From NCBI RefSeq assembly GCF_900169565.1, contig NZ_LT828648.1, positions 496,001-560,000 on the forward strand: a stretch of DNA of 64,000 nt. The letters run 5' to 3'. The position numbers and the translations under genes were made by a program. Below the pieces are notes generated by a model that was not told the DNA's origin, ran no database searches, and saw nothing but the letters and a program-made list of their open reading frames with translations. The stretch is from Nitrospira japonica (GTDB lineage: Bacteria > Nitrospirota > Nitrospiria > Nitrospirales > Nitrospiraceae). This document shows positions 1-64,000 of the stretch, one piece after another (within the stretch, counting starts at the first letter, position 1; each line of letters opens with the position of its first letter).

Positions 1-1
1 C

Positions 2-499
2 GCGACCCTCGTGACCTCCATGTTTCTGCACGGCGGGTGGATGCATCTCATCGGAAACATGCTTTATCTCTGGATCTTCGGCAACAATATCGAAGACGTC
101 ATGGGACACGGACGGTTCATCGTGTTTTATCTGACTTGCGGTATCCTGGCGGCCCTCAGCCACGCACTGACGGATCCGTCTTCCACCGTTCCGATGGTCG
201 GAGCGAGCGGAGCGATCTCAGGCGTCCTGGGAGCTTATGTGCTGCTCTTTCCCCGCGCCCACGTGCTGGTGTTCATTCCCGGCATCGGAACGACGCGAGT
301 AGCGGCAGGAGTCGTCCTGGGCATGTGGTTCGCGACACAGCTGTTGAGCGGAGGAATGAGTGCCGGGTCACCGGGTGGAGGCGTCGCGTTCTTCGCTCAC
401 ATTGGGGGCTTTGTGGCGGGCATGATGCTGATCGGGCTGTTCAAGCGCGCCGACGTCCCGTTTTTCGCGCCGGCACGGCTTCGTCGTTGGGACGTCTAA
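2..499 (+). CDS. Rhomboid family intramembrane serine protease (5' truncated by window edge)
   Basis: Intramembrane serine protease that would cleave substrate helices within the inner membrane. The reading frame is open from base 2, so the N-terminus lies outside the window; 166 residues are visible. They include the family hallmarks: an HGGWMHLIGNM segment (rhomboid L1/TM2 region), the catalytic serine in GASGAISG, and the catalytic histidine in AHIGG near the C-terminus, so the Ser-His dyad is intact. Several hydrophobic segments separate these motifs. The gene ends 29 bp from the convergent sensor-kinase gene. The substrate cannot be inferred. Confidence 0.9.
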   Translation, partial: ATLVTSMFLHGGWMHLIGNMLYLWIFGNNIEDVMGHGRFIVFYLTCGILAALSHALTDPSSTVPMVGASGAISGVLGAYVLLFPRAHVLVFIPGIGTTRVAAGVVLGMWFATQLLSGGMSAGSPGGGVAFFAHIGGFVAGMMLIGLFKRADVPFFAPARLRRWDV

Positions 500-528
500 C
501 GAACACCCACTGCCGCTTGTGCGATCCG

Positions 529-2367
529 CTATGTGTCGATCAATTCTCGGACCTTTTCGACCAAACCGGCCTGTCGATACGGTCGCCGCAGGAGAAACCG
601 CCGGTTGATTCGGTGGGAAAGAATCGCTTCGTCGTCGTAACCGGATACGAAGAGCGCCTTCATCGTCGGAAACTGTTTCAGCAATCGCTTGGCCAGCTCC
701 CGGCCGGTGATTTCAGGCATGATGAGGCCGCTCACGGCGACGTGCAAGCCTCCCTGGTGTTCATGCGCCAGCATCAATGCTTCTACCGGGGAACTGGCTT
801 CGAGCACCCGGTATCGGTGACGGCGCAAGGTCGCCAGGGCAAGCTTCCGCTCGATTTCGTGGGGTTCGACCAAGAGAATCGTCTCTTCCCCCCGGGCTGA
901 TAATGCGGTCGCTGGGGTCTCGGCTCGGGAGCCGGCATCTTCAACCGCAGGCATCGAAATGCGCACTGTGGTTCCGTGACCGGGCTGGCTCATGACGTCA
1001 ACGTGACCGCCGTGTTGCTTGATAATCCCGTATACCGCGGTAAGCCCCAATCCCACGTTCGTTTCCTTTGTCGAGAAGAACGGCTCGAACATTCTTGATT
1101 GCGTATCACGCGTCATACCGCTGCCGCTGTCGCCGACCTGAATCACGGCAGTGCAGGCTCCCCGTCTCATCCCGCTGCCGTTCACTTCTTTCGCCGCCGG
1201 ACCCCGCGTCACATCGATTTTTAAACGGCCGACGCCCGGCATGGCGTCCCGGGCGTTCACGATCACATTGAGCAACGCCTGTTCGAACCCCTCCCGATCG
1301 ATCTCCAGATGCGGAGCGGAGGCGTCGACCGAAATGTGGCACTCGATTCGATTCGGCAACAGATCGCGTATCACGCCGGATAGTTCTTCAATGACGGTCT
1401 TGATCGATAAGACCTGGCGGAAGTGCCTGTTTTCCACGTCAAGCGATGCCAACTGCGCGGCGAGCGCCGCAGCCTGCTCCCCGCGCCGGAACATCTCGTC
1501 GACGGGTCCGTACAGCGGATCGTCCGGCCGAAGACGCGACATGACGATACCGGTCTGCTTTCCGATCACTGAAAAGAGATGACTGAACTCATTGGCGATT
1601 CCCCTGGTCAGCCGTCCGACCGCTTCCATTTTCTGCGCGTCCGTCAATTGGCGTTCGAGTTCCTGTCGCTCCGCGTGCCCTTGCCGGACATGGTCGTTCG
1701 CTTTGGACAAGTCCTCTTTCAACCCCGCGATTCTGGCTTCCAGCTGCGACAGTGACGCCTGCAGTGCACTTTCCGTCCGTTGCAGCTGCCCGATGTTCTC
1801 CAGCAAATGCGCCTTCTGTTGCTGCTCCTTGCCGATCGTCTCCATCGCCATGCCATAGAACGTGGCCATGACCAGCAACACCGGCATGCCGAGCAAGTGC
1901 CCGACTGATATCGCCCCGGTTTGCATGATTCCCTGATACAGCAGGAACCCATAGCCGGCGCAGAGCAACGACGAGAACGCCATGACGAGTGAAAATCGTC
2001 TGACGGACGCGGCGATCAGCATCAAGACGAAGTACGAGAGATACAGGTCCGATCGGGCGTTTCCGGAAAGATAGATCGTCGTCGTGACCAGGAGCGTGTC
2101 AATTCCGACCAGAAGGCCGCTGAACCATGCGGCATGCAGAACAGACAAAGGAACAATGAACAGCCCCCCGAGGAGGACGGCTAAAGCGGCCATGATCACC
2201 ATACTGACGGCCGGCGCGGCAGCCTGCTCCGGGCCGAACAGCAACTCATAGGTCAACATGACTCCGACGAGGGTTTGAAGAACCAGATATCGGTTTCGAG
2301 AGATGTGGGGATGGTCGGCGCTATGGGGAAGGATTTCGTGAACCGTCTGCAACGGATCGCTCGCCAT
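529..2367 (-). CDS. Membrane hybrid sensor histidine kinase homologue lacking the phospho-acceptor His and Asp
   Basis: 612 residues. The N-terminus has several hydrophobic helices (about 25-175), followed by a coiled coil (about 180-250), a HisKA-like dimerisation helix, an HATPase domain (about 355-475) and a C-terminal receiver-like domain (about 495-612). The ATPase part looks functional: N-box NVIVNARDAMP, G1 box DSGSGM, and FEPFFSTKE then GLGL. The H-box reads GIANEFSH where this kinase class has GIAHDFNN, so the phospho-acceptor His is Asn259. In the receiver, the phospho-acceptor Asp position is Gly547 (SGLIMP), and the conserved Lys before the cis-Pro is Arg595. It is probably a pseudo-kinase or ATP-binding signalling scaffold rather than a canonical two-component kinase. 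No partner response regulator lies next to it. Confidence 0.85.
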   Translation of the reverse strand: MASDPLQTVHEILPHSADHPHISRNRYLVLQTLVGVMLTYELLFGPEQAAAPAVSMVIMAALAVLLGGLFIVPLSVLHAAWFSGLLVGIDTLLVTTTIYLSGNARSDLYLSYFVLMLIAASVRRFSLVMAFSSLLCAGYGFLLYQGIMQTGAISVGHLLGMPVLLVMATFYGMAMETIGKEQQQKAHLLENIGQLQRTESALQASLSQLEARIAGLKEDLSKANDHVRQGHAERQELERQLTDAQKMEAVGRLTRGIANEFSHLFSVIGKQTGIVMSRLRPDDPLYGPVDEMFRRGEQAAALAAQLASLDVENRHFRQVLSIKTVIEELSGVIRDLLPNRIECHISVDASAPHLEIDREGFEQALLNVIVNARDAMPGVGRLKIDVTRGPAAKEVNGSGMRRGACTAVIQVGDSGSGMTRDTQSRMFEPFFSTKETNVGLGLTAVYGIIKQHGGHVDVMSQPGHGTTVRISMPAVEDAGSRAETPATALSARGEETILLVEPHEIERKLALATLRRHRYRVLEASSPVEALMLAHEHQGGLHVAVSGLIMPEITGRELAKRLLKQFPTMKALFVSGYDDEAILSHRINRRFLLRRPYRQAGLVEKVRELIDT

Positions 2368-2562
2368 GAGAAGGTCTCCGGACCGCCAAAGCAGAGCATT
2401 CCAGCAAGTCCCATACCGACCGAGCGGTTCGATAGGTCGCTGTTTTTTCTGAATCAGAGACCGACGCAGCGATCCTTGATGTGGGAAATCCCCCTAGGGA
2501 GTCACAAAAGAGAACAACGGCAGGAGGGCCGAAAAATGTCTCTGTCGTGGAGAGGGAGGGGC

Positions 2563-3720
2563 CTAGGTGATTGCGGTCTTGGAGAGGCAGTCCTGCAGAT
2601 GAAAGGCTCGCTCCAGGGCGGTCTCCTGCCGGGAAGCCACAAACGTCACGTGCCCCATCTTGCGGCGAGGACGCACGGTTCTCTTACCGTACAAGTGAAG
2701 CACGGAGCCCGGCCCCGCCAGCAGCGCGGCACAGTCTCCCTGCGTGACACGAGTCGCGTCGTCTCCGATCAGGTTGACCATGACCGCCGGAGTGGTCAGG
2801 CCGACCTTGCCCAAGGGAAGACCACAGATCGAACGGACCTGTTGCTCGAATTGGGATACGCTGCACGCGTCCAGCGTGTAATGACCCGAGTTGTGTGGCC
2901 GAGGAGCGATTTCGTTGATGAGGATCTGTCCGCCGGAGAGTTCGAACAATTCAAGACAGAAAACCCCGATTCCATCCAGCCGTGAGACAGTCTGTCTGGC
3001 CAACTCACCGATCTGTGCCGCAAGAGACGGCGAAATTCGAGCCGGGACAATGGTCTTCCTGAGGATGCCTTCATCATGTTCGTTTTCGGCGATCGGATAG
3101 ACCACCATCTCGCCATCGATTCCCCGAACCGCCAGCACCGATAGTTCCCGTTCGAATGGAACCAATGGCTCGACAATCCATCGCAGGTCCTGCCGGCCGG
3201 TTGCACGAAACGCTTCTCGAACCTCGACCAGATCCGACTCGTCCCTGATTCTCCATTGTCCTTTGCCGTCGTAGCCGGCCGTCGCCGTCTTACAGACCGC
3301 CGGGCAGCCAATCTCCGCGACAGCCTCGGACAAGTGCTCGGGCGACGACACCACGGCAAAGCGCGGGACGGGGAAACCGTGTGCGCGCAGGCAGTCTTTT
3401 TGAACGATGCGATCCTGAATGAGCTTGAGAATCGCGCTGGATGGACGGAGCGGTTTCCGCTGCTCAATGTCTCGACACAACATCCATGGGACATTTTCCC
3501 ATTCGTACGTGACGACACTGGCGAGACGAGTGAAAGAGTCAAACGCGTGCGGATCAGCGAAGGACTGCGTAAAGGAATGTCGGACGATGCGATGGGCCGG
3601 CGCATCGGCATCCGGATCCCATACGGCCACACCGTAGCCAAGCCGATGGGCCGCCTCGGCAAACATGGCTCCCAGCTGCCCGCCGCCCAATACTCCGAGG
3701 ACCGCCCCTGCGGCAATCAC
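2563..3720 (-). CDS. purK: N5-carboxyaminoimidazole ribonucleotide synthase PurK
   Basis: ATP-grasp enzyme of purine biosynthesis that makes N5-CAIR from AIR, ATP and bicarbonate. 385 residues is normal for PurK. It opens with the nucleotide-binding [11 protein letters not shown] motif. The ATP-grasp core follows ([47 protein letters not shown]). It starts with GTG, and its start overlaps the purE stop in a GTGA arrangement, so the two genes are translationally coupled in the order purE-purK. This matches their consecutive reactions. Confidence 0.96.
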
Positions 3721-4319
3721 CGCCTGCTTCTCGGCCGTCGAGGAGGACGATTGTCCCAGGAGGCACCGTCCACCACGCCCTGCGCTTCCGGACTGTTGAG
3801 CACGCTTTCCGTCTGGGTTCTGCGGAAATCCCTGACCCGAGCCGCGACGTCCGGATAGCGGCCGCCAAGAATCTGCGCGGCCAACAAGCCGGCATTTTCG
3901 GCTCCTCCGATGGCCACCGTGGCCACCGGAATGCCGCGAGGCATTTGGACGATCGACAAGAGTGAATCGAGCCCGCGAAGATGTTCGGTGGGAATCGGAA
4001 CGCCGATGACCGGCAAATGAGTCTTGGCGGCCAGCATTCCGGGCAAATGTGCCGCGCCGCCGGCCCCGGCGATGATCACTTCAATTCCGCGCGACGCGGC
4101 TTGTTCGGCATAGGCAAACAAGCGGTCAGGCGTCCGGTGAGCGGAGACGACCAGCAGTTCATGAGGCACACCCAATTCACCGAGAAGGGCTGTCGCTTTC
4201 TCGAGAATGGGGAAATCGGACTTGCTGCCGCCCAGCACCCCGACGATCGGTTGCGTGGCTCGCAGACCTGCCCCGCGGTTGTGGTTTCTTCGAGACCGTG
4301 ATGACGTCGTGGATTTCAT
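3717..4319 (-). CDS. purE: N5-carboxyaminoimidazole ribonucleotide mutase PurE
   Basis: Converts N5-CAIR to CAIR in purine biosynthesis. The core shows [11 protein letters not shown] (substrate loop), SAHRTPDR with the catalytic His, and [14 protein letters not shown], all class I PurE signatures. The ATG at 4319 is chosen, giving about 200 residues. The frame stays open upstream to 4526, but that part is Arg-rich, unlike PurE, and would run through the promoter of the divergent HlyD gene. Even from 4319 there are about 20 basic residues before the conserved core, so an internal start is possible. It also has an unusual Arg/Pro-rich C-terminal tail ending at the purK overlap. Confidence 0.95.
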
Positions 4320-4411
4320 CGTGGCAGAACGAGATGGATCACGCCTCACCTTAGCGATTCTCCCCGGAGCGGTCAAGGACGTCTGTCGATAGGCGCGTCT
4401 TCGTCGAGAAA

Positions 4412-4441
4412 TTGACCACTTGAGCCGGTTTCCTCTATGAT
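4412..4441 (+). promoter_or_regulatory. Predicted sigma70 promoter of the HlyD-TolC-ABC unit
   Basis: TTGACC (4412-4417) and TATGAT (4436-4441) are separated by 18 bp. Transcription would begin near 4448, about 35 nt before the GTG at 4484. This supports that start over the TTG at 4451, which would leave almost no leader. Confidence 0.5.
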
Positions 4442-4483
4442 AGGTGCGTATTGTTAGCCTATTCGCGTTCCCGCGAGGACCCC

Positions 4484-5920
4484 GTGGCAGGTATCGCCCA
4501 GACCCTTCGGCACAAGGTCCGGTCAATCGTCAATCGACCCTCCGGTCTGGACGAGATGGCGATCGATGACCTCGCGGCCTCCAACAAGCTTCGAGCCTGG
4601 GAAGCCGTACAAATTCCCGAACGGCTGAAGTTCTCCTCGAAGCTCGCGCTGACGCTCATTCTGCTTTTCATATTGATCATCGCGTTTTTGCCGTGGACCC
4701 AGACCATTACGGTCACGGGTCAACTGTCCGCCTATACGCCGTTCGAGCGACCACAGGACATCGAAGCACAGATTACGGGCCGCATCAGAAAATGGCACAT
4801 TTTCGAGGGCGTCCGCGTCAGACAAGGGGATCTCATCCTTGAGCTGGACGACTATGATCCGAACTTCATGGCTCCGGATCTCTTGGTGCTCTTAGAGCAA
4901 CGACGCGTTGCCCTAACCGAAACCCGCAAGGCTGCCCTGTCACGCGCCGGGCAATTGGACAAACGCATCGGGGAAATGCAGAACATCGTGAAAGCCGCGG
5001 TCCCCTCGGCCCAAGCCCGCGTGGTTGAAGCGGAAAGCAAAGTCCGTGAGGCGTATCAAAAGGTCGAGGCGGCTAAGATCGCGGTTGCAACCGCTGAATT
5101 GAACGTCGATCGCCATAAGCAACTGGCCGAGCAAGGACTTGTCTCTCAGCGTGAGTTGGAAGTCGCCATTCAATTCGCCATTGCATCGAAGGCAGATCTC
5201 ACCGGTACGCAGGCCAATCTCAAGGCGGCAGAGCAAGGCATGAAGGCGCTGAGCTTCGGCCGGGATCAGGTCAACGCGGAGGTCCTCCAACGGTTGCTGG
5301 ATGCCGAGGCGGCTCGAGATGCGTCGATCGCCGAGGCCGCACGAGCAGCCGATCAATTGGCCGAGGTATCGCTTCGCATGTCCAATGCCGAGCAACGCCG
5401 AAGCGCGAGCCGCATCCTCGCCCCCATGGACGGGACCGTCGTGAAGATGATGCAGGCCGGCGCCGGCGAAACCGTTCGGCAGGGGGATAAGATCGTCCGT
5501 CTTTCTCCAACCAGCGCCGATAAAGCCATCGAGATGACGGCCGACGGTCTCGACGCCCCGCTTCTGAACGTCGGTAGAAAGGTCCGGATCCTGTTTTACG
5601 GTATTCCGGCCATTCCGCTGCCGGCCTGGCCTGACCTGATGGCCGGGACCTTCGGCGGTCTCATCAAAGTCGTTGATCAAGTCGATGACGGAAAGGGCAA
5701 TTTCCGTTTCTGGGTTGTGCCGGACCCGGACGACCGTGCATGGCCCCCTCAAGAACACGTGCGCCAGGGCACCAAAGCCATGGGCTGGGTGATTCTCAAC
5801 CGTGTCCCGTTGTGGTACGAACTCTGGCGCCGCTTCAACCTGTTCCCGCCGGACTATCAAGAACGTCCTCCAAGCCTCATCGATACCCTCTTGCCCAAAG
5901 CAGGAAGGGGTGCCAAGTAA
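4484..5920 (+). CDS. HlyD-family periplasmic adaptor (membrane fusion) protein
   Basis: Adaptor that would link an inner-membrane exporter to a TolC-like outer-membrane channel. It has a cytoplasmic N-terminus of about 50 residues, one membrane helix ([17 protein letters not shown]), a first biotinyl-lipoyl-like half ([20 protein letters not shown]), a long Ala/Glu/Lys/Arg-rich coiled coil, then the second lipoyl half ([28 protein letters not shown]) and a beta-barrel region. This is the classic MFP order. The GTG start at 4484 is preferred because GAGGA lies 4 nt upstream of it; a TTG at 4451 is the alternative. A tolC-like gene and an ABC gene follow, as in type I secretion loci. Confidence 0.88.
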
Positions 5921-6040
5921 GGATTGCCCAGACGTCTTAGTTTCGTTCCCGTTCCTGTGCATTCAGTGTCTGCGGTGATGTGCCACCTGAGGAAGGGGGC
6001 ACCGGCCAGCCGTCATTCTTTTTGAGGAAAGGAGTGTTCC

Positions 6041-7528
6041 ATGTCTGTTCGATGTCTACTCGCCCTGGTCCTCACCCTCGCGCTCTTCGGCCGGCTCCCG
6101 GCCTTCGCCGCCTCGGAATTCCCGGTTTCCGACAGAACACTCCCGCCCATTCCCCTAAGCGTGGACGAAGTTCATGCGTGGATCGATCGTTCCCATCCGC
6201 TGCTGAAGGGAGCCGGAACGGAAAAGGTCATGGCGCGCGGCAAGATGTTGAAGGCGCTCGGAGCGTTTGAGCCGGTCCTCATCAACGATACGGAGCTGGA
6301 GCGGTTCATTTCCAGTTCCAATCCGGGCTTGGGAACCCAGTCCAAGGGATACAACGACACCTTGATCGAAGCAAGACATCCTTGGGGTTTCCGCGGATCC
6401 GCCGGTATCAGAGAAGTCATCAACGGTCCCGCCAATATTCCCGATCTGGGTTTTGGCGGAGGGACAGGCCAGGTCATTCTCGGCGGATTCTTCCCGCTTC
6501 TCAAAGGATTGATGATCAACCCTGATAGCGCCGAGTTGCAGCGTTCGGAATTGGCGGATCCGCGTGCCGACATTAAAATCGCCCAAACCCGGCAGGATCT
6601 GTTTCTCGCCGCCGCGACCCAGTTCTGGGATTGGGTGGCTGCCGTCCGATTTGTGGAGTTGCAACGGAAAGCTGTGGGGGTCGCCGAAGGGAGATTCAAA
6701 CAGATCGAAGGGAGAGCAAAAGCCGGAGCGGTGGCGCCTCTCGATGTGGTCGAGGCCAATCAAGAGGTGCAACGCCGACGCGAAGTGGCGATCGGCGCCC
6801 AGCGGCTGGTAGAGCAGGAGCAGCTGAAGCTCTCGATGTTTCTGTGGGACAACGGCGCCCCGTCGGCTCCCACCATGGAGCGGGCGCCGGGATTCCCGTC
6901 ACAGATGCTCATTCCCAACCCCGAGGACGTCAAGGTTCATAAGCTGCAAGCAAAATCGGAGCGTCCCGAAGTCAAAGAGATCGGCATCGAGGCGAAACTG
7001 AACAACATCGATCTCGAGCTGGCAAAGAACAATCTCCTGCCCAGTCTCGACGCGGAAGCCGCCCCGGCGCGACAGCCGGAAAAGTTCGTGTTGGGACTCG
7101 GCTATCGCTTCGGCATTGAACTGAAGATGCCGATCCTTCAACGCAAGGGTCGCGGCGAGGTGTTGGAAGCGCAAGGGAAAGCCGATCGGTTCGTGCTGAC
7201 CCAGCGGTTCCGCGAGCAGCAGGTGGTCATCGACGTGGACAACGCGTTGTCGGCAATCGAGCGGGCAAAAGAGCGGATCTCTCTGGCGGTCGAATCGCTT
7301 CGCCTCGCCAAGGCCGTCGAGGAGGGCGAGCGGTTTCGATTCAGCCTCGGCGCGACGAGCGTATTGTTCGTGAACTTACGGGAACGGAACTCCGTAGACT
7401 CGGAGGCGCAGGTCATCCGTGCCAAGGCCGACTATCAGAAGGCCCTGGCGCTCTATCAATGGGCCATCGGGACGTGGGGCAAGTCCGATCCATCGGCCAT
7501 CCCGGTGAATTATCGGTCCAGGGACTGA
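6041..7528 (+). CDS. TolC-family outer-membrane channel protein
   Basis: 495 residues with a cleavable signal peptide (about 1-24, ending near AFAA). Two long heptad-rich helical regions follow in the TolC manner, for example around residues 180-270 (AATQFWDWVAA, AKAGAVAPLDVVEANQEVQRRRE) and 380-480. It is expected to form a trimeric channel across the outer membrane and periplasm. A good ribosome site (AGGAAAGGAG) precedes the ATG. It lies 120 bp after the HlyD-like gene and 86 bp before the ABC gene, so the three probably form one export apparatus. Sequence similarity is only at family level, so the cargo is unknown. Confidence 0.88.
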   Translation: MSVRCLLALVLTLALFGRLPAFAASEFPVSDRTLPPIPLSVDEVHAWIDRSHPLLKGAGTEKVMARGKMLKALGAFEPVLINDTELERFISSSNPGLGTQSKGYNDTLIEARHPWGFRGSAGIREVINGPANIPDLGFGGGTGQVILGGFFPLLKGLMINPDSAELQRSELADPRADIKIAQTRQDLFLAAATQFWDWVAAVRFVELQRKAVGVAEGRFKQIEGRAKAGAVAPLDVVEANQEVQRRREVAIGAQRLVEQEQLKLSMFLWDNGAPSAPTMERAPGFPSQMLIPNPEDVKVHKLQAKSERPEVKEIGIEAKLNNIDLELAKNNLLPSLDAEAAPARQPEKFVLGLGYRFGIELKMPILQRKGRGEVLEAQGKADRFVLTQRFREQQVVIDVDNALSAIERAKERISLAVESLRLAKAVEEGERFRFSLGATSVLFVNLRERNSVDSEAQVIRAKADYQKALALYQWAIGTWGKSDPSAIPVNYRSRD

Positions 7529-7530
7529 TC

Positions 7531-7558
7531 GGGGAAGAAGTGGTTTTTCCCCTTGTGA
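7531..7558 (+). terminator. Weak hairpin after the tolC-like gene
   Basis: GGGGAA (7531-7536) pairs with TTCCCC (7547-7552) across a 10-nt loop, followed by a short T-rich stretch. It could be a weak or partial terminator between the tolC-like and ABC genes, or a processing site. The lack of a clean T-tract makes it doubtful. Confidence 0.25.
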
Positions 7559-7614
7559 TTTGATAGCTTTAGCCTGGTGTTTCGTCGTCTTGGCGCCGCC
7601 GTGGAGTCCAATCG

Positions 7615-9324
7615 GTGCTTCGACGGCGGCCCATGCTTCAGACGGAGAGGCGGGATTCTGTGCAAGCAGCCACGGGTAGCCATCCGAACCTGATTCAAGC
7701 CATACTCGGTTATATCAGCATCATTTTCCGTCTGGAGCGACGGCTTCTGGCGCTGGTGTTCTCCTACTCGCTTGCCATCGGGCTCTTCTCCTTGATCGTA
7801 CCGTTGACCGTGCAAGAACTGGTCAACACCTTCGCGTTCGCAATTCAACCGGTCACGATCGTCACCCTCGCTGGCGTCATGGTGGCGGCCCTCCTGTTCG
7901 TGGGCGCCTTCAAAGCGCTTCAGTACTATGCCGTGGAGATGCTGGAACGGCGATTCTTCGCGCGAGTCGCCATCGGAATGGCCGAGCAGCTGCCTCACCT
8001 GCAGTTTCTGGGCTTCAAGCCCCGTTACGCAAATTTCTTCATGGAAACCGTGTTCATGCAGCGGGCTATGTCCGTCCTCCTGGTCGATCTGATCGACGTC
8101 GTGGTCGGAGGGGCGGTAGGGCTGACCATCCTTGTGTTTTATCATCCCTATTTTCTGCTCTATGCGGCACTTTTGCTCGCCGGATTCAACGTCGTCTTCT
8201 TCCTTTTGTCTCACGGAGGACTCAAGGCCACGCTGGAGATGTCCCACGCCAAGTATGAAACGCTTCATTGGATGCAGGAGATTTCGTACAACCTGCTGCA
8301 CTTCAAAGCGACGGACAGCCAAAACCTGCTCATGCAGCGAACCGACGAACTCGTCAATCACTATTTGGAAACCCGCCAGACCCGCTTCGGCATCCTGATC
8401 CGCCAATACCTGGGATCGGTGGGCTGGCAAGCCTTGGCACAGAGCGGTCTCATCGCCACCGCCGGATGGCTGGTTTCGATCGGCCAATTGACGCTCGGGC
8501 AATTGGTCGCCGCGGAGGTCGTCGTCAGCGGTCTCATCGCGAGTTTCGACGGGGTGGTCAAGCGTATGGGCCACATTTACTATTTCCTGACCGGACTGGT
8601 GGAGCTGGATTTCGTTTTCTCCCTGGCCAAGGACAAGACCGCGACCACGCTCTCGGTCCCGCTTCCGGATCCGACCATCCACGGCATTCGGGTTACCTGC
8701 AAGGACCTGGCGGTCCAACACCCGGAGCTGCCTCCGATTTTCAGCCAGTTCGACCTCGAAGTGATGCCGGGAGAAAAAATCGGGGTCTATGCCGGCACGA
8801 CCATCGCCAAGACCGGATTGGCGCGTGTTCTGGCCGGCATCGAAGCGCCGACTTCGGGAGTCATCCGCTACAACGGCGTGGATCTCCGGCACATCGACCT
8901 GACCGCCATCAACCGTTGCCGCGGCTTCATGATCGACTCTCAATTGTCGCTCTTCGAGGGCACGATCGAAGACAACATCGTGCTCGGGCGCTCATATGTT
9001 CCGTACGCCGACGTCCGATGGGCCTTGCGCTTCGTCGAACTGGAGGAAGAGGTGGATACCCTGCCGCAGGGACTGAAGACGAACGTCCGCGCGCCGGGGA
9101 AAATCCTCGCCCCCACCCACATCATCCGCATCCTTCTCGCCAGGGCCATCCTGAGCCGGCCGCAGATTCTCATTTTCGACGGCATTCTTCACAATCTTCA
9201 ACCGGCGCTGCGTGAAACCGTCCTCCGCCGTATTTGTTCCAAGGACGAGCCCTGGTCGGTCGTATTCGTTTCCAACGATCCGAACTTGACGGCACATGTC
9301 GACCGGCGAGTGATCCTGGACTGA
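7615..9324 (+). CDS. Exporter-type ABC transporter (TM domain + NBD) with degraded ATPase motifs
   Basis: 569 residues: an N-terminal exporter transmembrane domain (about 40-345, six hydrophobic segments) fused to an ABC nucleotide-binding domain (about 355-569). The NBD fold is recognisable, but nearly every catalytic motif is changed. Walker A reads AGTTIAKT (consensus GxxGxGKS/T; the Lys is kept). The Q-loop glutamine is missing (FMIDSQ in place of VPQD). The LSGGQ signature is replaced by LAPTH. Walker B is LIFDG, with Gly in place of the catalytic Glu. The H-loop His is Asn (VSNDPN). GTG 7660, with GGAGAGG upstream, is an alternative start. ATP hydrolysis looks unlikely; the protein may be a structural platform or work by another energy source. 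Confidence 0.85.
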   Translation: MLRRRPMLQTERRDSVQAATGSHPNLIQAILGYISIIFRLERRLLALVFSYSLAIGLFSLIVPLTVQELVNTFAFAIQPVTIVTLAGVMVAALLFVGAFKALQYYAVEMLERRFFARVAIGMAEQLPHLQFLGFKPRYANFFMETVFMQRAMSVLLVDLIDVVVGGAVGLTILVFYHPYFLLYAALLLAGFNVVFFLLSHGGLKATLEMSHAKYETLHWMQEISYNLLHFKATDSQNLLMQRTDELVNHYLETRQTRFGILIRQYLGSVGWQALAQSGLIATAGWLVSIGQLTLGQLVAAEVVVSGLIASFDGVVKRMGHIYYFLTGLVELDFVFSLAKDKTATTLSVPLPDPTIHGIRVTCKDLAVQHPELPPIFSQFDLEVMPGEKIGVYAGTTIAKTGLARVLAGIEAPTSGVIRYNGVDLRHIDLTAINRCRGFMIDSQLSLFEGTIEDNIVLGRSYVPYADVRWALRFVELEEEVDTLPQGLKTNVRAPGKILAPTHIIRILLARAILSRPQILIFDGILHNLQPALRETVLRRICSKDEPWSVVFVSNDPNLTAHVDRRVILD

Positions 9325-9333
9325 AGGAGAACC

Positions 9334-10122
9334 GTGGTACATCCCGTGCAGTGGATTCTGTCGTTTAAGCCGACCGCCGCGCAGTTGGTCGTCAGCATCC
9401 TGATCGCTGGATTGGGCTGGCTCAGCGGGCAGGCATTGAGCCGCGTCGATCAGGACCTACGGATCATGTACACGGAATATACGCTCGGCGCCGCCGATCT
9501 CGCGCATATTTCGGCGGACGTGATGCGCTATCGCAACACGATCATCAGGGCGCTGGAAGCCGACAGTCAGAAGGAATTCGAGCGTATCACCGAATCGTTG
9601 CCGACTCAGCGCGCGCGGATTCAGCAGGCTGTGGACCGCTATGCGGCGGCGGGGCTCCGCGTCTCACGGAGCGGACGGAGCGAACCGGAAGACATTGAAG
9701 CGGTACGGCGAAGTCTCGATCAGTATTTTTCAGCCGCCAGCACGACCGTGCAATTGCTCACGCAGGAATGGACGGCATCGTCGCAGTCCGAGCGGGAAGT
9801 CCTTCGGCGCAAAGCCGAAGAACATGCCGCTGATAATGCCGGCCCAAAAATGATTCAAGTCAGTCTGGCGCTGGACCGCTTGCTGGACACGGTCGCTGAC
9901 GTGGCGAAAGACATGCGGGACGAGGGCACCAGAGCGATTCAAGATACCAGCCTGCTCCTGGTCGTGGGCAGTTTCTTCATCGCGTTTCTGAATTTGTTCT
10001 TATCAAAACGGCGCCATGCCGCCCCGCAAGACGACTCGGCGGAATTGTCCCACACGCCGTCTTCCTCCGTTCCGCTTCCCCTTTCCAACGACCACACGAA
10101 TTCCCTCCTGCGCTCCAAATAG
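9334..10122 (+). CDS. Four-helix-bundle (4HB-MCP-like) membrane protein without signalling domain
   Basis: 262 residues, bounded by two membrane helices (about 15-32 and 204-222), with a periplasmic helical region between them that resembles the 4HB ligand-binding domain of chemoreceptors (HISADVMRYRNTIIRALE; QQAVDRYAA; VAKDMRDEGTRAIQDTS). The cytoplasmic tail is only about 40 residues, Ser/Pro-rich, and has no HAMP, kinase or chemoreceptor signalling domain. It begins 9 bp after the ABC gene, so it is almost certainly co-transcribed with it. It may sense or gate the export complex; this is inference from context. The start codon is GTG. Confidence 0.75.
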   Translation: MVHPVQWILSFKPTAAQLVVSILIAGLGWLSGQALSRVDQDLRIMYTEYTLGAADLAHISADVMRYRNTIIRALEADSQKEFERITESLPTQRARIQQAVDRYAAAGLRVSRSGRSEPEDIEAVRRSLDQYFSAASTTVQLLTQEWTASSQSEREVLRRKAEEHAADNAGPKMIQVSLALDRLLDTVADVAKDMRDEGTRAIQDTSLLLVVGSFFIAFLNLFLSKRRHAAPQDDSAELSHTPSSSVPLPLSNDHTNSLLRSK

Positions 10123-10137
10123 ACCGGATCCGCGCCG

Positions 10138-10857
10138 TCACCGGGGATCGCTGCTTTTCCCCACTGCGCGGAACAGTTCATCGCGTTCCTGGGACGTCAA
10201 GGGCTGCCAACGTCCCTTCGCCAACTCTCCGATGGTGATGTGCATGATGCGGACGCGATGAAGTTCGGTGACTCGATACCCGAGCGCGCGGCACATCCGT
10301 CTGATCTGCCGATTGCGTCCTTCCGTCAGAAAGATCCGAAACCGCCGGGGGCCCAACCGGTCGAGCCGGCACGGCTTCGTGGGTCTGCCGAGAATGACGA
10401 CACCGGACGCCATGCGATCCAGAAAATCGCGATCAAACGGGCGATCGACGGACACCTCGTATTCGCGCTCATGTCCGTGCTCCGTTCGGAGAATGGCGTT
10501 AACGATATCACCGTCGTTGGTCAGAAGAATCAGGCCGGAAGAATCCTTGTCCAAACGTCCGATCGGGAAAATGCGTTCCGGATGCCCGATCTCCGCGATG
10601 ATGTTCCGCGGCACATGGGCCTCGCTCGTCGTGGTGACGCCGACGGGCTTGTGATACTTGATGTAGACCGCCTCCTGCCCCCATGGAATGATCTTGCCGT
10701 CCCGCGCGATGACGTCGCCGGAACGGACGCGATCTCCAAGGACGGCCACCTTCTGATTGATGGTCACGCGCCCTGTTTCGATCAGGCGATCGGCTTCCCG
10801 CCGCGAACAGATTCCGTGCTGGGTGAAAAACTTGTTGATGCGGATAGAGTCAGCCAC
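10138..10857 (-). CDS. rluF: 23S rRNA pseudouridine synthase, RluF-like
   Basis: 239 residues of the RsuA/RluB/E/F family. An S4 RNA-binding domain at the N-terminus (RINKFFTQHGICSRREADRLIETGRV) is followed by the catalytic motif GRLDKDSSGL with the nucleophilic Asp, then RNRQIRRMCRALGYRVTEL near the C-terminus. The run HERE-YEVSVDRPF, the motif LTNDGDIVNAIL and the ILG-TK-C segment resemble E. coli RluF, which modifies U2604 of 23S rRNA, more than RluB or RluE. It starts with GTG and converges on the four-helix-bundle gene. Confidence 0.88.
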   Translation of the reverse strand: MADSIRINKFFTQHGICSRREADRLIETGRVTINQKVAVLGDRVRSGDVIARDGKIIPWGQEAVYIKYHKPVGVTTTSEAHVPRNIIAEIGHPERIFPIGRLDKDSSGLILLTNDGDIVNAILRTEHGHEREYEVSVDRPFDRDFLDRMASGVVILGRPTKPCRLDRLGPRRFRIFLTEGRNRQIRRMCRALGYRVTELHRVRIMHITIGELAKGRWQPLTSQERDELFRAVGKSSDPR

Positions 10858-11005
10858 CGGAGTGTTGAAGATTCAGTGAGTATGTGCCGAATGCGGAATG
10901 TTCACGGTCGTTCAGCAAGGCCGCAGCGAGCGACGGTCCGAGGAGGTAAGGTACGTCGAGGCCCTGAGTGATGCGGGAACGCAGCCGACCGGCATTTTCA
11001 GCAGC

Positions 11006-11941
11006 CTATCCGTGGACGCGGCGGCCGGCCCTGATGCGTCCCAACATCCGATAGATCAGCCGGGCGACGCAAAACTGAGGGGCCACGAAGCCTTCGATCG
11101 GTGCAATTTCACTGACGTCCATTCCCAGAATACCGGGTCCGTTGGCCAGGGCCGCGACCAGGTTGAGCGTATCGTACCAGCCCAACCCGCCAGGCTCAGG
11201 CGTTCCCAGGGCCGGCACCAGCGACGCATCCAGCCCGTCGCAATCAAACGTCAAGTAGACCGGGCCGGTGCAGGCATTCACGACGTCGGGAATCCATCGC
11301 GAGGCCTTGCCTTCATAGGGTCCCGACGGATCAAGCAACGGCGCGGCAAAAAATGTGGTGATCGATTTCGTGTGTTTGATCCGTTCGATCTCTTCCGGAC
11401 AGATCGAGCGGACACCGACTTGGACCAAGGGCAGACCGTCGTCGACCACGCGCGCCATGACGCTGGCATGGCTGTATGGATTTCCCTGGTAGGCATTGCG
11501 AAGATCGCCGTGCGCGTCAATTTGCAGGACGCAGAGATGAGGGTATTTTTTTGCATGCGCCCTGATCGCCCCCAATGCACCGGTATGCTCGCCGGTCAGG
11601 GTCACGAGGAACCGGCCCGTTCCCACGTGCGGGCGCACGAATGCCTCGATCGCATCGACCGCTGCCTGATCGACACTGCCGGCCAGATTCAGCGATTGCG
11701 TGGTGGCGATGCCGCCCCATTCACGGTAGGGCTCGCACCGGAGCATCTCGTCGTAAAATTCCACCTGATGGGACGCTTCGATGATGGCGGAAGGGCCCTT
11801 GTCGGAGCCGGGCATATAGCTCGACGTGTGTTCGTACGGAGCGGGCAGGACGTAAATGCCGGCCTGGTCCGGGTGACACCACGGCTCTTCAAGTCCGAGG
11901 AAATTTCGTTCGTAGCCTTCCCAACCGTCGGGAAGTGTCAT
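11006..11941 (-). CDS. speB: Agmatinase (ureohydrolase family)
   Basis: Mn-dependent hydrolase expected to convert agmatine to putrescine and urea. 311 residues. The metal-ligand motifs are present: the His in GEHTGALG, DAHGDLR, SHAS and DCDGLDA, followed by the GTPEPGGL substrate loop typical of agmatinases. It lies 63 bp downstream of the pyruvoyl-dependent arginine decarboxylase gene on the same strand, which supplies agmatine. That context favours agmatinase over arginase or guanidinobutyrase. Confidence 0.88.
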   Translation of the reverse strand: MTLPDGWEGYERNFLGLEEPWCHPDQAGIYVLPAPYEHTSSYMPGSDKGPSAIIEASHQVEFYDEMLRCEPYREWGGIATTQSLNLAGSVDQAAVDAIEAFVRPHVGTGRFLVTLTGEHTGALGAIRAHAKKYPHLCVLQIDAHGDLRNAYQGNPYSHASVMARVVDDGLPLVQVGVRSICPEEIERIKHTKSITTFFAAPLLDPSGPYEGKASRWIPDVVNACTGPVYLTFDCDGLDASLVPALGTPEPGGLGWYDTLNLVAALANGPGILGMDVSEIAPIEGFVAPQFCVARLIYRMLGRIRAGRRVHG

Positions 11942-12004
11942 GGATATACGCTCGCCAGGCGGGAGTCGGCCCGCGCCGATCCCATGTGATGATCGTCGCT
12001 CGAA

Positions 12005-12574
12005 TCAGCGACGGGATCGTTTCGGAAGATTTTCCAGCGGGATGAAGACCGCCAGCGCGACGACGGTGGTCCATTTCCCCGGCTTACCGATAGCCGACTG
12101 CGTGATGTTCAAGGTCCGCACGATCTTGCCGGCCATCTTGAAGACCTGTTCGCGCTCCTTCCAGGCGATGTTCGGATCGAATTCGACGCCCAAGGTCGTG
12201 GCCAACATCTGCGCCGCCAGATCCTCGGTATATTCCCCGGTCTCTTCGTCGGTTTCCCCGTGAGCATGATGTTCGGAGAGGTATCCGTACGTGCGCCGAT
12301 CGGTGGGAATGGCCAAGCCGATCGAAGCGGAAACCAACCGGTTCCGCTCATTGGTTTCCGACCGCGCCATGACGCAATGGGTGATCTCGCCGGGGTTGAG
12401 AAGTTTTTCACCGCGTTTTCGGGGAATGATTTTGCAATTGGGAGGAAGAATCGAGGACACGCTGACGAGATTACAGTAGGCCACGCCGGCGCTCCGCAAC
12501 GCCTGTTCGAACGACGCCAGCTTTTCCCGATGGACACCGACTCCTCTCGTCAGAAACATATGCGTAGGTACCAT
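12005..12574 (-). CDS. pdaD: Pyruvoyl-dependent arginine decarboxylase
   Basis: Decarboxylates arginine to agmatine using a pyruvoyl group formed by self-cleavage. 189 residues. The [12 protein letters not shown] segment carries the Ser-Ser processing site; cleavage yields beta and alpha chains, with the pyruvoyl on the alpha chain. Other family landmarks are [10 protein letters not shown] and SEHHAHGE. A good ribosome site (AAGGGGG) lies 8 nt before the ATG. With the downstream agmatinase gene it forms a two-step arginine-to-putrescine module, an alternative to PLP-dependent SpeA. Confidence 0.92.
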
Positions 12575-12725
12575 CGTCTCATCCCCCTTGCTTCGTCCGC
12601 ACTGTGGCGGACTGGTCTTCGTCCCGGGAAGCCTCGCGCCTCATCACCGGCGTATCGCGCCGCTGTTGTATCAAGAATGCAGCCTGATTCGCAATATCCA
12701 GACGCCTTCTTGCCTCAAAAATCGC

Positions 12726-14216
12726 TCAGGATGTCTTCAGATTCAGGACCAGCAGACGCGGCTCGGTCATGTCCTCGATCGTGGAGGCGACGCCTTCGCG
12801 GCCCAAGCCGGAATCCTTCACGCCGCCGTAGGGCATGTGCTCGGTTCGGAACGAGGGAATTTCGTTCGCCAGCACCGCTCCCACTTCCAACCGCTGGAAG
12901 GCCCGGAAAATCTTGTCTACGTTTTGAGTGAACACGCCGGCCTGCAACCCGTAGTCCGACTGGTTCAAAGCCTCGAGGGCTTCTTCAAATTCCTGGTATG
13001 GCGTGACCGTGACGACCGGTCCGAAGACCTCCTGGCAGGACACCTTCATGGTAGGCGTGACATTGCCCATGACGGTGGCTTCGACCACGGAGCCAAGCCG
13101 CTTGCCCCCCAGCAGCACCCGGGCTCCTTGAGATACCGCTTCCGCAATCCACCCTTCGACGCGCTTCGCGGCCCCTTGATCGATCAAGGGGCCGACAACC
13201 GTCCCGCCGTCTCCGGGATCTCCGGCCTTCAACCGGGCCACCTGCAGCAGCAACTTGGTCGTAAAGAGATCGGCGATGGAGTGATGGACAAAAATCCGCT
13301 GGACCGAGATGCAGGTTTGCCCGGCGTACGCAAACCCGCCGGCGGCGCAACGTTGAGTCGCCAATTCCAGGTCGGCATCGGGCTCGATGATCACGCCCGC
13401 GTTGCCGCCGAGTTCCAACACCACCTTTTTCTTCCCGCTCAACGCCTTCAGTTTCCAGCCTACCGCCGCGCTGCCGGTAAAACTGAGCAGCTTGAACCGT
13501 GAATCCGTCACCAGTTGCTCCGCCACCGCGTTGTCGCAGGGCAGGATGTTCAGGCCGCCTGGCGGAACCCCCGCTTCCATCGCCACTTCCCCCAGCAGGA
13601 GCGCAGTGAGCGGAGTTTGGGGCGCCGGCTTGATCAGGATGGCATTACCTGCAGCCAATGCCGGAGCCACTTTGTGCGCGACGAGATTGAGGGGAAAGTT
13701 GAACGGGGTAATACCGAGCACCGGGCCGATGGGAACCCGCCGGAGAATGCCGAGATGCGAATCGGTCCCCGGCGTCCAGTCGAGCGGAATCACGTCTCCC
13801 GGAATCCGCCGGGCCTCTTCGGCCGCCACCGTGAAGGTTTGTACGGCTCGACTCACCTCGCGTTTGGCGTCGGCGATCGGCTTGCCCGCCTCGGCGGTCA
13901 TCACCTGGGCGAATTCATCCCGCCGGTCATAGAGCGCTCCGGCGATCTTCTGTAACAAGTGATACCGGCCGTGCGAGGGCAGCGCCGCCATCTGCCGGGC
14001 GGCGTCGCTGGTCGACTGAGCCGCGTCGGACGCGTCGTCGGGACCCGCCTGCGCCACCTCCACCAGCACCTTTCCCGTAAAGGGATCGTGCACAGGGAGG
14101 ACCGTCTTGCCCTGTCGCCACTGGCCGCCGATGAGAAATGGACGTGGTCCCTGCAACGAGACACTCCACAGATGGAAAGGAACGTTCGCAGATGCTCCGC
14201 TCGCGCGAGCCGTCAC
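12726..14216 (-). CDS. NAD(P)-dependent aldehyde dehydrogenase
   Basis: 496 residues of the ALDH superfamily. Visible motifs: the GITPFNFPLNL and KPAPQTPL coenzyme-binding segments, the FTGSAAVG Rossmann turn, the general base Glu in LELGGNAG, and the nucleophile Cys in YAGQTCISVQR. The C-terminal MPYGGVKDSGLGREG is also typical. It oxidises an aldehyde to the acid; the substrate is not determinable. Its place just upstream of pdaD-speB makes an aminoaldehyde from polyamine turnover a reasonable guess. Semialdehydes or phosphorylated aldehydes are alternatives. The start codon is GTG. Confidence 0.9.
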   Translation of the reverse strand: MTARASGASANVPFHLWSVSLQGPRPFLIGGQWRQGKTVLPVHDPFTGKVLVEVAQAGPDDASDAAQSTSDAARQMAALPSHGRYHLLQKIAGALYDRRDEFAQVMTAEAGKPIADAKREVSRAVQTFTVAAEEARRIPGDVIPLDWTPGTDSHLGILRRVPIGPVLGITPFNFPLNLVAHKVAPALAAGNAILIKPAPQTPLTALLLGEVAMEAGVPPGGLNILPCDNAVAEQLVTDSRFKLLSFTGSAAVGWKLKALSGKKKVVLELGGNAGVIIEPDADLELATQRCAAGGFAYAGQTCISVQRIFVHHSIADLFTTKLLLQVARLKAGDPGDGGTVVGPLIDQGAAKRVEGWIAEAVSQGARVLLGGKRLGSVVEATVMGNVTPTMKVSCQEVFGPVVTVTPYQEFEEALEALNQSDYGLQAGVFTQNVDKIFRAFQRLEVGAVLANEIPSFRTEHMPYGGVKDSGLGREGVASTIEDMTEPRLLVLNLKTS

Positions 14217-14237
14217 CCCGGCCCCGCGACATTCCGA

Positions 14238-14519
14238 CTAGAGCGTAGACTCGATCGAGGAGGTGGAAGCCGCTTCGGTCGTGGCGGCAGGCACCGCGGC
14301 CTGTTCACCTGCGACCGCCTTGCTGATCAGATCCTCCGTGCCCCAATCACGAATCGCTTCGAGAGAAAAGGCCTCATACGTCGAGACGCCGTGGCAGGAC
14401 GGGCAATCCGGCATCGGGACCTTGCGGTAAAACACCTCCGACAGACAGGACATGCACACCCAGAACGGCGGCTCGCTGTCGCGGTGAGGAACGGACCAGA
14501 ACGATTGCGTGATTGACAT
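14238..14519 (-). CDS. Small zinc-ribbon-like protein of unknown function
   Basis: 93 residues with two CxxC knuckles (CMSC and CPSC, 17 residues apart), so a single zinc ribbon in the first half, followed by a low-complexity Ala/Thr/Ser tail. It sits between the DsbA-like gene and the aldehyde dehydrogenase gene, 21 bp upstream of the latter, and is probably in the same transcript. No function can be assigned. The zinc ribbon could mediate protein or nucleic-acid contacts. Confidence 0.65.
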   Translation of the reverse strand: MSITQSFWSVPHRDSEPPFWVCMSCLSEVFYRKVPMPDCPSCHGVSTYEAFSLEAIRDWGTEDLISKAVAGEQAAVPAATTEAASTSSIESTL

Positions 14520-14565
14520 AGGTTATCCTTCTTTAGGTGTGTCCCGCTGATCGGGCCATCATGAT

Positions 14566-15213
14566 CTACGAGGGCGGTGCCTTCTTGCTGAGCATACGGT
14601 CGATTTCCTCCGCGAAGGCCTCGAACGGAAACGCGCCTGGAATGGCAACGGCGGGATCCTTTTCCGTCGGCCCGGCGGCCGTATACATCAGGATGAACCC
14701 GGGAGTCCCGTGAAATCCCCAGCGGTTCGCCTCCTGCCGGTCCTGGAAGATCGATTCCAAATGCCGCCGTTCGTCGAAACACTGTCCGAACGCGGCCTGA
14801 TCCAGTCCGATCGCTTTGGCAAATCCCTTGAACGCCCCGGTTTCCAAGCGTCCCCCTTCCGTGAACAAACGGTCGTGCATCGCCCAATATCGCCCTTGAG
14901 CGCCGGCGCACCGCGCCGCCACGGCGGCGTCGACTCCGACTCCGCGATCAGTGCGCGGGTAATCCCGGTACACGAACTTCACCTTCCCGGTATCGATGTA
15001 CTTGGCCTGCAGCCGCGGCAACGTGTCACGGAAAAACTTGAGACAGTAGCCGCAGGTGAAGTCGGAATACTCGACCAGCGTGATCGGAGCATCCGCCCGT
15101 CCCCTGATCCGTCCGTCGTCGGCAATCGTCCCCGCCTGGACCGCGCCGGTACTCACGAGAGCGAGGCCCGCCAGCAACGTGATCATACTGTTCCGGATGG
15201 ACGCGAAGATCAT
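14566..15213 (-). CDS. DsbA-family periplasmic thioredoxin-fold protein
   Basis: 215 residues with an N-terminal signal sequence (about 1-27, ending in AVQA) and a DsbA/DsbG-type thioredoxin fold: YSDFTCGYCLKFF with a CxxC redox pair, and cis-proline FHGTPGF near residue 170. It is expected to act in the periplasm as a disulfide oxidase or isomerase. The CGYC motif and the opening ADAPITLVEYSDF resemble the family that includes BdbD/ScsC-like oxidoreductases. It overlaps the stop of the upstream deoxyhypusine-synthase-like gene by 4 bp, so translation is probably coupled. Confidence 0.85.
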   Translation of the reverse strand: MIFASIRNSMITLLAGLALVSTGAVQAGTIADDGRIRGRADAPITLVEYSDFTCGYCLKFFRDTLPRLQAKYIDTGKVKFVYRDYPRTDRGVGVDAAVAARCAGAQGRYWAMHDRLFTEGGRLETGAFKGFAKAIGLDQAAFGQCFDERRHLESIFQDRQEANRWGFHGTPGFILMYTAAGPTEKDPAVAIPGAFPFEAFAEEIDRMLSKKAPPS

Positions 15214-16319
15214 GCTTTGCGGGCCGTGCGTTTGAGTTTCATTCGTTCGAGCAGGCCGACCATCAACAACGGCCAGACGACCGTTGCGTCGCTCAAGACT
15301 TCGGCGAAGCGTCCCCCTTCTTCGGGAGAAACGAACTTACCCCACGAGATCCCTTCCTGATAGGTACACCCGCTCAGGCCGCCCCAGTAATCCGGCTCGG
15401 GACAAATCCGCACCCCATAGTGAAAGCGGGGAGGCCTGACTTTGAGCCCCAGACGCATGTTGCTGATCTCGACATACGGCCCAACCTGCTGAGACCAATT
15501 GCGCGGCACTCCGCCGCCAATTGTAAAAATGCCCAGCCGTTTGGCCGAGGTGATGTGAGTCGTATAACTATTGAGGTCCTGATACGGATTGAAGGACGGA
15601 TAGGACTTGTTGATGGTTCGCAAAATATCCAGATCGGTCCCGTCTTTCGTTTGGGCACGCGCCTGATCCACCACGCGGCCCATCGCCCAGGTTCCCACGT
15701 CCAAGCCCATCTCCGAATCGGTGAACGCCGGGATATAGACCGGTACCTTCTTGAGATAGGCACTTTTCAGTATGCCGGCGCCGTCGAATTCATCCGCGAG
15801 CGTGCGCCCGAGTTCGCGGGTCAGTAATTCGGAGGACAACGGCTGATTGGGATCGATACGCTTCATCGTCTGACCGACGACATGCTCGACATAATTCAGA
15901 TTCGATTCCATCTCGAGGGTGTCGTAGACGCGATTATACCCCTTGCGAAACAGCTCCTCGTCGCTCATCGACGGATGGTGGCGATAGTGCGTCTTCCCGA
16001 CGGACTCGCTGAGTCCATGAGCGATCAGCGCCCCGGTCGAGACCACGCATTGCACCATTCCGTGGTCGATCATGGTGCTGACAATCTTGCCCATCTTCGC
16101 AATGGTCATGGCGCCGGACAGGGTCATGACGACGGAGCAGTCCGGATCCTCGATCATTGCGGACAAGACTTCGTAGGCCTCGCCAAGCCGGCGCCCCCCG
16201 AAGGCGGTCTTGCGCATGGCGGTCAATAAGCCGTCGAACGATGTGATGGCTTCGGGATCGAGAGGCTCCAGCGCTTCGAGTCCGTCCTGCGCCCCGTCCC
16301 GAAATTCTCTAGCGCCCAT
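15210..16319 (-). CDS. Deoxyhypusine-synthase-like protein, possible homospermidine synthase
   Basis: 369 residues from the ATG at 16319; the frame is open to a TTG at 16382 without a better ribosome site. It contains the NAD-dependent deoxyhypusine synthase hallmarks: LSGAMTIAKMG, the IGGGVP Rossmann loop, and the EGISWGKF motif with the lysine that forms the enzyme-aminobutyl intermediate. Bacteria lack eIF5A, so such homologues are thought to transfer the aminobutyl group of spermidine/putrescine to small amines, making homospermidine. Its location on the same strand as pdaD and speB, which make putrescine, supports a polyamine role. This assignment is by family and context only. Confidence 0.85.
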   Translation of the reverse strand: MGAREFRDGAQDGLEALEPLDPEAITSFDGLLTAMRKTAFGGRRLGEAYEVLSAMIEDPDCSVVMTLSGAMTIAKMGKIVSTMIDHGMVQCVVSTGALIAHGLSESVGKTHYRHHPSMSDEELFRKGYNRVYDTLEMESNLNYVEHVVGQTMKRIDPNQPLSSELLTRELGRTLADEFDGAGILKSAYLKKVPVYIPAFTDSEMGLDVGTWAMGRVVDQARAQTKDGTDLDILRTINKSYPSFNPYQDLNSYTTHITSAKRLGIFTIGGGVPRNWSQQVGPYVEISNMRLGLKVRPPRFHYGVRICPEPDYWGGLSGCTYQEGISWGKFVSPEEGGRFAEVLSDATVVWPLLMVGLLERMKLKRTARKA

Positions 16320-16670
16320 AAAAAATACGAGTCGTCCTGTACCGGATGTGGAAGCAGAGGGAAGCGCATCCGTTATACACAACGGACGCCAGAGGCGTCA
16401 ATTGAAGGTCGGCCGGACAATCCATCGTCCATACGACGGACACTGTCGGTGCGCATTCGGGAAAGAGCGGGCGCGAAGCGCGCGATCGCACCCCACGACC
16501 GATTGCCTCAAGAAAGACGGAGCGGGCTTGACCGATATCTGGTCCTCATAATAGCATCTGCACCCTGCCGCGGGATCTCTCGACGTGTTCACCAGCTTCT
16601 TCACTTGTGCTTGCCGAAGTCGTGCGGCCTCGTTGCGCGAGGAATGCACAACGGTCACGGAGGACCTTCC
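16320..16670. other. Divergent intergenic region with a small hairpin
   Basis: This gap lies between the divergent deoxyhypusine-synthase-like and DMT-type genes. It holds a perfect 6-bp inverted repeat, GACGCC-AGA-GGCGTC (16385-16399), without a T-tract. I see no convincing gene or clear -35/-10 pair; promoters for both flanking genes must lie here. Confidence 0.35.
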
Positions 16671-17024
16671 ATGAACTTTCTGTTAACGATCACTCTTCTT
16701 ATCCTGTCCAATATCTTCATGACGGTCGCATGGTACGGTCATCTGCGGTTCATGGATCGACCGCTCTGGGTCGTCGTGATCGCCAGTTGGGGCATCGCCT
16801 TCTTCGAATATTGTCTGCAGGTGCCGGCCAATCGATTCGGCTACCACGCGCTCACAGCCTATGAACTCAAGACCCTTCAGGAGGTCATTACCCTGACGGT
16901 CTTCATCGTGTTCGCGCAGCTTTATCTTGGTGAGCAATTACGGCCGAAACATCTCGCTGGATTCATTCTGCTGACCGTAGCCGCCTGGATGGTATTTCAG
17001 GACCGATACGGTCTGGAATGGTGA
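16671..17024 (+). CDS. Small DMT-superfamily membrane protein (DUF486-like)
   Basis: 117 residues with four hydrophobic helices (about 3-22, 31-48, 68-87, 94-110), the size and layout of the single-domain DMT/DUF486 proteins related to small multidrug-resistance transporters. The segments FFEYCLQVPANR and LKTLQEVITL are typical of the family. A strong ribosome site (GGAGGA) precedes the ATG. Nothing nearby indicates a substrate. It stands alone between divergent and convergent neighbours. Confidence 0.8.
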   Translation: MNFLLTITLLILSNIFMTVAWYGHLRFMDRPLWVVVIASWGIAFFEYCLQVPANRFGYHALTAYELKTLQEVITLTVFIVFAQLYLGEQLRPKHLAGFILLTVAAWMVFQDRYGLEW

Positions 17025-17054
17025 CGCGGCGGCCTCGGACAGCGGCGCGACCGT

Positions 17055-19001
17055 TCAGACTGCGGCCTGCTTCCTTCCCTCGCCGGTACCGACGGCATCC
17101 TTCTCCGGCATCTGGTAATCCCGAAGGCCGCGCGCGATGATGCCCGCCGAGAGAGCCGGACAGGCCCCTCCCAGCGTCTTCACCCCGAGTCCCGCTGACC
17201 GCGCATCCCTATTGGAAATGAGCGCGCGAATCTGCCGTTTCACACGGACCTTCGCTTCGCGGAAGACTTCGTCTGCGAGATCCCACGCCTCGACGTATCC
17301 AGCCGTTCCCCTTTGCGCTTCTGCATACAGCCCGGTGATCGCGATCGCGGCAAGGTCCTCCCCGATGCTTTCGATACGGTTCTGGCGCCCCTGGTCGTCG
17401 CGCAGCGCCTGCCGATGCCACGCCACGGAGTAGAACATTGCACGCGCGAGCCGCCGGCTTGCGCGCTCCACAAAACGCAGCTTGGGGCGGACGTTCGGAT
17501 GCCGGAACTCGGGCCGAGACGGCAAAGGACTCGGTATCCATTGCCTCAGATACCAGGGAATGTAGAAGGCGGCGAGAGATCCCAGCTTCACGAGCCGCCG
17601 CAGGCCTATCGGCTCTTCTTCGAGATACGTCCGGGCACGCTCCAGGTGCGGGTCGAGCGCCTCGCGCGCCACGAAGGGCCGCAGGATATCCGTCGCTCCC
17701 TCCCCGATGCGATACATCTCCGCATCGCGAACGAGCTGTTCGATGCCGAAAGCCGGTTCTCCACGGACCCGCTTGGAATCGGCCGTCTCGTACCCCATTC
17801 CACCGAAGATAGTCTGGGCATCTTTCAGAAACCGGATCGTGCGTTCCGAACAGCATATTTTGGCGATCGCCGATTCAATCCGAACGTCGTAGTCGCGCCG
17901 ATCGGCCATTCGCCACACGGAGAAGGCAAGCGCCTCCATCGCAAAGAGGTCGGCGGCCATCCGCCCTACCCTCATACGCTGCGTCTGCCGCTCGGCGAGC
18001 GGTCTCTGGAAGGTCACTCGGTCGTTGGCTCTATCGAGCGTCGGCTGCCATGCTTGTTTGGCCATGCCCAGACAAATGGCGGGAATACTGATCGCCCGGC
18101 CGACATTGAGAATGGTGAGCGCGTACTTCAATCCCCGACCAACGTCACCGATCACGTTTGCCGCAGGTATGCGGACATTTCTGAAGGTCATATAGGCATT
18201 CTCAATACCCCGGCATCCCTCGAATTGGCACCGTTGGCGCACTCTGACCCCTGGAAGGTCCATATCAAGGATGAATGCGGTGTGGACCCGATCCTCCGCT
18301 TCCTTGCCTTCCGGCACCGGGACCCAAACAGTTCGTCCGTCACACAGCTCTCTCCTGGCTGGCACCCGGGCGATCAACGTAATGTAGCGGGCAATGGTCC
18401 CGTTCGTGCACCACAGCTTCTCCCCACTCAGCCTGTAGGCCATTCCGCCGGAGTCCAGCACCGCGTCGGTCTGGACATTAGCGGCATCCGACCCCGTGAC
18501 CGACTCGGTGAGCGCAAAGGCCGAGATGGCTTCGCGGGCGACGAGCGGCAAATATTTTCGTTTCTGTTCTTCGGTGCCGAACAGGAGCACCGGCATGGCA
18601 ATCCCGATGGATTGAGGCACGGCCACGGTCAATGCCAGGACGTTGCTCCAGCTCGCAATGAGCATGAGGGCCCGGCCGTAATTCGTATACGAAAATCCGA
18701 GACCTCCGTACTCCTTGGGAATCTTCATGCCGAACGCGCCGATCGCAAACAATCCCTGCAGCACGGCATCGGGAATCTTGGCGGTCCGTTCGATCTCATC
18801 GGGATCGACCTGCGTCGTGAGAAACGTCTCCAGCCTGGGGCGATAGCTTTCCCAGACTTCCGTCTCGGCCGGTGATTCTTCCGGGAGAAGGAGCAGCGGG
18901 AAATCGGGCCTCCCCGCGAAAAGACCGGCCATAAAGCTGCGGCCGGACAACCGATCCCGAGCCTCTTCGATTCGTTCGAAGCCCTTGAACAGCGATCCCA
19001 T
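17055..19001 (-). CDS. Acyl-CoA dehydrogenase (long, ACAD9/VLCAD-like architecture)
   Basis: FAD flavoenzyme, 648 residues. The standard three-part ACAD domain spans about 70-450: the FALTESVTGSDAANVQT flavin/substrate segment, LWCTNG, and the catalytic base Glu434 in YRIGEGATDI. An additional helical C-terminal domain of about 190 residues is like that of the very-long-chain/ACAD9 branch. It starts 12 bp after the tryptophanase stop and so belongs to the operon of oxidase, regulator and tryptophanase genes. The acyl substrate is unknown. The catabolic island upstream lacks its own acyl-CoA dehydrogenase, so this enzyme could serve it. Confidence 0.9.
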   Translation of the reverse strand: MGSLFKGFERIEEARDRLSGRSFMAGLFAGRPDFPLLLLPEESPAETEVWESYRPRLETFLTTQVDPDEIERTAKIPDAVLQGLFAIGAFGMKIPKEYGGLGFSYTNYGRALMLIASWSNVLALTVAVPQSIGIAMPVLLFGTEEQKRKYLPLVAREAISAFALTESVTGSDAANVQTDAVLDSGGMAYRLSGEKLWCTNGTIARYITLIARVPARRELCDGRTVWVPVPEGKEAEDRVHTAFILDMDLPGVRVRQRCQFEGCRGIENAYMTFRNVRIPAANVIGDVGRGLKYALTILNVGRAISIPAICLGMAKQAWQPTLDRANDRVTFQRPLAERQTQRMRVGRMAADLFAMEALAFSVWRMADRRDYDVRIESAIAKICCSERTIRFLKDAQTIFGGMGYETADSKRVRGEPAFGIEQLVRDAEMYRIGEGATDILRPFVAREALDPHLERARTYLEEEPIGLRRLVKLGSLAAFYIPWYLRQWIPSPLPSRPEFRHPNVRPKLRFVERASRRLARAMFYSVAWHRQALRDDQGRQNRIESIGEDLAAIAITGLYAEAQRGTAGYVEAWDLADEVFREAKVRVKRQIRALISNRDARSAGLGVKTLGGACPALSAGIIARGLRDYQMPEKDAVGTGEGRKQAAV

Positions 19002-19013
19002 AACCGCTCCGTT

Positions 19014-20420
19014 TCAGAACGCAGGCTGCGCGACGGGAGAGCTCTGCAGAACCTCCTCAAATCGCGCCGTGAAGTGGCACAACACCGGCGCCTCATAGGT
19101 CAAGCGAAGACCGCAAGTCGTCTCGCGGCGCCGGAACAGCTCGATGATCGATTCCGCGACATAGGTGATCTGCATGTTGGTGTAGACCCGGCGCGGAATG
19201 GCCAGCCGCACCATCTCGAGCTCGGGATAGGCGGTTCGCCCGGTCGCCGGATCTGTTTTGCCGAACATCACCGTGCCGATCTCCACCCCTCTGATCCCGT
19301 ATTCCCGGTAGAGGGCGGCCACCAGGGATTGCGCGGGAAATTGCGCCCGCGGAATGTGCGGCAGAAACTCTTTGGCGTTGAGGTACACGGCGTGTCCCCC
19401 GATCGGTTTGAGAATGGGCACGCCCGCCTGATCCAGCAACTCTCCCAGATACCGCACCTGCCCGATCCGGAAGGCAAGATAGTCTTCGTCCAGCACTTCG
19501 CGGAGCCCTCTGGCCATCGCTTCGAGATCGCGGCCGGCCAATCCGCCATAGGTGGGAAACCCCTCGACCAGAATGAGCATGTTGGTGATGTCCTGCGCCC
19601 ATCGGTCGTCATTCAGGCTGAGAAATCCCCCTATGTTCACGAGGCCGTCCTTCTTGGCGGACATGGTGCAGCCGTCGCCGTAGCTGAACAGCTCACGCGC
19701 GATGTCGAGAATCGGCGTGCTCACGAACTCCGGCTCCCGCTCTTTGATGAAGAAACAATTTTCGGCAAAGCGGCAGGCGTCGAAGAAGAGAGGAATGCGG
19801 TAGCGGTCCAGAAGCACGCGGGTCCGCCGGACATTGTCCATCGAGACCGGCTGCCCGCCGCCGCTGTTGTTCGTGATCGTCAGCATCACCAGCGGAATCC
19901 GGTCCGGGCCGATCCGATTGATCGTCTCCTCCAACCGGACCACGTCCATGTTGCCTTTGAACGGCATCTCGCAATGCGGGTCATAGGCCTCTTTGATCAC
20001 GACATCCAGCGCCTCCGCTCCTTGATGCTCGACGTTGGCCCTGGTGGTGTCGAAATGAATGTTGTTCGGAACGCAGGCGCCCGGCTTCACCACCGTGGAG
20101 AACAGCAGGTTTTCGGCCATGCGTCCCTGGTGAGTGGGAATCACGTGCGTGTACCCGAAGATGGAGCGGACCGCTTGCTCGAAGTGATAGTAGTTCCTGC
20201 TGCCGGCATAGGATTCGTCCCCCAACATCAAGCCCGCCCATTGGTCGTCGCTCATGGCCGAGGTGCCGCTGTCGGTCAGCAGGTCGACGTACACGCTTTC
20301 GGCGGGAACCTGGAACAGGTTGTACCCGGCGCCGCGCAGCAGGCGATCCCGCTCCTCGCGCGTCGTGCGTCTGATCGGCTCCACCACCTTGATCTTGAAG
20401 GGCTCGGAGGGAAACTTCAT
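19014..20420 (-). CDS. tnaA: Tryptophanase (tryptophan indole-lyase)
   Basis: PLP beta-eliminating lyase, 468 residues, splitting tryptophan into indole, pyruvate and ammonia. PLP binding is by Lys257 in MSAKKDG. YAGSRNYY, THQGR and DACRFAEN are conserved. Residues that separate tryptophanase from tyrosine phenol-lyase favour tryptophanase: FDTT with Asp124 (TnaA Asp137; TPL has Thr), VEIG (where TPL has the substrate-binding Arg), and CHFTARF with His449 (TnaA His463; TPL has Phe). The start ATG at 20420 overlaps the regulator gene stop (ATGA). I see no TnaC-like leader peptide, because the gene follows directly on the regulator. Confidence 0.88.
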   Translation of the reverse strand: MKFPSEPFKIKVVEPIRRTTREERDRLLRGAGYNLFQVPAESVYVDLLTDSGTSAMSDDQWAGLMLGDESYAGSRNYYHFEQAVRSIFGYTHVIPTHQGRMAENLLFSTVVKPGACVPNNIHFDTTRANVEHQGAEALDVVIKEAYDPHCEMPFKGNMDVVRLEETINRIGPDRIPLVMLTITNNSGGGQPVSMDNVRRTRVLLDRYRIPLFFDACRFAENCFFIKEREPEFVSTPILDIARELFSYGDGCTMSAKKDGLVNIGGFLSLNDDRWAQDITNMLILVEGFPTYGGLAGRDLEAMARGLREVLDEDYLAFRIGQVRYLGELLDQAGVPILKPIGGHAVYLNAKEFLPHIPRAQFPAQSLVAALYREYGIRGVEIGTVMFGKTDPATGRTAYPELEMVRLAIPRRVYTNMQITYVAESIIELFRRRETTCGLRLTYEAPVLCHFTARFEEVLQSSPVAQPAF

Positions 20421-21379
20421 GCGACCGCCTTCTTGAACCTGGCCAATTCTCCCCGAAACGCCCGCGGATCCTTGTACTCGAACACATAGCGGGTCATGTC
20501 GAAGAGGGGCGCTGGGTCGAGATCGCGCAGAAGGTCCGGCTTCCACGTGATCTCCAATTGATTAATCATCGTGATGGGCGTCGGAGGACCGACCACGCCG
20601 AGCTGCACCTGGCCGTAGGACTGGGAGAAAATGAGGATCTCCCCATCGAAGATGGCCGCGTTGAGATCTCTCGCGGCTCCCTGGCTCCTGTAATCCTCTT
20701 CGAACCGTTGGAAGGTGGGCGCCCGTTCGAGTTCTTCGCGGAACGCGAAGAAAATGTCGATGCCGGCCCGTTGCTGGTCGTCCATGACCTGAATGGCATC
20801 ATGCACGACCGGCTCCTGCTCCATTTGCTCACGGGTCAGCACCAACAGGCGGCGAATGCGCACGCCTCGCTTGGCAGCTTCCTGGTTGGCCAATAGATAG
20901 TTCGGATACAGCGCCTCGCCCTTCTTCCAGATGTTCCAGCGTTCCATCACCGCGTCGATGGACTGTTCGGCCGTTTGAACGAGCCGGACGGCCTCGGCGT
21001 TTGCTTCCGCTCCTTCGTATGTCAGCGTCTGCGTTTCGAGCTGGCGGAGCTCTCGCCCGATCGCCTCCACTTTGCGCGGAATGTATTTGGGATTCTTGGG
21101 AACGTGGAGCATGACGTCGACGGCGGTCAGCGCCAGGGTCCAATATTCTTTGGCGGAGGACGGAGCCTTGTCCTTCTGCGCGATCAGCAGGAGCTCCACC
21201 GGATTCTTGTCGAGCAGTTTGGCGATCTTGATGCAGAGCTCCGGTTTGGGAATTTTAAGCCCGCGCCGGATCAAATTGGCTTCGGGCTGGGCGATGCCCA
21301 GCTTTTTCGCCACCGCGTAATCACTGCTGAGAGCGAACCGCTCCTTGACGGATTCGAGGTACTTCGAGATGTCCGACAT
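20417..21379 (-). CDS. XRE-type HTH regulator with C-terminal sensor-like domain
   Basis: 320 residues. The N-terminal helix-turn-helix (about 15-65: DYAVAKKLGIAQ, LIRRGLKIPKP, KIAKLLDKNPVELLLI) is of Cro/XRE type. A helical linker (about 75-150) and an alpha/beta C-terminal domain (about 165-300: RRLLVLTREQ, IDIFFAFREEL, AAIFDGEILIFSQ) follow. The C-terminal part resembles the phospholipase-D-like sensor domains attached to some regulators, but no HKD motif is seen, so it would bind rather than cleave. It is encoded between the oxidase and tryptophanase genes and overlaps the latter by 4 bp, so it is probably their cognate regulator. Confidence 0.75.
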   Translation of the reverse strand: MSDISKYLESVKERFALSSDYAVAKKLGIAQPEANLIRRGLKIPKPELCIKIAKLLDKNPVELLLIAQKDKAPSSAKEYWTLALTAVDVMLHVPKNPKYIPRKVEAIGRELRQLETQTLTYEGAEANAEAVRLVQTAEQSIDAVMERWNIWKKGEALYPNYLLANQEAAKRGVRIRRLLVLTREQMEQEPVVHDAIQVMDDQQRAGIDIFFAFREELERAPTFQRFEEDYRSQGAARDLNAAIFDGEILIFSQSYGQVQLGVVGPPTPITMINQLEITWKPDLLRDLDPAPLFDMTRYVFEYKDPRAFRGELARFKKAVA

Positions 21380-21436
21380 GCCCCGCTCCTCTCACATGAA
21401 TCCAGATGAATCCAAGCCCGAATGGCGCGAGACGCC

Positions 21437-22171
21437 TCATGCCGCGTGAGGGTGCATCGTATCTTGCGGCTCACGGTCCGGAGCCCTTCTGCGCGCCAAC
21501 CCCATCCAGAAACCCTCCAGATATCCAAGAACGGCGTTCACGCCGGACTGGAAATCGTCTTTTTCCTCATCGGACAAACCGGTGCCGTTCGTGCCCTCGA
21601 TGGCTTCCACCGCATGTTCCATCGCCTCCTCGTGCGTGGCTTCCAGCTCCCGATGAAACGTGAAATAGGTGACGTCCATACGGGGATAACGACCGGATCT
21701 CAGGTGGTTGAGCCCCGGGATCAAATGATCCCACATGGTGATGGCCATGTTTTCGAGACCGAAGGACGCGCCCAAGGCTTTGGCGTGATTGCCGTCTCCG
21801 TACAGCTGTTCCATCCCTTCGATATAGCGGTGTGTCGAGGGCAGCATGGGGCGGGACATGGCCTCGTGCACGCCGATACCGATCGAGCGCAGAAAATCCC
21901 GATACAGCAGCTCGTGACGATACCGGGCCTCTCCGTCGCCCAATTCTGAATAGAGGACCTTGGTCAGTTCCTCGGCGACCTTCTCGTCCTCCGTATTGAC
22001 GAGTTGCGTCACCAAGATCCGGGGAAAGAAGCGAGCGAAGTTGTAGAACTCGATGGCAAACTCCGTGAGCTCGGCGTCGGTGAGCTCTCCCGATTGAAAG
22101 CGATCGAGGTACGCATTGTTGATGGCGCCGTGCCCGAGAACCAGACTCCTCATTTCCTGATAGAAGGTCAT
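21437..22171 (-). CDS. TenA/PqqC-fold (haem-oxygenase-like) metal-dependent oxidase
   Basis: 244 residues, all-helical, related to the TenA/PqqC/CADD superfamily. Candidate metal ligands in the pattern of haem-oxygenase-like diiron oxidases are visible: Glu76/Glu81 and His86 (ELGDGEARYRH), Glu140 (FGLEN), and the HxxxExxH motif His173-Glu177-His180 (FHRELEATH). These ligands argue against thiaminase II (TenA) and for an O2-activating enzyme. Chlamydial CADD and a Nitrosomonas homologue of this group make para-aminobenzoate, so that is one possibility; N-oxygenase or fatty-acid decarboxylase activity are others. It is first in the operon with the XRE regulator, tryptophanase and acyl-CoA dehydrogenase. 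Confidence 0.78.
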   Translation of the reverse strand: MTFYQEMRSLVLGHGAINNAYLDRFQSGELTDAELTEFAIEFYNFARFFPRILVTQLVNTEDEKVAEELTKVLYSELGDGEARYRHELLYRDFLRSIGIGVHEAMSRPMLPSTHRYIEGMEQLYGDGNHAKALGASFGLENMAITMWDHLIPGLNHLRSGRYPRMDVTYFTFHRELEATHEEAMEHAVEAIEGTNGTGLSDEEKDDFQSGVNAVLGYLEGFWMGLARRRAPDREPQDTMHPHAA

Positions 22172-22441
22172 CGGTCACCTCCGGGCAGGAAGAAGACAGG
22201 ACATGCTGTGACGTCTGACGGATGAGATGACAGTCAGATAATATACTTTTTAAATCACTGGATCAACACCCGACGTCCATCATAACTATTTAATATTAAA
22301 AACACACAACGTAATTCATGATGAATCTATATACCAGGAAGAATTTTTGATCATTAAATTTATGCGTTATAACTATCATTTGATATTTGTTTTATGTTAG
22401 CGTGTTTTTACGAGACCCTGACCTCCACGGGAGGAGGCACT
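22172..22441. promoter_or_regulatory. AT-rich divergent control region
   Basis: A 270-bp gap between the divergent oxidase/tryptophanase operon and the catabolic island. From about 22235 to 22390 it is strongly AT-rich, in sharp contrast with the GC-rich surroundings. It contains a 12-bp palindrome TTTAATATTAAA (22289-22300) and several TGATnATT-like words. It probably carries both promoters and operators. No single -35/-10 pair stands out among the many AT-rich candidates. Confidence 0.5.
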
Positions 22442-23029
22442 ATGGACCATTCAACCGGCATTGATCACATCACGCTCTGCGTCGAGAACCTCGATGCAGC
22501 GGAATATCTGTTTACCAAGGTCCTCGGCTTTGAAGTGATTTGGTCCGCCCGGGACGTCGGCACTGAAAAATCATCGATGGATACGGTAGTCGTACAGCGA
22601 GGCAGCGCCAAGATCGCGCTCATGCAGGGCCGGAACAAGACGACCAAGTCGCAGATCAGCCAATTTGTCGAAAGGTACGGTCAGGGCGTCCAGCACTTCG
22701 CTCTGGAGGTCGATGACATCGAGGCAGCCTGTCGTGAATGGGAGACTCATGGCGTCCAGTTCAGCGGTTCAGTGAAGGAAGGCCGGGATGGGTTCGGTCC
22801 GCTCAAACAGAGATTCACCTTCCCGCTTTTCCCGGGGAGCGGACTGTTCATCGAACTGACGCAAAGGGTTCATGGGGACGAGAAGGCGAAAACCTTCGTC
22901 CGAAGCACGGTTGAGTCCCTCTATAAGGATATCGAACAAGATCAAGCATCGGGAGTCGAACGGACAATCATCGATTACGGCTCGTCCCCCATTCCAGGAC
23001 GCAAGAAGCCGTTGAAGCGGGCATCGTAG
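22442..23029 (+). CDS. Single-domain VOC dioxygenase-like protein related to HPPD
   Basis: 195 residues with a GGAGGAGG ribosome site. It has one pair of VOC beta-alpha modules with a complete His-His-Glu metal triad: His9 (IDHITL), His85 (VQHFALEV) and Glu138 (LFIELTQR). The last motif and the preceding FTFPLF resemble the iron-binding C-terminal half of 4-hydroxyphenylpyruvate dioxygenase. Normal HPPD has two VOC domains and about 350 residues, so this is about half length. It lies directly upstream of homogentisate dioxygenase and a fumarylacetoacetase-family gene, where HPPD would be expected. It may be a compact functional HPPD, or a related VOC enzyme. Confidence 0.72.
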   Translation: MDHSTGIDHITLCVENLDAAEYLFTKVLGFEVIWSARDVGTEKSSMDTVVVQRGSAKIALMQGRNKTTKSQISQFVERYGQGVQHFALEVDDIEAACREWETHGVQFSGSVKEGRDGFGPLKQRFTFPLFPGSGLFIELTQRVHGDEKAKTFVRSTVESLYKDIEQDQASGVERTIIDYGSSPIPGRKKPLKRAS

Positions 23030-23064
23030 TTAGCGAACGCTTTGGGCCTTTCAAGAGGCCGGTC

Positions 23065-24171
23065 ATGTATCTCAACAAAAAAGGCAAGGTTCCCAATCAA
23101 GCCCACGTCGGCATCCCCGAAGGAATCTGCGAGGAAGAACACGGACGAGCCGGATTCGCCGGTCCTGCGTCGCATTTGTACCGATCCCATCCGCCCACTG
23201 GCTGGCTGAAGGTTGACGGACCGCTGAAACCCCGGGCCTTTGCCTGCAACCGGCTCTGCACCGCCGATCGACCTGCTGCGACTCAACCGGCTCTCATCAT
23301 GCAGAGCCAGGACGTGAGTCTGTACGCATCTGCCCGGACAGAGACAATGACCCATTTCGTTCGCAATGCCGACGGGGATGAAGTGCATTTCACCCATCAG
23401 GGCATGGGACGGTTTGAGACGGACTACGGCACACTCTCGTATGAGCCGGGCGATTACATCGTCATTCCGAAGGGAACGACCTATCGAATTCACGTCGATG
23501 CCGGTCCGTCCTTTTTTCTCATCGTCGAAACGCCCGAATCGATCACGGTACCGGACCGCGGGCCGCTCGGTCATCATGCCTTGTTCGATCTGGGTGTCCT
23601 AGTCGCTCCTGAGCTGGGGGCGGCGGAACCATCGGACGCCGAAGGCCAAGAGTGGGAAGTCCGCATCAAGCGACAGGGAAATTCCACGCTGGTCGTCTAT
23701 CCCTTCTATCCGATGGACGTGGTGGGGTGGAAAGGCGATCTGTGGGCGGCCAAGTTGAACGTCCGTGATTTTCGGCCGGTCACAAGCCCCCGCTACCACT
23801 TGCCGCCGAGCGTCCACGGAACATTCAGGGCCGGCGGCTGCCTTATTTCCACCTTCGCCCCCAGGCCGTTGGAAAGCGACCCTGAGGCGTTGCGTGTGCC
23901 GTTCTACCATCGCAATACGGATTACGATGAGGTGCTTTTTTACCATCAGGGAGACTTTTTCAGCCGCGCGGGGATTCAGCCCGGCATGCTGACGTTGCAC
24001 CCGCAGGGGATCCATCACGGACCGCAGCCGCAGGCTGTGCAAGCCAGCAAGGGGAAGACGCAGACGAACGAGGTCGCAGTGATGATCGAATCCAAGGCAC
24101 CGTTCACGGTACGAGCGGAGATGGAATCCGTGGAAGTGAAAGACTATGCGCTGAGTTGGAGCCGCCGATGA
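23065..24171 (+). CDS. hmgA: Homogentisate 1,2-dioxygenase
   Basis: Cupin-fold iron enzyme opening the homogentisate ring to maleylacetoacetate. 368 residues, shorter than the about 435 of the proteobacterial/human enzymes but usual for a divergent bacterial branch. The metal-site region reads FYHRNTDYDEVLFYHQG and later GIHHGP; the PPSVHGTF segment is also family-typical. Human HGD has His-x5-Glu at the first site, whereas here Asp falls at that spacing and Glu one residue further. Its stop overlaps the next gene (ATGA), a fumarylacetoacetase-family hydrolase. No maleylacetoacetate isomerase gene is visible in the window. Confidence 0.85.
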   Translation: MYLNKKGKVPNQAHVGIPEGICEEEHGRAGFAGPASHLYRSHPPTGWLKVDGPLKPRAFACNRLCTADRPAATQPALIMQSQDVSLYASARTETMTHFVRNADGDEVHFTHQGMGRFETDYGTLSYEPGDYIVIPKGTTYRIHVDAGPSFFLIVETPESITVPDRGPLGHHALFDLGVLVAPELGAAEPSDAEGQEWEVRIKRQGNSTLVVYPFYPMDVVGWKGDLWAAKLNVRDFRPVTSPRYHLPPSVHGTFRAGGCLISTFAPRPLESDPEALRVPFYHRNTDYDEVLFYHQGDFFSRAGIQPGMLTLHPQGIHHGPQPQAVQASKGKTQTNEVAVMIESKAPFTVRAEMESVEVKDYALSWSRR

Positions 24172-25154
24172 AGCTTGTCAGTTTCCGAGTCTCAACTCCT
24201 GTCGGCACATTCACGCGAGTGGGGGCAATGCACGGCCGCAGCCTGGTCGATCTGAACATGGCCTATACGCGCTGGTTGGCCGATCACGGAGAAGCGCAGC
24301 CGCATCGGCTGGCCAATGCCCAAGTCCCCTCGAGCATGCTGGCGTTTCTGGAAGGGGGGACATCGACGATGTCCGCTGCGCGGCAGGCGATGGGTTACGC
24401 CGTGACGCTCGACCCTTCAGCCACGGGTCCGTCCGGCGAGACGATCGTGTATGCGACAGCGGGCGTTCAGATCGCCGCTCCCCTGGTCGACCCGCCGTCC
24501 CTTCGCGACTTTATCGCCTTCGAAGATCACATTGCGGCGACATCCAAGAGGCGTGGGCAGCCGATTCCTCCCGAATGGTACAAAGCACCAGTCTATTATA
24601 AGGGGAACCACCGGACCATTATCGGACCGGACGAGGACCTGGCTTGGCCGTTGAACACGACAATGTTGGACTATGAGTTGGAACTGGCCTGCGTCATCGG
24701 ACGCAAGGGCCAAGACATCGCCGAACGGGACGCACAACACTATATCGCCGGTTATACGATCATGAATGATTTCAGCGCCCGCGACGTTCAGTTCCAAGAG
24801 ATGGCCTGCCGGTTGGGCCCTGCCAAAGGTAAGGATTTTGCGACGGCACTTGGCCCCTGCCTCATGACCTCCGACGAGGCCGCGGATCTCGGCGGACTCA
24901 GCATGGTCGCACGGGTCAACGGAGAGGAATGGTCGCGAGGGCGGTTCGGGACGATTCACTGGTCTTTCCCGCAAATGATCGCGCACGTATCCCGCGGGGA
25001 AACAATCTATCCGGGAGACATCTTCGGCTCTGGAACCGTGGGAGGAGGATGCGGGCTCGAACTGGACCGTTACTTGAAGCCGGGAGACGTGGTGGAACTG
25101 GAGATTCAACCCATCGGGGTCCTGCGAACCCGCATCGTAGGCGCAACGTCCTGA
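24168..25154 (+). CDS. Fumarylacetoacetate hydrolase family protein
   Basis: 328 residues. It has the FAH catalytic core: DYELELACVIGRKG, GYTIMNDFSARDVQ, KGKDFATALGP, and a C-terminal IFGSGTVGGGCGLE with metal-site acids. It would hydrolyse the C-C bond of fumarylacetoacetate to fumarate and acetoacetate, completing the homogentisate pathway started by the preceding gene. Its start overlaps the dioxygenase stop by 4 bp. Related decarboxylases and acylpyruvases share this fold, but the gene order favours fumarylacetoacetase. Confidence 0.88.
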   Translation: MKLVSFRVSTPVGTFTRVGAMHGRSLVDLNMAYTRWLADHGEAQPHRLANAQVPSSMLAFLEGGTSTMSAARQAMGYAVTLDPSATGPSGETIVYATAGVQIAAPLVDPPSLRDFIAFEDHIAATSKRRGQPIPPEWYKAPVYYKGNHRTIIGPDEDLAWPLNTTMLDYELELACVIGRKGQDIAERDAQHYIAGYTIMNDFSARDVQFQEMACRLGPAKGKDFATALGPCLMTSDEAADLGGLSMVARVNGEEWSRGRFGTIHWSFPQMIAHVSRGETIYPGDIFGSGTVGGGCGLELDRYLKPGDVVELEIQPIGVLRTRIVGATS

Positions 25155-25170
25155 CGAAAGAGGCACGTGC

Positions 25171-25923
25171 ATGAGCGTGCTGACGGATGAACGAGCCCTC
25201 GCGGAATTAGTTGAACGGCACCGTCGACTCTATGGCGGGCCGGCCATTGATCCCAAGCTGAAGGCGATCATCCGCGAGGGATCGCATACCAGACTGACCA
25301 CGTGGGACGTCCTTCACGTCTTGCAGACCTCACAGTCAGTCTTTTTCGATACCCACGTCGAAGTCGTCTCAGGCCATCATACGGCCACCTATCTCCGGTT
25401 CGATTCCATTGCCCGTTCTCCGCAGCTGATCGGACTGTTGTCCGGGGATATGGCCGATTGGATCCAGCAAGAGTTCGAGCGCGATCCGATCGCAGGCATC
25501 GTGGCCACCTCGTCGGCGGCCGAACAACTCGCCAAAGGGATCGCGGAGGTCCTGCGCAGCACGATGCCGCTGCGCGTGGCGCTGACGCCCTACAGCCACG
25601 AAACGGGACGGATCGGGACGGACATCAAGGCCGGCGCGATCAAACGAGGCGAACGATTTCTCGCGCTCAATGATGTCACCACCCGCGGCAACTGCGTGAG
25701 CAAACTCGGTACGGTCGTCACCGGCAACGGAGGCCTGCTGGCGGGAATGATGGTCTTTGCGCGGAGGGACAGCGGGCAGTTTCCTTTGATGCACGAATTG
25801 ACCGCGCAGCATCCCTTCTATTGCGCAACCGATCTCGACATGCCGCAGTGGGAACCGGGGCAATGCCCCCTATGCCGGCAACACATGCCCCTATTGTCCT
25901 GGAAGGATATCCCGGAACTCTGA
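25171..25923 (+). CDS. Type I phosphoribosyltransferase-like protein with C-terminal zinc knuckles
   Basis: 250 residues. A PRPP-binding-like loop (LALNDVTTRGNCV, compare DDVxTTGxT) and an upstream SSAAEQLAKGIAEVL segment indicate a PRTase fold like orotate phosphoribosyltransferase. The C-terminus adds CPLCRQHMPLL, and the FYCATDL segment about 20 residues earlier could supply a further cysteine. True PyrE proteins lack this tail. It lies between fumarylacetoacetase and the 2-oxoacid dehydrogenase genes, 16 bp after the former. Its substrate is unknown, and its presence inside a catabolic operon is odd. A regulatory PRTase is possible. Confidence 0.65.
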   Translation: MSVLTDERALAELVERHRRLYGGPAIDPKLKAIIREGSHTRLTTWDVLHVLQTSQSVFFDTHVEVVSGHHTATYLRFDSIARSPQLIGLLSGDMADWIQQEFERDPIAGIVATSSAAEQLAKGIAEVLRSTMPLRVALTPYSHETGRIGTDIKAGAIKRGERFLALNDVTTRGNCVSKLGTVVTGNGGLLAGMMVFARRDSGQFPLMHELTAQHPFYCATDLDMPQWEPGQCPLCRQHMPLLSWKDIPEL

Positions 25924-25951
25924 CAACCGACTCACCCAACCGGAGGAGCCC

Positions 25952-26953
25952 ATGGACCTCGAGATGGTACGCCAACACATCAAGCGGGCCGATCTCCTCC
26001 AGATGTACTACTATCTCCGACTCACCCGATCCCTGGAAGACCGAATTACCGCACTCTACCGGCAAGGGCACATCGCCGGAGGCTGTTATACCAGCCACGG
26101 CATGGAGGCCATCGCGGTTGGTTATGCGTCCGCCATCGAACGAGACGACGTCATCGCCCCGTTCCACCGGGACATGGGAGCCTTCCTCATCCGCGGAATC
26201 ACGCCGGGCGAGGTCCTTGCCCAATATCTCGGCAAGCGGACCGGACCGACCAAAGGGAAAGACGGCAACGTCCACATGGGAGATCTCAAGCGGGGCGTGA
26301 TCGGCTTTGTCAGCCATCTGGCCGACAATCTTCCGGTTGCGGCCGGCGCGGCGCTGGCTTTCAAGATTCGCGGCGAACGCCGCGTGGTCGTCGCCGGCAC
26401 CGGCGACGGCGGCACCAGCCGCGGTGACTTCCACGAGGCGATGAACTTCGCGGCGGTCCGCAAACTGCCTGTCGTCTTCTTCTGCAACAACAACCAATAT
26501 GCGTATTCAACGCCGCAAAACATTCAAATGGCGATCCAGGACGTGGCCGACCGGGCCAAGGCCTACGGGATGCCCGGCGAGATCGTGGACGGGAACGACG
26601 TATCCGCGGTGTATTTGGCATCGAAACGCGGCGTGGCGAAAGCCCGTGCGGGCGACGGGCCGACGTTCCTGGAGTTCAAGACCATGCGCATGCACGGCCA
26701 TTCCGAGCACGACTCAGCCAAGTATGTCCCGCGTGAGCTGTTGGAGGAATGGAAGAAGAAAGACCCGATCCTGAAAGCCGAGCATCTGCTCGCGCGACTG
26801 GGCTATGGCGACGAAGGATATTTTCAGGAGATCAGCGAACGGACGAAGAAAGAAGTCGACACGGGCCTGGAGTTTGCCGAGCACAGTCCGCTGCCGGAGG
26901 GACGGGAAGTCTTGGAAGGAGTGTTCGCCACCGAAGAAGAGGTGGAGTCATGA
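25952..26953 (+). CDS. 2-oxoacid dehydrogenase E1 component, alpha subunit (branched-chain type)
   Basis: ThDP-dependent decarboxylase subunit, 333 residues. The ThDP motif is seen as GTGDGGTSRGDFHEAMNFAA to NNNQYAYSTP, and FHRDMGAFLIRG and MHGHSEHD are conserved. The NN-x-YA-STP signature and VDGNDVSAVY resemble branched-chain alpha-ketoacid dehydrogenase E1-alpha more than pyruvate dehydrogenase. A GGAGGAG ribosome site precedes the ATG. The stop overlaps the E1-beta start. In this island it would deliver isobutyryl-, isovaleryl- and 2-methylbutyryl-CoA from Val, Leu and Ile keto acids. Confidence 0.9.
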   Translation: MDLEMVRQHIKRADLLQMYYYLRLTRSLEDRITALYRQGHIAGGCYTSHGMEAIAVGYASAIERDDVIAPFHRDMGAFLIRGITPGEVLAQYLGKRTGPTKGKDGNVHMGDLKRGVIGFVSHLADNLPVAAGAALAFKIRGERRVVVAGTGDGGTSRGDFHEAMNFAAVRKLPVVFFCNNNQYAYSTPQNIQMAIQDVADRAKAYGMPGEIVDGNDVSAVYLASKRGVAKARAGDGPTFLEFKTMRMHGHSEHDSAKYVPRELLEEWKKKDPILKAEHLLARLGYGDEGYFQEISERTKKEVDTGLEFAEHSPLPEGREVLEGVFATEEEVES

Positions 26954-27942
26954 CGACCGTTGCGGCATCGGCCGACGTCTCATACTTAGAAGCAATCTCG
27001 CAGGCTCTGGATGAAGAAATGGCCCGCGACGGCCGGGTGTTCCTCATGGGCGAAGACATTGGCGCCTACGGCGGGGCTTTCAAGATCACGGAAGGGTTGC
27101 TCCAGAAGTACGGCGAGTGGCGGGTTCTGGACACGCCGCTGGCCGAGTCCGGATTCGTGGGAGCGGCCATCGGTGCCGCGATGATGGGTCTGCGGCCGGT
27201 CGTCGAGATGCAGTTCGCCGACTTTATTTCTTGCGCATTCGATCAGATCACCGAAGTCGCGGCCAAGAATCATTACCGGTGGGGGGCCGCGGTGCCGATG
27301 GTCATTCGTGCCCCGTTCGGCGGCGGTGTGCACGGAGGTCCCTTTCATTCCGAATGTCCGGAAGGCTGGTTCTTCCACTCGCCGGGGCTCAAACTCGTCG
27401 CGCCTTCCACTCCCTACGACGCGAAAGGTCTGCTCAAGGCCGCCATCCGGGATCCCAATCCGGTTATTTACTTCGAGCACAAGTTTCTCTACCGGCGCAT
27501 CAAGTCTCCGCTCCCGCGCGAGGATTACATCGTCCCAATCGGGAAAGCCGATCGAAAGCGAACCGGCAACGATATCTCCGTCATCACCTACGGAGCGATG
27601 GTCCACTTGGCGCTCGAAGCGGCGCAGGTCCTGGCTCCGGAAGGGATCGATGTGGAGGTGATCGACCTGCGCACGTTGATCCCGCTCGACAAGGACATGG
27701 TCTACGAATCGGTGCGCAAGACCGGCAAAGCCATCCTGCTGCACGAGGATAACAAGACGGGCGGAATCGGAGCCGAAATCGCGGCGCTCCTGGCCGAGGA
27801 ATGCTTCGATTGTTTGGACGGGCCGATCGTCCGCATCGCTCCGCCGGATACACCCGTGCCGTTCAGCACGCCCTTGGAAGAGTTTTTTCTTCCGAAGACC
27901 GCTGAAATCGTCGAGGCGGCGAGAACGTTGGCGGCGTACTAG
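26950..27942 (+). CDS. 2-oxoacid dehydrogenase E1 component, beta subunit
   Basis: 330 residues. Transketolase central and C-terminal domains: SYLEAISQALDEEMARD, VFLMGEDIGAYGG, LDTPLAESGFVGAAIGAAMMGLRPV, RAPFGGGVHGGPFHSE and the C-terminal VIDLRTLIPLDKDMV. It pairs with the alpha subunit encoded immediately upstream (ATGA overlap) to form the E1 heterotetramer. The ATG at 26950 is chosen because of this overlap. There is no E3 lipoamide dehydrogenase gene in the window, so E3 must be supplied from elsewhere. Confidence 0.92.
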   Translation: MTTVAASADVSYLEAISQALDEEMARDGRVFLMGEDIGAYGGAFKITEGLLQKYGEWRVLDTPLAESGFVGAAIGAAMMGLRPVVEMQFADFISCAFDQITEVAAKNHYRWGAAVPMVIRAPFGGGVHGGPFHSECPEGWFFHSPGLKLVAPSTPYDAKGLLKAAIRDPNPVIYFEHKFLYRRIKSPLPREDYIVPIGKADRKRTGNDISVITYGAMVHLALEAAQVLAPEGIDVEVIDLRTLIPLDKDMVYESVRKTGKAILLHEDNKTGGIGAEIAALLAEECFDCLDGPIVRIAPPDTPVPFSTPLEEFFLPKTAEIVEAARTLAAY

Positions 27943-27976
27943 CGCGCTGTGAATTTTGAACGTTGAGAACCGCACC

Positions 27977-29137
27977 ATGGCCACCGACATCATCATGCCT
28001 CAACTCGGAGAAAGCGTCGCCGAAGGAACCGTCGTGAAGTGGTTCATACGCCCCGGTGGGATGATTCAGAAGGACCAAGCCCTCGTGGAAGTGGAAACGG
28101 AAAAAGTGGACCTCGATATCCCCTCACCCGTCACAGGCGTGCTGAGCGAGATCATCATCCCCGAGGGCGGCACCGTCCCTGTGGGAACGTTGCTGGCGCG
28201 GATTGAAAGCACTCCCCCTTCCGACGTAATCAACCGTGTCGGCGGCGTGATCGTCCGACCGTCGCAACCGGTGTCCGATGGCGATGGCCGCTATTCTCCC
28301 GCCGTCCGACAACTGGCCACAGCGCATGGACTGGATCTGTCGCACGTGAAGGGAACCGGAACCGGCGGCCGGGTGACCAAGAAAGATGTGCAGGAGTTCA
28401 TCGCGGAGACCGGAGGTCTAGCCGCATCACCGCCGGCCGGCACCGAATTGTCGATGGGAGAAGAAGTTCGGCCCCTGACGCAGATGCGGAGAACCATCGC
28501 CGAACGGATGGTCAGCAGCAGGCGGACGTCGGCGCATGTCACTACGTTCTTCGAAGCCGACTTCTCGGGCGTCGCCAAATTCCGGGACACTCTCCGGCAA
28601 AGCTCAGGACAGAGCGTGACCTACCTGCCGTTCGTGATCCGCGCCGTGACTCGCGCAATTCGAGATCTGCCGGTACTGAACTCCTCTTGGAGGGAGGACG
28701 GCATCGTCATCAAGAAGGATATTCACCTCGGCATCGCGACGGCCCTGGACGAGGGACTGTTGGTTCCGGTGGTGCGCCACGCGGATCGTAAGGGGCTCAC
28801 ACTATTGGCCAAAGAAGTGGCGGACTTGGCCGAGCGAGCCAGAACCAAGAAGCTGAACCCGGAGGAAGTCCAAGGGGGCACCTTTACGATCACAAACCAT
28901 GGCGGGTTCGGCAGCTTGTTCAGCACCCCGATCATTCATCAACCCCAGACTGCCATCTTGGGGGTCGGCGCAATCCAAAAGCGACCCATGGTCATCGACG
29001 ACGCCATCGCGATTCGGACGATGGGATACCTGAGCCTGTCGTTCGATCACCGAGTCATCGACGGGGCAACGGCGGATCAGTTCATGGCGAAGGTCAGGGA
29101 CTATCTCGAACAGAGTCAATGGGAGCCCATCTTGTGA
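27977..29137 (+). CDS. Dihydrolipoamide acyltransferase (E2) of the 2-oxoacid dehydrogenase complex
   Basis: 386 residues in the standard E2 order: one lipoyl domain with the modified Lys in EVETEKVDLDIPSP (about residue 42), a peripheral-subunit-binding domain (SPAVRQLATAHGLDLSHVKG, GGRVTKKDVQEFI), and the catalytic acyltransferase domain ending in FDHRVIDGATADQFM with the catalytic His and Asp. The VDLDIPSP lipoyl motif resembles succinyl-/branched-chain E2. A TTG 21 bp upstream of the chosen ATG is possible but has no better ribosome site. Its stop overlaps the thiolase start. Confidence 0.93.
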   Translation: MATDIIMPQLGESVAEGTVVKWFIRPGGMIQKDQALVEVETEKVDLDIPSPVTGVLSEIIIPEGGTVPVGTLLARIESTPPSDVINRVGGVIVRPSQPVSDGDGRYSPAVRQLATAHGLDLSHVKGTGTGGRVTKKDVQEFIAETGGLAASPPAGTELSMGEEVRPLTQMRRTIAERMVSSRRTSAHVTTFFEADFSGVAKFRDTLRQSSGQSVTYLPFVIRAVTRAIRDLPVLNSSWREDGIVIKKDIHLGIATALDEGLLVPVVRHADRKGLTLLAKEVADLAERARTKKLNPEEVQGGTFTITNHGGFGSLFSTPIIHQPQTAILGVGAIQKRPMVIDDAIAIRTMGYLSLSFDHRVIDGATADQFMAKVRDYLEQSQWEPIL

Positions 29138-30318
29138 GCACATCGCAGCGGGCGGTCATCGTCAGCGCGGTCCGAACGCCGATCGGCAGCTTCAACGGAG
29201 CATTGAGCCCGGTACCCGCCACCAGGCTGGGAAGTATCGCCATCGCCGAAGCATTGAAGCGCATCGACATGCCTCCCGACCGCGTGGACGACGTGTACAT
29301 GGGCTGCGTCCTCGGGGCCGGACTCGGGCAGGCGCCGGCCAGACAGGCCTCGATCGGAGCCGGCATCCCTCACTCGGTCGGCGCTACGACTGTGAACAAG
29401 GTCTGCGGGTCAAGCCTCCAGACCGTGATCATGGCGGCCAGATCCGTCGCGCTCGGTGAGGCGCGGATCGTCGTGGCCGGCGGCATGGAGAGCATGACCA
29501 GAGCGCCCTATTTGCTGGAGAAAGCTAGACAAGGATATCGACTGGGACATGCGGAGCTGGTGGACAGTCTGGTCAAGGACGGCCTCTGGGACGTCTACAA
29601 CAATTTTCACATGGGACAGGCCGGCGAGTTGTGCGCCGCCAAGTACCAACTCACGCGCCGGGAACTCGACGACTTTGCCTTGGAAAGCTACCGCCGGGCG
29701 AAGGAGGCGATCGCGACCGGTTCTTTCAGGCGGGAAATCGTGCCGGTCGAGACGCCCCAACGGAAAGGGGCGCCCGCGATCGTCACGGACGATGAAGAGC
29801 CGAATCGGGGTGATCTAGGCAAGCTGCGCGACCTCAAGCCGGTGTTCCAGGAAGATGGCGTCCTGACCGTGGGCAATTCGCCGTCTTGCAACGATGGTGC
29901 GGCAGCCGTTGTCGTTATGGCCGAAGCGGAAGCCGCGCGGCTCGGCCTCACTCCCATGGCGCGCATCGTCGGATACGCCGGAGCGGCCTTGGCGCCCGAA
30001 TGGTTTACGATCGCGCCGGTCGAAGCGATTGCACGAGCGCTCAAGACGACCGGCCTGTCCATCGGCGACATCGACTTGTTCGAGATCAACGAAGCGTTCT
30101 CGGTCGTCTCGCTCGCTGTTAACCGCGAATTGGGACTCGATTTCAAGAAGGTCAACGTCAACGGCGGAGCGGTCGCGTTGGGCCATCCCATCGGAGCGAC
30201 CGGCGCGAGAATTCTGACCACACTCCTGTATGCGATGGAAGTCCGCGGCGCCAGGCGGGGAATCGCCGGGCTTTGCATCGGCGGGGGAGAGGCGCTGGCG
30301 ATGGTGGTGGAGCGCTGA
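29134..30318 (+). CDS. Acetyl-CoA acetyltransferase (thiolase)
   Basis: 394 residues of biosynthetic/degradative thiolase II type. Catalytic residues are all present: nucleophile Cys in NKVCGSSLQ, His in GHPIGATGARI, and the second Cys in GLCIGGGEA. The start is taken as GTG 29134, overlapping the E2 stop (GTGA); an ATG 15 bp upstream is the alternative. It would cleave acetoacetyl-CoA or condense acetyl-CoA, and with the next gene it completes beta-oxidation of C4 acyl-CoA within this island. Confidence 0.94.
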   Translation: MSTSQRAVIVSAVRTPIGSFNGALSPVPATRLGSIAIAEALKRIDMPPDRVDDVYMGCVLGAGLGQAPARQASIGAGIPHSVGATTVNKVCGSSLQTVIMAARSVALGEARIVVAGGMESMTRAPYLLEKARQGYRLGHAELVDSLVKDGLWDVYNNFHMGQAGELCAAKYQLTRRELDDFALESYRRAKEAIATGSFRREIVPVETPQRKGAPAIVTDDEEPNRGDLGKLRDLKPVFQEDGVLTVGNSPSCNDGAAAVVVMAEAEAARLGLTPMARIVGYAGAALAPEWFTIAPVEAIARALKTTGLSIGDIDLFEINEAFSVVSLAVNRELGLDFKKVNVNGGAVALGHPIGATGARILTTLLYAMEVRGARRGIAGLCIGGGEALAMVVER

Positions 30319-30377
30319 ACGACGGTGTCGGCACACAGCGAGACTCGCAAGTCTTTTCATACTGTGCGGTGCACGCC

Positions 30378-31277
30378 ATGACCTTGGAGGACATCAAGAC
30401 GATCGGCATCGTCGGCGCCGGCCAGATGGGCCGCGGCATTGCCCAGGTTTGTGCAACGGCCGGCTATCGCGTCCTGTTGGTGGACGTCACCGAAGCGTCG
30501 CTGACGGAGGCCCTCGCCAAGATCCGCGCTGGTTTGGAACGGGCCTCGGAACGAGGGAGCCTCACCAGCTACCGAGCCGGAGAAGCCCTGGCGCTTATCC
30601 GTCCGACGGTTGAGCTCGACCGGCTTCACGCGGTCCAGCTGGTCATCGAGGCAATTCCCGAAGACCTCGCCCTCAAAGAGCGGCTCTTCGCCGAATTGAA
30701 CCGGATATGCCGGCCCCGCGCCATCCTCGCCAGCAACACCTCGTCGATTTCCATTACCAAGCTGGGGACGGCCGCGGGCCGGCCGGCTGACGTGGTGGGC
30801 CTGCATTTCATGAATCCCGCGCCCGTCATGCACCTGCTCGAAGTCGTCCGTGGCCTCGAAACATCGGAGACCACGCTGAACCTGGCTCTCGGACTGGCGA
30901 AGCGGCTTGGGAAAACTCCAGTCCTGGCCAAGGACGTGCCAGGGTTCATCGTGAATCGCATCCTCATTCCGATGATCAATGAAGCGATCTTTGCGCTGGA
31001 GAACGGCGTCGCATCGGCCGAAGACATCGATCTCGCCATGGTGACCGGCGCCAACCATCCGGTTGGACCTTTAGCGCTTGCGGATCGCATAGGCCTGGAT
31101 ACCGTCTTGTCCATTTGTGACGTGCTCCACCGAGGTTTGGGAGACGCAAAATTCCGTCCCTGTCCCCTGCTCCGCCGATACGTCGAAGCAGGATGGTTGG
31201 GACGTAAGACTGGTCGTGGATTCTTCCTCTACGAGGCGAGCGGAGAAAGACGGGAGGCGCTGAGCGGCAGGACCTGA
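30378..31277 (+). CDS. 3-hydroxybutyryl-CoA dehydrogenase
   Basis: 299 residues from ATG 30378 (alternative GTG 30369). Rossmann motif GIVGAGQMGRGIAQV, the catalytic region SNTSSISITKLG and LHFMNPAPVMHLLEVV with the catalytic His, and PGFIVNRILIPMINEA in the C-terminal dimerisation domain are classic for the NAD(H)-dependent 3-hydroxyacyl-CoA dehydrogenase family. It would oxidise (S)-3-hydroxybutyryl-CoA to acetoacetyl-CoA, substrate of the preceding thiolase. This fits the island if the downstream mutase makes n-butyryl-CoA. Confidence 0.92.
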   Translation: MTLEDIKTIGIVGAGQMGRGIAQVCATAGYRVLLVDVTEASLTEALAKIRAGLERASERGSLTSYRAGEALALIRPTVELDRLHAVQLVIEAIPEDLALKERLFAELNRICRPRAILASNTSSISITKLGTAAGRPADVVGLHFMNPAPVMHLLEVVRGLETSETTLNLALGLAKRLGKTPVLAKDVPGFIVNRILIPMINEAIFALENGVASAEDIDLAMVTGANHPVGPLALADRIGLDTVLSICDVLHRGLGDAKFRPCPLLRRYVEAGWLGRKTGRGFFLYEASGERREALSGRT

Positions 31278-31320
31278 TCTCCCGCCCTTCGTCTCGACAT
31301 TGTGGCCGGAGGGATGATCG

Positions 31321-32916
31321 ATGGACGAACGCAAACCACGATTCGCCTCGCTCTCGGGACTCGACGTCAACCGTGTGTATTCTCCCGATGACTTGAAGGA
31401 TTGGTCGCCGAGGGCTGCTCTCGGTTCGCCCGGCGAGTTTCCTTATACCCGCGGCGTCTATCCCACCATGTATCGGGGACGTCTGTGGACGATGCGGCAG
31501 TTTGCCGGATTCGGATCCGCCGATGATACCAATCGCCGCTTCAAGTACCTTCTCCGGCACGGGCAGACCGGACTCAGCGTCGCCTTCGATATGCCAACCC
31601 TGATGGGCATGGATGCGGACGATCCGCGCGCCCACGGCGAAGTGGGGCACTGCGGCGTGGCGATCTCTTCATTGGCCGATATGGAACGCCTGTTCGACGG
31701 CATTCGTTTGGACCAGGTGACCACCTCGATGACGATCAACGGCCCGGCCGCCGTGATCTTCGCCATGTATCTGGCCGTCGCGGAGAAACAGGGTATTCCG
31801 TTCGAACGCTTGGGCGGCACACTGCAAAACGACATCCTGAAGGAATACATCGCCCAGAAAGAATGGCTGTTCCCGCCGGAGCCATCGCTGCGCCTCATCA
31901 TCGACACCATCGAATACTGTGCGGCACGAGTTCCCAAGTGGCATCCGATCAGCATCAGCGGTTATCACATCCGCGAGGCCGGTTCGACTGCCGTTCAAGA
32001 GTTGGCCTTTACCCTGTACGACGGGTTGACCTACGTGGGCGCGGCGGTGAAAGCCGGCCTCCCCGTCGACAGCTTCGCCCCCCAACTCTCGTTCTTCTTC
32101 AATGCCCACAACGACCTCTTCGAGGAAGCCGCCAAGTTCAGGGCGGCACGGCGACTGTGGGCACGCGAGATGGAGCGCCGCTATCACCCCAAAGATCCGC
32201 GGTCGTTGCAGCTCCGTAGTCACGCGCAGACGGCCGGCTGTTCGCTCACGGCGCAGCAGCCCTTGAACAACGTGGTGCGCACGACGGTGCAGGCACTGGC
32301 GGCGGTGTTGGGCGGCGCCCAATCCCTTCACACCAATTCCATGGACGAGACCTTGGCCCTGCCGACCGAAGAGGCGGTGAAGCTGGCGCTCCGCACCCAG
32401 CAGGTCATCGCCCATGAAAGCGGGGTGCCGGACACGGTCGATCCGCTCGGAGGATCCTACTATGTCGAATCCTTGACCAATCGTCTCGAGGAAGCAGCCC
32501 TCGACTATTTCCGACAATTGGACGACATGGGCGGCATGGTGAACGCGATCGAACGGGGGTTCCCCCAACGGGAGATCCTCGACGCCTCGCAGCGGTATCA
32601 ACGCGACGTGGAGCGGGGAGAACGGACCATCGTCGGTATCAGCGATTACAGGGAGGAAGAGCAGCGCCCGCTCTCGACTCTGAAAATCGGGCCGGAGGTG
32701 GAACGCGAGCAGGTGAGACGCCTGTCTGACCTCCGCAAATCGCGCGACCCGTTCAAGATGGCCGGCACGGTCGAGGCGCTCCAGGAAGCGGCCTCCTGCG
32801 GCGAGAACGTCATGCCGTATCTGATTGAGGCGGTGAAGGCCAGGGCCTCCCTCGGCGAGATTTGTGGCGCGCTCAAGGAAGTGTTGGGTGTCTATCGGGA
32901 GCCGGTGGTGTTGTGA
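31321..32916 (+). CDS. B12-dependent acyl-CoA mutase large subunit, isobutyryl-CoA mutase-like
   Basis: 531 residues forming the substrate-binding TIM-barrel subunit without a B12 domain; the latter is encoded separately at 33945. It belongs to the methylmalonyl-CoA mutase superfamily, but the substrate-contact residues differ from methylmalonyl-CoA mutase. [10 protein letters not shown] has Phe61 and KEYIAQKEW has Gln179, equal to the Phe/Gln pair of Streptomyces isobutyryl-CoA mutase (Phe80/Gln198) instead of Tyr89/Arg207 of P. shermanii methylmalonyl-CoA mutase. The motif [10 protein letters not shown] also fits the ICM-like branch. It probably interconverts isobutyryl-CoA and n-butyryl-CoA, feeding the dehydrogenase and thiolase encoded upstream. 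Automated annotation would call it methylmalonyl-CoA mutase. Confidence 0.87.
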
Positions 32917-33105
32917 TGAAAACGCGGGTCCTGTCGCTGACCAGCCCGTCCGTCTTCGCACCCCGCCCGGTGTGGGGACCCCGCTGCGGGCGCCGGGTAA
33001 GGACCGCGTCCCGGCGCGGGACGGAGCGGGTGGGTGAGAATGGCTCCCAGGTCAGCGCCACCCGCGCCTTCAAATGGATGTGAGAACGATGAAGGGAAAA
33101 GGGAC

Positions 33106-33954
33106 ATGAAGTTCGGAGCGTTTGAACTGTATCCCGTCAGCGACGGGCGATTCCGCCTGGACGGCGGCGCCATGTTCGGAGTCGTTCCCAAGGTCCTGTG
33201 GGACAAGTGTTGCCATGCCGATGAACTGAACCGCATTCCCCTGAGCCTCACCTGCCTGCTGATCCGGGCGCATGGGAAGAACATCCTCCTGGACACAGGG
33301 TTGGGCTCCAAGGAGGACGATAAATTCCATCGCATGTTTGCGATCGAACGAACGCCGACGTTGCTGGACTCCCTCAAACGCTGGGGCGTGGAGCCGGAGG
33401 ACGTCGATCTGGTGATCAACACCCACCTGCATTTCGACCATGCGGGTGGAAACAGCAGGAGACGGGCGAACGGGACCCTGTCCCCCACGTTTCCGAAGGC
33501 CCGATATGTCATCCAACGCGGCGAGTATGACGATGCCTCCCGCGCCAACGAGCGTACCAAAGCCAGCTACCGGCTTGCGAACTTTGCACCGATCGCCGAG
33601 GCGCATCAGTGGGAATTTCTGGACGGCGACACGGAAGTCGTCCCGGGCGTGACTGCCCTCGTCACGGCCGGCCATACGCGCTGCCACCAAGGGATCAAGA
33701 TCGAGTCTGAGGGTCATGCCGCGTTCTATCTCGGCGACCTCATTCCGACGGTGTCGCATCTGCCGCTGCCATACATCATGGGGTACGACCTGTTCCCCGT
33801 TCAAACGCTCGAAACCAAACGTTGGGTATTGGACCGGGCTTTCGAGGAACACTGGCTCCTGCTCTTCGAACATGATCCGCTGATCCAAGCCGGTCACGTC
33901 AAGAGAGATCTCGAGGGCAAATACTTCCTCCAAGAGGTGAACGCATGGCCGTAA
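33106..33954 (+). CDS. MBL-fold metallohydrolase encoded between the two mutase subunits
   Basis: 282 residues of the metallo-beta-lactamase superfamily. Metal-binding motif HLHFDHAGG (HxHxDH), the later His in [10 protein letters not shown], and the Asp in YLGDLIPT are all present, as is a C-terminal FEHDP. It resembles the lactonase/quorum-quenching-like and generic hydrolase branches. The ribosome site AAGGGAAAAGGGAC lies just before ATG 33106. Its stop overlaps the start of the small B12 subunit gene. It might hydrolyse a thioester or lactone by-product of the pathway; the substrate is not evident. Confidence 0.85.
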
Positions 33955-34352
33955 CGACGCAGCCGCTCCGAATCCTGATCGGAAAAGTCGGGCTCGACGG
34001 CCACGACCGAGGAGTGAAACTGATCGCGCGCGCCCTGCGTGACGCGGGGATGGAAGTGATCTACACCGGCCTTCACCAGACGCCGGAACAGATCGTCGCG
34101 GCGGCGATTCAGGAAGACGTGGACGCGATCGGGCTGAGCATCTTGTCGGGGGCGCACAATACGCTGTTCCGCCGCGTGCTGGAGCTGCTCAACGAACAGA
34201 ACGCCGGGGACATCGTTCTGTTCGGAGGCGGCATCATTCCCGACGACGACCTGCCGGTCCTCAAAGCGGCCGGCGTGAAGGCTCTGTTCCGGCCGGGGGC
34301 GCCGATGCACGAGATCGTCGCCTTCGTGGAGGGAATCAAAGCACGAGGTTGA
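33945..34352 (+). CDS. Cobalamin-binding small subunit of the acyl-CoA mutase
   Basis: 135 residues, a stand-alone B12-binding domain with the lower-ligand motif DGHDRG (DxHxxG) at residues 15-20, SILSGAH in the middle and FGGGIIP near the end. This size and sequence match the small subunits of split mutases (IcmB, HcmB, archaeal McmA2). With the large subunit encoded 1 kb upstream it would form an active adenosylcobalamin mutase. Its start overlaps the MBL-fold gene by 10 bp, so translation is probably coupled. Confidence 0.92.
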
Positions 34353-34358
34353 CCGGTC

Positions 34359-35963
34359 ATGCGCATCATCAAGACCTCGCTCGTGACGACATCCGAAGAA
34401 TTCTCGGCAAACGTGGCCCACTACCAGGGGCTGAGAGCCGATCTCGACAAACATCTCTCTCTTGCAGAGGCCGGTGGTCCGGCCGACGCCGTCGCACTGC
34501 ATAAACAACGAGGCAAACTGACGGTTCGCGAACGGGTCGCGGCACTGCTGGACCCCGATTCTCCATGGCTCGAACTGAGCCCCCTCGCCGCCTGCGGGAT
34601 GTACGAGGAGCAGGTTCCCGCCGCCGGTCTGATCAGCGGCATCGGCTTCGTGTCTGGACGGCCCTGCGTCATCGCCGCCAACGACGCCACGGTCAAGGGC
34701 GGCACCTATTTTCCGATGACGATCAAGAAACATCTGAGGGCGCAGGAGATCGCCCTGGAGAACCGGCTGCCCGCGATCTACCTTGCCGACTCCGGAGGAA
34801 TCTTCCTGCCCATGCAGGCCGAACTCTTTGCGGACAAGAACCACTTCGGGCGGATCTTCTACAACCAGGCGCGGATGTCCGCACTGGGCATTCCGCAGAT
34901 TGCCGTGGTCATGGGCATGTGTACGGCGGGCGGCGCCTACGTACCGGCGATGAGCGACGAGAATGTCATCGTGAAGGGAACCGGCACCATCTATTTGGGC
35001 GGGCCGCCCCTGGTGAAGGCTGCGACCGGCGAGGAGGTGACCCCTGAAGAACTCGGCGGCGCCGACCTGCACACGAGACTGTCCGGCGTGAGCGACCATC
35101 TGGCCGAGAACGACCAGGACGCGCTGAAGATCTGCCGGTCGATCGTTGCCACCTTGCCCCGACGGCCTGCGAGACGGCGTGACTGCGAGAGCGAGGAACC
35201 GCTCTACCAGGCCAGTGACCTCTACGGACTCATCCCGAGCAATCCCCGGAAGACGCCCGAGGCGCACGAGGTGATCGCCCGGATGGTGGACGGAAGCAGA
35301 TTTCACGAGTTCAAGGCGCGCTACGGCCAAACATTGACCTGCGGATTCGCCCACTGGACTGGGCATCAGGTCGGCATCGTCGCCAATAACGGCGTGCTGT
35401 TGTCGGAGGCCGCCTTGAAGGGGACGCATTTCGTCGAGCTTTGCGCCCAGCGACGCATCCCGCTCATCTTTCTGCAGAACATCACCGGATTCATGGTCGG
35501 CAAAGAGTATGAAGCCCGCGGGATCATCAAAGACGGCGCGAAGATGGTGCAGGCGGTGGCAACCGCCGACGTGCCGAAATTCACGGTCATCATCGGCGCC
35601 TCCCACGGCGCCGGCAATTACGCGATGTGCGGCCGCGCCTATGGACCGCGCTTCCTCTTCCTCTGGCCGAACGCGCGGACGTCGGTGATGGGGGCGCAGC
35701 AGGCCGCCCATGTACTGGCGACCGTCAAACGGCAGCAACGGGCGAGGGAGCACGTCACGCTCTCCGAGGACGAGCAGCGGAAGATGAGTGAGTCCACCAT
35801 GTCCCAGTATGAGCGGGAAGGCAGCCCCTATTTCAGCACGGCCCGCCTCTGGGATGACGGGATCATCGATCCATCCGACACGCGACGCATCCTTGGCCTA
35901 TGTTTGGACGTCGCCATGACTATGGCGGTCCATCCGTCGCGCCCACCGGTGTTTCGCATGTGA
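34359..35963 (+). CDS. Acyl-CoA carboxylase carboxyltransferase (beta) subunit, methylcrotonyl-CoA type
   Basis: 534 residues with the two crotonase-like halves of a biotin-dependent carboxyltransferase ([40 protein letters not shown]; then [44 protein letters not shown]). The sequence around the [11 protein letters not shown] and [12 protein letters not shown] oxyanion regions is that of 3-methylcrotonyl-/geranyl-CoA carboxylases. Followed by a hydratase and HMG-CoA lyase gene it fits leucine degradation. No biotin carboxylase/biotin carrier subunit gene is present in this window. Confidence 0.9.
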
Positions 35964-35970
35964 GGACCGC

Positions 35971-36792
35971 ATGACGCATCCAGCCGCCATCCTAATCGAA
36001 TCGCACGACGGCGTGACCCGCGTGACACTGAACCGTCCTCACAGGCGGAACGCGTTCGATGCCGGTATGGTCGAAGCACTGTCCCGGGTCTTTGACGAGT
36101 CGGGCCGGAACCCCTCGGTCCGAGCGGTCGTCTTGACGGGCAATGGTCCCGCGTTTTGCGCCGGCGCGGATATCGACTGGATGAGATCCGGTGGAACGCG
36201 GTCCGCGCCGGAGAGGCGGAAAGATGCTGAGGAGCTCATGAGGATGTTTCGCGCCATCGACGAATGTCCCTGCCCCGTCATCGCGCGAGTCCAGGGACCG
36301 GCCTTCGGAGGCGGAGTCGGCATGATCGCAGCCTGTGACATCGCCGTGGCGGTGGAGGACGCGACGTTCGCCCTCAGCGAAGTCCGTTTGGGGATGGTGC
36401 CGTCGGTGATCGCTCCTGTTCTGCTCCGAAAGACCGGCGAATCCTTCCTGCGACGATGCTGCCTGACCGGAGAACCATTCTCCGCGTCGGCCGCCAAACA
36501 GGGCAACCTCATTCACGATGTCGTCGAAAAGACTCAGCTCGATGCCCGCGTCGATGAGTTGATTCAGTCGGTCCTGCGTGCCGCGCCGCAGGCGGCACAG
36601 GACACCAAAGCCCTGCTCCACCGGCTGCCCGCCCTGTCCGGCAACGAGCAATGGAATACCTGCGTCGAATCCAACGTCCGCGCTCGCCTTTCGGACGAAG
36701 CGCAGGAAGGATTCCGGGCCTTTCTTGAACGACGTGCGCCCGTCTGGACTGCGATGCCCGGAAAGCGAGGGAGTCGAAGCGCCCCCGAATAA
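35971..36792 (+). CDS. Enoyl-CoA hydratase/isomerase, probable methylglutaconyl-CoA hydratase
   Basis: 273 residues of the crotonase family: RRNAFDAGMV, the oxyanion-hole segments GPAFCAGADIDWM and GPAFGGGVGMIAACDIAVA, and the FALSEVRLGMVPSVIAP segment, whose Glu is the usual acid/base in hydratases. It is 7 bp after the carboxyltransferase gene and just upstream of HMG-CoA lyase, the exact place for 3-methylglutaconyl-CoA hydratase (leucine pathway). Broad enoyl-CoA hydratase activity cannot be excluded. Confidence 0.88.
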   Translation: MTHPAAILIESHDGVTRVTLNRPHRRNAFDAGMVEALSRVFDESGRNPSVRAVVLTGNGPAFCAGADIDWMRSGGTRSAPERRKDAEELMRMFRAIDECPCPVIARVQGPAFGGGVGMIAACDIAVAVEDATFALSEVRLGMVPSVIAPVLLRKTGESFLRRCCLTGEPFSASAAKQGNLIHDVVEKTQLDARVDELIQSVLRAAPQAAQDTKALLHRLPALSGNEQWNTCVESNVRARLSDEAQEGFRAFLERRAPVWTAMPGKRGSRSAPE

Positions 36793-36819
36793 TGAGGGCT
36801 GAAGAGAGGATATCGCACG

Positions 36820-37764
36820 ATGTCGCTCGGTAACGGGCATAACAGGGTTGCAAGGCCGATCCGTATTATCGAAGTCGGTCCGAGGGACGGACTGCAAAAT
36901 GAACCGGCGATCGTCCCGACCTCTGCCAAGGTGTCGTTTGTCAACGCCCTGTCTCGAACGGGAGCGGCGGAAATCGAGATCGGGTCATTCGTATCCCCCC
37001 ATGCGATCCCCCAGCTGGCCGATTCAGACGAGGTCGCTCGCAAAATGGAACGCCTACCTGGCGTGACCTATTCGGCTCTGGTGCCCAACGAGAAGGGATT
37101 GGAACGGGCGAGAGCCGCGGCGATAGAAAAGATCGCGGTCTTCACCGCGGCCTCGGAGACGTTCGCCAGGCGCAACATCAAATGCGGGGTCCTGGAATCG
37201 ATCGACCGGTTCGCGCCGCTGGTGGCCGAAGCCAAACGGGACGGGATGACCGTGCGCGGCTACATTTCCACCGCGACCCACTGTCCCTTTGAAGGCGCCG
37301 TCGATCCGGGCCGCGTCATCAAGGTCATGCAACGGCTGCTACACATCGGAATCGATGAAATTTCCCTTGGAGACACCATCGGCAAAGCCGCTCCGAACGA
37401 TGTGCGACGGCTGTTGGATGCAACCCTCCCGCACATTGAGCGAAGCCGGCTCTCCCTGCACTTCCATGATACCTACGGCATGGCCGTCGCCAATGTCCTG
37501 GCAGCCTGGACAGATTACGGCATCGAGGCCTTCGATACGGCCGCCGGCGGACTGGGCGGCTGCCCCTACGCGCCGGGAGCATCGGGCAACGTGGCGACGG
37601 AAGACGTGGTCTACGCCCTCAAAGCCTCGGGAGCCATCCTGACGGTAGACGAACAACAGGTGGCTGCGGCAGCCAGACAGATCTCACGGGCGTTAGACCG
37701 TCCCCTCGCGTCTCGACTGTCGCGCATCCAAACGGACCGAACCTCCTATGAGCCTGTGACATGA
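36820..37764 (+). CDS. Hydroxymethylglutaryl-CoA lyase
   Basis: TIM-barrel metal-dependent lyase splitting HMG-CoA to acetoacetate and acetyl-CoA. 314 residues. The signature EVGPRDGLQNE at the N-terminus holds the metal/catalytic acids, SLGDTIGKA and LHFHDTYGMA supply the two His ligands, and GGLGGCPYAPGASGNVATED carries the catalytic Cys loop. It overlaps the MeaB-like GTPase gene by 4 bp. It completes the leucine branch after the carboxyltransferase and hydratase. Confidence 0.95.
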   Translation: MSLGNGHNRVARPIRIIEVGPRDGLQNEPAIVPTSAKVSFVNALSRTGAAEIEIGSFVSPHAIPQLADSDEVARKMERLPGVTYSALVPNEKGLERARAAAIEKIAVFTAASETFARRNIKCGVLESIDRFAPLVAEAKRDGMTVRGYISTATHCPFEGAVDPGRVIKVMQRLLHIGIDEISLGDTIGKAAPNDVRRLLDATLPHIERSRLSLHFHDTYGMAVANVLAAWTDYGIEAFDTAAGGLGGCPYAPGASGNVATEDVVYALKASGAILTVDEQQVAAAARQISRALDRPLASRLSRIQTDRTSYEPVT

Positions 37765-38567
37765 CTGCCTTGGACCTGCGCCGATCCGGGCGAGAGACGA
37801 CCGACGTGGCGGTTTTGGCCGACAGGGTCAAGACCGGCGACGTTCGTGCCGTTTCGCGGCTGATCACGCTCTTGGAGAATCGAGACCCGGACGGAGCCGC
37901 CGCATTGCGGCTGCTCGACTCGGGGTCCCGCCACGCGGACGTAACGGGTATTACCGGTTATCCGGGAGCCGGCAAGAGCACCCTGATCGCTCAACTTGCG
38001 GCTGCCTACCGACGTTCGGGCAGGACAGTCGGAGTGCTGGCCGTCGATATCAGCAGTATCGTGACGAAGGGCGCCCTGCTCGGCGATCGCATCAGGATGG
38101 GAGATCACACGCTGGATCATGGGGTGTACATCAGGAGCATGGCCGCTCGCGGCCATCACGGGGGGCTCGCCCCAACCACCCGGGAAGCCGCGCTCGTGTT
38201 GGACGCGGCCGGGTACGACGTGGTGTTGGTCGAAACGGTCGGAGTCGGTCAGGGCGAAATAGAGATCATGGACGTCGCCCACACCGTGGTCGCAGTCGTG
38301 GCACCCGGCCTGGGCGACGAGGTCCAAGCGATGAAGGCGGGTCTGTTGGAAGTCGCCCCGATCATCGTACTCAACAAAGGCGACCATGCCGGGGCTAATT
38401 CCACCCTCCGCGACCTACGGGCCTGGTGCCCGCACGTCGTCCGGACTGTTGCCACGACGGGCGAGGGGATCCCCGAACTGGTAGCCGCGATTGCCGCGCA
38501 TCGACGGAGCCACAAGACGCATGATGATGGAACGCCTGGCGCCCGGCCCAAGCCGCGCTTGGTCTAG
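37761..38567 (+). CDS. MeaB/ArgK-type G3E GTPase, mutase chaperone
   Basis: 268 residues. The P-loop TGYPGAGKST, switch region LLGDRIRMGDH, VETVGVGQGE (Walker B/switch) and NKGD (base recognition) identify the MeaB/ArgK/MMAA GTPase family. These proteins gate cobalamin delivery and protect B12 acyl-CoA mutases from inactivation. It is encoded in the same operon as the split mutase. As the mutase looks isobutyryl-type, this would be the MeaI-like partner. It is slightly shorter than the typical about 330 residues, lacking much of the usual N- and C-terminal extensions. Confidence 0.92.
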   Translation: MTALDLRRSGRETTDVAVLADRVKTGDVRAVSRLITLLENRDPDGAAALRLLDSGSRHADVTGITGYPGAGKSTLIAQLAAAYRRSGRTVGVLAVDISSIVTKGALLGDRIRMGDHTLDHGVYIRSMAARGHHGGLAPTTREAALVLDAAGYDVVLVETVGVGQGEIEIMDVAHTVVAVVAPGLGDEVQAMKAGLLEVAPIIVLNKGDHAGANSTLRDLRAWCPHVVRTVATTGEGIPELVAAIAAHRRSHKTHDDGTPGARPKPRLV

Positions 38568-38603
38568 GTAGCTGCGCACACAACGTGTCGAATGGAGGAT
38601 GTC

Positions 38604-39386
38604 ATGTCGCACCAACTGTTATTGACCGTCTCTCACCACGTTGCACGAATCACCCTCCACAATCCGCCGGCGAATGTGCTCAACCTCTCCATGCTCAAAC
38701 AATTGGAACACGTGCTGAGCGAGGTGGAGGAAGACGAGTTTGTCCGGGTGATGATCGTGACCGGTTCCGGACGATTCTTCTGTGCGGGAGCGGATCTCAA
38801 TGAGCTGGCCCATCTCAATACGATGCACGGCGGAGCAGAATTCGCCGTGCGCGGACAGTCGCTGCTCAATCGTATCGAGCGATCGGAGAAGCCCGTTCTT
38901 GCCGCCCTCAACGGCACCTCCGTCGGCGGAGGTCTGGAGCTGGCCTTGGCGTGCCACATTCGATTGGCCGCCGCCGGCATCATGATGGGGTTGCCGGAAG
39001 TCAAACTCGGCCTCATACCGGGATTTGGAGGCACCCAACGGCTCCCGAGAGTGGTGGGCGCGTCACGAGCGGCCGAAATGATCCTGACCGGTGAAAGCCT
39101 GTCCGCGGAAGAAGGGCAGCGGATCGGTCTGGTCAGCCGAGTCGTACCGCAGCACGAGTTGATGGCGCAGGCCGAAGCCGTCGCGACGGTGATTTCGTCA
39201 CGCGGCAAACCCGCGATCGAGGCGGCGCTGCATGCGATCAGAGGAGGGCTCGACATCCCCCTGTCCGAAGGGCTGGACCGGGAGGCCGAATTGTTCGGCC
39301 GCCTATGCGCGACCGACGACAAGAGGGCAGCGGTCCAGGCGTTTCTCGAAAAGCGTCATTCGCGGCTCACAGAGGCGAACGCATGA
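38604..39386 (+). CDS. Enoyl-CoA hydratase (crotonase family)
   Basis: 260 residues. Oxyanion-hole motifs GRFFCAGADLNEL and NGTSVGGGLELALACHIRLA are clear. The two catalytic acids of hydratases appear in the GGLELAL and GLPEVKLGLIPGFGGTQRLPR segments, the latter the typical ECH signature. ATG 38604 is chosen because GGAGG lies just upstream; ATG 38592 would include that ribosome site. A crotonyl-CoA hydratase is what the mutase, dehydrogenase and thiolase set needs for the C4 pathway. Its stop overlaps the prpD-like start. Confidence 0.92.
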   Translation: MSHQLLLTVSHHVARITLHNPPANVLNLSMLKQLEHVLSEVEEDEFVRVMIVTGSGRFFCAGADLNELAHLNTMHGGAEFAVRGQSLLNRIERSEKPVLAALNGTSVGGGLELALACHIRLAAAGIMMGLPEVKLGLIPGFGGTQRLPRVVGASRAAEMILTGESLSAEEGQRIGLVSRVVPQHELMAQAEAVATVISSRGKPAIEAALHAIRGGLDIPLSEGLDREAELFGRLCATDDKRAAVQAFLEKRHSRLTEANA

Positions 39387-40867
39387 TTTCTCAGCTGCGC
39401 GAAGTACAGCGCATGAAGATTGAAGAAGGCATACACATCGGAAAGGAGCGGCCGTTGCTGGCGGACCGTCTCGCCCGCTACAGCCGAACCCTCCGATACG
39501 AAGACTTGCCCGGCGCCGTCGTGCACGAGGTGAAGCGGCGGATCATGGACAGTCTGGGTTGCGCACTGGGAGCCTGGAATGCGCCGCCCTGCCGGATCGC
39601 GCGCCGCATCGCGGAATCCGTCAAGGTCGCCGGCGGCACGACGCTCTGGGGCACAGGTCATAAAACGCTCCCCGATCTCGCCGCCTTCGCCAACGGCGCG
39701 ATGGTCCGGTATCTCGACTTCAACGATACCTATCTCGCGCGGGAACCGGCGCATCCCTCGGACAACCTTGCGGCCGTGCTTGCAGCCGGAGAGGCGTGTC
39801 ATGCGTCGGGGAAATCCGTGATTCTGGCCGCGGTAGTCGCCTATGAAGTGCAATGCCGCCTGTGTGACGCAGCGGCGCTGCGTCCGCGCGGCTGGGACCA
39901 TGTCACCTACGGGCCCTTCTCCTCGGCTCTCGGGGCCGCCAAGGTGATGAAGCTCTCCGCCTCGAAGACCGAGCAGGCCGTCAACCTGGCCGGTGTCGCG
40001 AACGTCGCGCTGCGCCAGACGCGCGTGGGCGATCTGTCCATGTGGAAGGCCTGCGCCTTTTCCAACGCAGCTCGCAACGGGGTCTTCGCCGCCACCCTGG
40101 CTCGCAGCGGCATGACCGGCCCCGCGCCGATCTTCGAAGGAGAGAAGGGCTTCATGAGACTGGTATCCGGACCGCTCGATCTCTTCCCATTCGCGGGAGA
40201 GATGGCACAGGCATCCTCCATGGCCGGGAGCCAGTCCCCCTCGTTCAAGATCCTGGATACCTATATCAAACACTACCCGGTGGAATATCACGCGCAAACG
40301 GCGGTGGAGGCCGCGCTGGCGATCCGGGAGGATCTGCTGAAAGCTGAGGGCGACGGCGCACTTGCTTCCATCTCCGAGGTCGAAATCGCCAGCTATGACG
40401 TCGCGATCGAAATTATCGGACGCGACCCGGAAAAATGGCGGCCTCGCACGCGAGAAACCGCCGACCACAGCTTTCCCTTCTGCGTGGCTGCGACCCTCCT
40501 GGACGGCAAGATGACGCTGCGCTCGTTCGACGGCGCTCGCCTCACTGATCCGGCGCTACAAGCGTTGATGCAGAAGGTGCGCGTCGTTCCGCAATCTGAT
40601 TTCGTCGGCCGCTACCCGGAGGCCATGCCGACGCGCCTCATGGTTCGGACGAGGGCCGGAAACGTCTATCTCCAAGAGGTGGACCATCCCCTGGGCCATC
40701 CCAAGAACCCGATGTCCGACCAACAGGTGGAAGACAAGTTCCGCCTGCTGGCCGAAAAAACATTGAGTCGCGAGCGGATGAGGACGCTGATCCGGTCGGT
40801 CTGGACGCTCGACCGGCTGAGGGACATCGGGGCGTTGATGCCGTTGCTGAGAATCCGTAATCGGTGA
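39383..40867 (+). CDS. prpD: MmgE/PrpD family protein, probable 2-methylcitrate dehydratase
   Basis: 494 residues from ATG 39383, overlapping the upstream stop (ATGA); ATG 39413 is an alternative. Family features are MVRYLDFNDTYL (catalytic region with Asp residues), HPSDNLAAVLAAGE, and the C-terminal IEIIGRDPEKWRPRTRETADHS-FPF segment. It dehydrates 2-methylcitrate to cis-2-methylaconitate. The next two genes, PrpB-like and citrate-synthase-like, belong to the same methylcitrate cycle. Rehydration would need an aconitase encoded elsewhere. Confidence 0.88.
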   Translation: MISQLREVQRMKIEEGIHIGKERPLLADRLARYSRTLRYEDLPGAVVHEVKRRIMDSLGCALGAWNAPPCRIARRIAESVKVAGGTTLWGTGHKTLPDLAAFANGAMVRYLDFNDTYLAREPAHPSDNLAAVLAAGEACHASGKSVILAAVVAYEVQCRLCDAAALRPRGWDHVTYGPFSSALGAAKVMKLSASKTEQAVNLAGVANVALRQTRVGDLSMWKACAFSNAARNGVFAATLARSGMTGPAPIFEGEKGFMRLVSGPLDLFPFAGEMAQASSMAGSQSPSFKILDTYIKHYPVEYHAQTAVEAALAIREDLLKAEGDGALASISEVEIASYDVAIEIIGRDPEKWRPRTRETADHSFPFCVAATLLDGKMTLRSFDGARLTDPALQALMQKVRVVPQSDFVGRYPEAMPTRLMVRTRAGNVYLQEVDHPLGHPKNPMSDQQVEDKFRLLAEKTLSRERMRTLIRSVWTLDRLRDIGALMPLLRIRNR

Positions 40868-41787
40868 AGGCGATGCGCGACGAACGAGGAACGAGAAGAG
40901 CACGCCGTTTCCGCGAACTGCTCGACAAGCAGACGCTCATCCTTCCAGGAGCGTTCAATGCCCTGACGGCCATGCAGATCGAGCGTGCCGGCTTCCACGC
41001 GCTGTACGTGTCGGGCGCCGGTATGTCGGCCGCACGAGGACTCCCGGATATCGGCCTGCTCTCTTTGACGGAAGCGGCATACGACTCGGCGACCATCACC
41101 AAGGCCGTGGCGATCCCCGCCATCGTGGACGCGGACACGGGTTTCGGACCTCCGCTCGCCGTGATGCGGACGGTGAAGGAATTCGAGGCAGCCGGGTTGG
41201 CCGGGATGCAGATCGAAGATCAGGAGATGCCCAAGAAATGCGGACATCTTCCGGGAAAGCGGGTGGTCCCGACCGACGACATGGCCGGCAAGATCCGCGC
41301 GGCGGCCGATGCCAGGCAGGATCCGGATTTTTTCATCATCGCCCGCACGGACGCGCGCGCCATCGAAGGGTTGGAGTCGGCCGTGCGGCGGGCGCGAATC
41401 TACATCGACGCCGGCGCGGACGCGATATTCCCCGAAGCCCTCGAGTCAGCCGACGAATTCCGCACATTCGCCCGACACCTCGCCAAGGAAGGCGGGAAGG
41501 CCCCGCTGGTCGCCAATATGACCGAATTCGGCAAGACTCCCTATCTGAGCGTAGCGGAGTTCGAAGAACTTGGCTATCGCCTGGTGCTGTTTCCTGTCAC
41601 GGCACTGCGTATGGCGACACAGGCGGTCGATGAGATGCTGTCTGAACTGAAGACCCGCGGCTCGCAGCGCGGCCTGTTGGAGCGGATGTATACGAGAACG
41701 AAGCTCTATGACCTGCTGCGGTACGCGGACTATGAGCAATGGGATCGTCGCGTTCATTCGACGGAAGACGGCCATGCGAATCGCTGA
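40864..41787 (+). CDS. prpB: Methylisocitrate lyase
   Basis: 307 residues of the isocitrate lyase/PEP mutase family. The catalytic motif KKCGHLPGK with the general-acid Cys, DADTGFG and MQIEDQEMPKKCGH and the RTDARA motif are characteristic of PrpB, which splits 2-methylisocitrate into pyruvate and succinate. The start is taken as GTG 40864, overlapping the previous stop (GTGA); ATG 40873 is equally possible. The context of PrpD and citrate synthase genes fits propionyl-CoA disposal, for example from isoleucine. Confidence 0.93.
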   Translation: MKAMRDERGTRRARRFRELLDKQTLILPGAFNALTAMQIERAGFHALYVSGAGMSAARGLPDIGLLSLTEAAYDSATITKAVAIPAIVDADTGFGPPLAVMRTVKEFEAAGLAGMQIEDQEMPKKCGHLPGKRVVPTDDMAGKIRAAADARQDPDFFIIARTDARAIEGLESAVRRARIYIDAGADAIFPEALESADEFRTFARHLAKEGGKAPLVANMTEFGKTPYLSVAEFEELGYRLVLFPVTALRMATQAVDEMLSELKTRGSQRGLLERMYTRTKLYDLLRYADYEQWDRRVHSTEDGHANR

Positions 41788-42931
41788 GTCGGAAAACACT
41801 CCCGGATATAGCCCGGGGCTGGACGGAGTCATTGCCGGAGAAACGGCCCTCTGCCATGTGGACGAGGACGAAGGAGGCCTGCGATATCGCGGGTACGCAG
41901 TCAGCGATTTGGCGGACCAGGCGACCTTCGAGGAGGTGGCCCATCTGCTACTGTGCGGGACGTTGCCGACCAGGAAGGAGTTGAAGGAGTTCGAGGGGCG
42001 GCTCGCAGCGGAGGCCCTGTTGCCCGCCCCTGTCGAAGCGTTTCTTGGCATGATCCCTCCGGCCGCGCATCCCATGGATATTCTGAGAACGAGCGTCTCC
42101 CTGCTGGGAATGATCGAGACGGATGCCGAAGATCATTCGCATGACGCGAACCTCCGGAAATCCATCCGCCTCCTGGCGCAGATTCCCCTCGTGATTTCGG
42201 TCGCACATGGGCTCGCGAACGGGACCCCCCGCATGGAGGCGCAACCGAATCTGACCTTCGCCGAGAATCTCTTGTGCCTCTTGACCGGCCGGAGAGGAGG
42301 CGAGGAATGGCGCCTCATGGCGCACGTCCTCGACGTATCCCTCACGCTCTATGCCGAGCATGAATTCAATGCCTCCACGTTCGCGGCCCGCGCGACCGCC
42401 TCCACCATGACGGACCTCCACTCGGCCGTGACATCGGCGATCGGCACGCTCAAAGGACCACTTCACGGGGGGGCAAATGAGGCGGTCGCGGAGATGTTCC
42501 TCGAGATCGAACGCCCTGACAGAGCGGAAGGATGGATCAGGGAGCAGCTGGGGGGAAAACGCCGGATCATGGGCTTCGGCCATCGTGTCCTCAAGAATGG
42601 CGATTCGCGCTCCGCGATTATCCAGCGGCACGCCGATCGCTTGAGCCGGACCTGCCGCGACCGCCGATGGTACGACATCGCCCTGATCATCGAACGCGTC
42701 ATGCGGCAGGAGAAGGGCCTCTGCCCGAATCTTGATTTCTACACAGCGGTGGCCTATCTCCTGATGGGCATTCCCCGCCGACTCTATACGCCGATCTTCG
42801 TCTGCTCCCGCATCACGGGGTGGTGCGCTCACGTGATCGAACAGCAGGATCACAACAGGCTGATCCGTCCGCGGGCTCTATACAAGGGGCCCGCAAGAGA
42901 GTCCTATGTCGACATCGACCACCGTCGCTGA
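41774..42931 (+). CDS. prpC: Citrate synthase family protein, probable 2-methylcitrate synthase
   Basis: 385 residues. It starts with the usual PGLDGVIAGETALCHVDEDEGGLRYRGY segment of short bacterial citrate/methylcitrate synthases. Active-site motifs LYAEHEFNASTFAAR (His), GPLHGGANEAV (His) and GFGHRVLKNGDSR, and the catalytic Asp region CPNLDFYTA, are present. It condenses oxaloacetate with propionyl-CoA (or acetyl-CoA). The neighbouring prpB and prpD genes make methylcitrate synthase likely; sequence alone cannot decide. The ATG at 41774 has a GGAAG element upstream. Confidence 0.9.
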   Translation: MRIAESENTPGYSPGLDGVIAGETALCHVDEDEGGLRYRGYAVSDLADQATFEEVAHLLLCGTLPTRKELKEFEGRLAAEALLPAPVEAFLGMIPPAAHPMDILRTSVSLLGMIETDAEDHSHDANLRKSIRLLAQIPLVISVAHGLANGTPRMEAQPNLTFAENLLCLLTGRRGGEEWRLMAHVLDVSLTLYAEHEFNASTFAARATASTMTDLHSAVTSAIGTLKGPLHGGANEAVAEMFLEIERPDRAEGWIREQLGGKRRIMGFGHRVLKNGDSRSAIIQRHADRLSRTCRDRRWYDIALIIERVMRQEKGLCPNLDFYTAVAYLLMGIPRRLYTPIFVCSRITGWCAHVIEQQDHNRLIRPRALYKGPARESYVDIDHRR

Positions 42932-44630
42932 AGAGATTGCCCGGGCGCGGCAGACGGAAGACCCTTCTCCTGCTCTTCCGTGGAATTCGTTCGCGGATTT
43001 CTTCCGATCCCGAGTCTATGATCGAGACCTGGTCAACCGGCCGTTCCTGACCTACTACGACGACGACCGGCAGCTTCATTGTACATACAGCTACGCCGAA
43101 TTCGGCACCCTGGTCCAGCAGGCTGCTTCGTTTCTCCACGACCGAATCGGACTTCGACGCGGGGACCGGTTGGCGACGATCCTTTTCAACCATGACGTCA
43201 CCGTCGTGCTCTACTTTGCCGCCTGGGCGACGGGAATCACGATCGTGCCGATCAACGCCGAGGAAACTGCGGAGAAGAAGCGGTTTATCCTCGGTCATTC
43301 GGAGGCGGCGGCCCTGTGCTGCTGGCACAGTGACATCAAGGACGTGCGCGAGTTCCAGCGAGACCTGCCAAGCCTGCGCCACGTGATTCCGGTGAACGAC
43401 GAAGGCTTCCGGGATGGTTCTTGGTACAGATCCGCAGGCGTCAAGGACTCGCCTCCGAGGATCTCTCACCTTGCGCCTTTCTCATCAGACCTGAACGATG
43501 AAGCCCTCATCGTCTATACCTCGGGGACCACGGGACCGCCCAAGGGTGTGATCCTCACCGTCCGGAATCTCTTGACCGACGCCGATGCGATCGCCGACTG
43601 GCATCGCTTCGACGTGAATGATCGCTTGATGTGCGTGCTCCCTATCCATCATGTGAACGGAACGGTCGTGACGCTCCTTACCCCGTTCTATTGCAAGGGA
43701 AGCGTGGTGCTGAATCGCAAGTTCAAGAGCACGACCTTCTGGCGGAGGCTGCATGAGGAGGGCGTCACCTGTGTCAGCGTCGTGCCCACCCTTCTTGAAT
43801 TCCTGTTGGATGCAGACGAGGACCTGGCGCCCTACCGGCTGGACCGGTTGAAGGGCTTCATTTGCGGCGCAGGGCCAATGTTGAAAGCCACCGCGCTTCG
43901 CTTCGAAGCGCGGTTCCATTGTCCCATCCGCCACGGCTACGGGCTGTCCGAAACGACGTGTTACTCATGTTTCCTGCCCAACGATCTGTCGCCCGAGGAG
44001 CGCCGCCACTGGCTGAGCGCCTATGAGTTCCCCTCGATCGGAGTGCCGGTGCGGCACAATGCGATGGCCATTCTCGACGAACGCGGGCAACTTCTGCCGG
44101 AGGGAACGCGAGGAGAAATCTGCATCTGCGGCACGACCGTCTGCAACGGCTACTACAAGCGCGACGACGCCAACGAGGCGGCATTCCGACGGGGCTGGTT
44201 CCGCTCAGGGGACGAAGGGTTCTTCCGGCGGGACAAGCACGGGAGACCGTTTTTCTTCATTTCAGGACGGCTGAAAGAATTGATCATTCGTGGCGGCGTC
44301 AACATTTCGCCGCTCGAGATCGATGATGTGCTGAAGCGTCATCCGCTCGTCCAGTTCGCCATGACCGTTCCGTTCGAACACCGGTACTATGGGGAAGAGA
44401 TCGCCGCCTACGTCGTCCCGCGAGCGGGCCTCTCCCAACCGACCGAAGCGGATCTGCAAAGGCATTGCCGTCGGTTCCTTCCCTTCTCCAAATGTCCGAA
44501 AATCATCCTTTTCGGACAGGACGTTCCCTACACCTCGACCGGAAAACCCAAACGGCTGGAGCTGAAAACCCGCCTCGCTTCCGAACTCGTCATGTACCGC
44601 GAGCACCAATTCACCGAAAATGACCGATAA
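42906..44630 (+). CDS. AMP-forming acyl-CoA synthetase
   Basis: 574 residues of the ANL adenylating superfamily. Visible: the P-loop YTSGTTGPPKGV, GYGLSETTC (A5), the FRSGDEGFF (A7) and GRLKELIIRGG (A8) hinge, and the C-terminal catalytic Lys in STGKPKRLELK. It activates a carboxylic acid with ATP and CoA; the substrate could be an aromatic, short- or branched-chain acid feeding the island. It overlaps the citrate synthase gene by 26 bp and is the last gene of the plus-strand run. An imperfect GC-rich inverted repeat lies about 45 bp downstream. Confidence 0.9.
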   Translation: MSTSTTVAEEIARARQTEDPSPALPWNSFADFFRSRVYDRDLVNRPFLTYYDDDRQLHCTYSYAEFGTLVQQAASFLHDRIGLRRGDRLATILFNHDVTVVLYFAAWATGITIVPINAEETAEKKRFILGHSEAAALCCWHSDIKDVREFQRDLPSLRHVIPVNDEGFRDGSWYRSAGVKDSPPRISHLAPFSSDLNDEALIVYTSGTTGPPKGVILTVRNLLTDADAIADWHRFDVNDRLMCVLPIHHVNGTVVTLLTPFYCKGSVVLNRKFKSTTFWRRLHEEGVTCVSVVPTLLEFLLDADEDLAPYRLDRLKGFICGAGPMLKATALRFEARFHCPIRHGYGLSETTCYSCFLPNDLSPEERRHWLSAYEFPSIGVPVRHNAMAILDERGQLLPEGTRGEICICGTTVCNGYYKRDDANEAAFRRGWFRSGDEGFFRRDKHGRPFFFISGRLKELIIRGGVNISPLEIDDVLKRHPLVQFAMTVPFEHRYYGEEIAAYVVPRAGLSQPTEADLQRHCRRFLPFSKCPKIILFGQDVPYTSTGKPKRLELKTRLASELVMYREHQFTENDR

Positions 44631-44673
44631 GTCGCTTTGATTTCCAAGAAGTGCCTCCCACCCGTGCAGTGAA

Positions 44674-44706
44674 GAGAGGCTGCGCCCGGTTAGCGGGCGG
44701 CTCTCA
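44674..44706. other. Imperfect inverted repeat in a convergent gap
   Basis: GAGAG...CGCCCG-GTTAG-CGGGCG...CTCTC forms a GC-rich hairpin with a bulge between the acyl-CoA synthetase gene and the convergent small gene. No T-tract follows on either strand, so it is at best a weak bidirectional transcription stop. Confidence 0.3.
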
Positions 44707-44724
44707 CGAAGTGCTTCCTCCACC

Positions 44725-45222
44725 CTAGAACGGTTGCTTAAAGCACATCATCGATAGATGTCTGAAGGCTTCTAGCATTCTTGTCCGCACGGAAGCATCC
44801 GGAATACGAATCCAACTTACCTTTGTCCTGCATAAATAGTGATGATCGGGAGCCGTCCGGCAGTTTGTTTTTGTTAGGGACGGAGGGAAATCTATACTGT
44901 AGCTGGTATCTTGGATACTGTCCGTTGGGATAGCGCTGAAATCCAGGAAGACTTCCACCTGAGCCAATCCGCTTTCATTATTGTTCAGACCGAGATGATA
45001 CACAGTATTTTCGCTCACCCAGCTCATCTTGCAACTGTCGAATTTAACGTTCCTCACATTAAAGGAATGTTCAGACGTATGTTCTGACGCTGAACTTTGC
45101 ATCGTTTCACGAATCCAAGAGATGGTTTCCTGGTAGCTCGGCGGTTGGGCCTTCGCTGTCATTGGAAGCACAACGATGGAAAATGCAATAACCTGTAAAA
45201 TAACGCTCGTCTTGCGGGCCAT
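44725..45222 (-). CDS. Predicted secreted protein of unknown function
   Basis: 165 residues from ATG 45222, chosen because it starts with a good signal peptide (MARKTSVILQVIAFSIVVL, cleavage near AKA-Q). The mature part is about 140 residues, has three or four Cys, and contains WIRETMQSS and FDSCKMSWVSENTVYHLGL; no known domain is recognised. Base composition is visibly lower in G+C than its neighbours, and codon use is less GC-rich, which may mark a recently acquired gene. An upstream in-frame ATG at 45249 would bury the signal peptide. No clear ribosome site. Confidence 0.55.
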   Translation of the reverse strand: MARKTSVILQVIAFSIVVLPMTAKAQPPSYQETISWIRETMQSSASEHTSEHSFNVRNVKFDSCKMSWVSENTVYHLGLNNNESGLAQVEVFLDFSAIPTDSIQDTSYSIDFPPSLTKTNCRTAPDHHYLCRTKVSWIRIPDASVRTRMLEAFRHLSMMCFKQPF

Positions 45223-45391
45223 GGCAAAGAGGATCGCTGTTAGGCTCATCGATCGCCGGTGATTATCAGACAATTCATGACGGATCGGATCTACAGACCC
45301 TCGGTCACTGTAGCCCTTCTCAATCCGTATGGTCAATCCTGACTGGCGCCGCGAACTAGTCCGCGGCGAGTAGGCTTAGTTTCCATCCTTT

Positions 45392-45520
45392 ATGCGAATC
45401 CAACATGAGACAGGGCGGCGGCAGGAGGGAATCATTCGTGAGGAGGCTTCGCCTGAATGGCGGGCGGCACGAGAGATACTGGTGGATTTATCCGACGCCG
45501 CCAGCGCTTTGAACCGCTAA
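45392..45520 (+). CDS. Candidate small ORF (42 residues), uncertain
   Basis: ATG to TAA within the 327-bp gap between the secreted-protein gene and tRNA-Glu. It encodes a hydrophilic, Glu/Arg-rich peptide ending in LVDLSDAASALNR, whose composition looks protein-like. No ribosome site precedes it and no family is recognised. The rest of the gap shows nothing I can assign. Confidence 0.2.
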   Translation: MRIQHETGRRQEGIIREEASPEWRAAREILVDLSDAASALNR

Positions 45521-45549
45521 AGAGGGGTCGGCTCAACCGAAGGTTGGTA

Positions 45550-45627
45550 TGGTGGTCCCAACGGGATTCGAACCCGTGTCTGAGCCTTGAGAGGGCTCCG
45601 TCCTAGGCCAGGCTAGACGATGGGACC
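45550..45627 (-). tRNA. tRNA-Glu (anticodon CTC)
   Basis: The minus strand folds as a full cloverleaf: acceptor GGTCCCA/TGGGACC, D-arm, anticodon stem GAGCC/GGCTC with loop CTCTCAA (anticodon CTC, reads GAG), T-arm with GGTTCGAATCC, discriminator A and an encoded CCA. The GGTCCCATCGTCTAG opening is typical of bacterial tRNA-Glu. Confidence 0.95.
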
Positions 45628-45937
45628 AAGGTGGTCGGCAACGCGAAGAGGCGCAACTGTAACACAGGCCCCAAAGCTGGTTCAACGCAGCTCCCTTGAT
45701 ATTCATGTCTTGAATCCGAAGATGCTTTCTCACTTGTTCGAACACCAGAGTGAAGAGGCCAGCACCCGAGGCAAGGAGAACGCCCGGAGGGCGGATGGTT
45801 TCATCCCAGCCACTGGGGAAGTAGACGAACGACAACCTGAGACCGGCACCTTGACAGCCATACGAACATGGCCTAACGTGTCGTATTCACATTCCTTTTC
45901 GACTATCGAGCCGACTCGCTCGCCGAAAACTTCCCGC

Positions 45938-46474
45938 ATGAAGGACTGGCCAAATACGGATCCGATGGAACTGGACAGTCTAAGGAGAATCATTGAAGAA
46001 CCGAAACCCGAACAAGGTCTTGAGTTGCACGTCGGCTCGAACGTGTTCCGCACGACCAACGGAGTCGTAAAGATTCAAGGCAAGGAACATTTGGTCCTTG
46101 AGGTTCGTCCCGATCCCCCTGGCCTCTTCCTGACCATGGACATCTATGATGAGCAAGGACGGCGCATCGGACATCTGCGGAGAAATTCCGTGTCCGCATC
46201 TTCGGCGGAGAGGTTTGCGGTTTCGTCCAGCGCGGCGCCGAATCTGACGATCAATGACGCGTTGAATGTGATGGTCGTGGATCGGGAAACAGGACGAACC
46301 CTTATCGAAGCCTATCTGTTCCAAAAGCGGAAGATCCGCATCGCCTCCGGCCAGTTCTATTCACACAAAGGTGAATTCGTGTCCATCAGCCCGCACTATT
46401 GCCGGGTCGGTACGGGCTTCGCGCGCTTCGGCGACGTCATCGAGAGCCGAGGCGGCACCGCCGCCATCGGTTGA
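45938..46474 (+). CDS. Hypothetical protein
   Basis: About 178 residues from ATG 45938; the open frame extends back over the tRNA gene, which cannot be coding. A second candidate start is ATG 45965. The C-terminal two thirds look like a small beta-rich domain (HLVLEVRPDPPGLFLTMDIYD; RIGHLRRNSV; DALNVMVVDRETGRTLIEA) with alternating hydrophobic residues. No signal peptide, membrane helix or known motif is seen. It is followed by another small uncharacterised gene on the same strand that has its own promoter. Confidence 0.5.
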   Translation: MKDWPNTDPMELDSLRRIIEEPKPEQGLELHVGSNVFRTTNGVVKIQGKEHLVLEVRPDPPGLFLTMDIYDEQGRRIGHLRRNSVSASSAERFAVSSSAAPNLTINDALNVMVVDRETGRTLIEAYLFQKRKIRIASGQFYSHKGEFVSISPHYCRVGTGFARFGDVIESRGGTAAIG

Positions 46475-46536
46475 TCTTCTTCCATCTTTCTCCCCCGTCT
46501 CCACATCAACTGCTCGCGCCAAGAACGTCATCCCTT

Positions 46537-46564
46537 TTGACAAGACGGAAAAGTCTCGTACAAT
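46537..46564 (+). promoter_or_regulatory. Strong sigma70 promoter placed for a leaderless transcript
   Basis: TTGACA (46537-46542) and TACAAT (46559-46564), spacer 16. The last base of the -10 is 7 nt before ATG 46572, so transcription would start at or next to the A of that ATG. The other in-frame ATG, 46563, lies inside the -10 element and cannot be used from this promoter. Confidence 0.6.
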
Positions 46565-46571
46565 GGTGCCA

Positions 46572-46985
46572 ATGACCGACATCGTCAAACCGAGCGTCCA
46601 AGCTTTTCTCGTGTGCGATCAGGTGATCGAGGACAGCGTTACGAAGAAGAAAAGTCTCATCGGCCTGTTCACGCATCTCCAGGCTGCGGCCTTTCCCTTC
46701 CAGCACCAACAGATGGGGCTGTATTTCTGCCTGACCGACGCCGAAGGGACCTACCGATTCGATATCGACCTGATGTATTTGAACACGGAACAATTGGTGT
46801 GTCGCGCCACGCTGCCGAACATCGTCATCGGAGATCGCCTGCAAATCTCCGACTTCGGCATCAATATTCCTTCCCTGATCTTTCCGGCTCCGGGACGCTA
46901 TGAGTTCCGCCTGCGCATGGAAGGGCATCTGATTGCGCAGAAGGACTTCAACGTCATGCAGCTCCAACCCCATCCTGCCTCTTAA
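46572..46985 (+). CDS. Small uncharacterised protein (DUF6941-like)
   Basis: 137 residues. The opening VQAFLVCDQVIEDSVTKKKSLIGLF and the later IVIGDRLQISDFGINIPSLIFPAPGRYEFRLRMEG resemble a widespread small beta-sandwich family of unknown function found in many bacteria (DUF6941-like, from memory). No signal peptide or catalytic motif. ATG 46572 is preferred over ATG 46563 because the latter overlaps the -10 of a strong promoter, so the mRNA is probably leaderless. It is monocistronic by position. Confidence 0.65.
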   Translation: MTDIVKPSVQAFLVCDQVIEDSVTKKKSLIGLFTHLQAAAFPFQHQQMGLYFCLTDAEGTYRFDIDLMYLNTEQLVCRATLPNIVIGDRLQISDFGINIPSLIFPAPGRYEFRLRMEGHLIAQKDFNVMQLQPHPAS

Positions 46986-47246
46986 ATCACACGTGCCGCT
47001 GTCTCTCCGCACAGCCTTCCTGTAATAGGTCAGCCTCGTCTTGATCATACCCACGAGGGGGGGCATCCACTGCTCGATCAGGGCTCAATGCTCGGGAGCA
47101 GACCCTGATCGGCTCCCGCGGGCATGACAAGCTGCACTGTTTCGGATGGCAAACTGACTCACTACCCGTCCGTGCGAGCCCTTCTCCGCCGCTGACTCTT
47201 GTGATAGAACAACCGGCAGACTTATTTTCCCCAGGGGAAGGACCAC

Positions 47247-48941
47247 GTGACCGACTCAACCGCCGCCTCCAATTTCATTCGCGACATCGTGTTGGCTGAC
47301 CGCGCGGCCGGCAAGAATGGCGGTCGCGTCGTCACGCGATTTCCGCCCGAGCCAAACGGCCATCTTCACATCGGCCACGCCAAGGCGATCTGTTTGAACT
47401 TTGGGCTGGCGCAAGAGGATCCGGAAGGGATTTGCCACCTCCGGTTCGACGATACCAATCCCACGACTGAAGATCTCTCATACGTACAGTCGATCGAGGA
47501 CGACGTGCGATGGCTGGGATTCGACTGGCGCGGCAAACTGTTCTTTGCGTCCGACTACTTCGAGCAGCTCTACGGCTTCGCCGAGCGATTGATCACGAAG
47601 GGCTTGGCCTATGTCGATAGCCTGACCGCGGATGAAATGCGGAGCTACCGGGGCACCCTGACGGAACCGGGCAAGAATAGCCCCTATCGCGACCGATCCG
47701 CCGAGGACAACCTGAAGCTCTTCCGGCAGATGCGGGCGGGAGAATTTCCCGATGGAACGCACGTGCTCCGGGCAAAAATCGACATGGCGTCTCCCAATAT
47801 GAATCTCCGCGATCCGGTGCTCTACCGTATCAGGCATGCGGCGCACTATCGAACCGGAGCAGACTGGTGCATTTATCCGGCCTACGATTACGCGCATCCG
47901 CTGTCCGACGCCATCGAGGGGATCACCCATTCCATCTGTACCTTGGAGTTCGAAGATCATCGCCCGCTCTACGACTGGGTCGTGGCGGAAGCCGAACCTC
48001 GGCACCGCCCGCAACAAATCGAGTTCGCCCGGCTGAACATCGAGCACGCGGTCATGAGCAAACGCAAGCTGCTCGAGCTGGTCGAACGGAAGCTGGTTGC
48101 CGGCTGGGACGATCCCCGGCTGCCGACCCTCAAGGGCTTTCGCCGGCGCGGCTATACACCGGACGCCATCCGCGCGTTCTGCGACCACCTCGGCGTGGCC
48201 AAGCGGGATGCCGTAGTCGAGATGCAATTGCTCGAGTCTTTCATCCGTGAAGATCTGAACAAGCGTTCCCAACGAGTCATGGCGGTTCTGAAGCCGCTGA
48301 AAATCGTGATCGAGAACTATCCGGCCGACGAAACGGAAGAGCTCGACGCAGTCAACAATCCGGAAGATCCTTCAACAGGCACCAGGAAGGTTCCATTCTC
48401 CAAGACCCTTTATATCGAACAGGACGACTTTCTCGAAGAGCCTCCGAAAGAATTCTTCCGCCTCGCTCCGGGGCGGGAAGTCCGCCTCCGATACGCGTAC
48501 ATCATCAAGTGTGTTCGCGCCGTCAAAGACCCGGTCAGCGGTCAGGTCACCGAATTGCACTGTACGTATGACCCCGAAACCAAGAGCGGAGCTGCGCAGG
48601 CCAAGCGAAAGGTGAAAGCGACGATCCACTGGGTGTCGGCTGCGCACGCCGTCAAGGCGGACGTCCGCCTGTACAACCCGTTACTCACGACGGATCTGAC
48701 CGAAGTTCCTCCCGACCACGACTGGACCACCTATCTCAATCCACAATCCTTGGAAGTCCTGAGCAATTGTCTCGTCGAACCGAGTCTCAACAAAGTTGTC
48801 CCCGGGGCCAAGTTCCAGTTCGAACGCTTGGGCTATTTCTGCGCGGATCCGGACTCCATGCCCGGGAAACCGGTCTTCAATCGGACGGTTTCGCTCAAAG
48901 ACGCCTGGGCACGAGCGGCCAAGCGTCCGGGAACCACATAG
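47247..48941 (+). CDS. glnS: Glutaminyl-tRNA synthetase
   Basis: Class I synthetase charging tRNA-Gln, 564 residues. HIGH-type motif [20 protein letters not shown]-type VMSKRKL, and [29 protein letters not shown] are hallmark GlnRS sequences; the C-terminal half forms the anticodon-binding beta-barrels. It starts with GTG behind GGGGAAGGACC. Two tRNA-Gln genes lie within 1 kb downstream. Its presence means that glutaminylation can be direct rather than through Glu-tRNA(Gln) amidation. Confidence 0.96.
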
Positions 48942-49045
48942 TTTGAAGTCTCATCGCCCCCCATCAGACAGACTGCTCCACCATTTTGTCGTTCGCTGAT
49001 CTCCTCCGCTAAAACTCCCTGATTGCTTTACCGCACGAGGCCGTT

Positions 49046-49054
49046 TGCTACACT
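49046..49054 (+). promoter_or_regulatory. Extended -10 promoter element of the PilZ gene
   Basis: TGC-TACACT, an extended -10, about 50 nt upstream of ATG 49104. TTGCTT at 49023-49028 is too far (20-bp spacer) to be a good -35, so the extended element would do most of the work. Confidence 0.4.
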
Positions 49055-49103
49055 CAAGACGACAACAGTTCGCTTCAGGCGAAAGGACGAAGGAGACGAG
49101 CAT

Positions 49104-49439
49104 ATGATTGAATGTCGCCAGCATCCCCGTGTCACCGTCGACATGCAGGTATACTTTTCCACGACCGGCAACAAGCTGATCCGTGAAGGCACCATGTTCG
49201 ATCTGTCCGTCGGCGGATGCGCAGTCGCCAGCACCACCTCAGTCCAGTCCGGCTCGGCGGTACGGATTCTGATTCGCGCCACGGACTTGGGATCGCCCAT
49301 CACCATCGAGTCGGCCGCAGTCCGTTGGAGCGAGCACGGAGAATTCGGAGTCGAATTCATCGGGGTTTCTGACGTCGATCATCATCGCCTGCGACGGCTG
49401 CTTCAAGCCACCAACGTCAGTCACGTCCAGCCGAGCTGA
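49104..49439 (+). CDS. PilZ-domain protein
   Basis: 111 residues, a single PilZ domain. The c-di-GMP-binding signatures are both present: RQHPR near the N-terminus (RxxxR) and DLSVGGC (DxSxxG). The AGGAGA ribosome site before ATG 49104 is good. It would bind cyclic di-GMP and control a partner such as motility or exopolysaccharide machinery, but no partner gene is adjacent. The PilZ domain makes up the whole protein. Confidence 0.9.
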   Translation: MIECRQHPRVTVDMQVYFSTTGNKLIREGTMFDLSVGGCAVASTTSVQSGSAVRILIRATDLGSPITIESAAVRWSEHGEFGVEFIGVSDVDHHRLRRLLQATNVSHVQPS

Positions 49440-49463
49440 GTTCGGCTTCCGACTTACTTGTCG

Positions 49464-49472
49464 TGATAGAAT
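49464..49472 (+). promoter_or_regulatory. Extended -10 upstream of the yacG homologue
   Basis: TGA-TAGAAT ends 6 nt before ATG 49479, so the predicted start of transcription coincides with the start codon. No ribosome site is present. The -35 region is not recognisable. Confidence 0.4.
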
Positions 49473-49478
49473 TCGGGC

Positions 49479-49694
49479 ATGGTCTGCCCGCTGTGTCGTC
49501 GACCGACGACGTGGACTGCCAACCCCTAGCGCCCCTTCTGCTCCGAGCGCTGCCAGTTGATCGACCTGGGAGCCTGGGCATCCGAAGGATACCGTTTACC
49601 CGCGCAGAGTCCGAATCTCCCCTCGCCGGCCGAACAATCGGATGAAATCGTTGGGAACGAGATCGTGGACGAATCACCGGATCGCGAGGCGTAG
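49479..49694 (+). pseudogene. yacG: yacG (DNA gyrase inhibitor/zinc protein) interrupted by an in-frame amber codon
   Basis: Read through one TAG, the frame gives a clear YacG: VCPLCRRPTTWTANP, stop, then [20 protein letters not shown] and an acidic tail, about 70 residues. YacG is a small treble-clef zinc protein that inhibits DNA gyrase. All four zinc Cys are present (Cys3, Cys6 and the CSERC pair). The amber codon (49527-49529) sits where relatives have Trp or Phe in NPWRPFC; one G-to-A change from TGG would create it. The zinc site is therefore split by the stop. It may be a true nonsense mutation, a sequencing error, or read through. Conservation elsewhere in the frame indicates the lesion is recent. 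Confidence 0.75.
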
Positions 49695-49780
49695 CGCTCT
49701 GGTGCCCCGTGCTGATGGACGAAGCCTCGACGCGTTGCGATCGGTGCCGGAAGATCGCGGTGAGATCTGGAAGGAAAAAT

Positions 49781-49854
49781 TGGCTGGGGGACTAGGAATC
49801 GAACCTAGGTAGCCGGCTCCAAAGGCCGGCGTCCTACCGCTAGACGATCCCCCA
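49781..49854 (-). tRNA. tRNA-Gln (anticodon TTG)
   Basis: Complete cloverleaf on the minus strand with encoded CCA. The acceptor begins TGGGGGA, the anticodon stem is CCGGC/GCCGG with loop CTTTGGA (anticodon TTG, reads CAA), and the T-loop is GGTTCGATTCC. The weak first acceptor pair is usual in tRNA-Gln. Confidence 0.95.
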
Positions 49855-49903
49855 GCGCGGCATGGGGCTTCACGAGGACCGATGAGACATGAAAGAGAGA
49901 TAT

Positions 49904-49977
49904 TGGCTGGGGGACTAGGAATCGAACCTAGGTAGTCAGATCCAGAGACTGACGTCCTACCGCTAGACGATCCCCCA
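49904..49977 (-). tRNA. tRNA-Gln (anticodon CTG)
   Basis: Near copy of the adjacent tRNA-Gln with identical acceptor, D- and T-arms but a different anticodon arm: stem TCAGT/TCTGA around loop CTCTGGA (anticodon CTG, reads CAG). The stem pair next to the loop is T-T, a mismatch. CCA is encoded. The pair is a tandem duplication on the minus strand. Confidence 0.93.
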
Positions 49978-50069
49978 ACCGGCATTCACAGTAATATACG
50001 GGTCCCGATTCCGTCAAGCCAACCGACTTAGTCTTCCGCCCACCGCGCCGGTAACCCTACTGACTCGAC

Positions 50070-51485
50070 TCAAACAGCCTGGGCCTTTTCAAGTCCTTTG
50101 CGCAATCTCAAAAGAGTCCGGTCCCGGCCCAGCACGTCCATCACCTCAAAGAGACCCGGACTCGCCGTGCGACCGGTGAGCGCGACACGGACCGGCTGCG
50201 CCAGCTGCCCCATCTTCCACCCTTCTTCTTCGACCAGCTTCTTCAGGGTATCTTCCCATTCCGGCTTCGAAAAGGTCGGAAAGGCCTCGAACCGAGCCAG
50301 CAGCTTTGCCAGAAGCGGAGCGACTGCCGGCGTCAGGAATTTCTTGGCGGCATCCTCGTCGAACGAAACCGTTTCACCGAAATAAGGTGTGACCCACGTC
50401 ACCATGTCGGCCAGCGTTTTGACCCGCTCCTTGACCAACACGACAAGCTCGGCCAGCCATGTCCTCGAAACCCTTTGAACTTGCTCCGTGAGTCCCGCCG
50501 ATTCCAGGAGAGGGATCAGCGCATCGGCCACCTGTTCCGGTGGGCTGGTGCGGATATATTCGGCGTTCAACCATTGCAGCTTGTCCGGGCTGAAGACCGC
50601 GGCGGACTTCTGCACGTGGTCCCAGGAAAACTTTTCGATCAACTCCTGCCTGGTAAAGACCTCCTGATCGCCGTGGGACCATCCGAGCCGAACCAGATAG
50701 TTGACCATGGCGTCCGGCAGATATCCCATATCCCTGTAAGCCATAATCGACGTCGCCCCGTGCCGCTTCGAGAGCCGGGCCTTGTCCGATCCGAGAATCA
50801 TCGGCAGATGGCCAAAACGGGGGATCGGAAAACCGAGAGCCTCGAAGATCGGGACTTGGCGAGGCGTATTGGTCAGGTGGTCGTCCCCACGGACGACGTG
50901 GGTGATCTGCATCAACGCATCGTCGATGACGACTGAGAAATTATACGTCGGATAGCCGTTCGACCGGAGGATGATGAGATCGTCCAATACCGAATTGTCG
51001 AAGACGACTTTCCCCTTGATCAGGTCGTCCACGACGGTCTGGCCATCCTGCGGCGCCTTGAACCGCAGCGCGGCTTCGCCACTTGGTTGGGTGATGCCGA
51101 GATTGCGGCAACGACCATCATAGCGCGGAGAGAGCCCCTTTGCCTCGGCCTCTCGTCGACGCGTCTCCAACTCTTCGGGCTTGCATACGCACCAATAGGC
51201 CTTTCCCTGGTCGAATAATCTCACCGCATGCTGACGATAGAGATCCATGCGTTCCGTCTGGCGGAAAGGCCCTTCATCCCAATCGAGTCCGACCCATTTC
51301 ATCCCTTCGATGATGGCGGCGATCGATTCTTCCGTCGACCGGTCCTGATCCGTATCTTCGATTCGCAGGACGAACACGCCGTGCTGCTGGCGGGCAAAGA
51401 GCCAATTGAAGAGAGCCGTCCTGACCCCGCCGATATGGAGAAACCCCGTAGGACTCGGTGCGAATCGGACACGAACCTGGGTCAT
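50070..51485 (-). CDS. gltX: Glutamyl-tRNA synthetase
   Basis: Class I synthetase, 471 residues, charging tRNA-Glu. FAPSPTGFLHIGGVRTALFNW (HIGH region), IEDTDQDRST and DKARLSKRHGA (KMSKS region) are typical of bacterial GltX. It has the all-helical anticodon-binding C-terminus rather than the beta-barrels of GlnRS. With glnS also present it may be a discriminating GluRS. An AAGGT ribosome site precedes the ATG. It diverges from the FNR-like gene and lies just beyond the tRNA-Gln pair. Confidence 0.96.
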   Translation of the reverse strand: MTQVRVRFAPSPTGFLHIGGVRTALFNWLFARQQHGVFVLRIEDTDQDRSTEESIAAIIEGMKWVGLDWDEGPFRQTERMDLYRQHAVRLFDQGKAYWCVCKPEELETRRREAEAKGLSPRYDGRCRNLGITQPSGEAALRFKAPQDGQTVVDDLIKGKVVFDNSVLDDLIILRSNGYPTYNFSVVIDDALMQITHVVRGDDHLTNTPRQVPIFEALGFPIPRFGHLPMILGSDKARLSKRHGATSIMAYRDMGYLPDAMVNYLVRLGWSHGDQEVFTRQELIEKFSWDHVQKSAAVFSPDKLQWLNAEYIRTSPPEQVADALIPLLESAGLTEQVQRVSRTWLAELVVLVKERVKTLADMVTWVTPYFGETVSFDEDAAKKFLTPAVAPLLAKLLARFEAFPTFSKPEWEDTLKKLVEEEGWKMGQLAQPVRVALTGRTASPGLFEVMDVLGRDRTLLRLRKGLEKAQAV

Positions 51486-51606
51486 GGTTTTACCTTTTCG
51501 ATATGCTTTTCAATGTGATTGCGGCGGGGCGTATCTATAGCACGGGCTGAAAATGCTTGTACAGCAACGCACTCATGACACGCACCTTCCTTCCAGCACG
51601 CCCTTC

Positions 51607-51615
51607 TGCTATGAA
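51607..51615 (+). promoter_or_regulatory. Extended -10 upstream of the FNR-like gene
   Basis: TGC-TATGAA ends 8 nt before ATG 51624, again placing the transcription start at the start codon. No ribosome site is visible, so the mRNA would be leaderless. Confidence 0.4.
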
Positions 51616-51623
51616 TCGAATCC

Positions 51624-52328
51624 ATGGCGGAATTCACCCAGTGGGCCACGCTGCTGTCGGTCACCAATCTCACCCCGCATGTCCGGCAACTGGTGCTTCT
51701 TCCGAAGGAGCGCCCGCTCTCGTTCGCCCCCGGCCAATGGGTGTCGCTCAAGCTCCCCGTGGGTCCTAACCCACCGCTCAATCGAGCGTACTCGATGGCG
51801 GCGCCTGGTACGGCCTCAGGGGAGCTCACGCTGATATTGGATCGGGTCACCGACGGGTTGGGATCCGGCTATCTTTATGGGCTGAGTCCGGGCAATGCTA
51901 TCCAATTGTCGGGTCCATACGGCAACTTTACGCTCCCGAGCCAGCTCGATCGTGAACTCTTGTTTATCGGCCGCTTTACCGGCTTGGTTCCCATCCGGTG
52001 CATGCTGAAGCAGATGTACGCGCACCATCGAATGGACTCGGTCTTGCTGATCGCCGTCGCGCCGGACGAGGACGATCTCTTGTTTCATCACGAATTCTTG
52101 ACCTTGGCCATCCACCATCCAGGGTTCCGCTACCTGCCGCTAGTCGCGGCCGGCGGAGAGCAGCAGGCCGTGGATCTGGTCCTCTCCATGCTACGCCCCC
52201 TGATGAACGGAGGGCCCCAGATGCTGCCCATGCTGTGCGGAACAAAACAATTCGTGCGGCCGCTGCGAGCATATTTCGTCGAGTCAGGATATGAGCGGAA
52301 GGAGGTCAAGACTGAGACGTATGACTGA
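51624..52328 (+). CDS. Ferredoxin/flavodoxin-NADP reductase-like flavoprotein
   Basis: 234 residues with the FNR-family FAD domain (FAPGQWVSLKL, LNRAYSMAAP with the RxYS flavin motif, GPYGNFTLP) and a nucleotide-binding domain (FIGRFTGLVPIRCML, MLCGTKQFV). The usual GGTG turn of the NAD(P) domain is RFTG here, so pyridine-nucleotide binding may be altered. It is encoded about 90 bp from the convergent 2Fe-2S ferredoxin gene of the ISC locus and could reduce it; that link is inference. The mRNA may be leaderless. Confidence 0.8.
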   Translation: MAEFTQWATLLSVTNLTPHVRQLVLLPKERPLSFAPGQWVSLKLPVGPNPPLNRAYSMAAPGTASGELTLILDRVTDGLGSGYLYGLSPGNAIQLSGPYGNFTLPSQLDRELLFIGRFTGLVPIRCMLKQMYAHHRMDSVLLIAVAPDEDDLLFHHEFLTLAIHHPGFRYLPLVAAGGEQQAVDLVLSMLRPLMNGGPQMLPMLCGTKQFVRPLRAYFVESGYERKEVKTETYD

Positions 52329-52414
52329 ATGACCCGGCCAGGCATGACGCTAGCCGTCAGAAGCCGGGGCACTGCGTACGGTGGACTCGTATTTCAGCGG
52401 AAGCCTCCGATCTT

Positions 52415-52831
52415 TCAATGACCTTCCTTGACCAGATTCTTATTTACAGCGGGAATCTCCACCACGATATCCTTGGTCCCGTTGGGTACGCACTGGCAAC
52501 CAAGGCGGGATTGCAGCGTCGTCATCGGAGCTTCGTCGAGTTGGTCAAATTCATCGTCCGTGCCTTCGTTGCAACTCTCCAAACCTTGTTTAACGATCAC
52601 ATGGCAGGTGGAACAAGCGCACACCCCTCCGCAGACGTGCTCCAGCTCGATGCCATTTCCCATGGCAATATCCAGTAGGCTGCCCGGTAACCCCGTCATT
52701 CCATAGGGAATCTTGTTCGGGTCGACCTGCACCTTTGTGACCTCGCCGTTTGGGGCCACAAAGGTAACGGTATATGGGCGCGTCGGTAGATCGACGTCGC
52801 TTTTCTCAATATACGGATTCGTTCCTCCCAT
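52415..52831 (-). CDS. fdx: ISC-type 2Fe-2S ferredoxin
   Basis: 138 residues, adrenodoxin-type ferredoxin. Cluster ligands appear as CGGVCACSTC (C-x5-C-x2-C) and a distant Cys in RLGCQC. The segments IELEHVCGG and CHVIVKQG and the downstream EFDQLDEAP are typical of the ISC ferredoxin that supplies electrons for cluster assembly on IscU. A good AAAGGAAC ribosome site precedes the ATG. Its N-terminus has about 20 extra residues. It is divergent from iscR, so the two share the control region at 52.83-52.98 kb, unlike E. coli where fdx is inside the operon. Confidence 0.92.
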   Translation of the reverse strand: MGGTNPYIEKSDVDLPTRPYTVTFVAPNGEVTKVQVDPNKIPYGMTGLPGSLLDIAMGNGIELEHVCGGVCACSTCHVIVKQGLESCNEGTDDEFDQLDEAPMTTLQSRLGCQCVPNGTKDIVVEIPAVNKNLVKEGH

Positions 52832-52894
52832 TGACCTTGTTCCTTTCTTCGCGCTCGACCCAGCCGATCTACGTGGACTCGACTCTACCGCTGG

Positions 52895-52924
52895 TTGACA
52901 CTGTTGAAGAGCCCGTGCTATCGT
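52895..52924 (+). promoter_or_regulatory. Candidate isc operon promoter
   Basis: TTGACA (52895-52900) and TATCGT (52919-52924), spacer 18, upstream of the palindromes and iscR. A second possible -10, TATAGT at 52953-52958, lies inside one of the inverted repeats and would be directly blocked by a bound repressor. Confidence 0.4.
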
Positions 52925-52928
52925 TAAT

Positions 52929-52977
52929 CCGACCTATCTAGTCGGAGATCATTATAGTCTCCGATCAAACTGATCGG
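52929..52977. promoter_or_regulatory. Three overlapping inverted repeats, candidate IscR operators
   Basis: CCGAC-N7-GTCGG (52929-52945), TCGGAGA-N9-TCTCCGA (52942-52964) and CCGATCA-AAC-TGATCGG (52961-52977) follow one another just upstream of iscR. All share a CCGA/TCGG core. They are likely binding sites for the Rrf2-type regulator encoded 9 bp downstream, consistent with autoregulation of the isc operon. Confidence 0.55.
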
Positions 52978-52985
52978 CAATAGTC

Positions 52986-53456
52986 ATGTTGAAGATTTCG
53001 AAGAAAGCAGATTACGCGTTGATGGCCCTTCAGCACATTGCTTCGGTCCAGTTTGGCGATCTCACTCCCGGGCGCGTTGTCAACACAAAGGAGATCGCAG
53101 AGGAATATCATATCCCGCTGGAACTCCTCGCAAAGGTGCTGCAGACCCTGGCGAAGAACGGCATGATTGAAAGTCACAATGGTCCCAAGGGTGGCTATGT
53201 GCTGGGGCGAAATGCGAGCCAGATTACGATCGCGCAAATTCTTGAAAGCATTGAAGGTCCGTTGGGTATCACCGATTGCTCCCATGAAAAAGACGGTGAT
53301 GTGTGCTTGCAGCGGGAGCACTGCAATATCCGGACACCATTATTGAAGGTGCAGGACAGTATTTATCAATTGTTGAACAGCATGACCCTCCAGGACATGC
53401 TGGGCGGCACACCGCTCATTACTATTCAGTCATCCACGGCGCAAGGAGTTGAATGA
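52986..53456 (+). CDS. iscR: Rrf2-family iron-sulfur regulator IscR
   Basis: 156 residues. Winged-helix N-terminus ([55 protein letters not shown]) and three clustered Cys (98, 107, 113) for a 2Fe-2S cluster, as in IscR. Spacing is wider than in E. coli IscR (92, 98, 104). It is the first gene of the isc operon and probably senses Fe-S status to repress it. Its stop overlaps the iscS start. Palindromes just upstream suggest autoregulation. Confidence 0.93.
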
Positions 53457-54673
53457 TGAAGCTTCCAATTTTCCTCGATAACCACAGCACCTCCCCGATG
53501 GATCCCCGTGTATTGGAAACCATGCTCCCGTATTTCACCGAAAAATTCGGCAATGCCGCGAGCCGCAACCATGCCTTCGGATGGGCTGCCGAAGAGGCCA
53601 TCGACACCGCTCGGAAGCAGATCGCCAAGCTGATCAATGCCGACGCCAAGGAAATCGTCTTTACGAGCGGCGCCACCGAATCCGATAATTTGGCGATCAA
53701 GGGCGTGCTCGAGATGTACAAGGAAAAGGGCTCGCACATCATTACCGCGGTGACCGAACACCGTGCCGTGCTCGATACCGTCAAGACGCTGGAAGCAAAG
53801 GGTTTGGCCACCGTGACGCTGTTGCAGGTCGACAAGCAGGGCATGGTCAACCCAGAGGACGTGCGCAATGCCATCACCGACAAGACCGTTTTGATCTCGG
53901 TCATGCTGGCCAACAACGAAATCGGCTCGATCAACCCGATCAAGCAGATCGGAAAAATCGCAAAAGAAAAGGGCGTCCTGTTCCACTGCGATGCGACGCA
54001 AGGCGTTGGGAAAATTCCGGTGGACGTCCAGGACATGGGCATCGACCTTATGTCTTTTTCGGCCCACAAGATTTACGGCCCCAAAGGCATTGGAGCCCTC
54101 TATGTACGCAAGAAAAACCCGCGGGTGAGAATCGCCGCCCAGATGGACGGCGGCGGGCATGAGCGGGGTATGCGCTCCGGAACGCTGGCCGTGCCGTTGA
54201 TCGTGGGATTCGGCAAAGCCTGCGAAATTTGCGGACAGGAAATGGCGGCGGAGAGCGTACGGTTGACCAAGATGCGGGACCGTCTCCAAAGCGCCATCAT
54301 GGGAGCTTTGGAAGAAACCTACCTCAACGGCCACCCGACCAATCGGCTGCCCGGAAACTTGAACATCTCTTTCGCCTACGTCGAGGGAGAATCGTTGTTG
54401 ATGGGCATGAAGGACATCGCGCTGTCGTCGGGCTCCGCCTGTACGTCGGCCACCCTGGAACCGTCCTACGTGTTGCGGGCGCTCGGGGTCGGGACCGAAC
54501 TGGCCCACTCGTCGATCAGATTCGGGCTGGGCCGGTTCAACACCGACGAAGAGATTGACTATACGATTAAGAAGGTTATTGAGGTAGTAACCAAGCTGCG
54601 AGAGATGTCCCCGCTCTATGAAATGGCCAAAGACGGCGTCGACTTGAAAACGGTTCAATGGGCAGCTCACTAA
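53453..54673 (+). CDS. iscS: Cysteine desulfurase IscS
   Basis: PLP enzyme, 406 residues, removing sulfur from cysteine as a persulfide for cluster assembly. [13 protein letters not shown] at the N-terminus, [17 protein letters not shown]-binding Lys in [11 protein letters not shown], and the mobile-loop catalytic Cys in [21 protein letters not shown] identify group I (IscS/NifS). It overlaps the iscR stop (ATGATGA) and precedes iscU by about 50 bp. Confidence 0.97.
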
Positions 54674-54721
54674 TGAACATTCTTAAACCGGAACGTTGAA
54701 TCATCTTCACGGAGGCGAATC

Positions 54722-55105
54722 ATGGCATACAGCGATAAAGTAGTGGATCATTTCAATAATCCCAGGAACATGGGATCTTTCAAGAAGGACGAGGACGGCG
54801 TCGGCACCGGCATGGTCGGAGCGCCGGAGTGCGGCGACGTCATGAAGCTCCAAATCAAAGTGCAGAACGATACGATCGTCGATGCCAAGTTCAAGACGTT
54901 CGGCTGCGGCTCCGCCATCGCCAGCTCGAGCCTGGCCACCGAATGGTTGAAGGGGAAGACGCTCGAAGAAGCGCAAAAGATCAAGAACACAGACATCGTG
55001 CAGGAACTCAACCTTCCGCCCGTCAAAATCCATTGTTCCGTCCTGGCGGAAGACGCGATCAAAGCGGCCTTGGCCGACTATCACAAGAAGTCGGACGCCA
55101 AGTAA
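54722..55105 (+). CDS. iscU: Iron-sulfur cluster scaffold IscU
   Basis: 127 residues. The three cluster Cys are in APECGDVMKLQ, FGCGSAIASSS and IHCSVLAEDA, with the regulatory Asp after the first. The HscA-recognition motif LPPVK precedes the last Cys, so this IscU should be a client of the HscA/HscB pair encoded downstream. A GGAGGCG ribosome site is good. Confidence 0.97.
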   Translation: MAYSDKVVDHFNNPRNMGSFKKDEDGVGTGMVGAPECGDVMKLQIKVQNDTIVDAKFKTFGCGSAIASSSLATEWLKGKTLEEAQKIKNTDIVQELNLPPVKIHCSVLAEDAIKAALADYHKKSDAK

Positions 55106-55132
55106 GCCGGCGCGAGAAAGGGGACCTTCATC

Positions 55133-55486
55133 ATGGATCAGGACACGGCAACCCAGACTCCGGTCATTACCCTGACCGAGGCCGCCTTGAAAGAGGTCAA
55201 GCGGCTGATCAATGTCCAAGGCCTCACGGAAGGCGGCCTGCGCCTGGGAGTGAAAGGCGGTGGCTGCTCAGGCCTGAGTTACACGATCAATTTCGACGAA
55301 AAGATCGGGCAATACGACCAGGTCTATGATTTCGACGGGGTCAAGGTCATCGTCGACGCGAAGAGCGCCATTTATCTTCAGGGCACCCAGCTTGACTACC
55401 AGAAGGATCTGATGGGCGGCTCGTTTAAGTTCGTCAATCCGAACGCCAACAAGACGTGCGGCTGCGGAGAGTCTTTTTCGGCCTAA
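55133..55486 (+). CDS. iscA: A-type iron-sulfur carrier IscA
   Basis: 117 residues of the HesB/IscA/ErpA family. The conserved Cys triad is seen in GGGCSGLSY and the C-terminal CGCGESF. It carries Fe-S clusters or iron to apoproteins. The position after iscU and before hscB matches the E. coli order. It might equally be called ErpA-like by sequence. A perfect intrinsic terminator follows its stop by about 35 bp. Confidence 0.95.
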   Translation: MDQDTATQTPVITLTEAALKEVKRLINVQGLTEGGLRLGVKGGGCSGLSYTINFDEKIGQYDQVYDFDGVKVIVDAKSAIYLQGTQLDYQKDLMGGSFKFVNPNANKTCGCGESFSA

Positions 55487-55520
55487 GGCCGCCGTTGCGA
55501 GATCAATAGCCGTAGGGAGC

Positions 55521-55549
55521 GGGCATGGCGAGACGCCATGCCCGTTTTT
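55521..55549 (+). terminator. Intrinsic terminator inside the isc operon, between iscA and hscB
   Basis: GGGCATGGCG-AGA-CGCCATGCCC followed by GTTTTT: a perfect 10-bp GC-rich stem, 3-nt loop and T-tract on the plus strand. It lies after iscRSUA and before hscB, so it should lower expression of the chaperone part (hscBA, iscX) compared with iscRSUA, or require a second promoter. Confidence 0.85.
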
Positions 55550-55595
55550 GCTCATGGTTCCACATACTCACCCTTCCGGCAGACGCGAACTGCAG

Positions 55596-56267
55596 ATGGC
55601 CCGCAGCATGTGCTGGCACTGCCAATCGGAAGTGTCCGGGGAATATTTCTGCGAACGTTGCGTCAAAGTGCAACCGGTATCCAAGGACGCCGACTATTTC
55701 ACGTGCATGGGTTTTCCCCGGCGGCTGAACCTCGACGTGCAGAAGCTCGAAGCCGCGTTCTACGAACTCAGCCGGGCGTTTCACCCGGACTTCTATCAAA
55801 CGAAGAGCGAGACAGAACAGGCGATCAGTCTCGACAACGCCGCCACGCTGAACACAGCGTATCGGACGCTCCGCGATCCGATTCAGCGCGCGGAATATCT
55901 GCTGTCCCTGGAGGCGGGATCCGTGAAGGACATCCGAACCTCTCCTCCCGCCGATCTCTTCGAGGAGATCCTGGAGTTGCAGGACACGCTCGACGAATAT
56001 CGGGCCGCAGACCGCGCGTCTGAAGCCGCGCAACGACTTCGCCCTATCCTTCAGTCCGAACAACACAAGCTGGAAGAACGGTCGAAGGCCGTCGAATCCC
56101 AACTTCGCAAATTATTTACGCAATGGGACCAATTGCAAGATCGCGGCGAGGCGACCAGCGAGTCCCGGAGCGAACGGGAGCGGCTGCTGAAGGAGATGCG
56201 AGACCTGCTGTCGCACCGCACCTACATCGGCAACATCGTTCGCGACCTCGTCGCCACCATCGAGTAG
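55596..56267 (+). CDS. hscB: Fe-S cluster co-chaperone HscB with N-terminal zinc-binding motif
   Basis: J-protein that brings IscU to HscA. 223 residues from ATG 55596; TTG/ATG codons at 55548-55554 are in frame but lie in or at the terminator. The N-terminus carries CWHC...CERC, a zinc-binding four-Cys motif like that of eukaryotic HSC20 and absent in E. coli HscB. The J domain follows (YFTCMGFPRRLNLD, AFHPDF with the HPD signature, LNTAYRTLRDPIQRAEYLL) and then the C-terminal helical IscU-binding domain. No strong ribosome site was found. Confidence 0.92.
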   Translation: MARSMCWHCQSEVSGEYFCERCVKVQPVSKDADYFTCMGFPRRLNLDVQKLEAAFYELSRAFHPDFYQTKSETEQAISLDNAATLNTAYRTLRDPIQRAEYLLSLEAGSVKDIRTSPPADLFEEILELQDTLDEYRAADRASEAAQRLRPILQSEQHKLEERSKAVESQLRKLFTQWDQLQDRGEATSESRSERERLLKEMRDLLSHRTYIGNIVRDLVATIE

Positions 56268-56298
56268 CGAACGGCATTCACCACGATACCTTCAACCC

Positions 56299-58119
<1,821 letters not shown>

Positions 58120-58184
58120 ATCGGGATCCGCGACGGCCACGGCACGTTTCTGCAGGGGCGCCCGAACGACTGGAGGAAGACTCG

Positions 58185-58397
58185 ATGGACCTACGATGGC
58201 AGGATACGGAGGATATCGCGATTCGGCTGGTGGAAGAGCACCCCGACACGGATCCCCTCACCGTCCGCTTCACCGATATGCACGCCTGGATCGTCGCTCT
58301 GCCGGACTTCAAAGACGATCCCAAGAAATCGAACGAGAAGATTCTCGAAACGATTCAGATGGCTTGGCACGAAGAATTCAAAGATTCACAGGCCTGA
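58185..58397 (+). CDS. iscX: Iron-sulfur assembly protein IscX
   Basis: 70 residues, a small acidic winged-helix-like protein. MDLRWQDTEDIAIRLVEEHP and VRFTDMHAWIVALPDF then SNEKILETIQMAW match IscX closely. It binds IscS and iron, modulating sulfur transfer. A GGAGGAAG ribosome site precedes the ATG. It is the last gene of the isc operon and converges on the PBP1A gene. Confidence 0.95.
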   Translation: MDLRWQDTEDIAIRLVEEHPDTDPLTVRFTDMHAWIVALPDFKDDPKKSNEKILETIQMAWHEEFKDSQA

Positions 58398-58417
58398 GAC
58401 GCGTCGGTCCGCCTGCC

Positions 58418-60811
58418 TCACTGACTTCCTTCCGCCATCTGGTCCAACTTGTAAAAATCCGTCGGATCCAACCGCCGCTGGGCCGCCTGCGTCGGCTCGC
58501 TGCCTTTCGTAAATATTTCCACGTTGCCGGGCTGATCCTCCGGGTCGTTGTTCAACAGGCCCGTCGAAGGGTCGACTTTGACGAACGTGATGCCTTCCGG
58601 GATGACGAACGGCACCACCGGCACCTGCTTCAGCGCCGTCTTCATGAAATTGATCCAGATCGGCAGCGCCGCATGAGCGCCGGATTCCGTTTCACCCAGG
58701 GAACGGCGGTCGTCGAAGCCCACGAAGACGCCTGTAACCAGATTGGGCGTGCCGCCGATGAACCAGGCGTTGATGAAATCGTTGGTCGTGCCGGTCTTTC
58801 CCGCCACCGGGCGTCCCAACACCTTGGCCGCCTGCCCGGTCCCCTTCTGCACGACGTCCTCCATCATGTTGGTGATCAGGTAGGACGTTTCCTTTGAAAT
58901 GACTTCCTGGCTTTCGGGCTCCGCGAGCTCGAGCACCTTCTCCTGATTATCCTTCACGAAGAAGATCGCATAGGGTTCGGCGCGATTGCCTTGATTGAGA
59001 AACACCCCGTACGCCGAGGTCAATTCCATCAGACCCACCGAGGAAGATCCAAGGGCCAGAGACAAGTCGGCCGCCAATGGGCTGGAGATCCCGACCTGTT
59101 TGGAAAACTCGATGACGTTCTTGACGCCGACTTTCTCCAACAAGCGGACGGTCGCCAGATTGTGCGACTGCGCCAACGCGTCGCGCAGGCTCACCATGCC
59201 GTGGAATCTCTTGCCGTAGTTCTCCGGCTTCCACGTCTTCTCCTCTTCCACTTGCTCGTACACGACGGGCGCATCCAGCACCACGGAGGCGGGACTCATG
59301 CCCTGATCGAGGGCCGCCGCGTAGATGAGCGGCTTGAAGGCGGACCCGGGCTGCCGGTGCGCCTGCACCGCACGATTGTATTCGCTGCGATTGAAGTCGA
59401 ATCCCCCGACCATGGCCCGAATGGCGCCCTTGCCGGGCTCCATTGCGACCAGCGCCCCTTCGACAAGCGGAGTTTGCTCCAACTGCACAAGCACGGCGTC
59501 CTTTTCGATTTTTTTGACGGCGACCTCGACCACGTCGCCCGGCTTGAGAATCTGCTTCGGATTGGGATTGACGACGAAGTCTTTGGTCACATCCGGCCCC
59601 GTCAGCCTCCGCTTGGCCCAGGCCATGTCGTCGAACGCCAACCGGGCCTGGGTGTCTCCGATCTGGACGAAGTAGAAATCCTTGCCGGGTTTGACGACCA
59701 CGGCCTCCAGATAGTCTCCCGCTTTCAGCGGCTGAGACAATGCGCCCACGGCCGCGGCCGGAGGCGCGGAAGACACATCCACCGTCCGAACGGGCCCGCG
59801 CCAGCCCTGCCGCTTGTCGATCTCGCGCAATCCCGCGGCAAAAGCGGCCTCCGCCGCCTGCTGCATCTCGAGATTCAGGGTCGTCATGACCTTGAGTCCG
59901 CCCTTGTAGACCATGGCTTCCCCGTACTTTGCGATCAACATCTGGCGGACATACTCGACAAAATACGGCGCAATCTGCTCGCTGCCGGGCCGTCGAAAGT
60001 TCAGCTGTTCCGCTGCAGATCTTTCGCGTTCCGCGGAAGTCAGAAATCCGGCCTCTTCCATACGGAACAACACGTGCTCCTGGCGCTTTTTGGCTCGCTC
60101 GAAGTTCTTGAACGGAGAAAAATGATTCGGAGACTTGGGAAGACCCGCGAGAAACGCGGCTTCCGCCACCGTCAGCGCGGACAAATCCTTGCCGAAGTAC
60201 GACTGAGCCGCGGAGGCCACTCCGTAGGCGCCCTGGCCGAAATAGATTTGATTGAGATAGAGTTCGAGGATCTGTTCCTTGGACGACACGAGCTCCATCT
60301 TATACGCCACCACGAGTTCCCGTACTTTTCGATCGAACGTCCGTTCGGAGGAGAGAAAGAGCGAACGGGCCAGCTGCTGCGTGATCGTGCTGGCGCCTTC
60401 AACTTTTCCCCCGCGGCGCACATTCGTCCAGGCCGCCCGTAGAATGCCGATGTAGTCCAACCCCGGATGTTCGAAAAACCGGACGTCCTCGACCGCGATG
60501 ACGGCCCGCCGGAGATGCTCCGGGATGGCCGAGAGCGGGGTCAATATCCGGCGTTCGATGAAGAATTGCCCGATCAGCTGGCGGTCGGACGAATACACCT
60601 GCGTGACGAGGCTCGGCTGATAGTTCTGCAGCTGATTCAGGTCCGGCAGGTCCTGGGAGTACTGCCAGAGCAAACCTGCAACGGCAAGCACCCCCGCCAA
60701 CCCCAGCCCAAGTGCACTCAGCAAGGCGATTTGCCACCAGCGCCAAGGGCGCCTCGGCGGAGGGCGACGAGGAGTATCCGAGAGTTGAACTGGCCGATCG
60801 ATCGTTGACAT
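58418..60811 (-). CDS. mrcA: Class A penicillin-binding protein (PBP1A family)
   Basis: Bifunctional peptidoglycan synthase, 797 residues. A short cytoplasmic part and one membrane helix (about 25-48) precede the GT51 glycosyltransferase domain (AVEDVRFFEHPGLD with the catalytic Glu; GASTITQQLARSLFL; KEQILELYLNQIYFGQGAYG). An OB-like linker (about 380-450) follows, then the transpeptidase with SAFK (nucleophile Ser), SHN and KTGTT. It is divergent from bipA with a 190-bp shared control region. Confidence 0.95.
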   Translation of the reverse strand: MSTIDRPVQLSDTPRRPPPRRPWRWWQIALLSALGLGLAGVLAVAGLLWQYSQDLPDLNQLQNYQPSLVTQVYSSDRQLIGQFFIERRILTPLSAIPEHLRRAVIAVEDVRFFEHPGLDYIGILRAAWTNVRRGGKVEGASTITQQLARSLFLSSERTFDRKVRELVVAYKMELVSSKEQILELYLNQIYFGQGAYGVASAAQSYFGKDLSALTVAEAAFLAGLPKSPNHFSPFKNFERAKKRQEHVLFRMEEAGFLTSAERERSAAEQLNFRRPGSEQIAPYFVEYVRQMLIAKYGEAMVYKGGLKVMTTLNLEMQQAAEAAFAAGLREIDKRQGWRGPVRTVDVSSAPPAAAVGALSQPLKAGDYLEAVVVKPGKDFYFVQIGDTQARLAFDDMAWAKRRLTGPDVTKDFVVNPNPKQILKPGDVVEVAVKKIEKDAVLVQLEQTPLVEGALVAMEPGKGAIRAMVGGFDFNRSEYNRAVQAHRQPGSAFKPLIYAAALDQGMSPASVVLDAPVVYEQVEEEKTWKPENYGKRFHGMVSLRDALAQSHNLATVRLLEKVGVKNVIEFSKQVGISSPLAADLSLALGSSSVGLMELTSAYGVFLNQGNRAEPYAIFFVKDNQEKVLELAEPESQEVISKETSYLITNMMEDVVQKGTGQAAKVLGRPVAGKTGTTNDFINAWFIGGTPNLVTGVFVGFDDRRSLGETESGAHAALPIWINFMKTALKQVPVVPFVIPEGITFVKVDPSTGLLNNDPEDQPGNVEIFTKGSEPTQAAQRRLDPTDFYKLDQMAEGSQ

Positions 60812-60913
60812 TGGATTGATGCCCTGTCGGGCTCGGTCATCGGTAGGAATTCGTGGAGTTCACCATACCCCGGGAGGTCCGAAAACTCAAGCAAACCGCC
60901 GTCTCGGTTCCGC

Positions 60914-60943
60914 TTGTTCCCTTGCGTGACCTTCGGGTATACT
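60914..60943 (+). promoter_or_regulatory. Candidate bipA promoter
   Basis: TTGTTC (60914-60919), spacer 18, TATACT (60938-60943). Transcription would begin near 60950, exactly where a terminator-like hairpin starts. Confidence 0.45.
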
Positions 60944-60950
60944 GCTGTGC

Positions 60951-60978
60951 GACGCCCGACAGGGGGCGTCTTTTTTTT
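60951..60978 (+). terminator. Terminator-like hairpin in the bipA leader
   Basis: GACGCCC-GACAGG-GGGCGTC followed by eight T: a 7-bp stem plus T-tract on the plus strand, ending 21 nt before the bipA start codon. It could stop read-through, act as an attenuator, or cap the 5' end of the bipA mRNA. Confidence 0.6.
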
Positions 60979-60999
60979 CGCCGGACGAACAGACAAACT

Positions 61000-62856
61000 A
61001 TGTCGCACTCACGCGCCCCTCACGATCGACGAAACGACATCCGCAACATCGCCATCATCGCGCACGTCGATCACGGCAAGACCACGCTCGTCGACGCCCT
61101 GCTGCGGCAGACCCGGGTCCACCGCAAGATCGAAGACATGGGCGAACGCATCATGGATTCGATGGACCAGGAGCGGGAGCGCGGCATCACGATACGGGCC
61201 AAGAACGCCAGCGTGACCTATCAGGACGTGAAGATCAACATCGTCGATACGCCGGGGCACGCGGATTTCGGCGGCGAGGTGGAACGGACGCTGCGAATGG
61301 TCGACGGCGTGCTCATTCTCGTCGATGCGAAGGAAGGGCCGATGCCGCAGACGACGTTCGTCCTGCGCAAGGCGCTGGCGCTCGGCCACAAGGCCATCGT
61401 CGTCATCAACAAGATCGATCGCCCGGACGCGGTCATCGACGACGTGGTGAATCGCACGTTCGACCTGTTCGTGCACCTGAACGCCACGGACGAGCAACTC
61501 GACTTTCCCATCGTGTACACGTCCGCCATCAAGGGCCTCGCGACGCTCGACGTGAATAAACCGGGTACCGACATTACCCCCTTGCTCGACACGGTGCTCC
61601 AGAAGATTCCGGCTCCCGCCGTGCATGCCAAGGCGCCGCTTCAGATTCTGGTCTTGGCCCTGGCCTACGATTCCTACAAAGGAAAGATGGCCGTGGGGAA
61701 GATTCAGTCGGGCTCGATCGCGCGACGGCAGCAGGTGGTCGTCGTGGGCAAGGAGGGCGTGCAGTATCCCGGCAGAGTCTCCGATCTTGCGGTGTACTCG
61801 GGCCTGGAACGGACGGACATCGAACAGGCCGAAGCGGGCGAAATCGTGGCCATAGCCGGTCTCGACCAGGTCAACATCGGCGACACCATCGCGGACGCGG
61901 AACAGCCGGTGGCCCTACCGCGCGTCACCATTGACGAACCGACCGTCCAGATGAGCTTCTCAGTAAACAACAGCCCGTTCGCCGGACGCGAAGGCAAGTT
62001 CCTCACCTCGCGCCATTTACGGGAGCGGCTCTTCAAGGAGCTGGAAACCAACGTCTCGCTTCGCGTGCAGGAAACCGACAGCGCCGACCGCTTTCTCGTC
62101 GCCGGGCGCGGGGAATTGCATCTCGGGGTCTTGATCGAGCAGATGCGCAGAGAAGGATACGAATTACAGGTCAGCCAACCCGAGGTCATTCTTCACCGCG
62201 ATGGGGGCAAGGTGACCGAGCCTTACGAAGAGCTGACGATCCAGGTGCCGGAAACTTACCAGGGCGCGGTCATCGAAGAAGTGGGTAAGCGCCGGGGCGA
62301 GATGCGCCACATGCGGCTGGTGCATTCCGACGCCGGGCCGAGCGAAATGCATCTCGAATATCACATTCCCACCCGCGGCATCATGGGATTGAAGAACATT
62401 CTCCTCGCCAAGACGCGAGGCACGGTGATCATGCATCACGTGTTCAAGTCCTACGAAGCGGCGGACGAACAAGACTTGCTCATTACGCCCCATGGATCGC
62501 TCTGCGCCTTCGAAGACGGAGTCAGCACCGCCTACGCCCTGTTCATGACACAGGAACGCGGCGTGATGTTCATCGGCCCCGGTGTCGAGGTGTACCGCGG
62601 AATGGTCGTCGGCGAGAACAGCCGTGACGAAGATCTCGACGTCAACGTCTGCAAGGAGAAGCATCTCTCGAATATGCGGGCCTCCGGATCGGACGAGGCC
62701 TTGATCCTGACGCCCCCCAGGGAAATGTCGCTGGAGTTCGCCCTGGAGTACATCGGGCAGGATGAATTGGTCGAGGTCACGCCTCAGAACCTTCGTATCC
62801 GAAAACGGTTGCTGAACCCCGAAGATCGCCGCAAGGCCCGTAAGGCCGGAAAATGA
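61000..62856 (+). CDS. typA: Ribosome-associated GTPase BipA/TypA
   Basis: Translational GTPase, 618 residues, acting in 50S assembly and stress or cold adaptation. G-motifs: AHVDHGKTT (G1), RGITI (G2), [11 protein letters not shown] (G3), NKIDR (G4) and TSAIKG (G5). It also has the EF-G-like domain III ([12 protein letters not shown]) and BipA C-terminal domain. ATG 61000 is chosen because it gives the usual N-terminus close to the G1 motif; upstream in-frame codons run back through the promoter and hairpin. No clear ribosome site. Confidence 0.96.
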
Positions 62857-62896
62857 TCCGGCCGGCGGATCGTCACCCCTCACCGGACCTCTCCGC

Positions 62897-63646
62897 ATGA
62901 GAATCAAGAAGAAAGGCCCCAAACCTTCTTCAAAGCGCCCCCCGCTCTATTTCGTCGGCTATCGAGGCAGCGTCCCCGGCATCGAAGAACTCAAGACCTG
63001 GTACGACCTGGAATATCACGGCCCCCTATCCGTCAAACCCGAAGAGGACGCGCCGGAATCCTGGCGTCTCAGCCATGGGCCCTGGACCGCCCATGTCGTC
63101 ATCCCCCTTCCGGCCACCCATCAGGCCGGGCTCAAGGACCAACTGGCATGGGAGCATGAATCGATGGGAGTGGTCGCCCCGTCGATCACGTCGCCGCGCG
63201 AGATGCCGGATTCGGTCCTCTTCGCCGCCCGGGTGGCCCGCGGGCTGACGCTTCTGACCCAGGGCACCGCTCACGATCCGGCGACCCGACAATACTTGAA
63301 TCCGTCGGACTGGAAAGATCGCACCCTCGTGGAATTCGTCATCGACGACCATGTCACGATCGCCCAGGACGACGAAGCCAGGCCGGACCATACGTGGTGG
63401 TACACGCTGGGACTCGCCAAGTTCGGGATGGACGAACTGGAAACCTTTCGGCCGAAGGGACTTTCCGACCAGCGCTCCAATGAGCTGCTCGCGGAATCCG
63501 CCCATGAAATGATTCGGATCGGCGTCTCCCCGAAAGTCGGCACGGCATTTCACCTGCCGATGATCGGACGCACCATTAGGGTCACCAACCATCGCACCGC
63601 GGCGCCGACCGGACGCATGCAGAGCTTTCGCGAGATCACGGTCTAA
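62897..63646 (+). CDS. Hypothetical cytosolic protein
   Basis: 249 residues with a basic N-terminus (MRIKKKGPKPSSKRPP). The rest is a mixed alpha/beta domain: LKTWYDLEYHGPLSVKPEE, SWRLSHGPWTAHVVIPLP, DPATRQYLNPSDWKDRTLVEFVIDDHV and a C-terminal LLAESAHEMIRIG. No signal peptide, membrane helix or known catalytic motif is recognised. It follows bipA by 40 bp and may be co-transcribed. Confidence 0.65.
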   Translation: MRIKKKGPKPSSKRPPLYFVGYRGSVPGIEELKTWYDLEYHGPLSVKPEEDAPESWRLSHGPWTAHVVIPLPATHQAGLKDQLAWEHESMGVVAPSITSPREMPDSVLFAARVARGLTLLTQGTAHDPATRQYLNPSDWKDRTLVEFVIDDHVTIAQDDEARPDHTWWYTLGLAKFGMDELETFRPKGLSDQRSNELLAESAHEMIRIGVSPKVGTAFHLPMIGRTIRVTNHRTAAPTGRMQSFREITV

Positions 63647-63704
63647 GGCCCTGGAACATAAGCGAGTCACGGCGCCGGCTGGATCGGCTAGGCCTTCAGG
63701 GCCG

Positions 63705-63734
63705 TTGACAAGCTTTCAAAGGGCACGGTACAAA
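63705..63734 (+). promoter_or_regulatory. Candidate promoter of the peroxiredoxin gene
   Basis: TTGACA (63705-63710), spacer 18, TACAAA (63729-63734). It would give a leader of about 200 nt before ATG 63937. The leader is GC-rich and could fold, but I recognise no riboswitch class. Confidence 0.4.
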
Positions 63735-63936
63735 AGCCGAAGGTCGGATAGAGGATCCTTCCCGAAGGCCTCTAAACCAAGAGTCAACTCTCTACAACAA
63801 CAGAATGCCGGAACGGGCCGGACCGCCGGTCCCGGACAGTGGAGACGCGGGTCAGTCTCTGTGCCGCGTGTCACCGCTGGGCGACGGGGCCACATCACCG
63901 GCCGGCAGTTTGACATTCGCAAAGGAGGACTTCTGA

Positions 63937-64000
63937 TGAGCGACGTAGCCCCCGAAATCAAGGTTGGAGATACGGCCCCGGATTTCAACCTCAAGGACCA
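63937..64000 (+). CDS. Peroxiredoxin (AhpC/TSA or Bcp type), 3' truncated by window edge
   Basis: Only 21 codons are visible. A strong AAAGGAGGA ribosome site precedes the ATG, and the protein begins MSDVAPEIKVGDTAPDFNLKD. The VGDTAPDF-L-D segment is the standard N-terminal strand of the thioredoxin-fold peroxiredoxins. The catalytic Cys lies outside the window, so the subtype (Bcp or AhpC) cannot be decided. Confidence 0.7.

Follow-up and report, generated by a model that had tools for sequence, protein, structure and literature searches.

A type I secretion-like gene unit of Nitrospira built on an ABC protein with a conserved but catalytically degenerate nucleotide-binding domain

Tripartite ABC systems are regarded as pumps driven by ATP; in SUR and CFTR, the ABC exporter fold is used as a regulator or gated pore and not as a pump, and sensory modules composed of a transporter and a histidine kinase are known from the BceAB-BceRS type. 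Exporters that are heterodimers with one degenerate and one consensus ATP site, e.g. TmrAB and TM287/288, are discussed in PMC8277102. PMC4452313 reports that in some phyla, and in one species of Nitrospirae among them, SecA_DEAD proteins are encoded together with HlyD/OEP proteins for which no ABC partner is recognisable.

The stretch of DNA analysed here (the window, 64,000 nucleotides) is part of a 4.08 Mb chromosome of Nitrospira and contains a gene unit that combines HlyD- and TolC-like proteins with an ABC protein of degenerate nucleotide-binding domain (NBD). The loss of catalysis is well supported, as judged from the residues concerned; the function of the complex we infer. No described ATPase-dead HlyD/TolC system was found in the literature searched, the scope of which excluded subscription papers and preprints, and its novelty is therefore provisional. 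If the reading given below is true, a widespread family has kept adaptor and channel without ATP catalysis, and the assembly would be useful without its motor.

The four-gene unit of the window

Four genes on the plus strand form one unit in the order HlyD, TolC, ABC and 4HB, as an earlier reading of the window from its sequence alone (the sequence-only reading) had proposed. The HlyD-like periplasmic adaptor (4451..5920, + strand, with an alternative GTG start at 4484, +; PF13437, 4.4e-10) possesses one transmembrane helix near residues 65-83 and scores below the cut-off of TIGR01843 (64.5 versus 208.65 bits); the TolC-like outer membrane channel (6041..7528, +; PF02321, 2e-31) starts with a signal-peptide-like stretch. 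They are followed by an exporter-fold ABC protein of 569 aa with a catalytically degenerate NBD (7615..9324, +) and by a membrane protein with a periplasmic four-helix bundle (4HB; 9334..10122, +; PF12729, 4.2e-09; PF02203, 1e-06). Domains were called by Pfam (HlyD_3, OEP, ABC_tran and 4HB_MCP_1/TarH). Complete Nitrospira loci with this gene order number 43: the ABC gene is single in 26, including that of the window, and present twice in 17.

Type I secretion is thus matched in the HlyD-type adaptor, the TolC-type channel and an exporter-fold ABC protein of the HlyB kind. The transmembrane domain (TMD) of the latter (about residues 25-345; 7687..8649, +) was delimited by alignment and by the helices of an AlphaFold2 model, the degenerate NBD (about residues 355-569; 8677..9321, +) by PF00005 (3e-07). 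According to the model, which was computed with 32 sequences (pLDDT 80, pTM 0.70), the protein adopts the exporter fold, and among solved structures HlyB in the HlyB/HlyD complex 8dck matches it best (Foldseek 1.2e-24, rmsd 2.8, 545 columns). It did not match the ABC_membrane models, and its scores for the curated exporter families were all far below the respective cut-offs (TIGR03796, 132.5 bits versus 853.3; TIGR03375, 107.2 versus 693.1; TIGR01846, 82.4 versus 725.55), the best being that for TIGR03796, the NHLM/C39-type exporters.

The type I secretion trait of a competent ATPase (Walker A/B, LSGGQ, Glu, His) is missing by sequence. The former Walker A reads AGTTIAKT (residues 393-400; 8791..8814, +) with Lys and Thr retained and the glycine-rich loop gone; in the alignment, LAPTH stands for the LSGGQ signature (residues 498-502; 9106..9120, +), Walker B (IFDG; 9166..9183, +) has Gly for the catalytic Glu at residue 523, and the H-loop position (VSND; 9274..9276, +) has Asn for His at residue 554. 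These losses, listed by the sequence-only reading, were all borne out; its further statement that the Q-loop Gln is absent holds for the canonical position but depends on the alignment, since a Gln is located close by in MIDSQLSLF, a region with a one-residue insertion. All nine residues checked were present in four canonical exporters of the same order that were included in the same alignment as a control, so that the losses are not due to chance.

The 4HB protein has two transmembrane helices (residues 18-36 and 201-219) and a mean column identity of 70% among 39 sequences. As in chemoreceptors and kinase sensors, it contains a 4HB ligand-binding domain: its model (pLDDT 78, pTM 0.60) resembles those of the chemoreceptors Vc1313 (closest) and MCP2201. 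A cytoplasmic output domain is absent from the protein, the second helix being followed by about 43 residues that are mostly of low confidence in the model. Within the conserved neighbourhood, no linked exported substrate (RTX or leader-peptide protein) was recognised. At a single locus (L068:9998-17257), the place of the 4HB gene after the dead ABC gene is taken by a 2420-codon ORF with Kelch, Ig-like and RHS repeats.

Conservation of the degenerate domain and its absence from two species

Orthologues and paralogues were gathered from related genomes, resulting in 117 distinct homologues from Nitrospirales and Nitrococcus. Neither the catalytic Glu nor the H-loop His occurs in any of them (0/117 each): the position of the former is occupied by Gly in 111 and by Ser in 2, with a gap in 4, and this Gly is invariant in the 32-row alignment. 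In eight pairwise comparisons, the NBD had dN/dS values of 0.013-0.064; they were equally low for the TMD (0.007-0.100) and the partner proteins, with HlyD low in all pairs. Column variability was assessed on 53 representatives of less than 85% NBD identity: the former P-loop has a mean entropy of 2.18 bits versus 1.47 for the whole NBD, and 11% of the same-length NBD windows are as variable; 16 NBD columns are almost invariant, though the P-loop is among the most variable stretches. Low dN/dS, variable P-loop and invariant columns together indicate that the NBD is kept, yet not as the usual ATPase site. The view that the domain is conserved and not decaying is hence supported, the substitutions being shared across genera and the NBD being under strong purifying selection; close relatives with intact motifs did not appear, nearly intact ones being confined to the distant L216 and L218. 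A frame change separates TMD from NBD in the first of two tandem ABC copies at one locus (L022:5983-8478); the split is either genuine or due to an error in the draft assembly.

L107 and L108 come from two species that belong to another family of the order. Their ABC gene ends with a clean stop within about 30 residues of the TMD (348 and 339 aa), with HlyD and TolC intact upstream. Both form a single clade in the TMD tree; the NBD was therefore probably lost in one event. Relocation of the domain within these genomes was rejected, as a whole-genome profile search detected no orthologous NBD (best matches 1e-29 and 3e-32, compared with about 1e-119 and 1e-121 for the same profile in two congeners). 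The TMD-only gene has a dN/dS of 0.28 versus 0.15-0.17 for HlyD and TolC, and in view of this weaker constraint L107 and L108 could be heading to loss. A NuoL-like gene and DabA lie downstream of one NBD-less unit (L108:5495-11728), and on a Sphingobium plasmid (L167:1362-3914) the dead ABC gene has a DUF2309 gene before it; a link to inorganic-carbon genes was considered and set aside as coincidence, because DabA/DUF2309 was present beside these two loci and not beside the others examined.

Gene arrangements and distribution of the family

The four genes do not always co-occur, and the composition is not peculiar to the four-gene set, contrary to what had been supposed: HlyD-TolC-dead ABC units without 4HB are found in Nitrococcus mobilis and in other Nitrospirales. 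The unit of this gammaproteobacterial nitrite oxidiser (L088) groups inside the Nitrospirales clade, which makes horizontal transfer probable. Further arrangements comprise TolC-ABC with divergent HlyD (four loci) and tandem TolC-like genes followed by one dead ABC and HlyD (five loci: three TolC copies in L080 (3024-7845), L114, L120 and L124, two in L121). Three tandem TolC-like genes possibly encode a heterotrimeric outer membrane channel; the agreement of the tandem copies with the subunit numbers (two ABC, three TolC) suggests heteromeric assemblies. The tandem ABC pairs consist of two dead copies each, and a heterodimer formed from them would likewise lack an intact site.

Two kinds of ABC genes without HlyD or TolC occur in Nitrospirales. 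In the first, the orphan dead ABC gene has a PAS histidine kinase and an NtrC-type regulator as neighbours, as domain search showed for L024, L082, L118 and L126; L025 likely represents the same trio, judging by the size of its ORFs and by a kinase start that resembles the others. Two transmembrane helices of the trio kinases enclose a very short extracytoplasmic loop (about 33 residues). In the second, the orphan dead ABC is accompanied by a GT2 glycosyltransferase (L026, L119, L125) and, in L026 and L119, by a PMT-like protein as well.

The TMD family was detected in 77 Nitrospirota genomes of the sample, all in two families of one order that also contain most nxrB genomes. A strict tie to nitrite oxidation was nevertheless not supported, since 18 nxrB genomes of the order are devoid of the TMD family, which is also present in other phyla; some genomes with the family had no nxrB match, possibly through incomplete assemblies. 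TIGR03479 proved unsuitable as an NXR marker.

The wider family was searched with a TMD-only profile that is blind to the NBD. Relatives were obtained from 10 of 274 gammaproteobacterial genomes besides Nitrococcus, from 11 of 378 Pseudomonadota genomes (including Nitrococcus and one already counted), and from 76 of 201 and 6 of 200 genomes in two gammaproteobacterial orders. Distant relatives (23-33% TMD identity) beside HlyD/TolC genes are present in Gammaproteobacteria, Alphaproteobacteria and Bacteroidota, and tblastn located relatives on plasmids of sphingomonads, Persicobacter, Aureibacter and Riemerella, where annotated units have the order ABC transporter, HlyD, TolC. HlyD adjoins the ABC gene in 60/60 sampled loci of the wide family. 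Dead-ABC units are consequently not limited to the present set, and the annotation "ABC transporter ATP-binding protein" given to such proteins, e.g. on the sphingomonad and Riemerella plasmids, is probably misleading.

A tree of 103 rows was calculated; leaving aside the Nitrospira/Nitrococcus clade and the canonical controls, it has 84 rows, two of which are identical. Walker A Lys, Walker B Asp, catalytic Glu and H-loop His are all kept in 2/84 only, namely L216 and L218, whose signature is LSLGE or ISLGE. On this quick tree with several long branches and four canonical outgroups, the minimum number of changes amounted to 9 each for Lys, Asp and Glu and to 6 for His; in consequence, motif loss was probably repeated. 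The members grade from nearly intact (L216, L218) to NBD-less (L107, L108), which renders the transition from motor to pseudo-enzyme directly testable.

Proposed role, competing explanations and known systems

As catalysis is lost yet the NBD conserved, the complex requires a different source of energy or a different role. The NBD is kept by selection, deleted in two species, and similar complexes exist in other phyla; hence these complexes probably do something other than ATP-powered pumping. We consider the chances about even that the unit represents a tripartite conduit or sensor that works independently of ATPase activity, descends from type I secretion and is gated here by the 4HB protein. 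The four genes would then encode a type-I-secretion-like complex spanning both membranes, with an ABC protein presumed to hydrolyse ATP no longer: its TMD dimer would serve as anchor and gate of the HlyD-TolC conduit, and the NBD, as a pseudo-enzyme, would stabilise or regulate the dimer. Movement through the conduit, if any, would be passive or powered by something other than ATP hydrolysis at this NBD, and the 4HB protein may sense a ligand in the periplasm and thereby set the state of the gate. The orphan paralogues with histidine kinase and NtrC-type regulator probably work as a sensor. Slightly more tentative is the generalisation to a tripartite class crossing phyla, in which the motor was repeatedly switched off and then kept or deleted, leaving an ATP-independent conduit, scaffold or sensor. 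The sequence-only reading had offered another energy source, a partner ATPase or a non-transport role: a sensor or scaffold fits the kinase/NtrC paralogues, whereas a partner ATPase was not found within the conserved neighbourhood.

Among the competing explanations, an NBD that binds nucleotide as a slow or ligand-like switch, i.e. a nucleotide sensor as in SUR that does not drive transport, is unlikely, if less so than the others. The Walker A Lys is retained in 98/117 homologues, and Lys399 together with Thr400 in most class I members, so that nucleotide binding may persist in the clade of the window, and the entire NBD is under purifying selection; however, the glycine-rich P-loop is gone, Lys is replaced by Arg or other residues in the clade of Nitrococcus and its relatives, and two species manage without the NBD.

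Rather improbable is that the dead ABC protein pairs as the degenerate subunit with an unlinked canonical one, the heterodimer being an ordinary ATP-driven exporter. TmrAB and TM287/288, as treated in PMC8277102, provide the precedent, and the five other ABC_membrane matches in the genome of the window could supply the intact half. Yet the known heterodimers keep one composite site intact, which a linked partner does not offer here, being dead as well where present; the neighbourhoods mapped for the unit show no recurrent canonical ABC gene, two species have lost the NBD entirely, and the motifs are also lost in distant relatives with the same gene neighbours.

Still less probable is a separate ATPase (e.g. 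a SecA-like or AAA protein) powering the conduit. The SecA_DEAD proteins encoded with HlyD/OEP without an ABC partner would lend it plausibility, but no ATPase gene recurs beside the mapped units, and the module of PMC4452313 has M50-like membrane proteins instead of an ABC homologue; a SecA-type partner for the Nitrospira unit was rejected, this being a different module. Recent gene decay, i.e. a pseudogene in progress, might be suspected from the joint loss of several motifs but is contradicted by intact frames in nearly all full-length homologues, by dN/dS far below 1 and by the same substitutions across genera, and can be dismissed.

The ATPase-independent conduit or sensor favoured here shares features with several known systems. 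With type I secretion (HlyB-HlyD-TolC) and the C39-type exporters (NHLM, PCAT) it has in common the exporter fold, HlyD and TolC in one operon; it differs in the missing catalytic Glu, H-loop His, LSGGQ and glycine P-loop. The SecA_DEAD-HlyD-OEP loci likewise possess periplasmic and outer-membrane parts of the type I secretion type and no canonical ABC motor but, in contrast to the Nitrospira unit, encode a SecA-like ATPase (PMC4452313). Degenerate NBD motifs and exporter fold are shared with TmrAB and TM287/288, whereas neither the Nitrospira gene nor the tandem pair provides an intact site, and the unit includes HlyD and TolC. As in BceAB-BceRS, the orphan dead ABC adjoins a short-loop kinase and a response regulator; in contrast, the Nitrospira ABC protein is exporter-type and lacks the ATPase residues, and the regulator is sigma-54-dependent (NtrC type). 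SUR and CFTR, finally, combine the exporter fold with a non-pump use such as that proposed for the Nitrospira ABC protein but are eukaryotic and retain ATP binding and at least one functional site.
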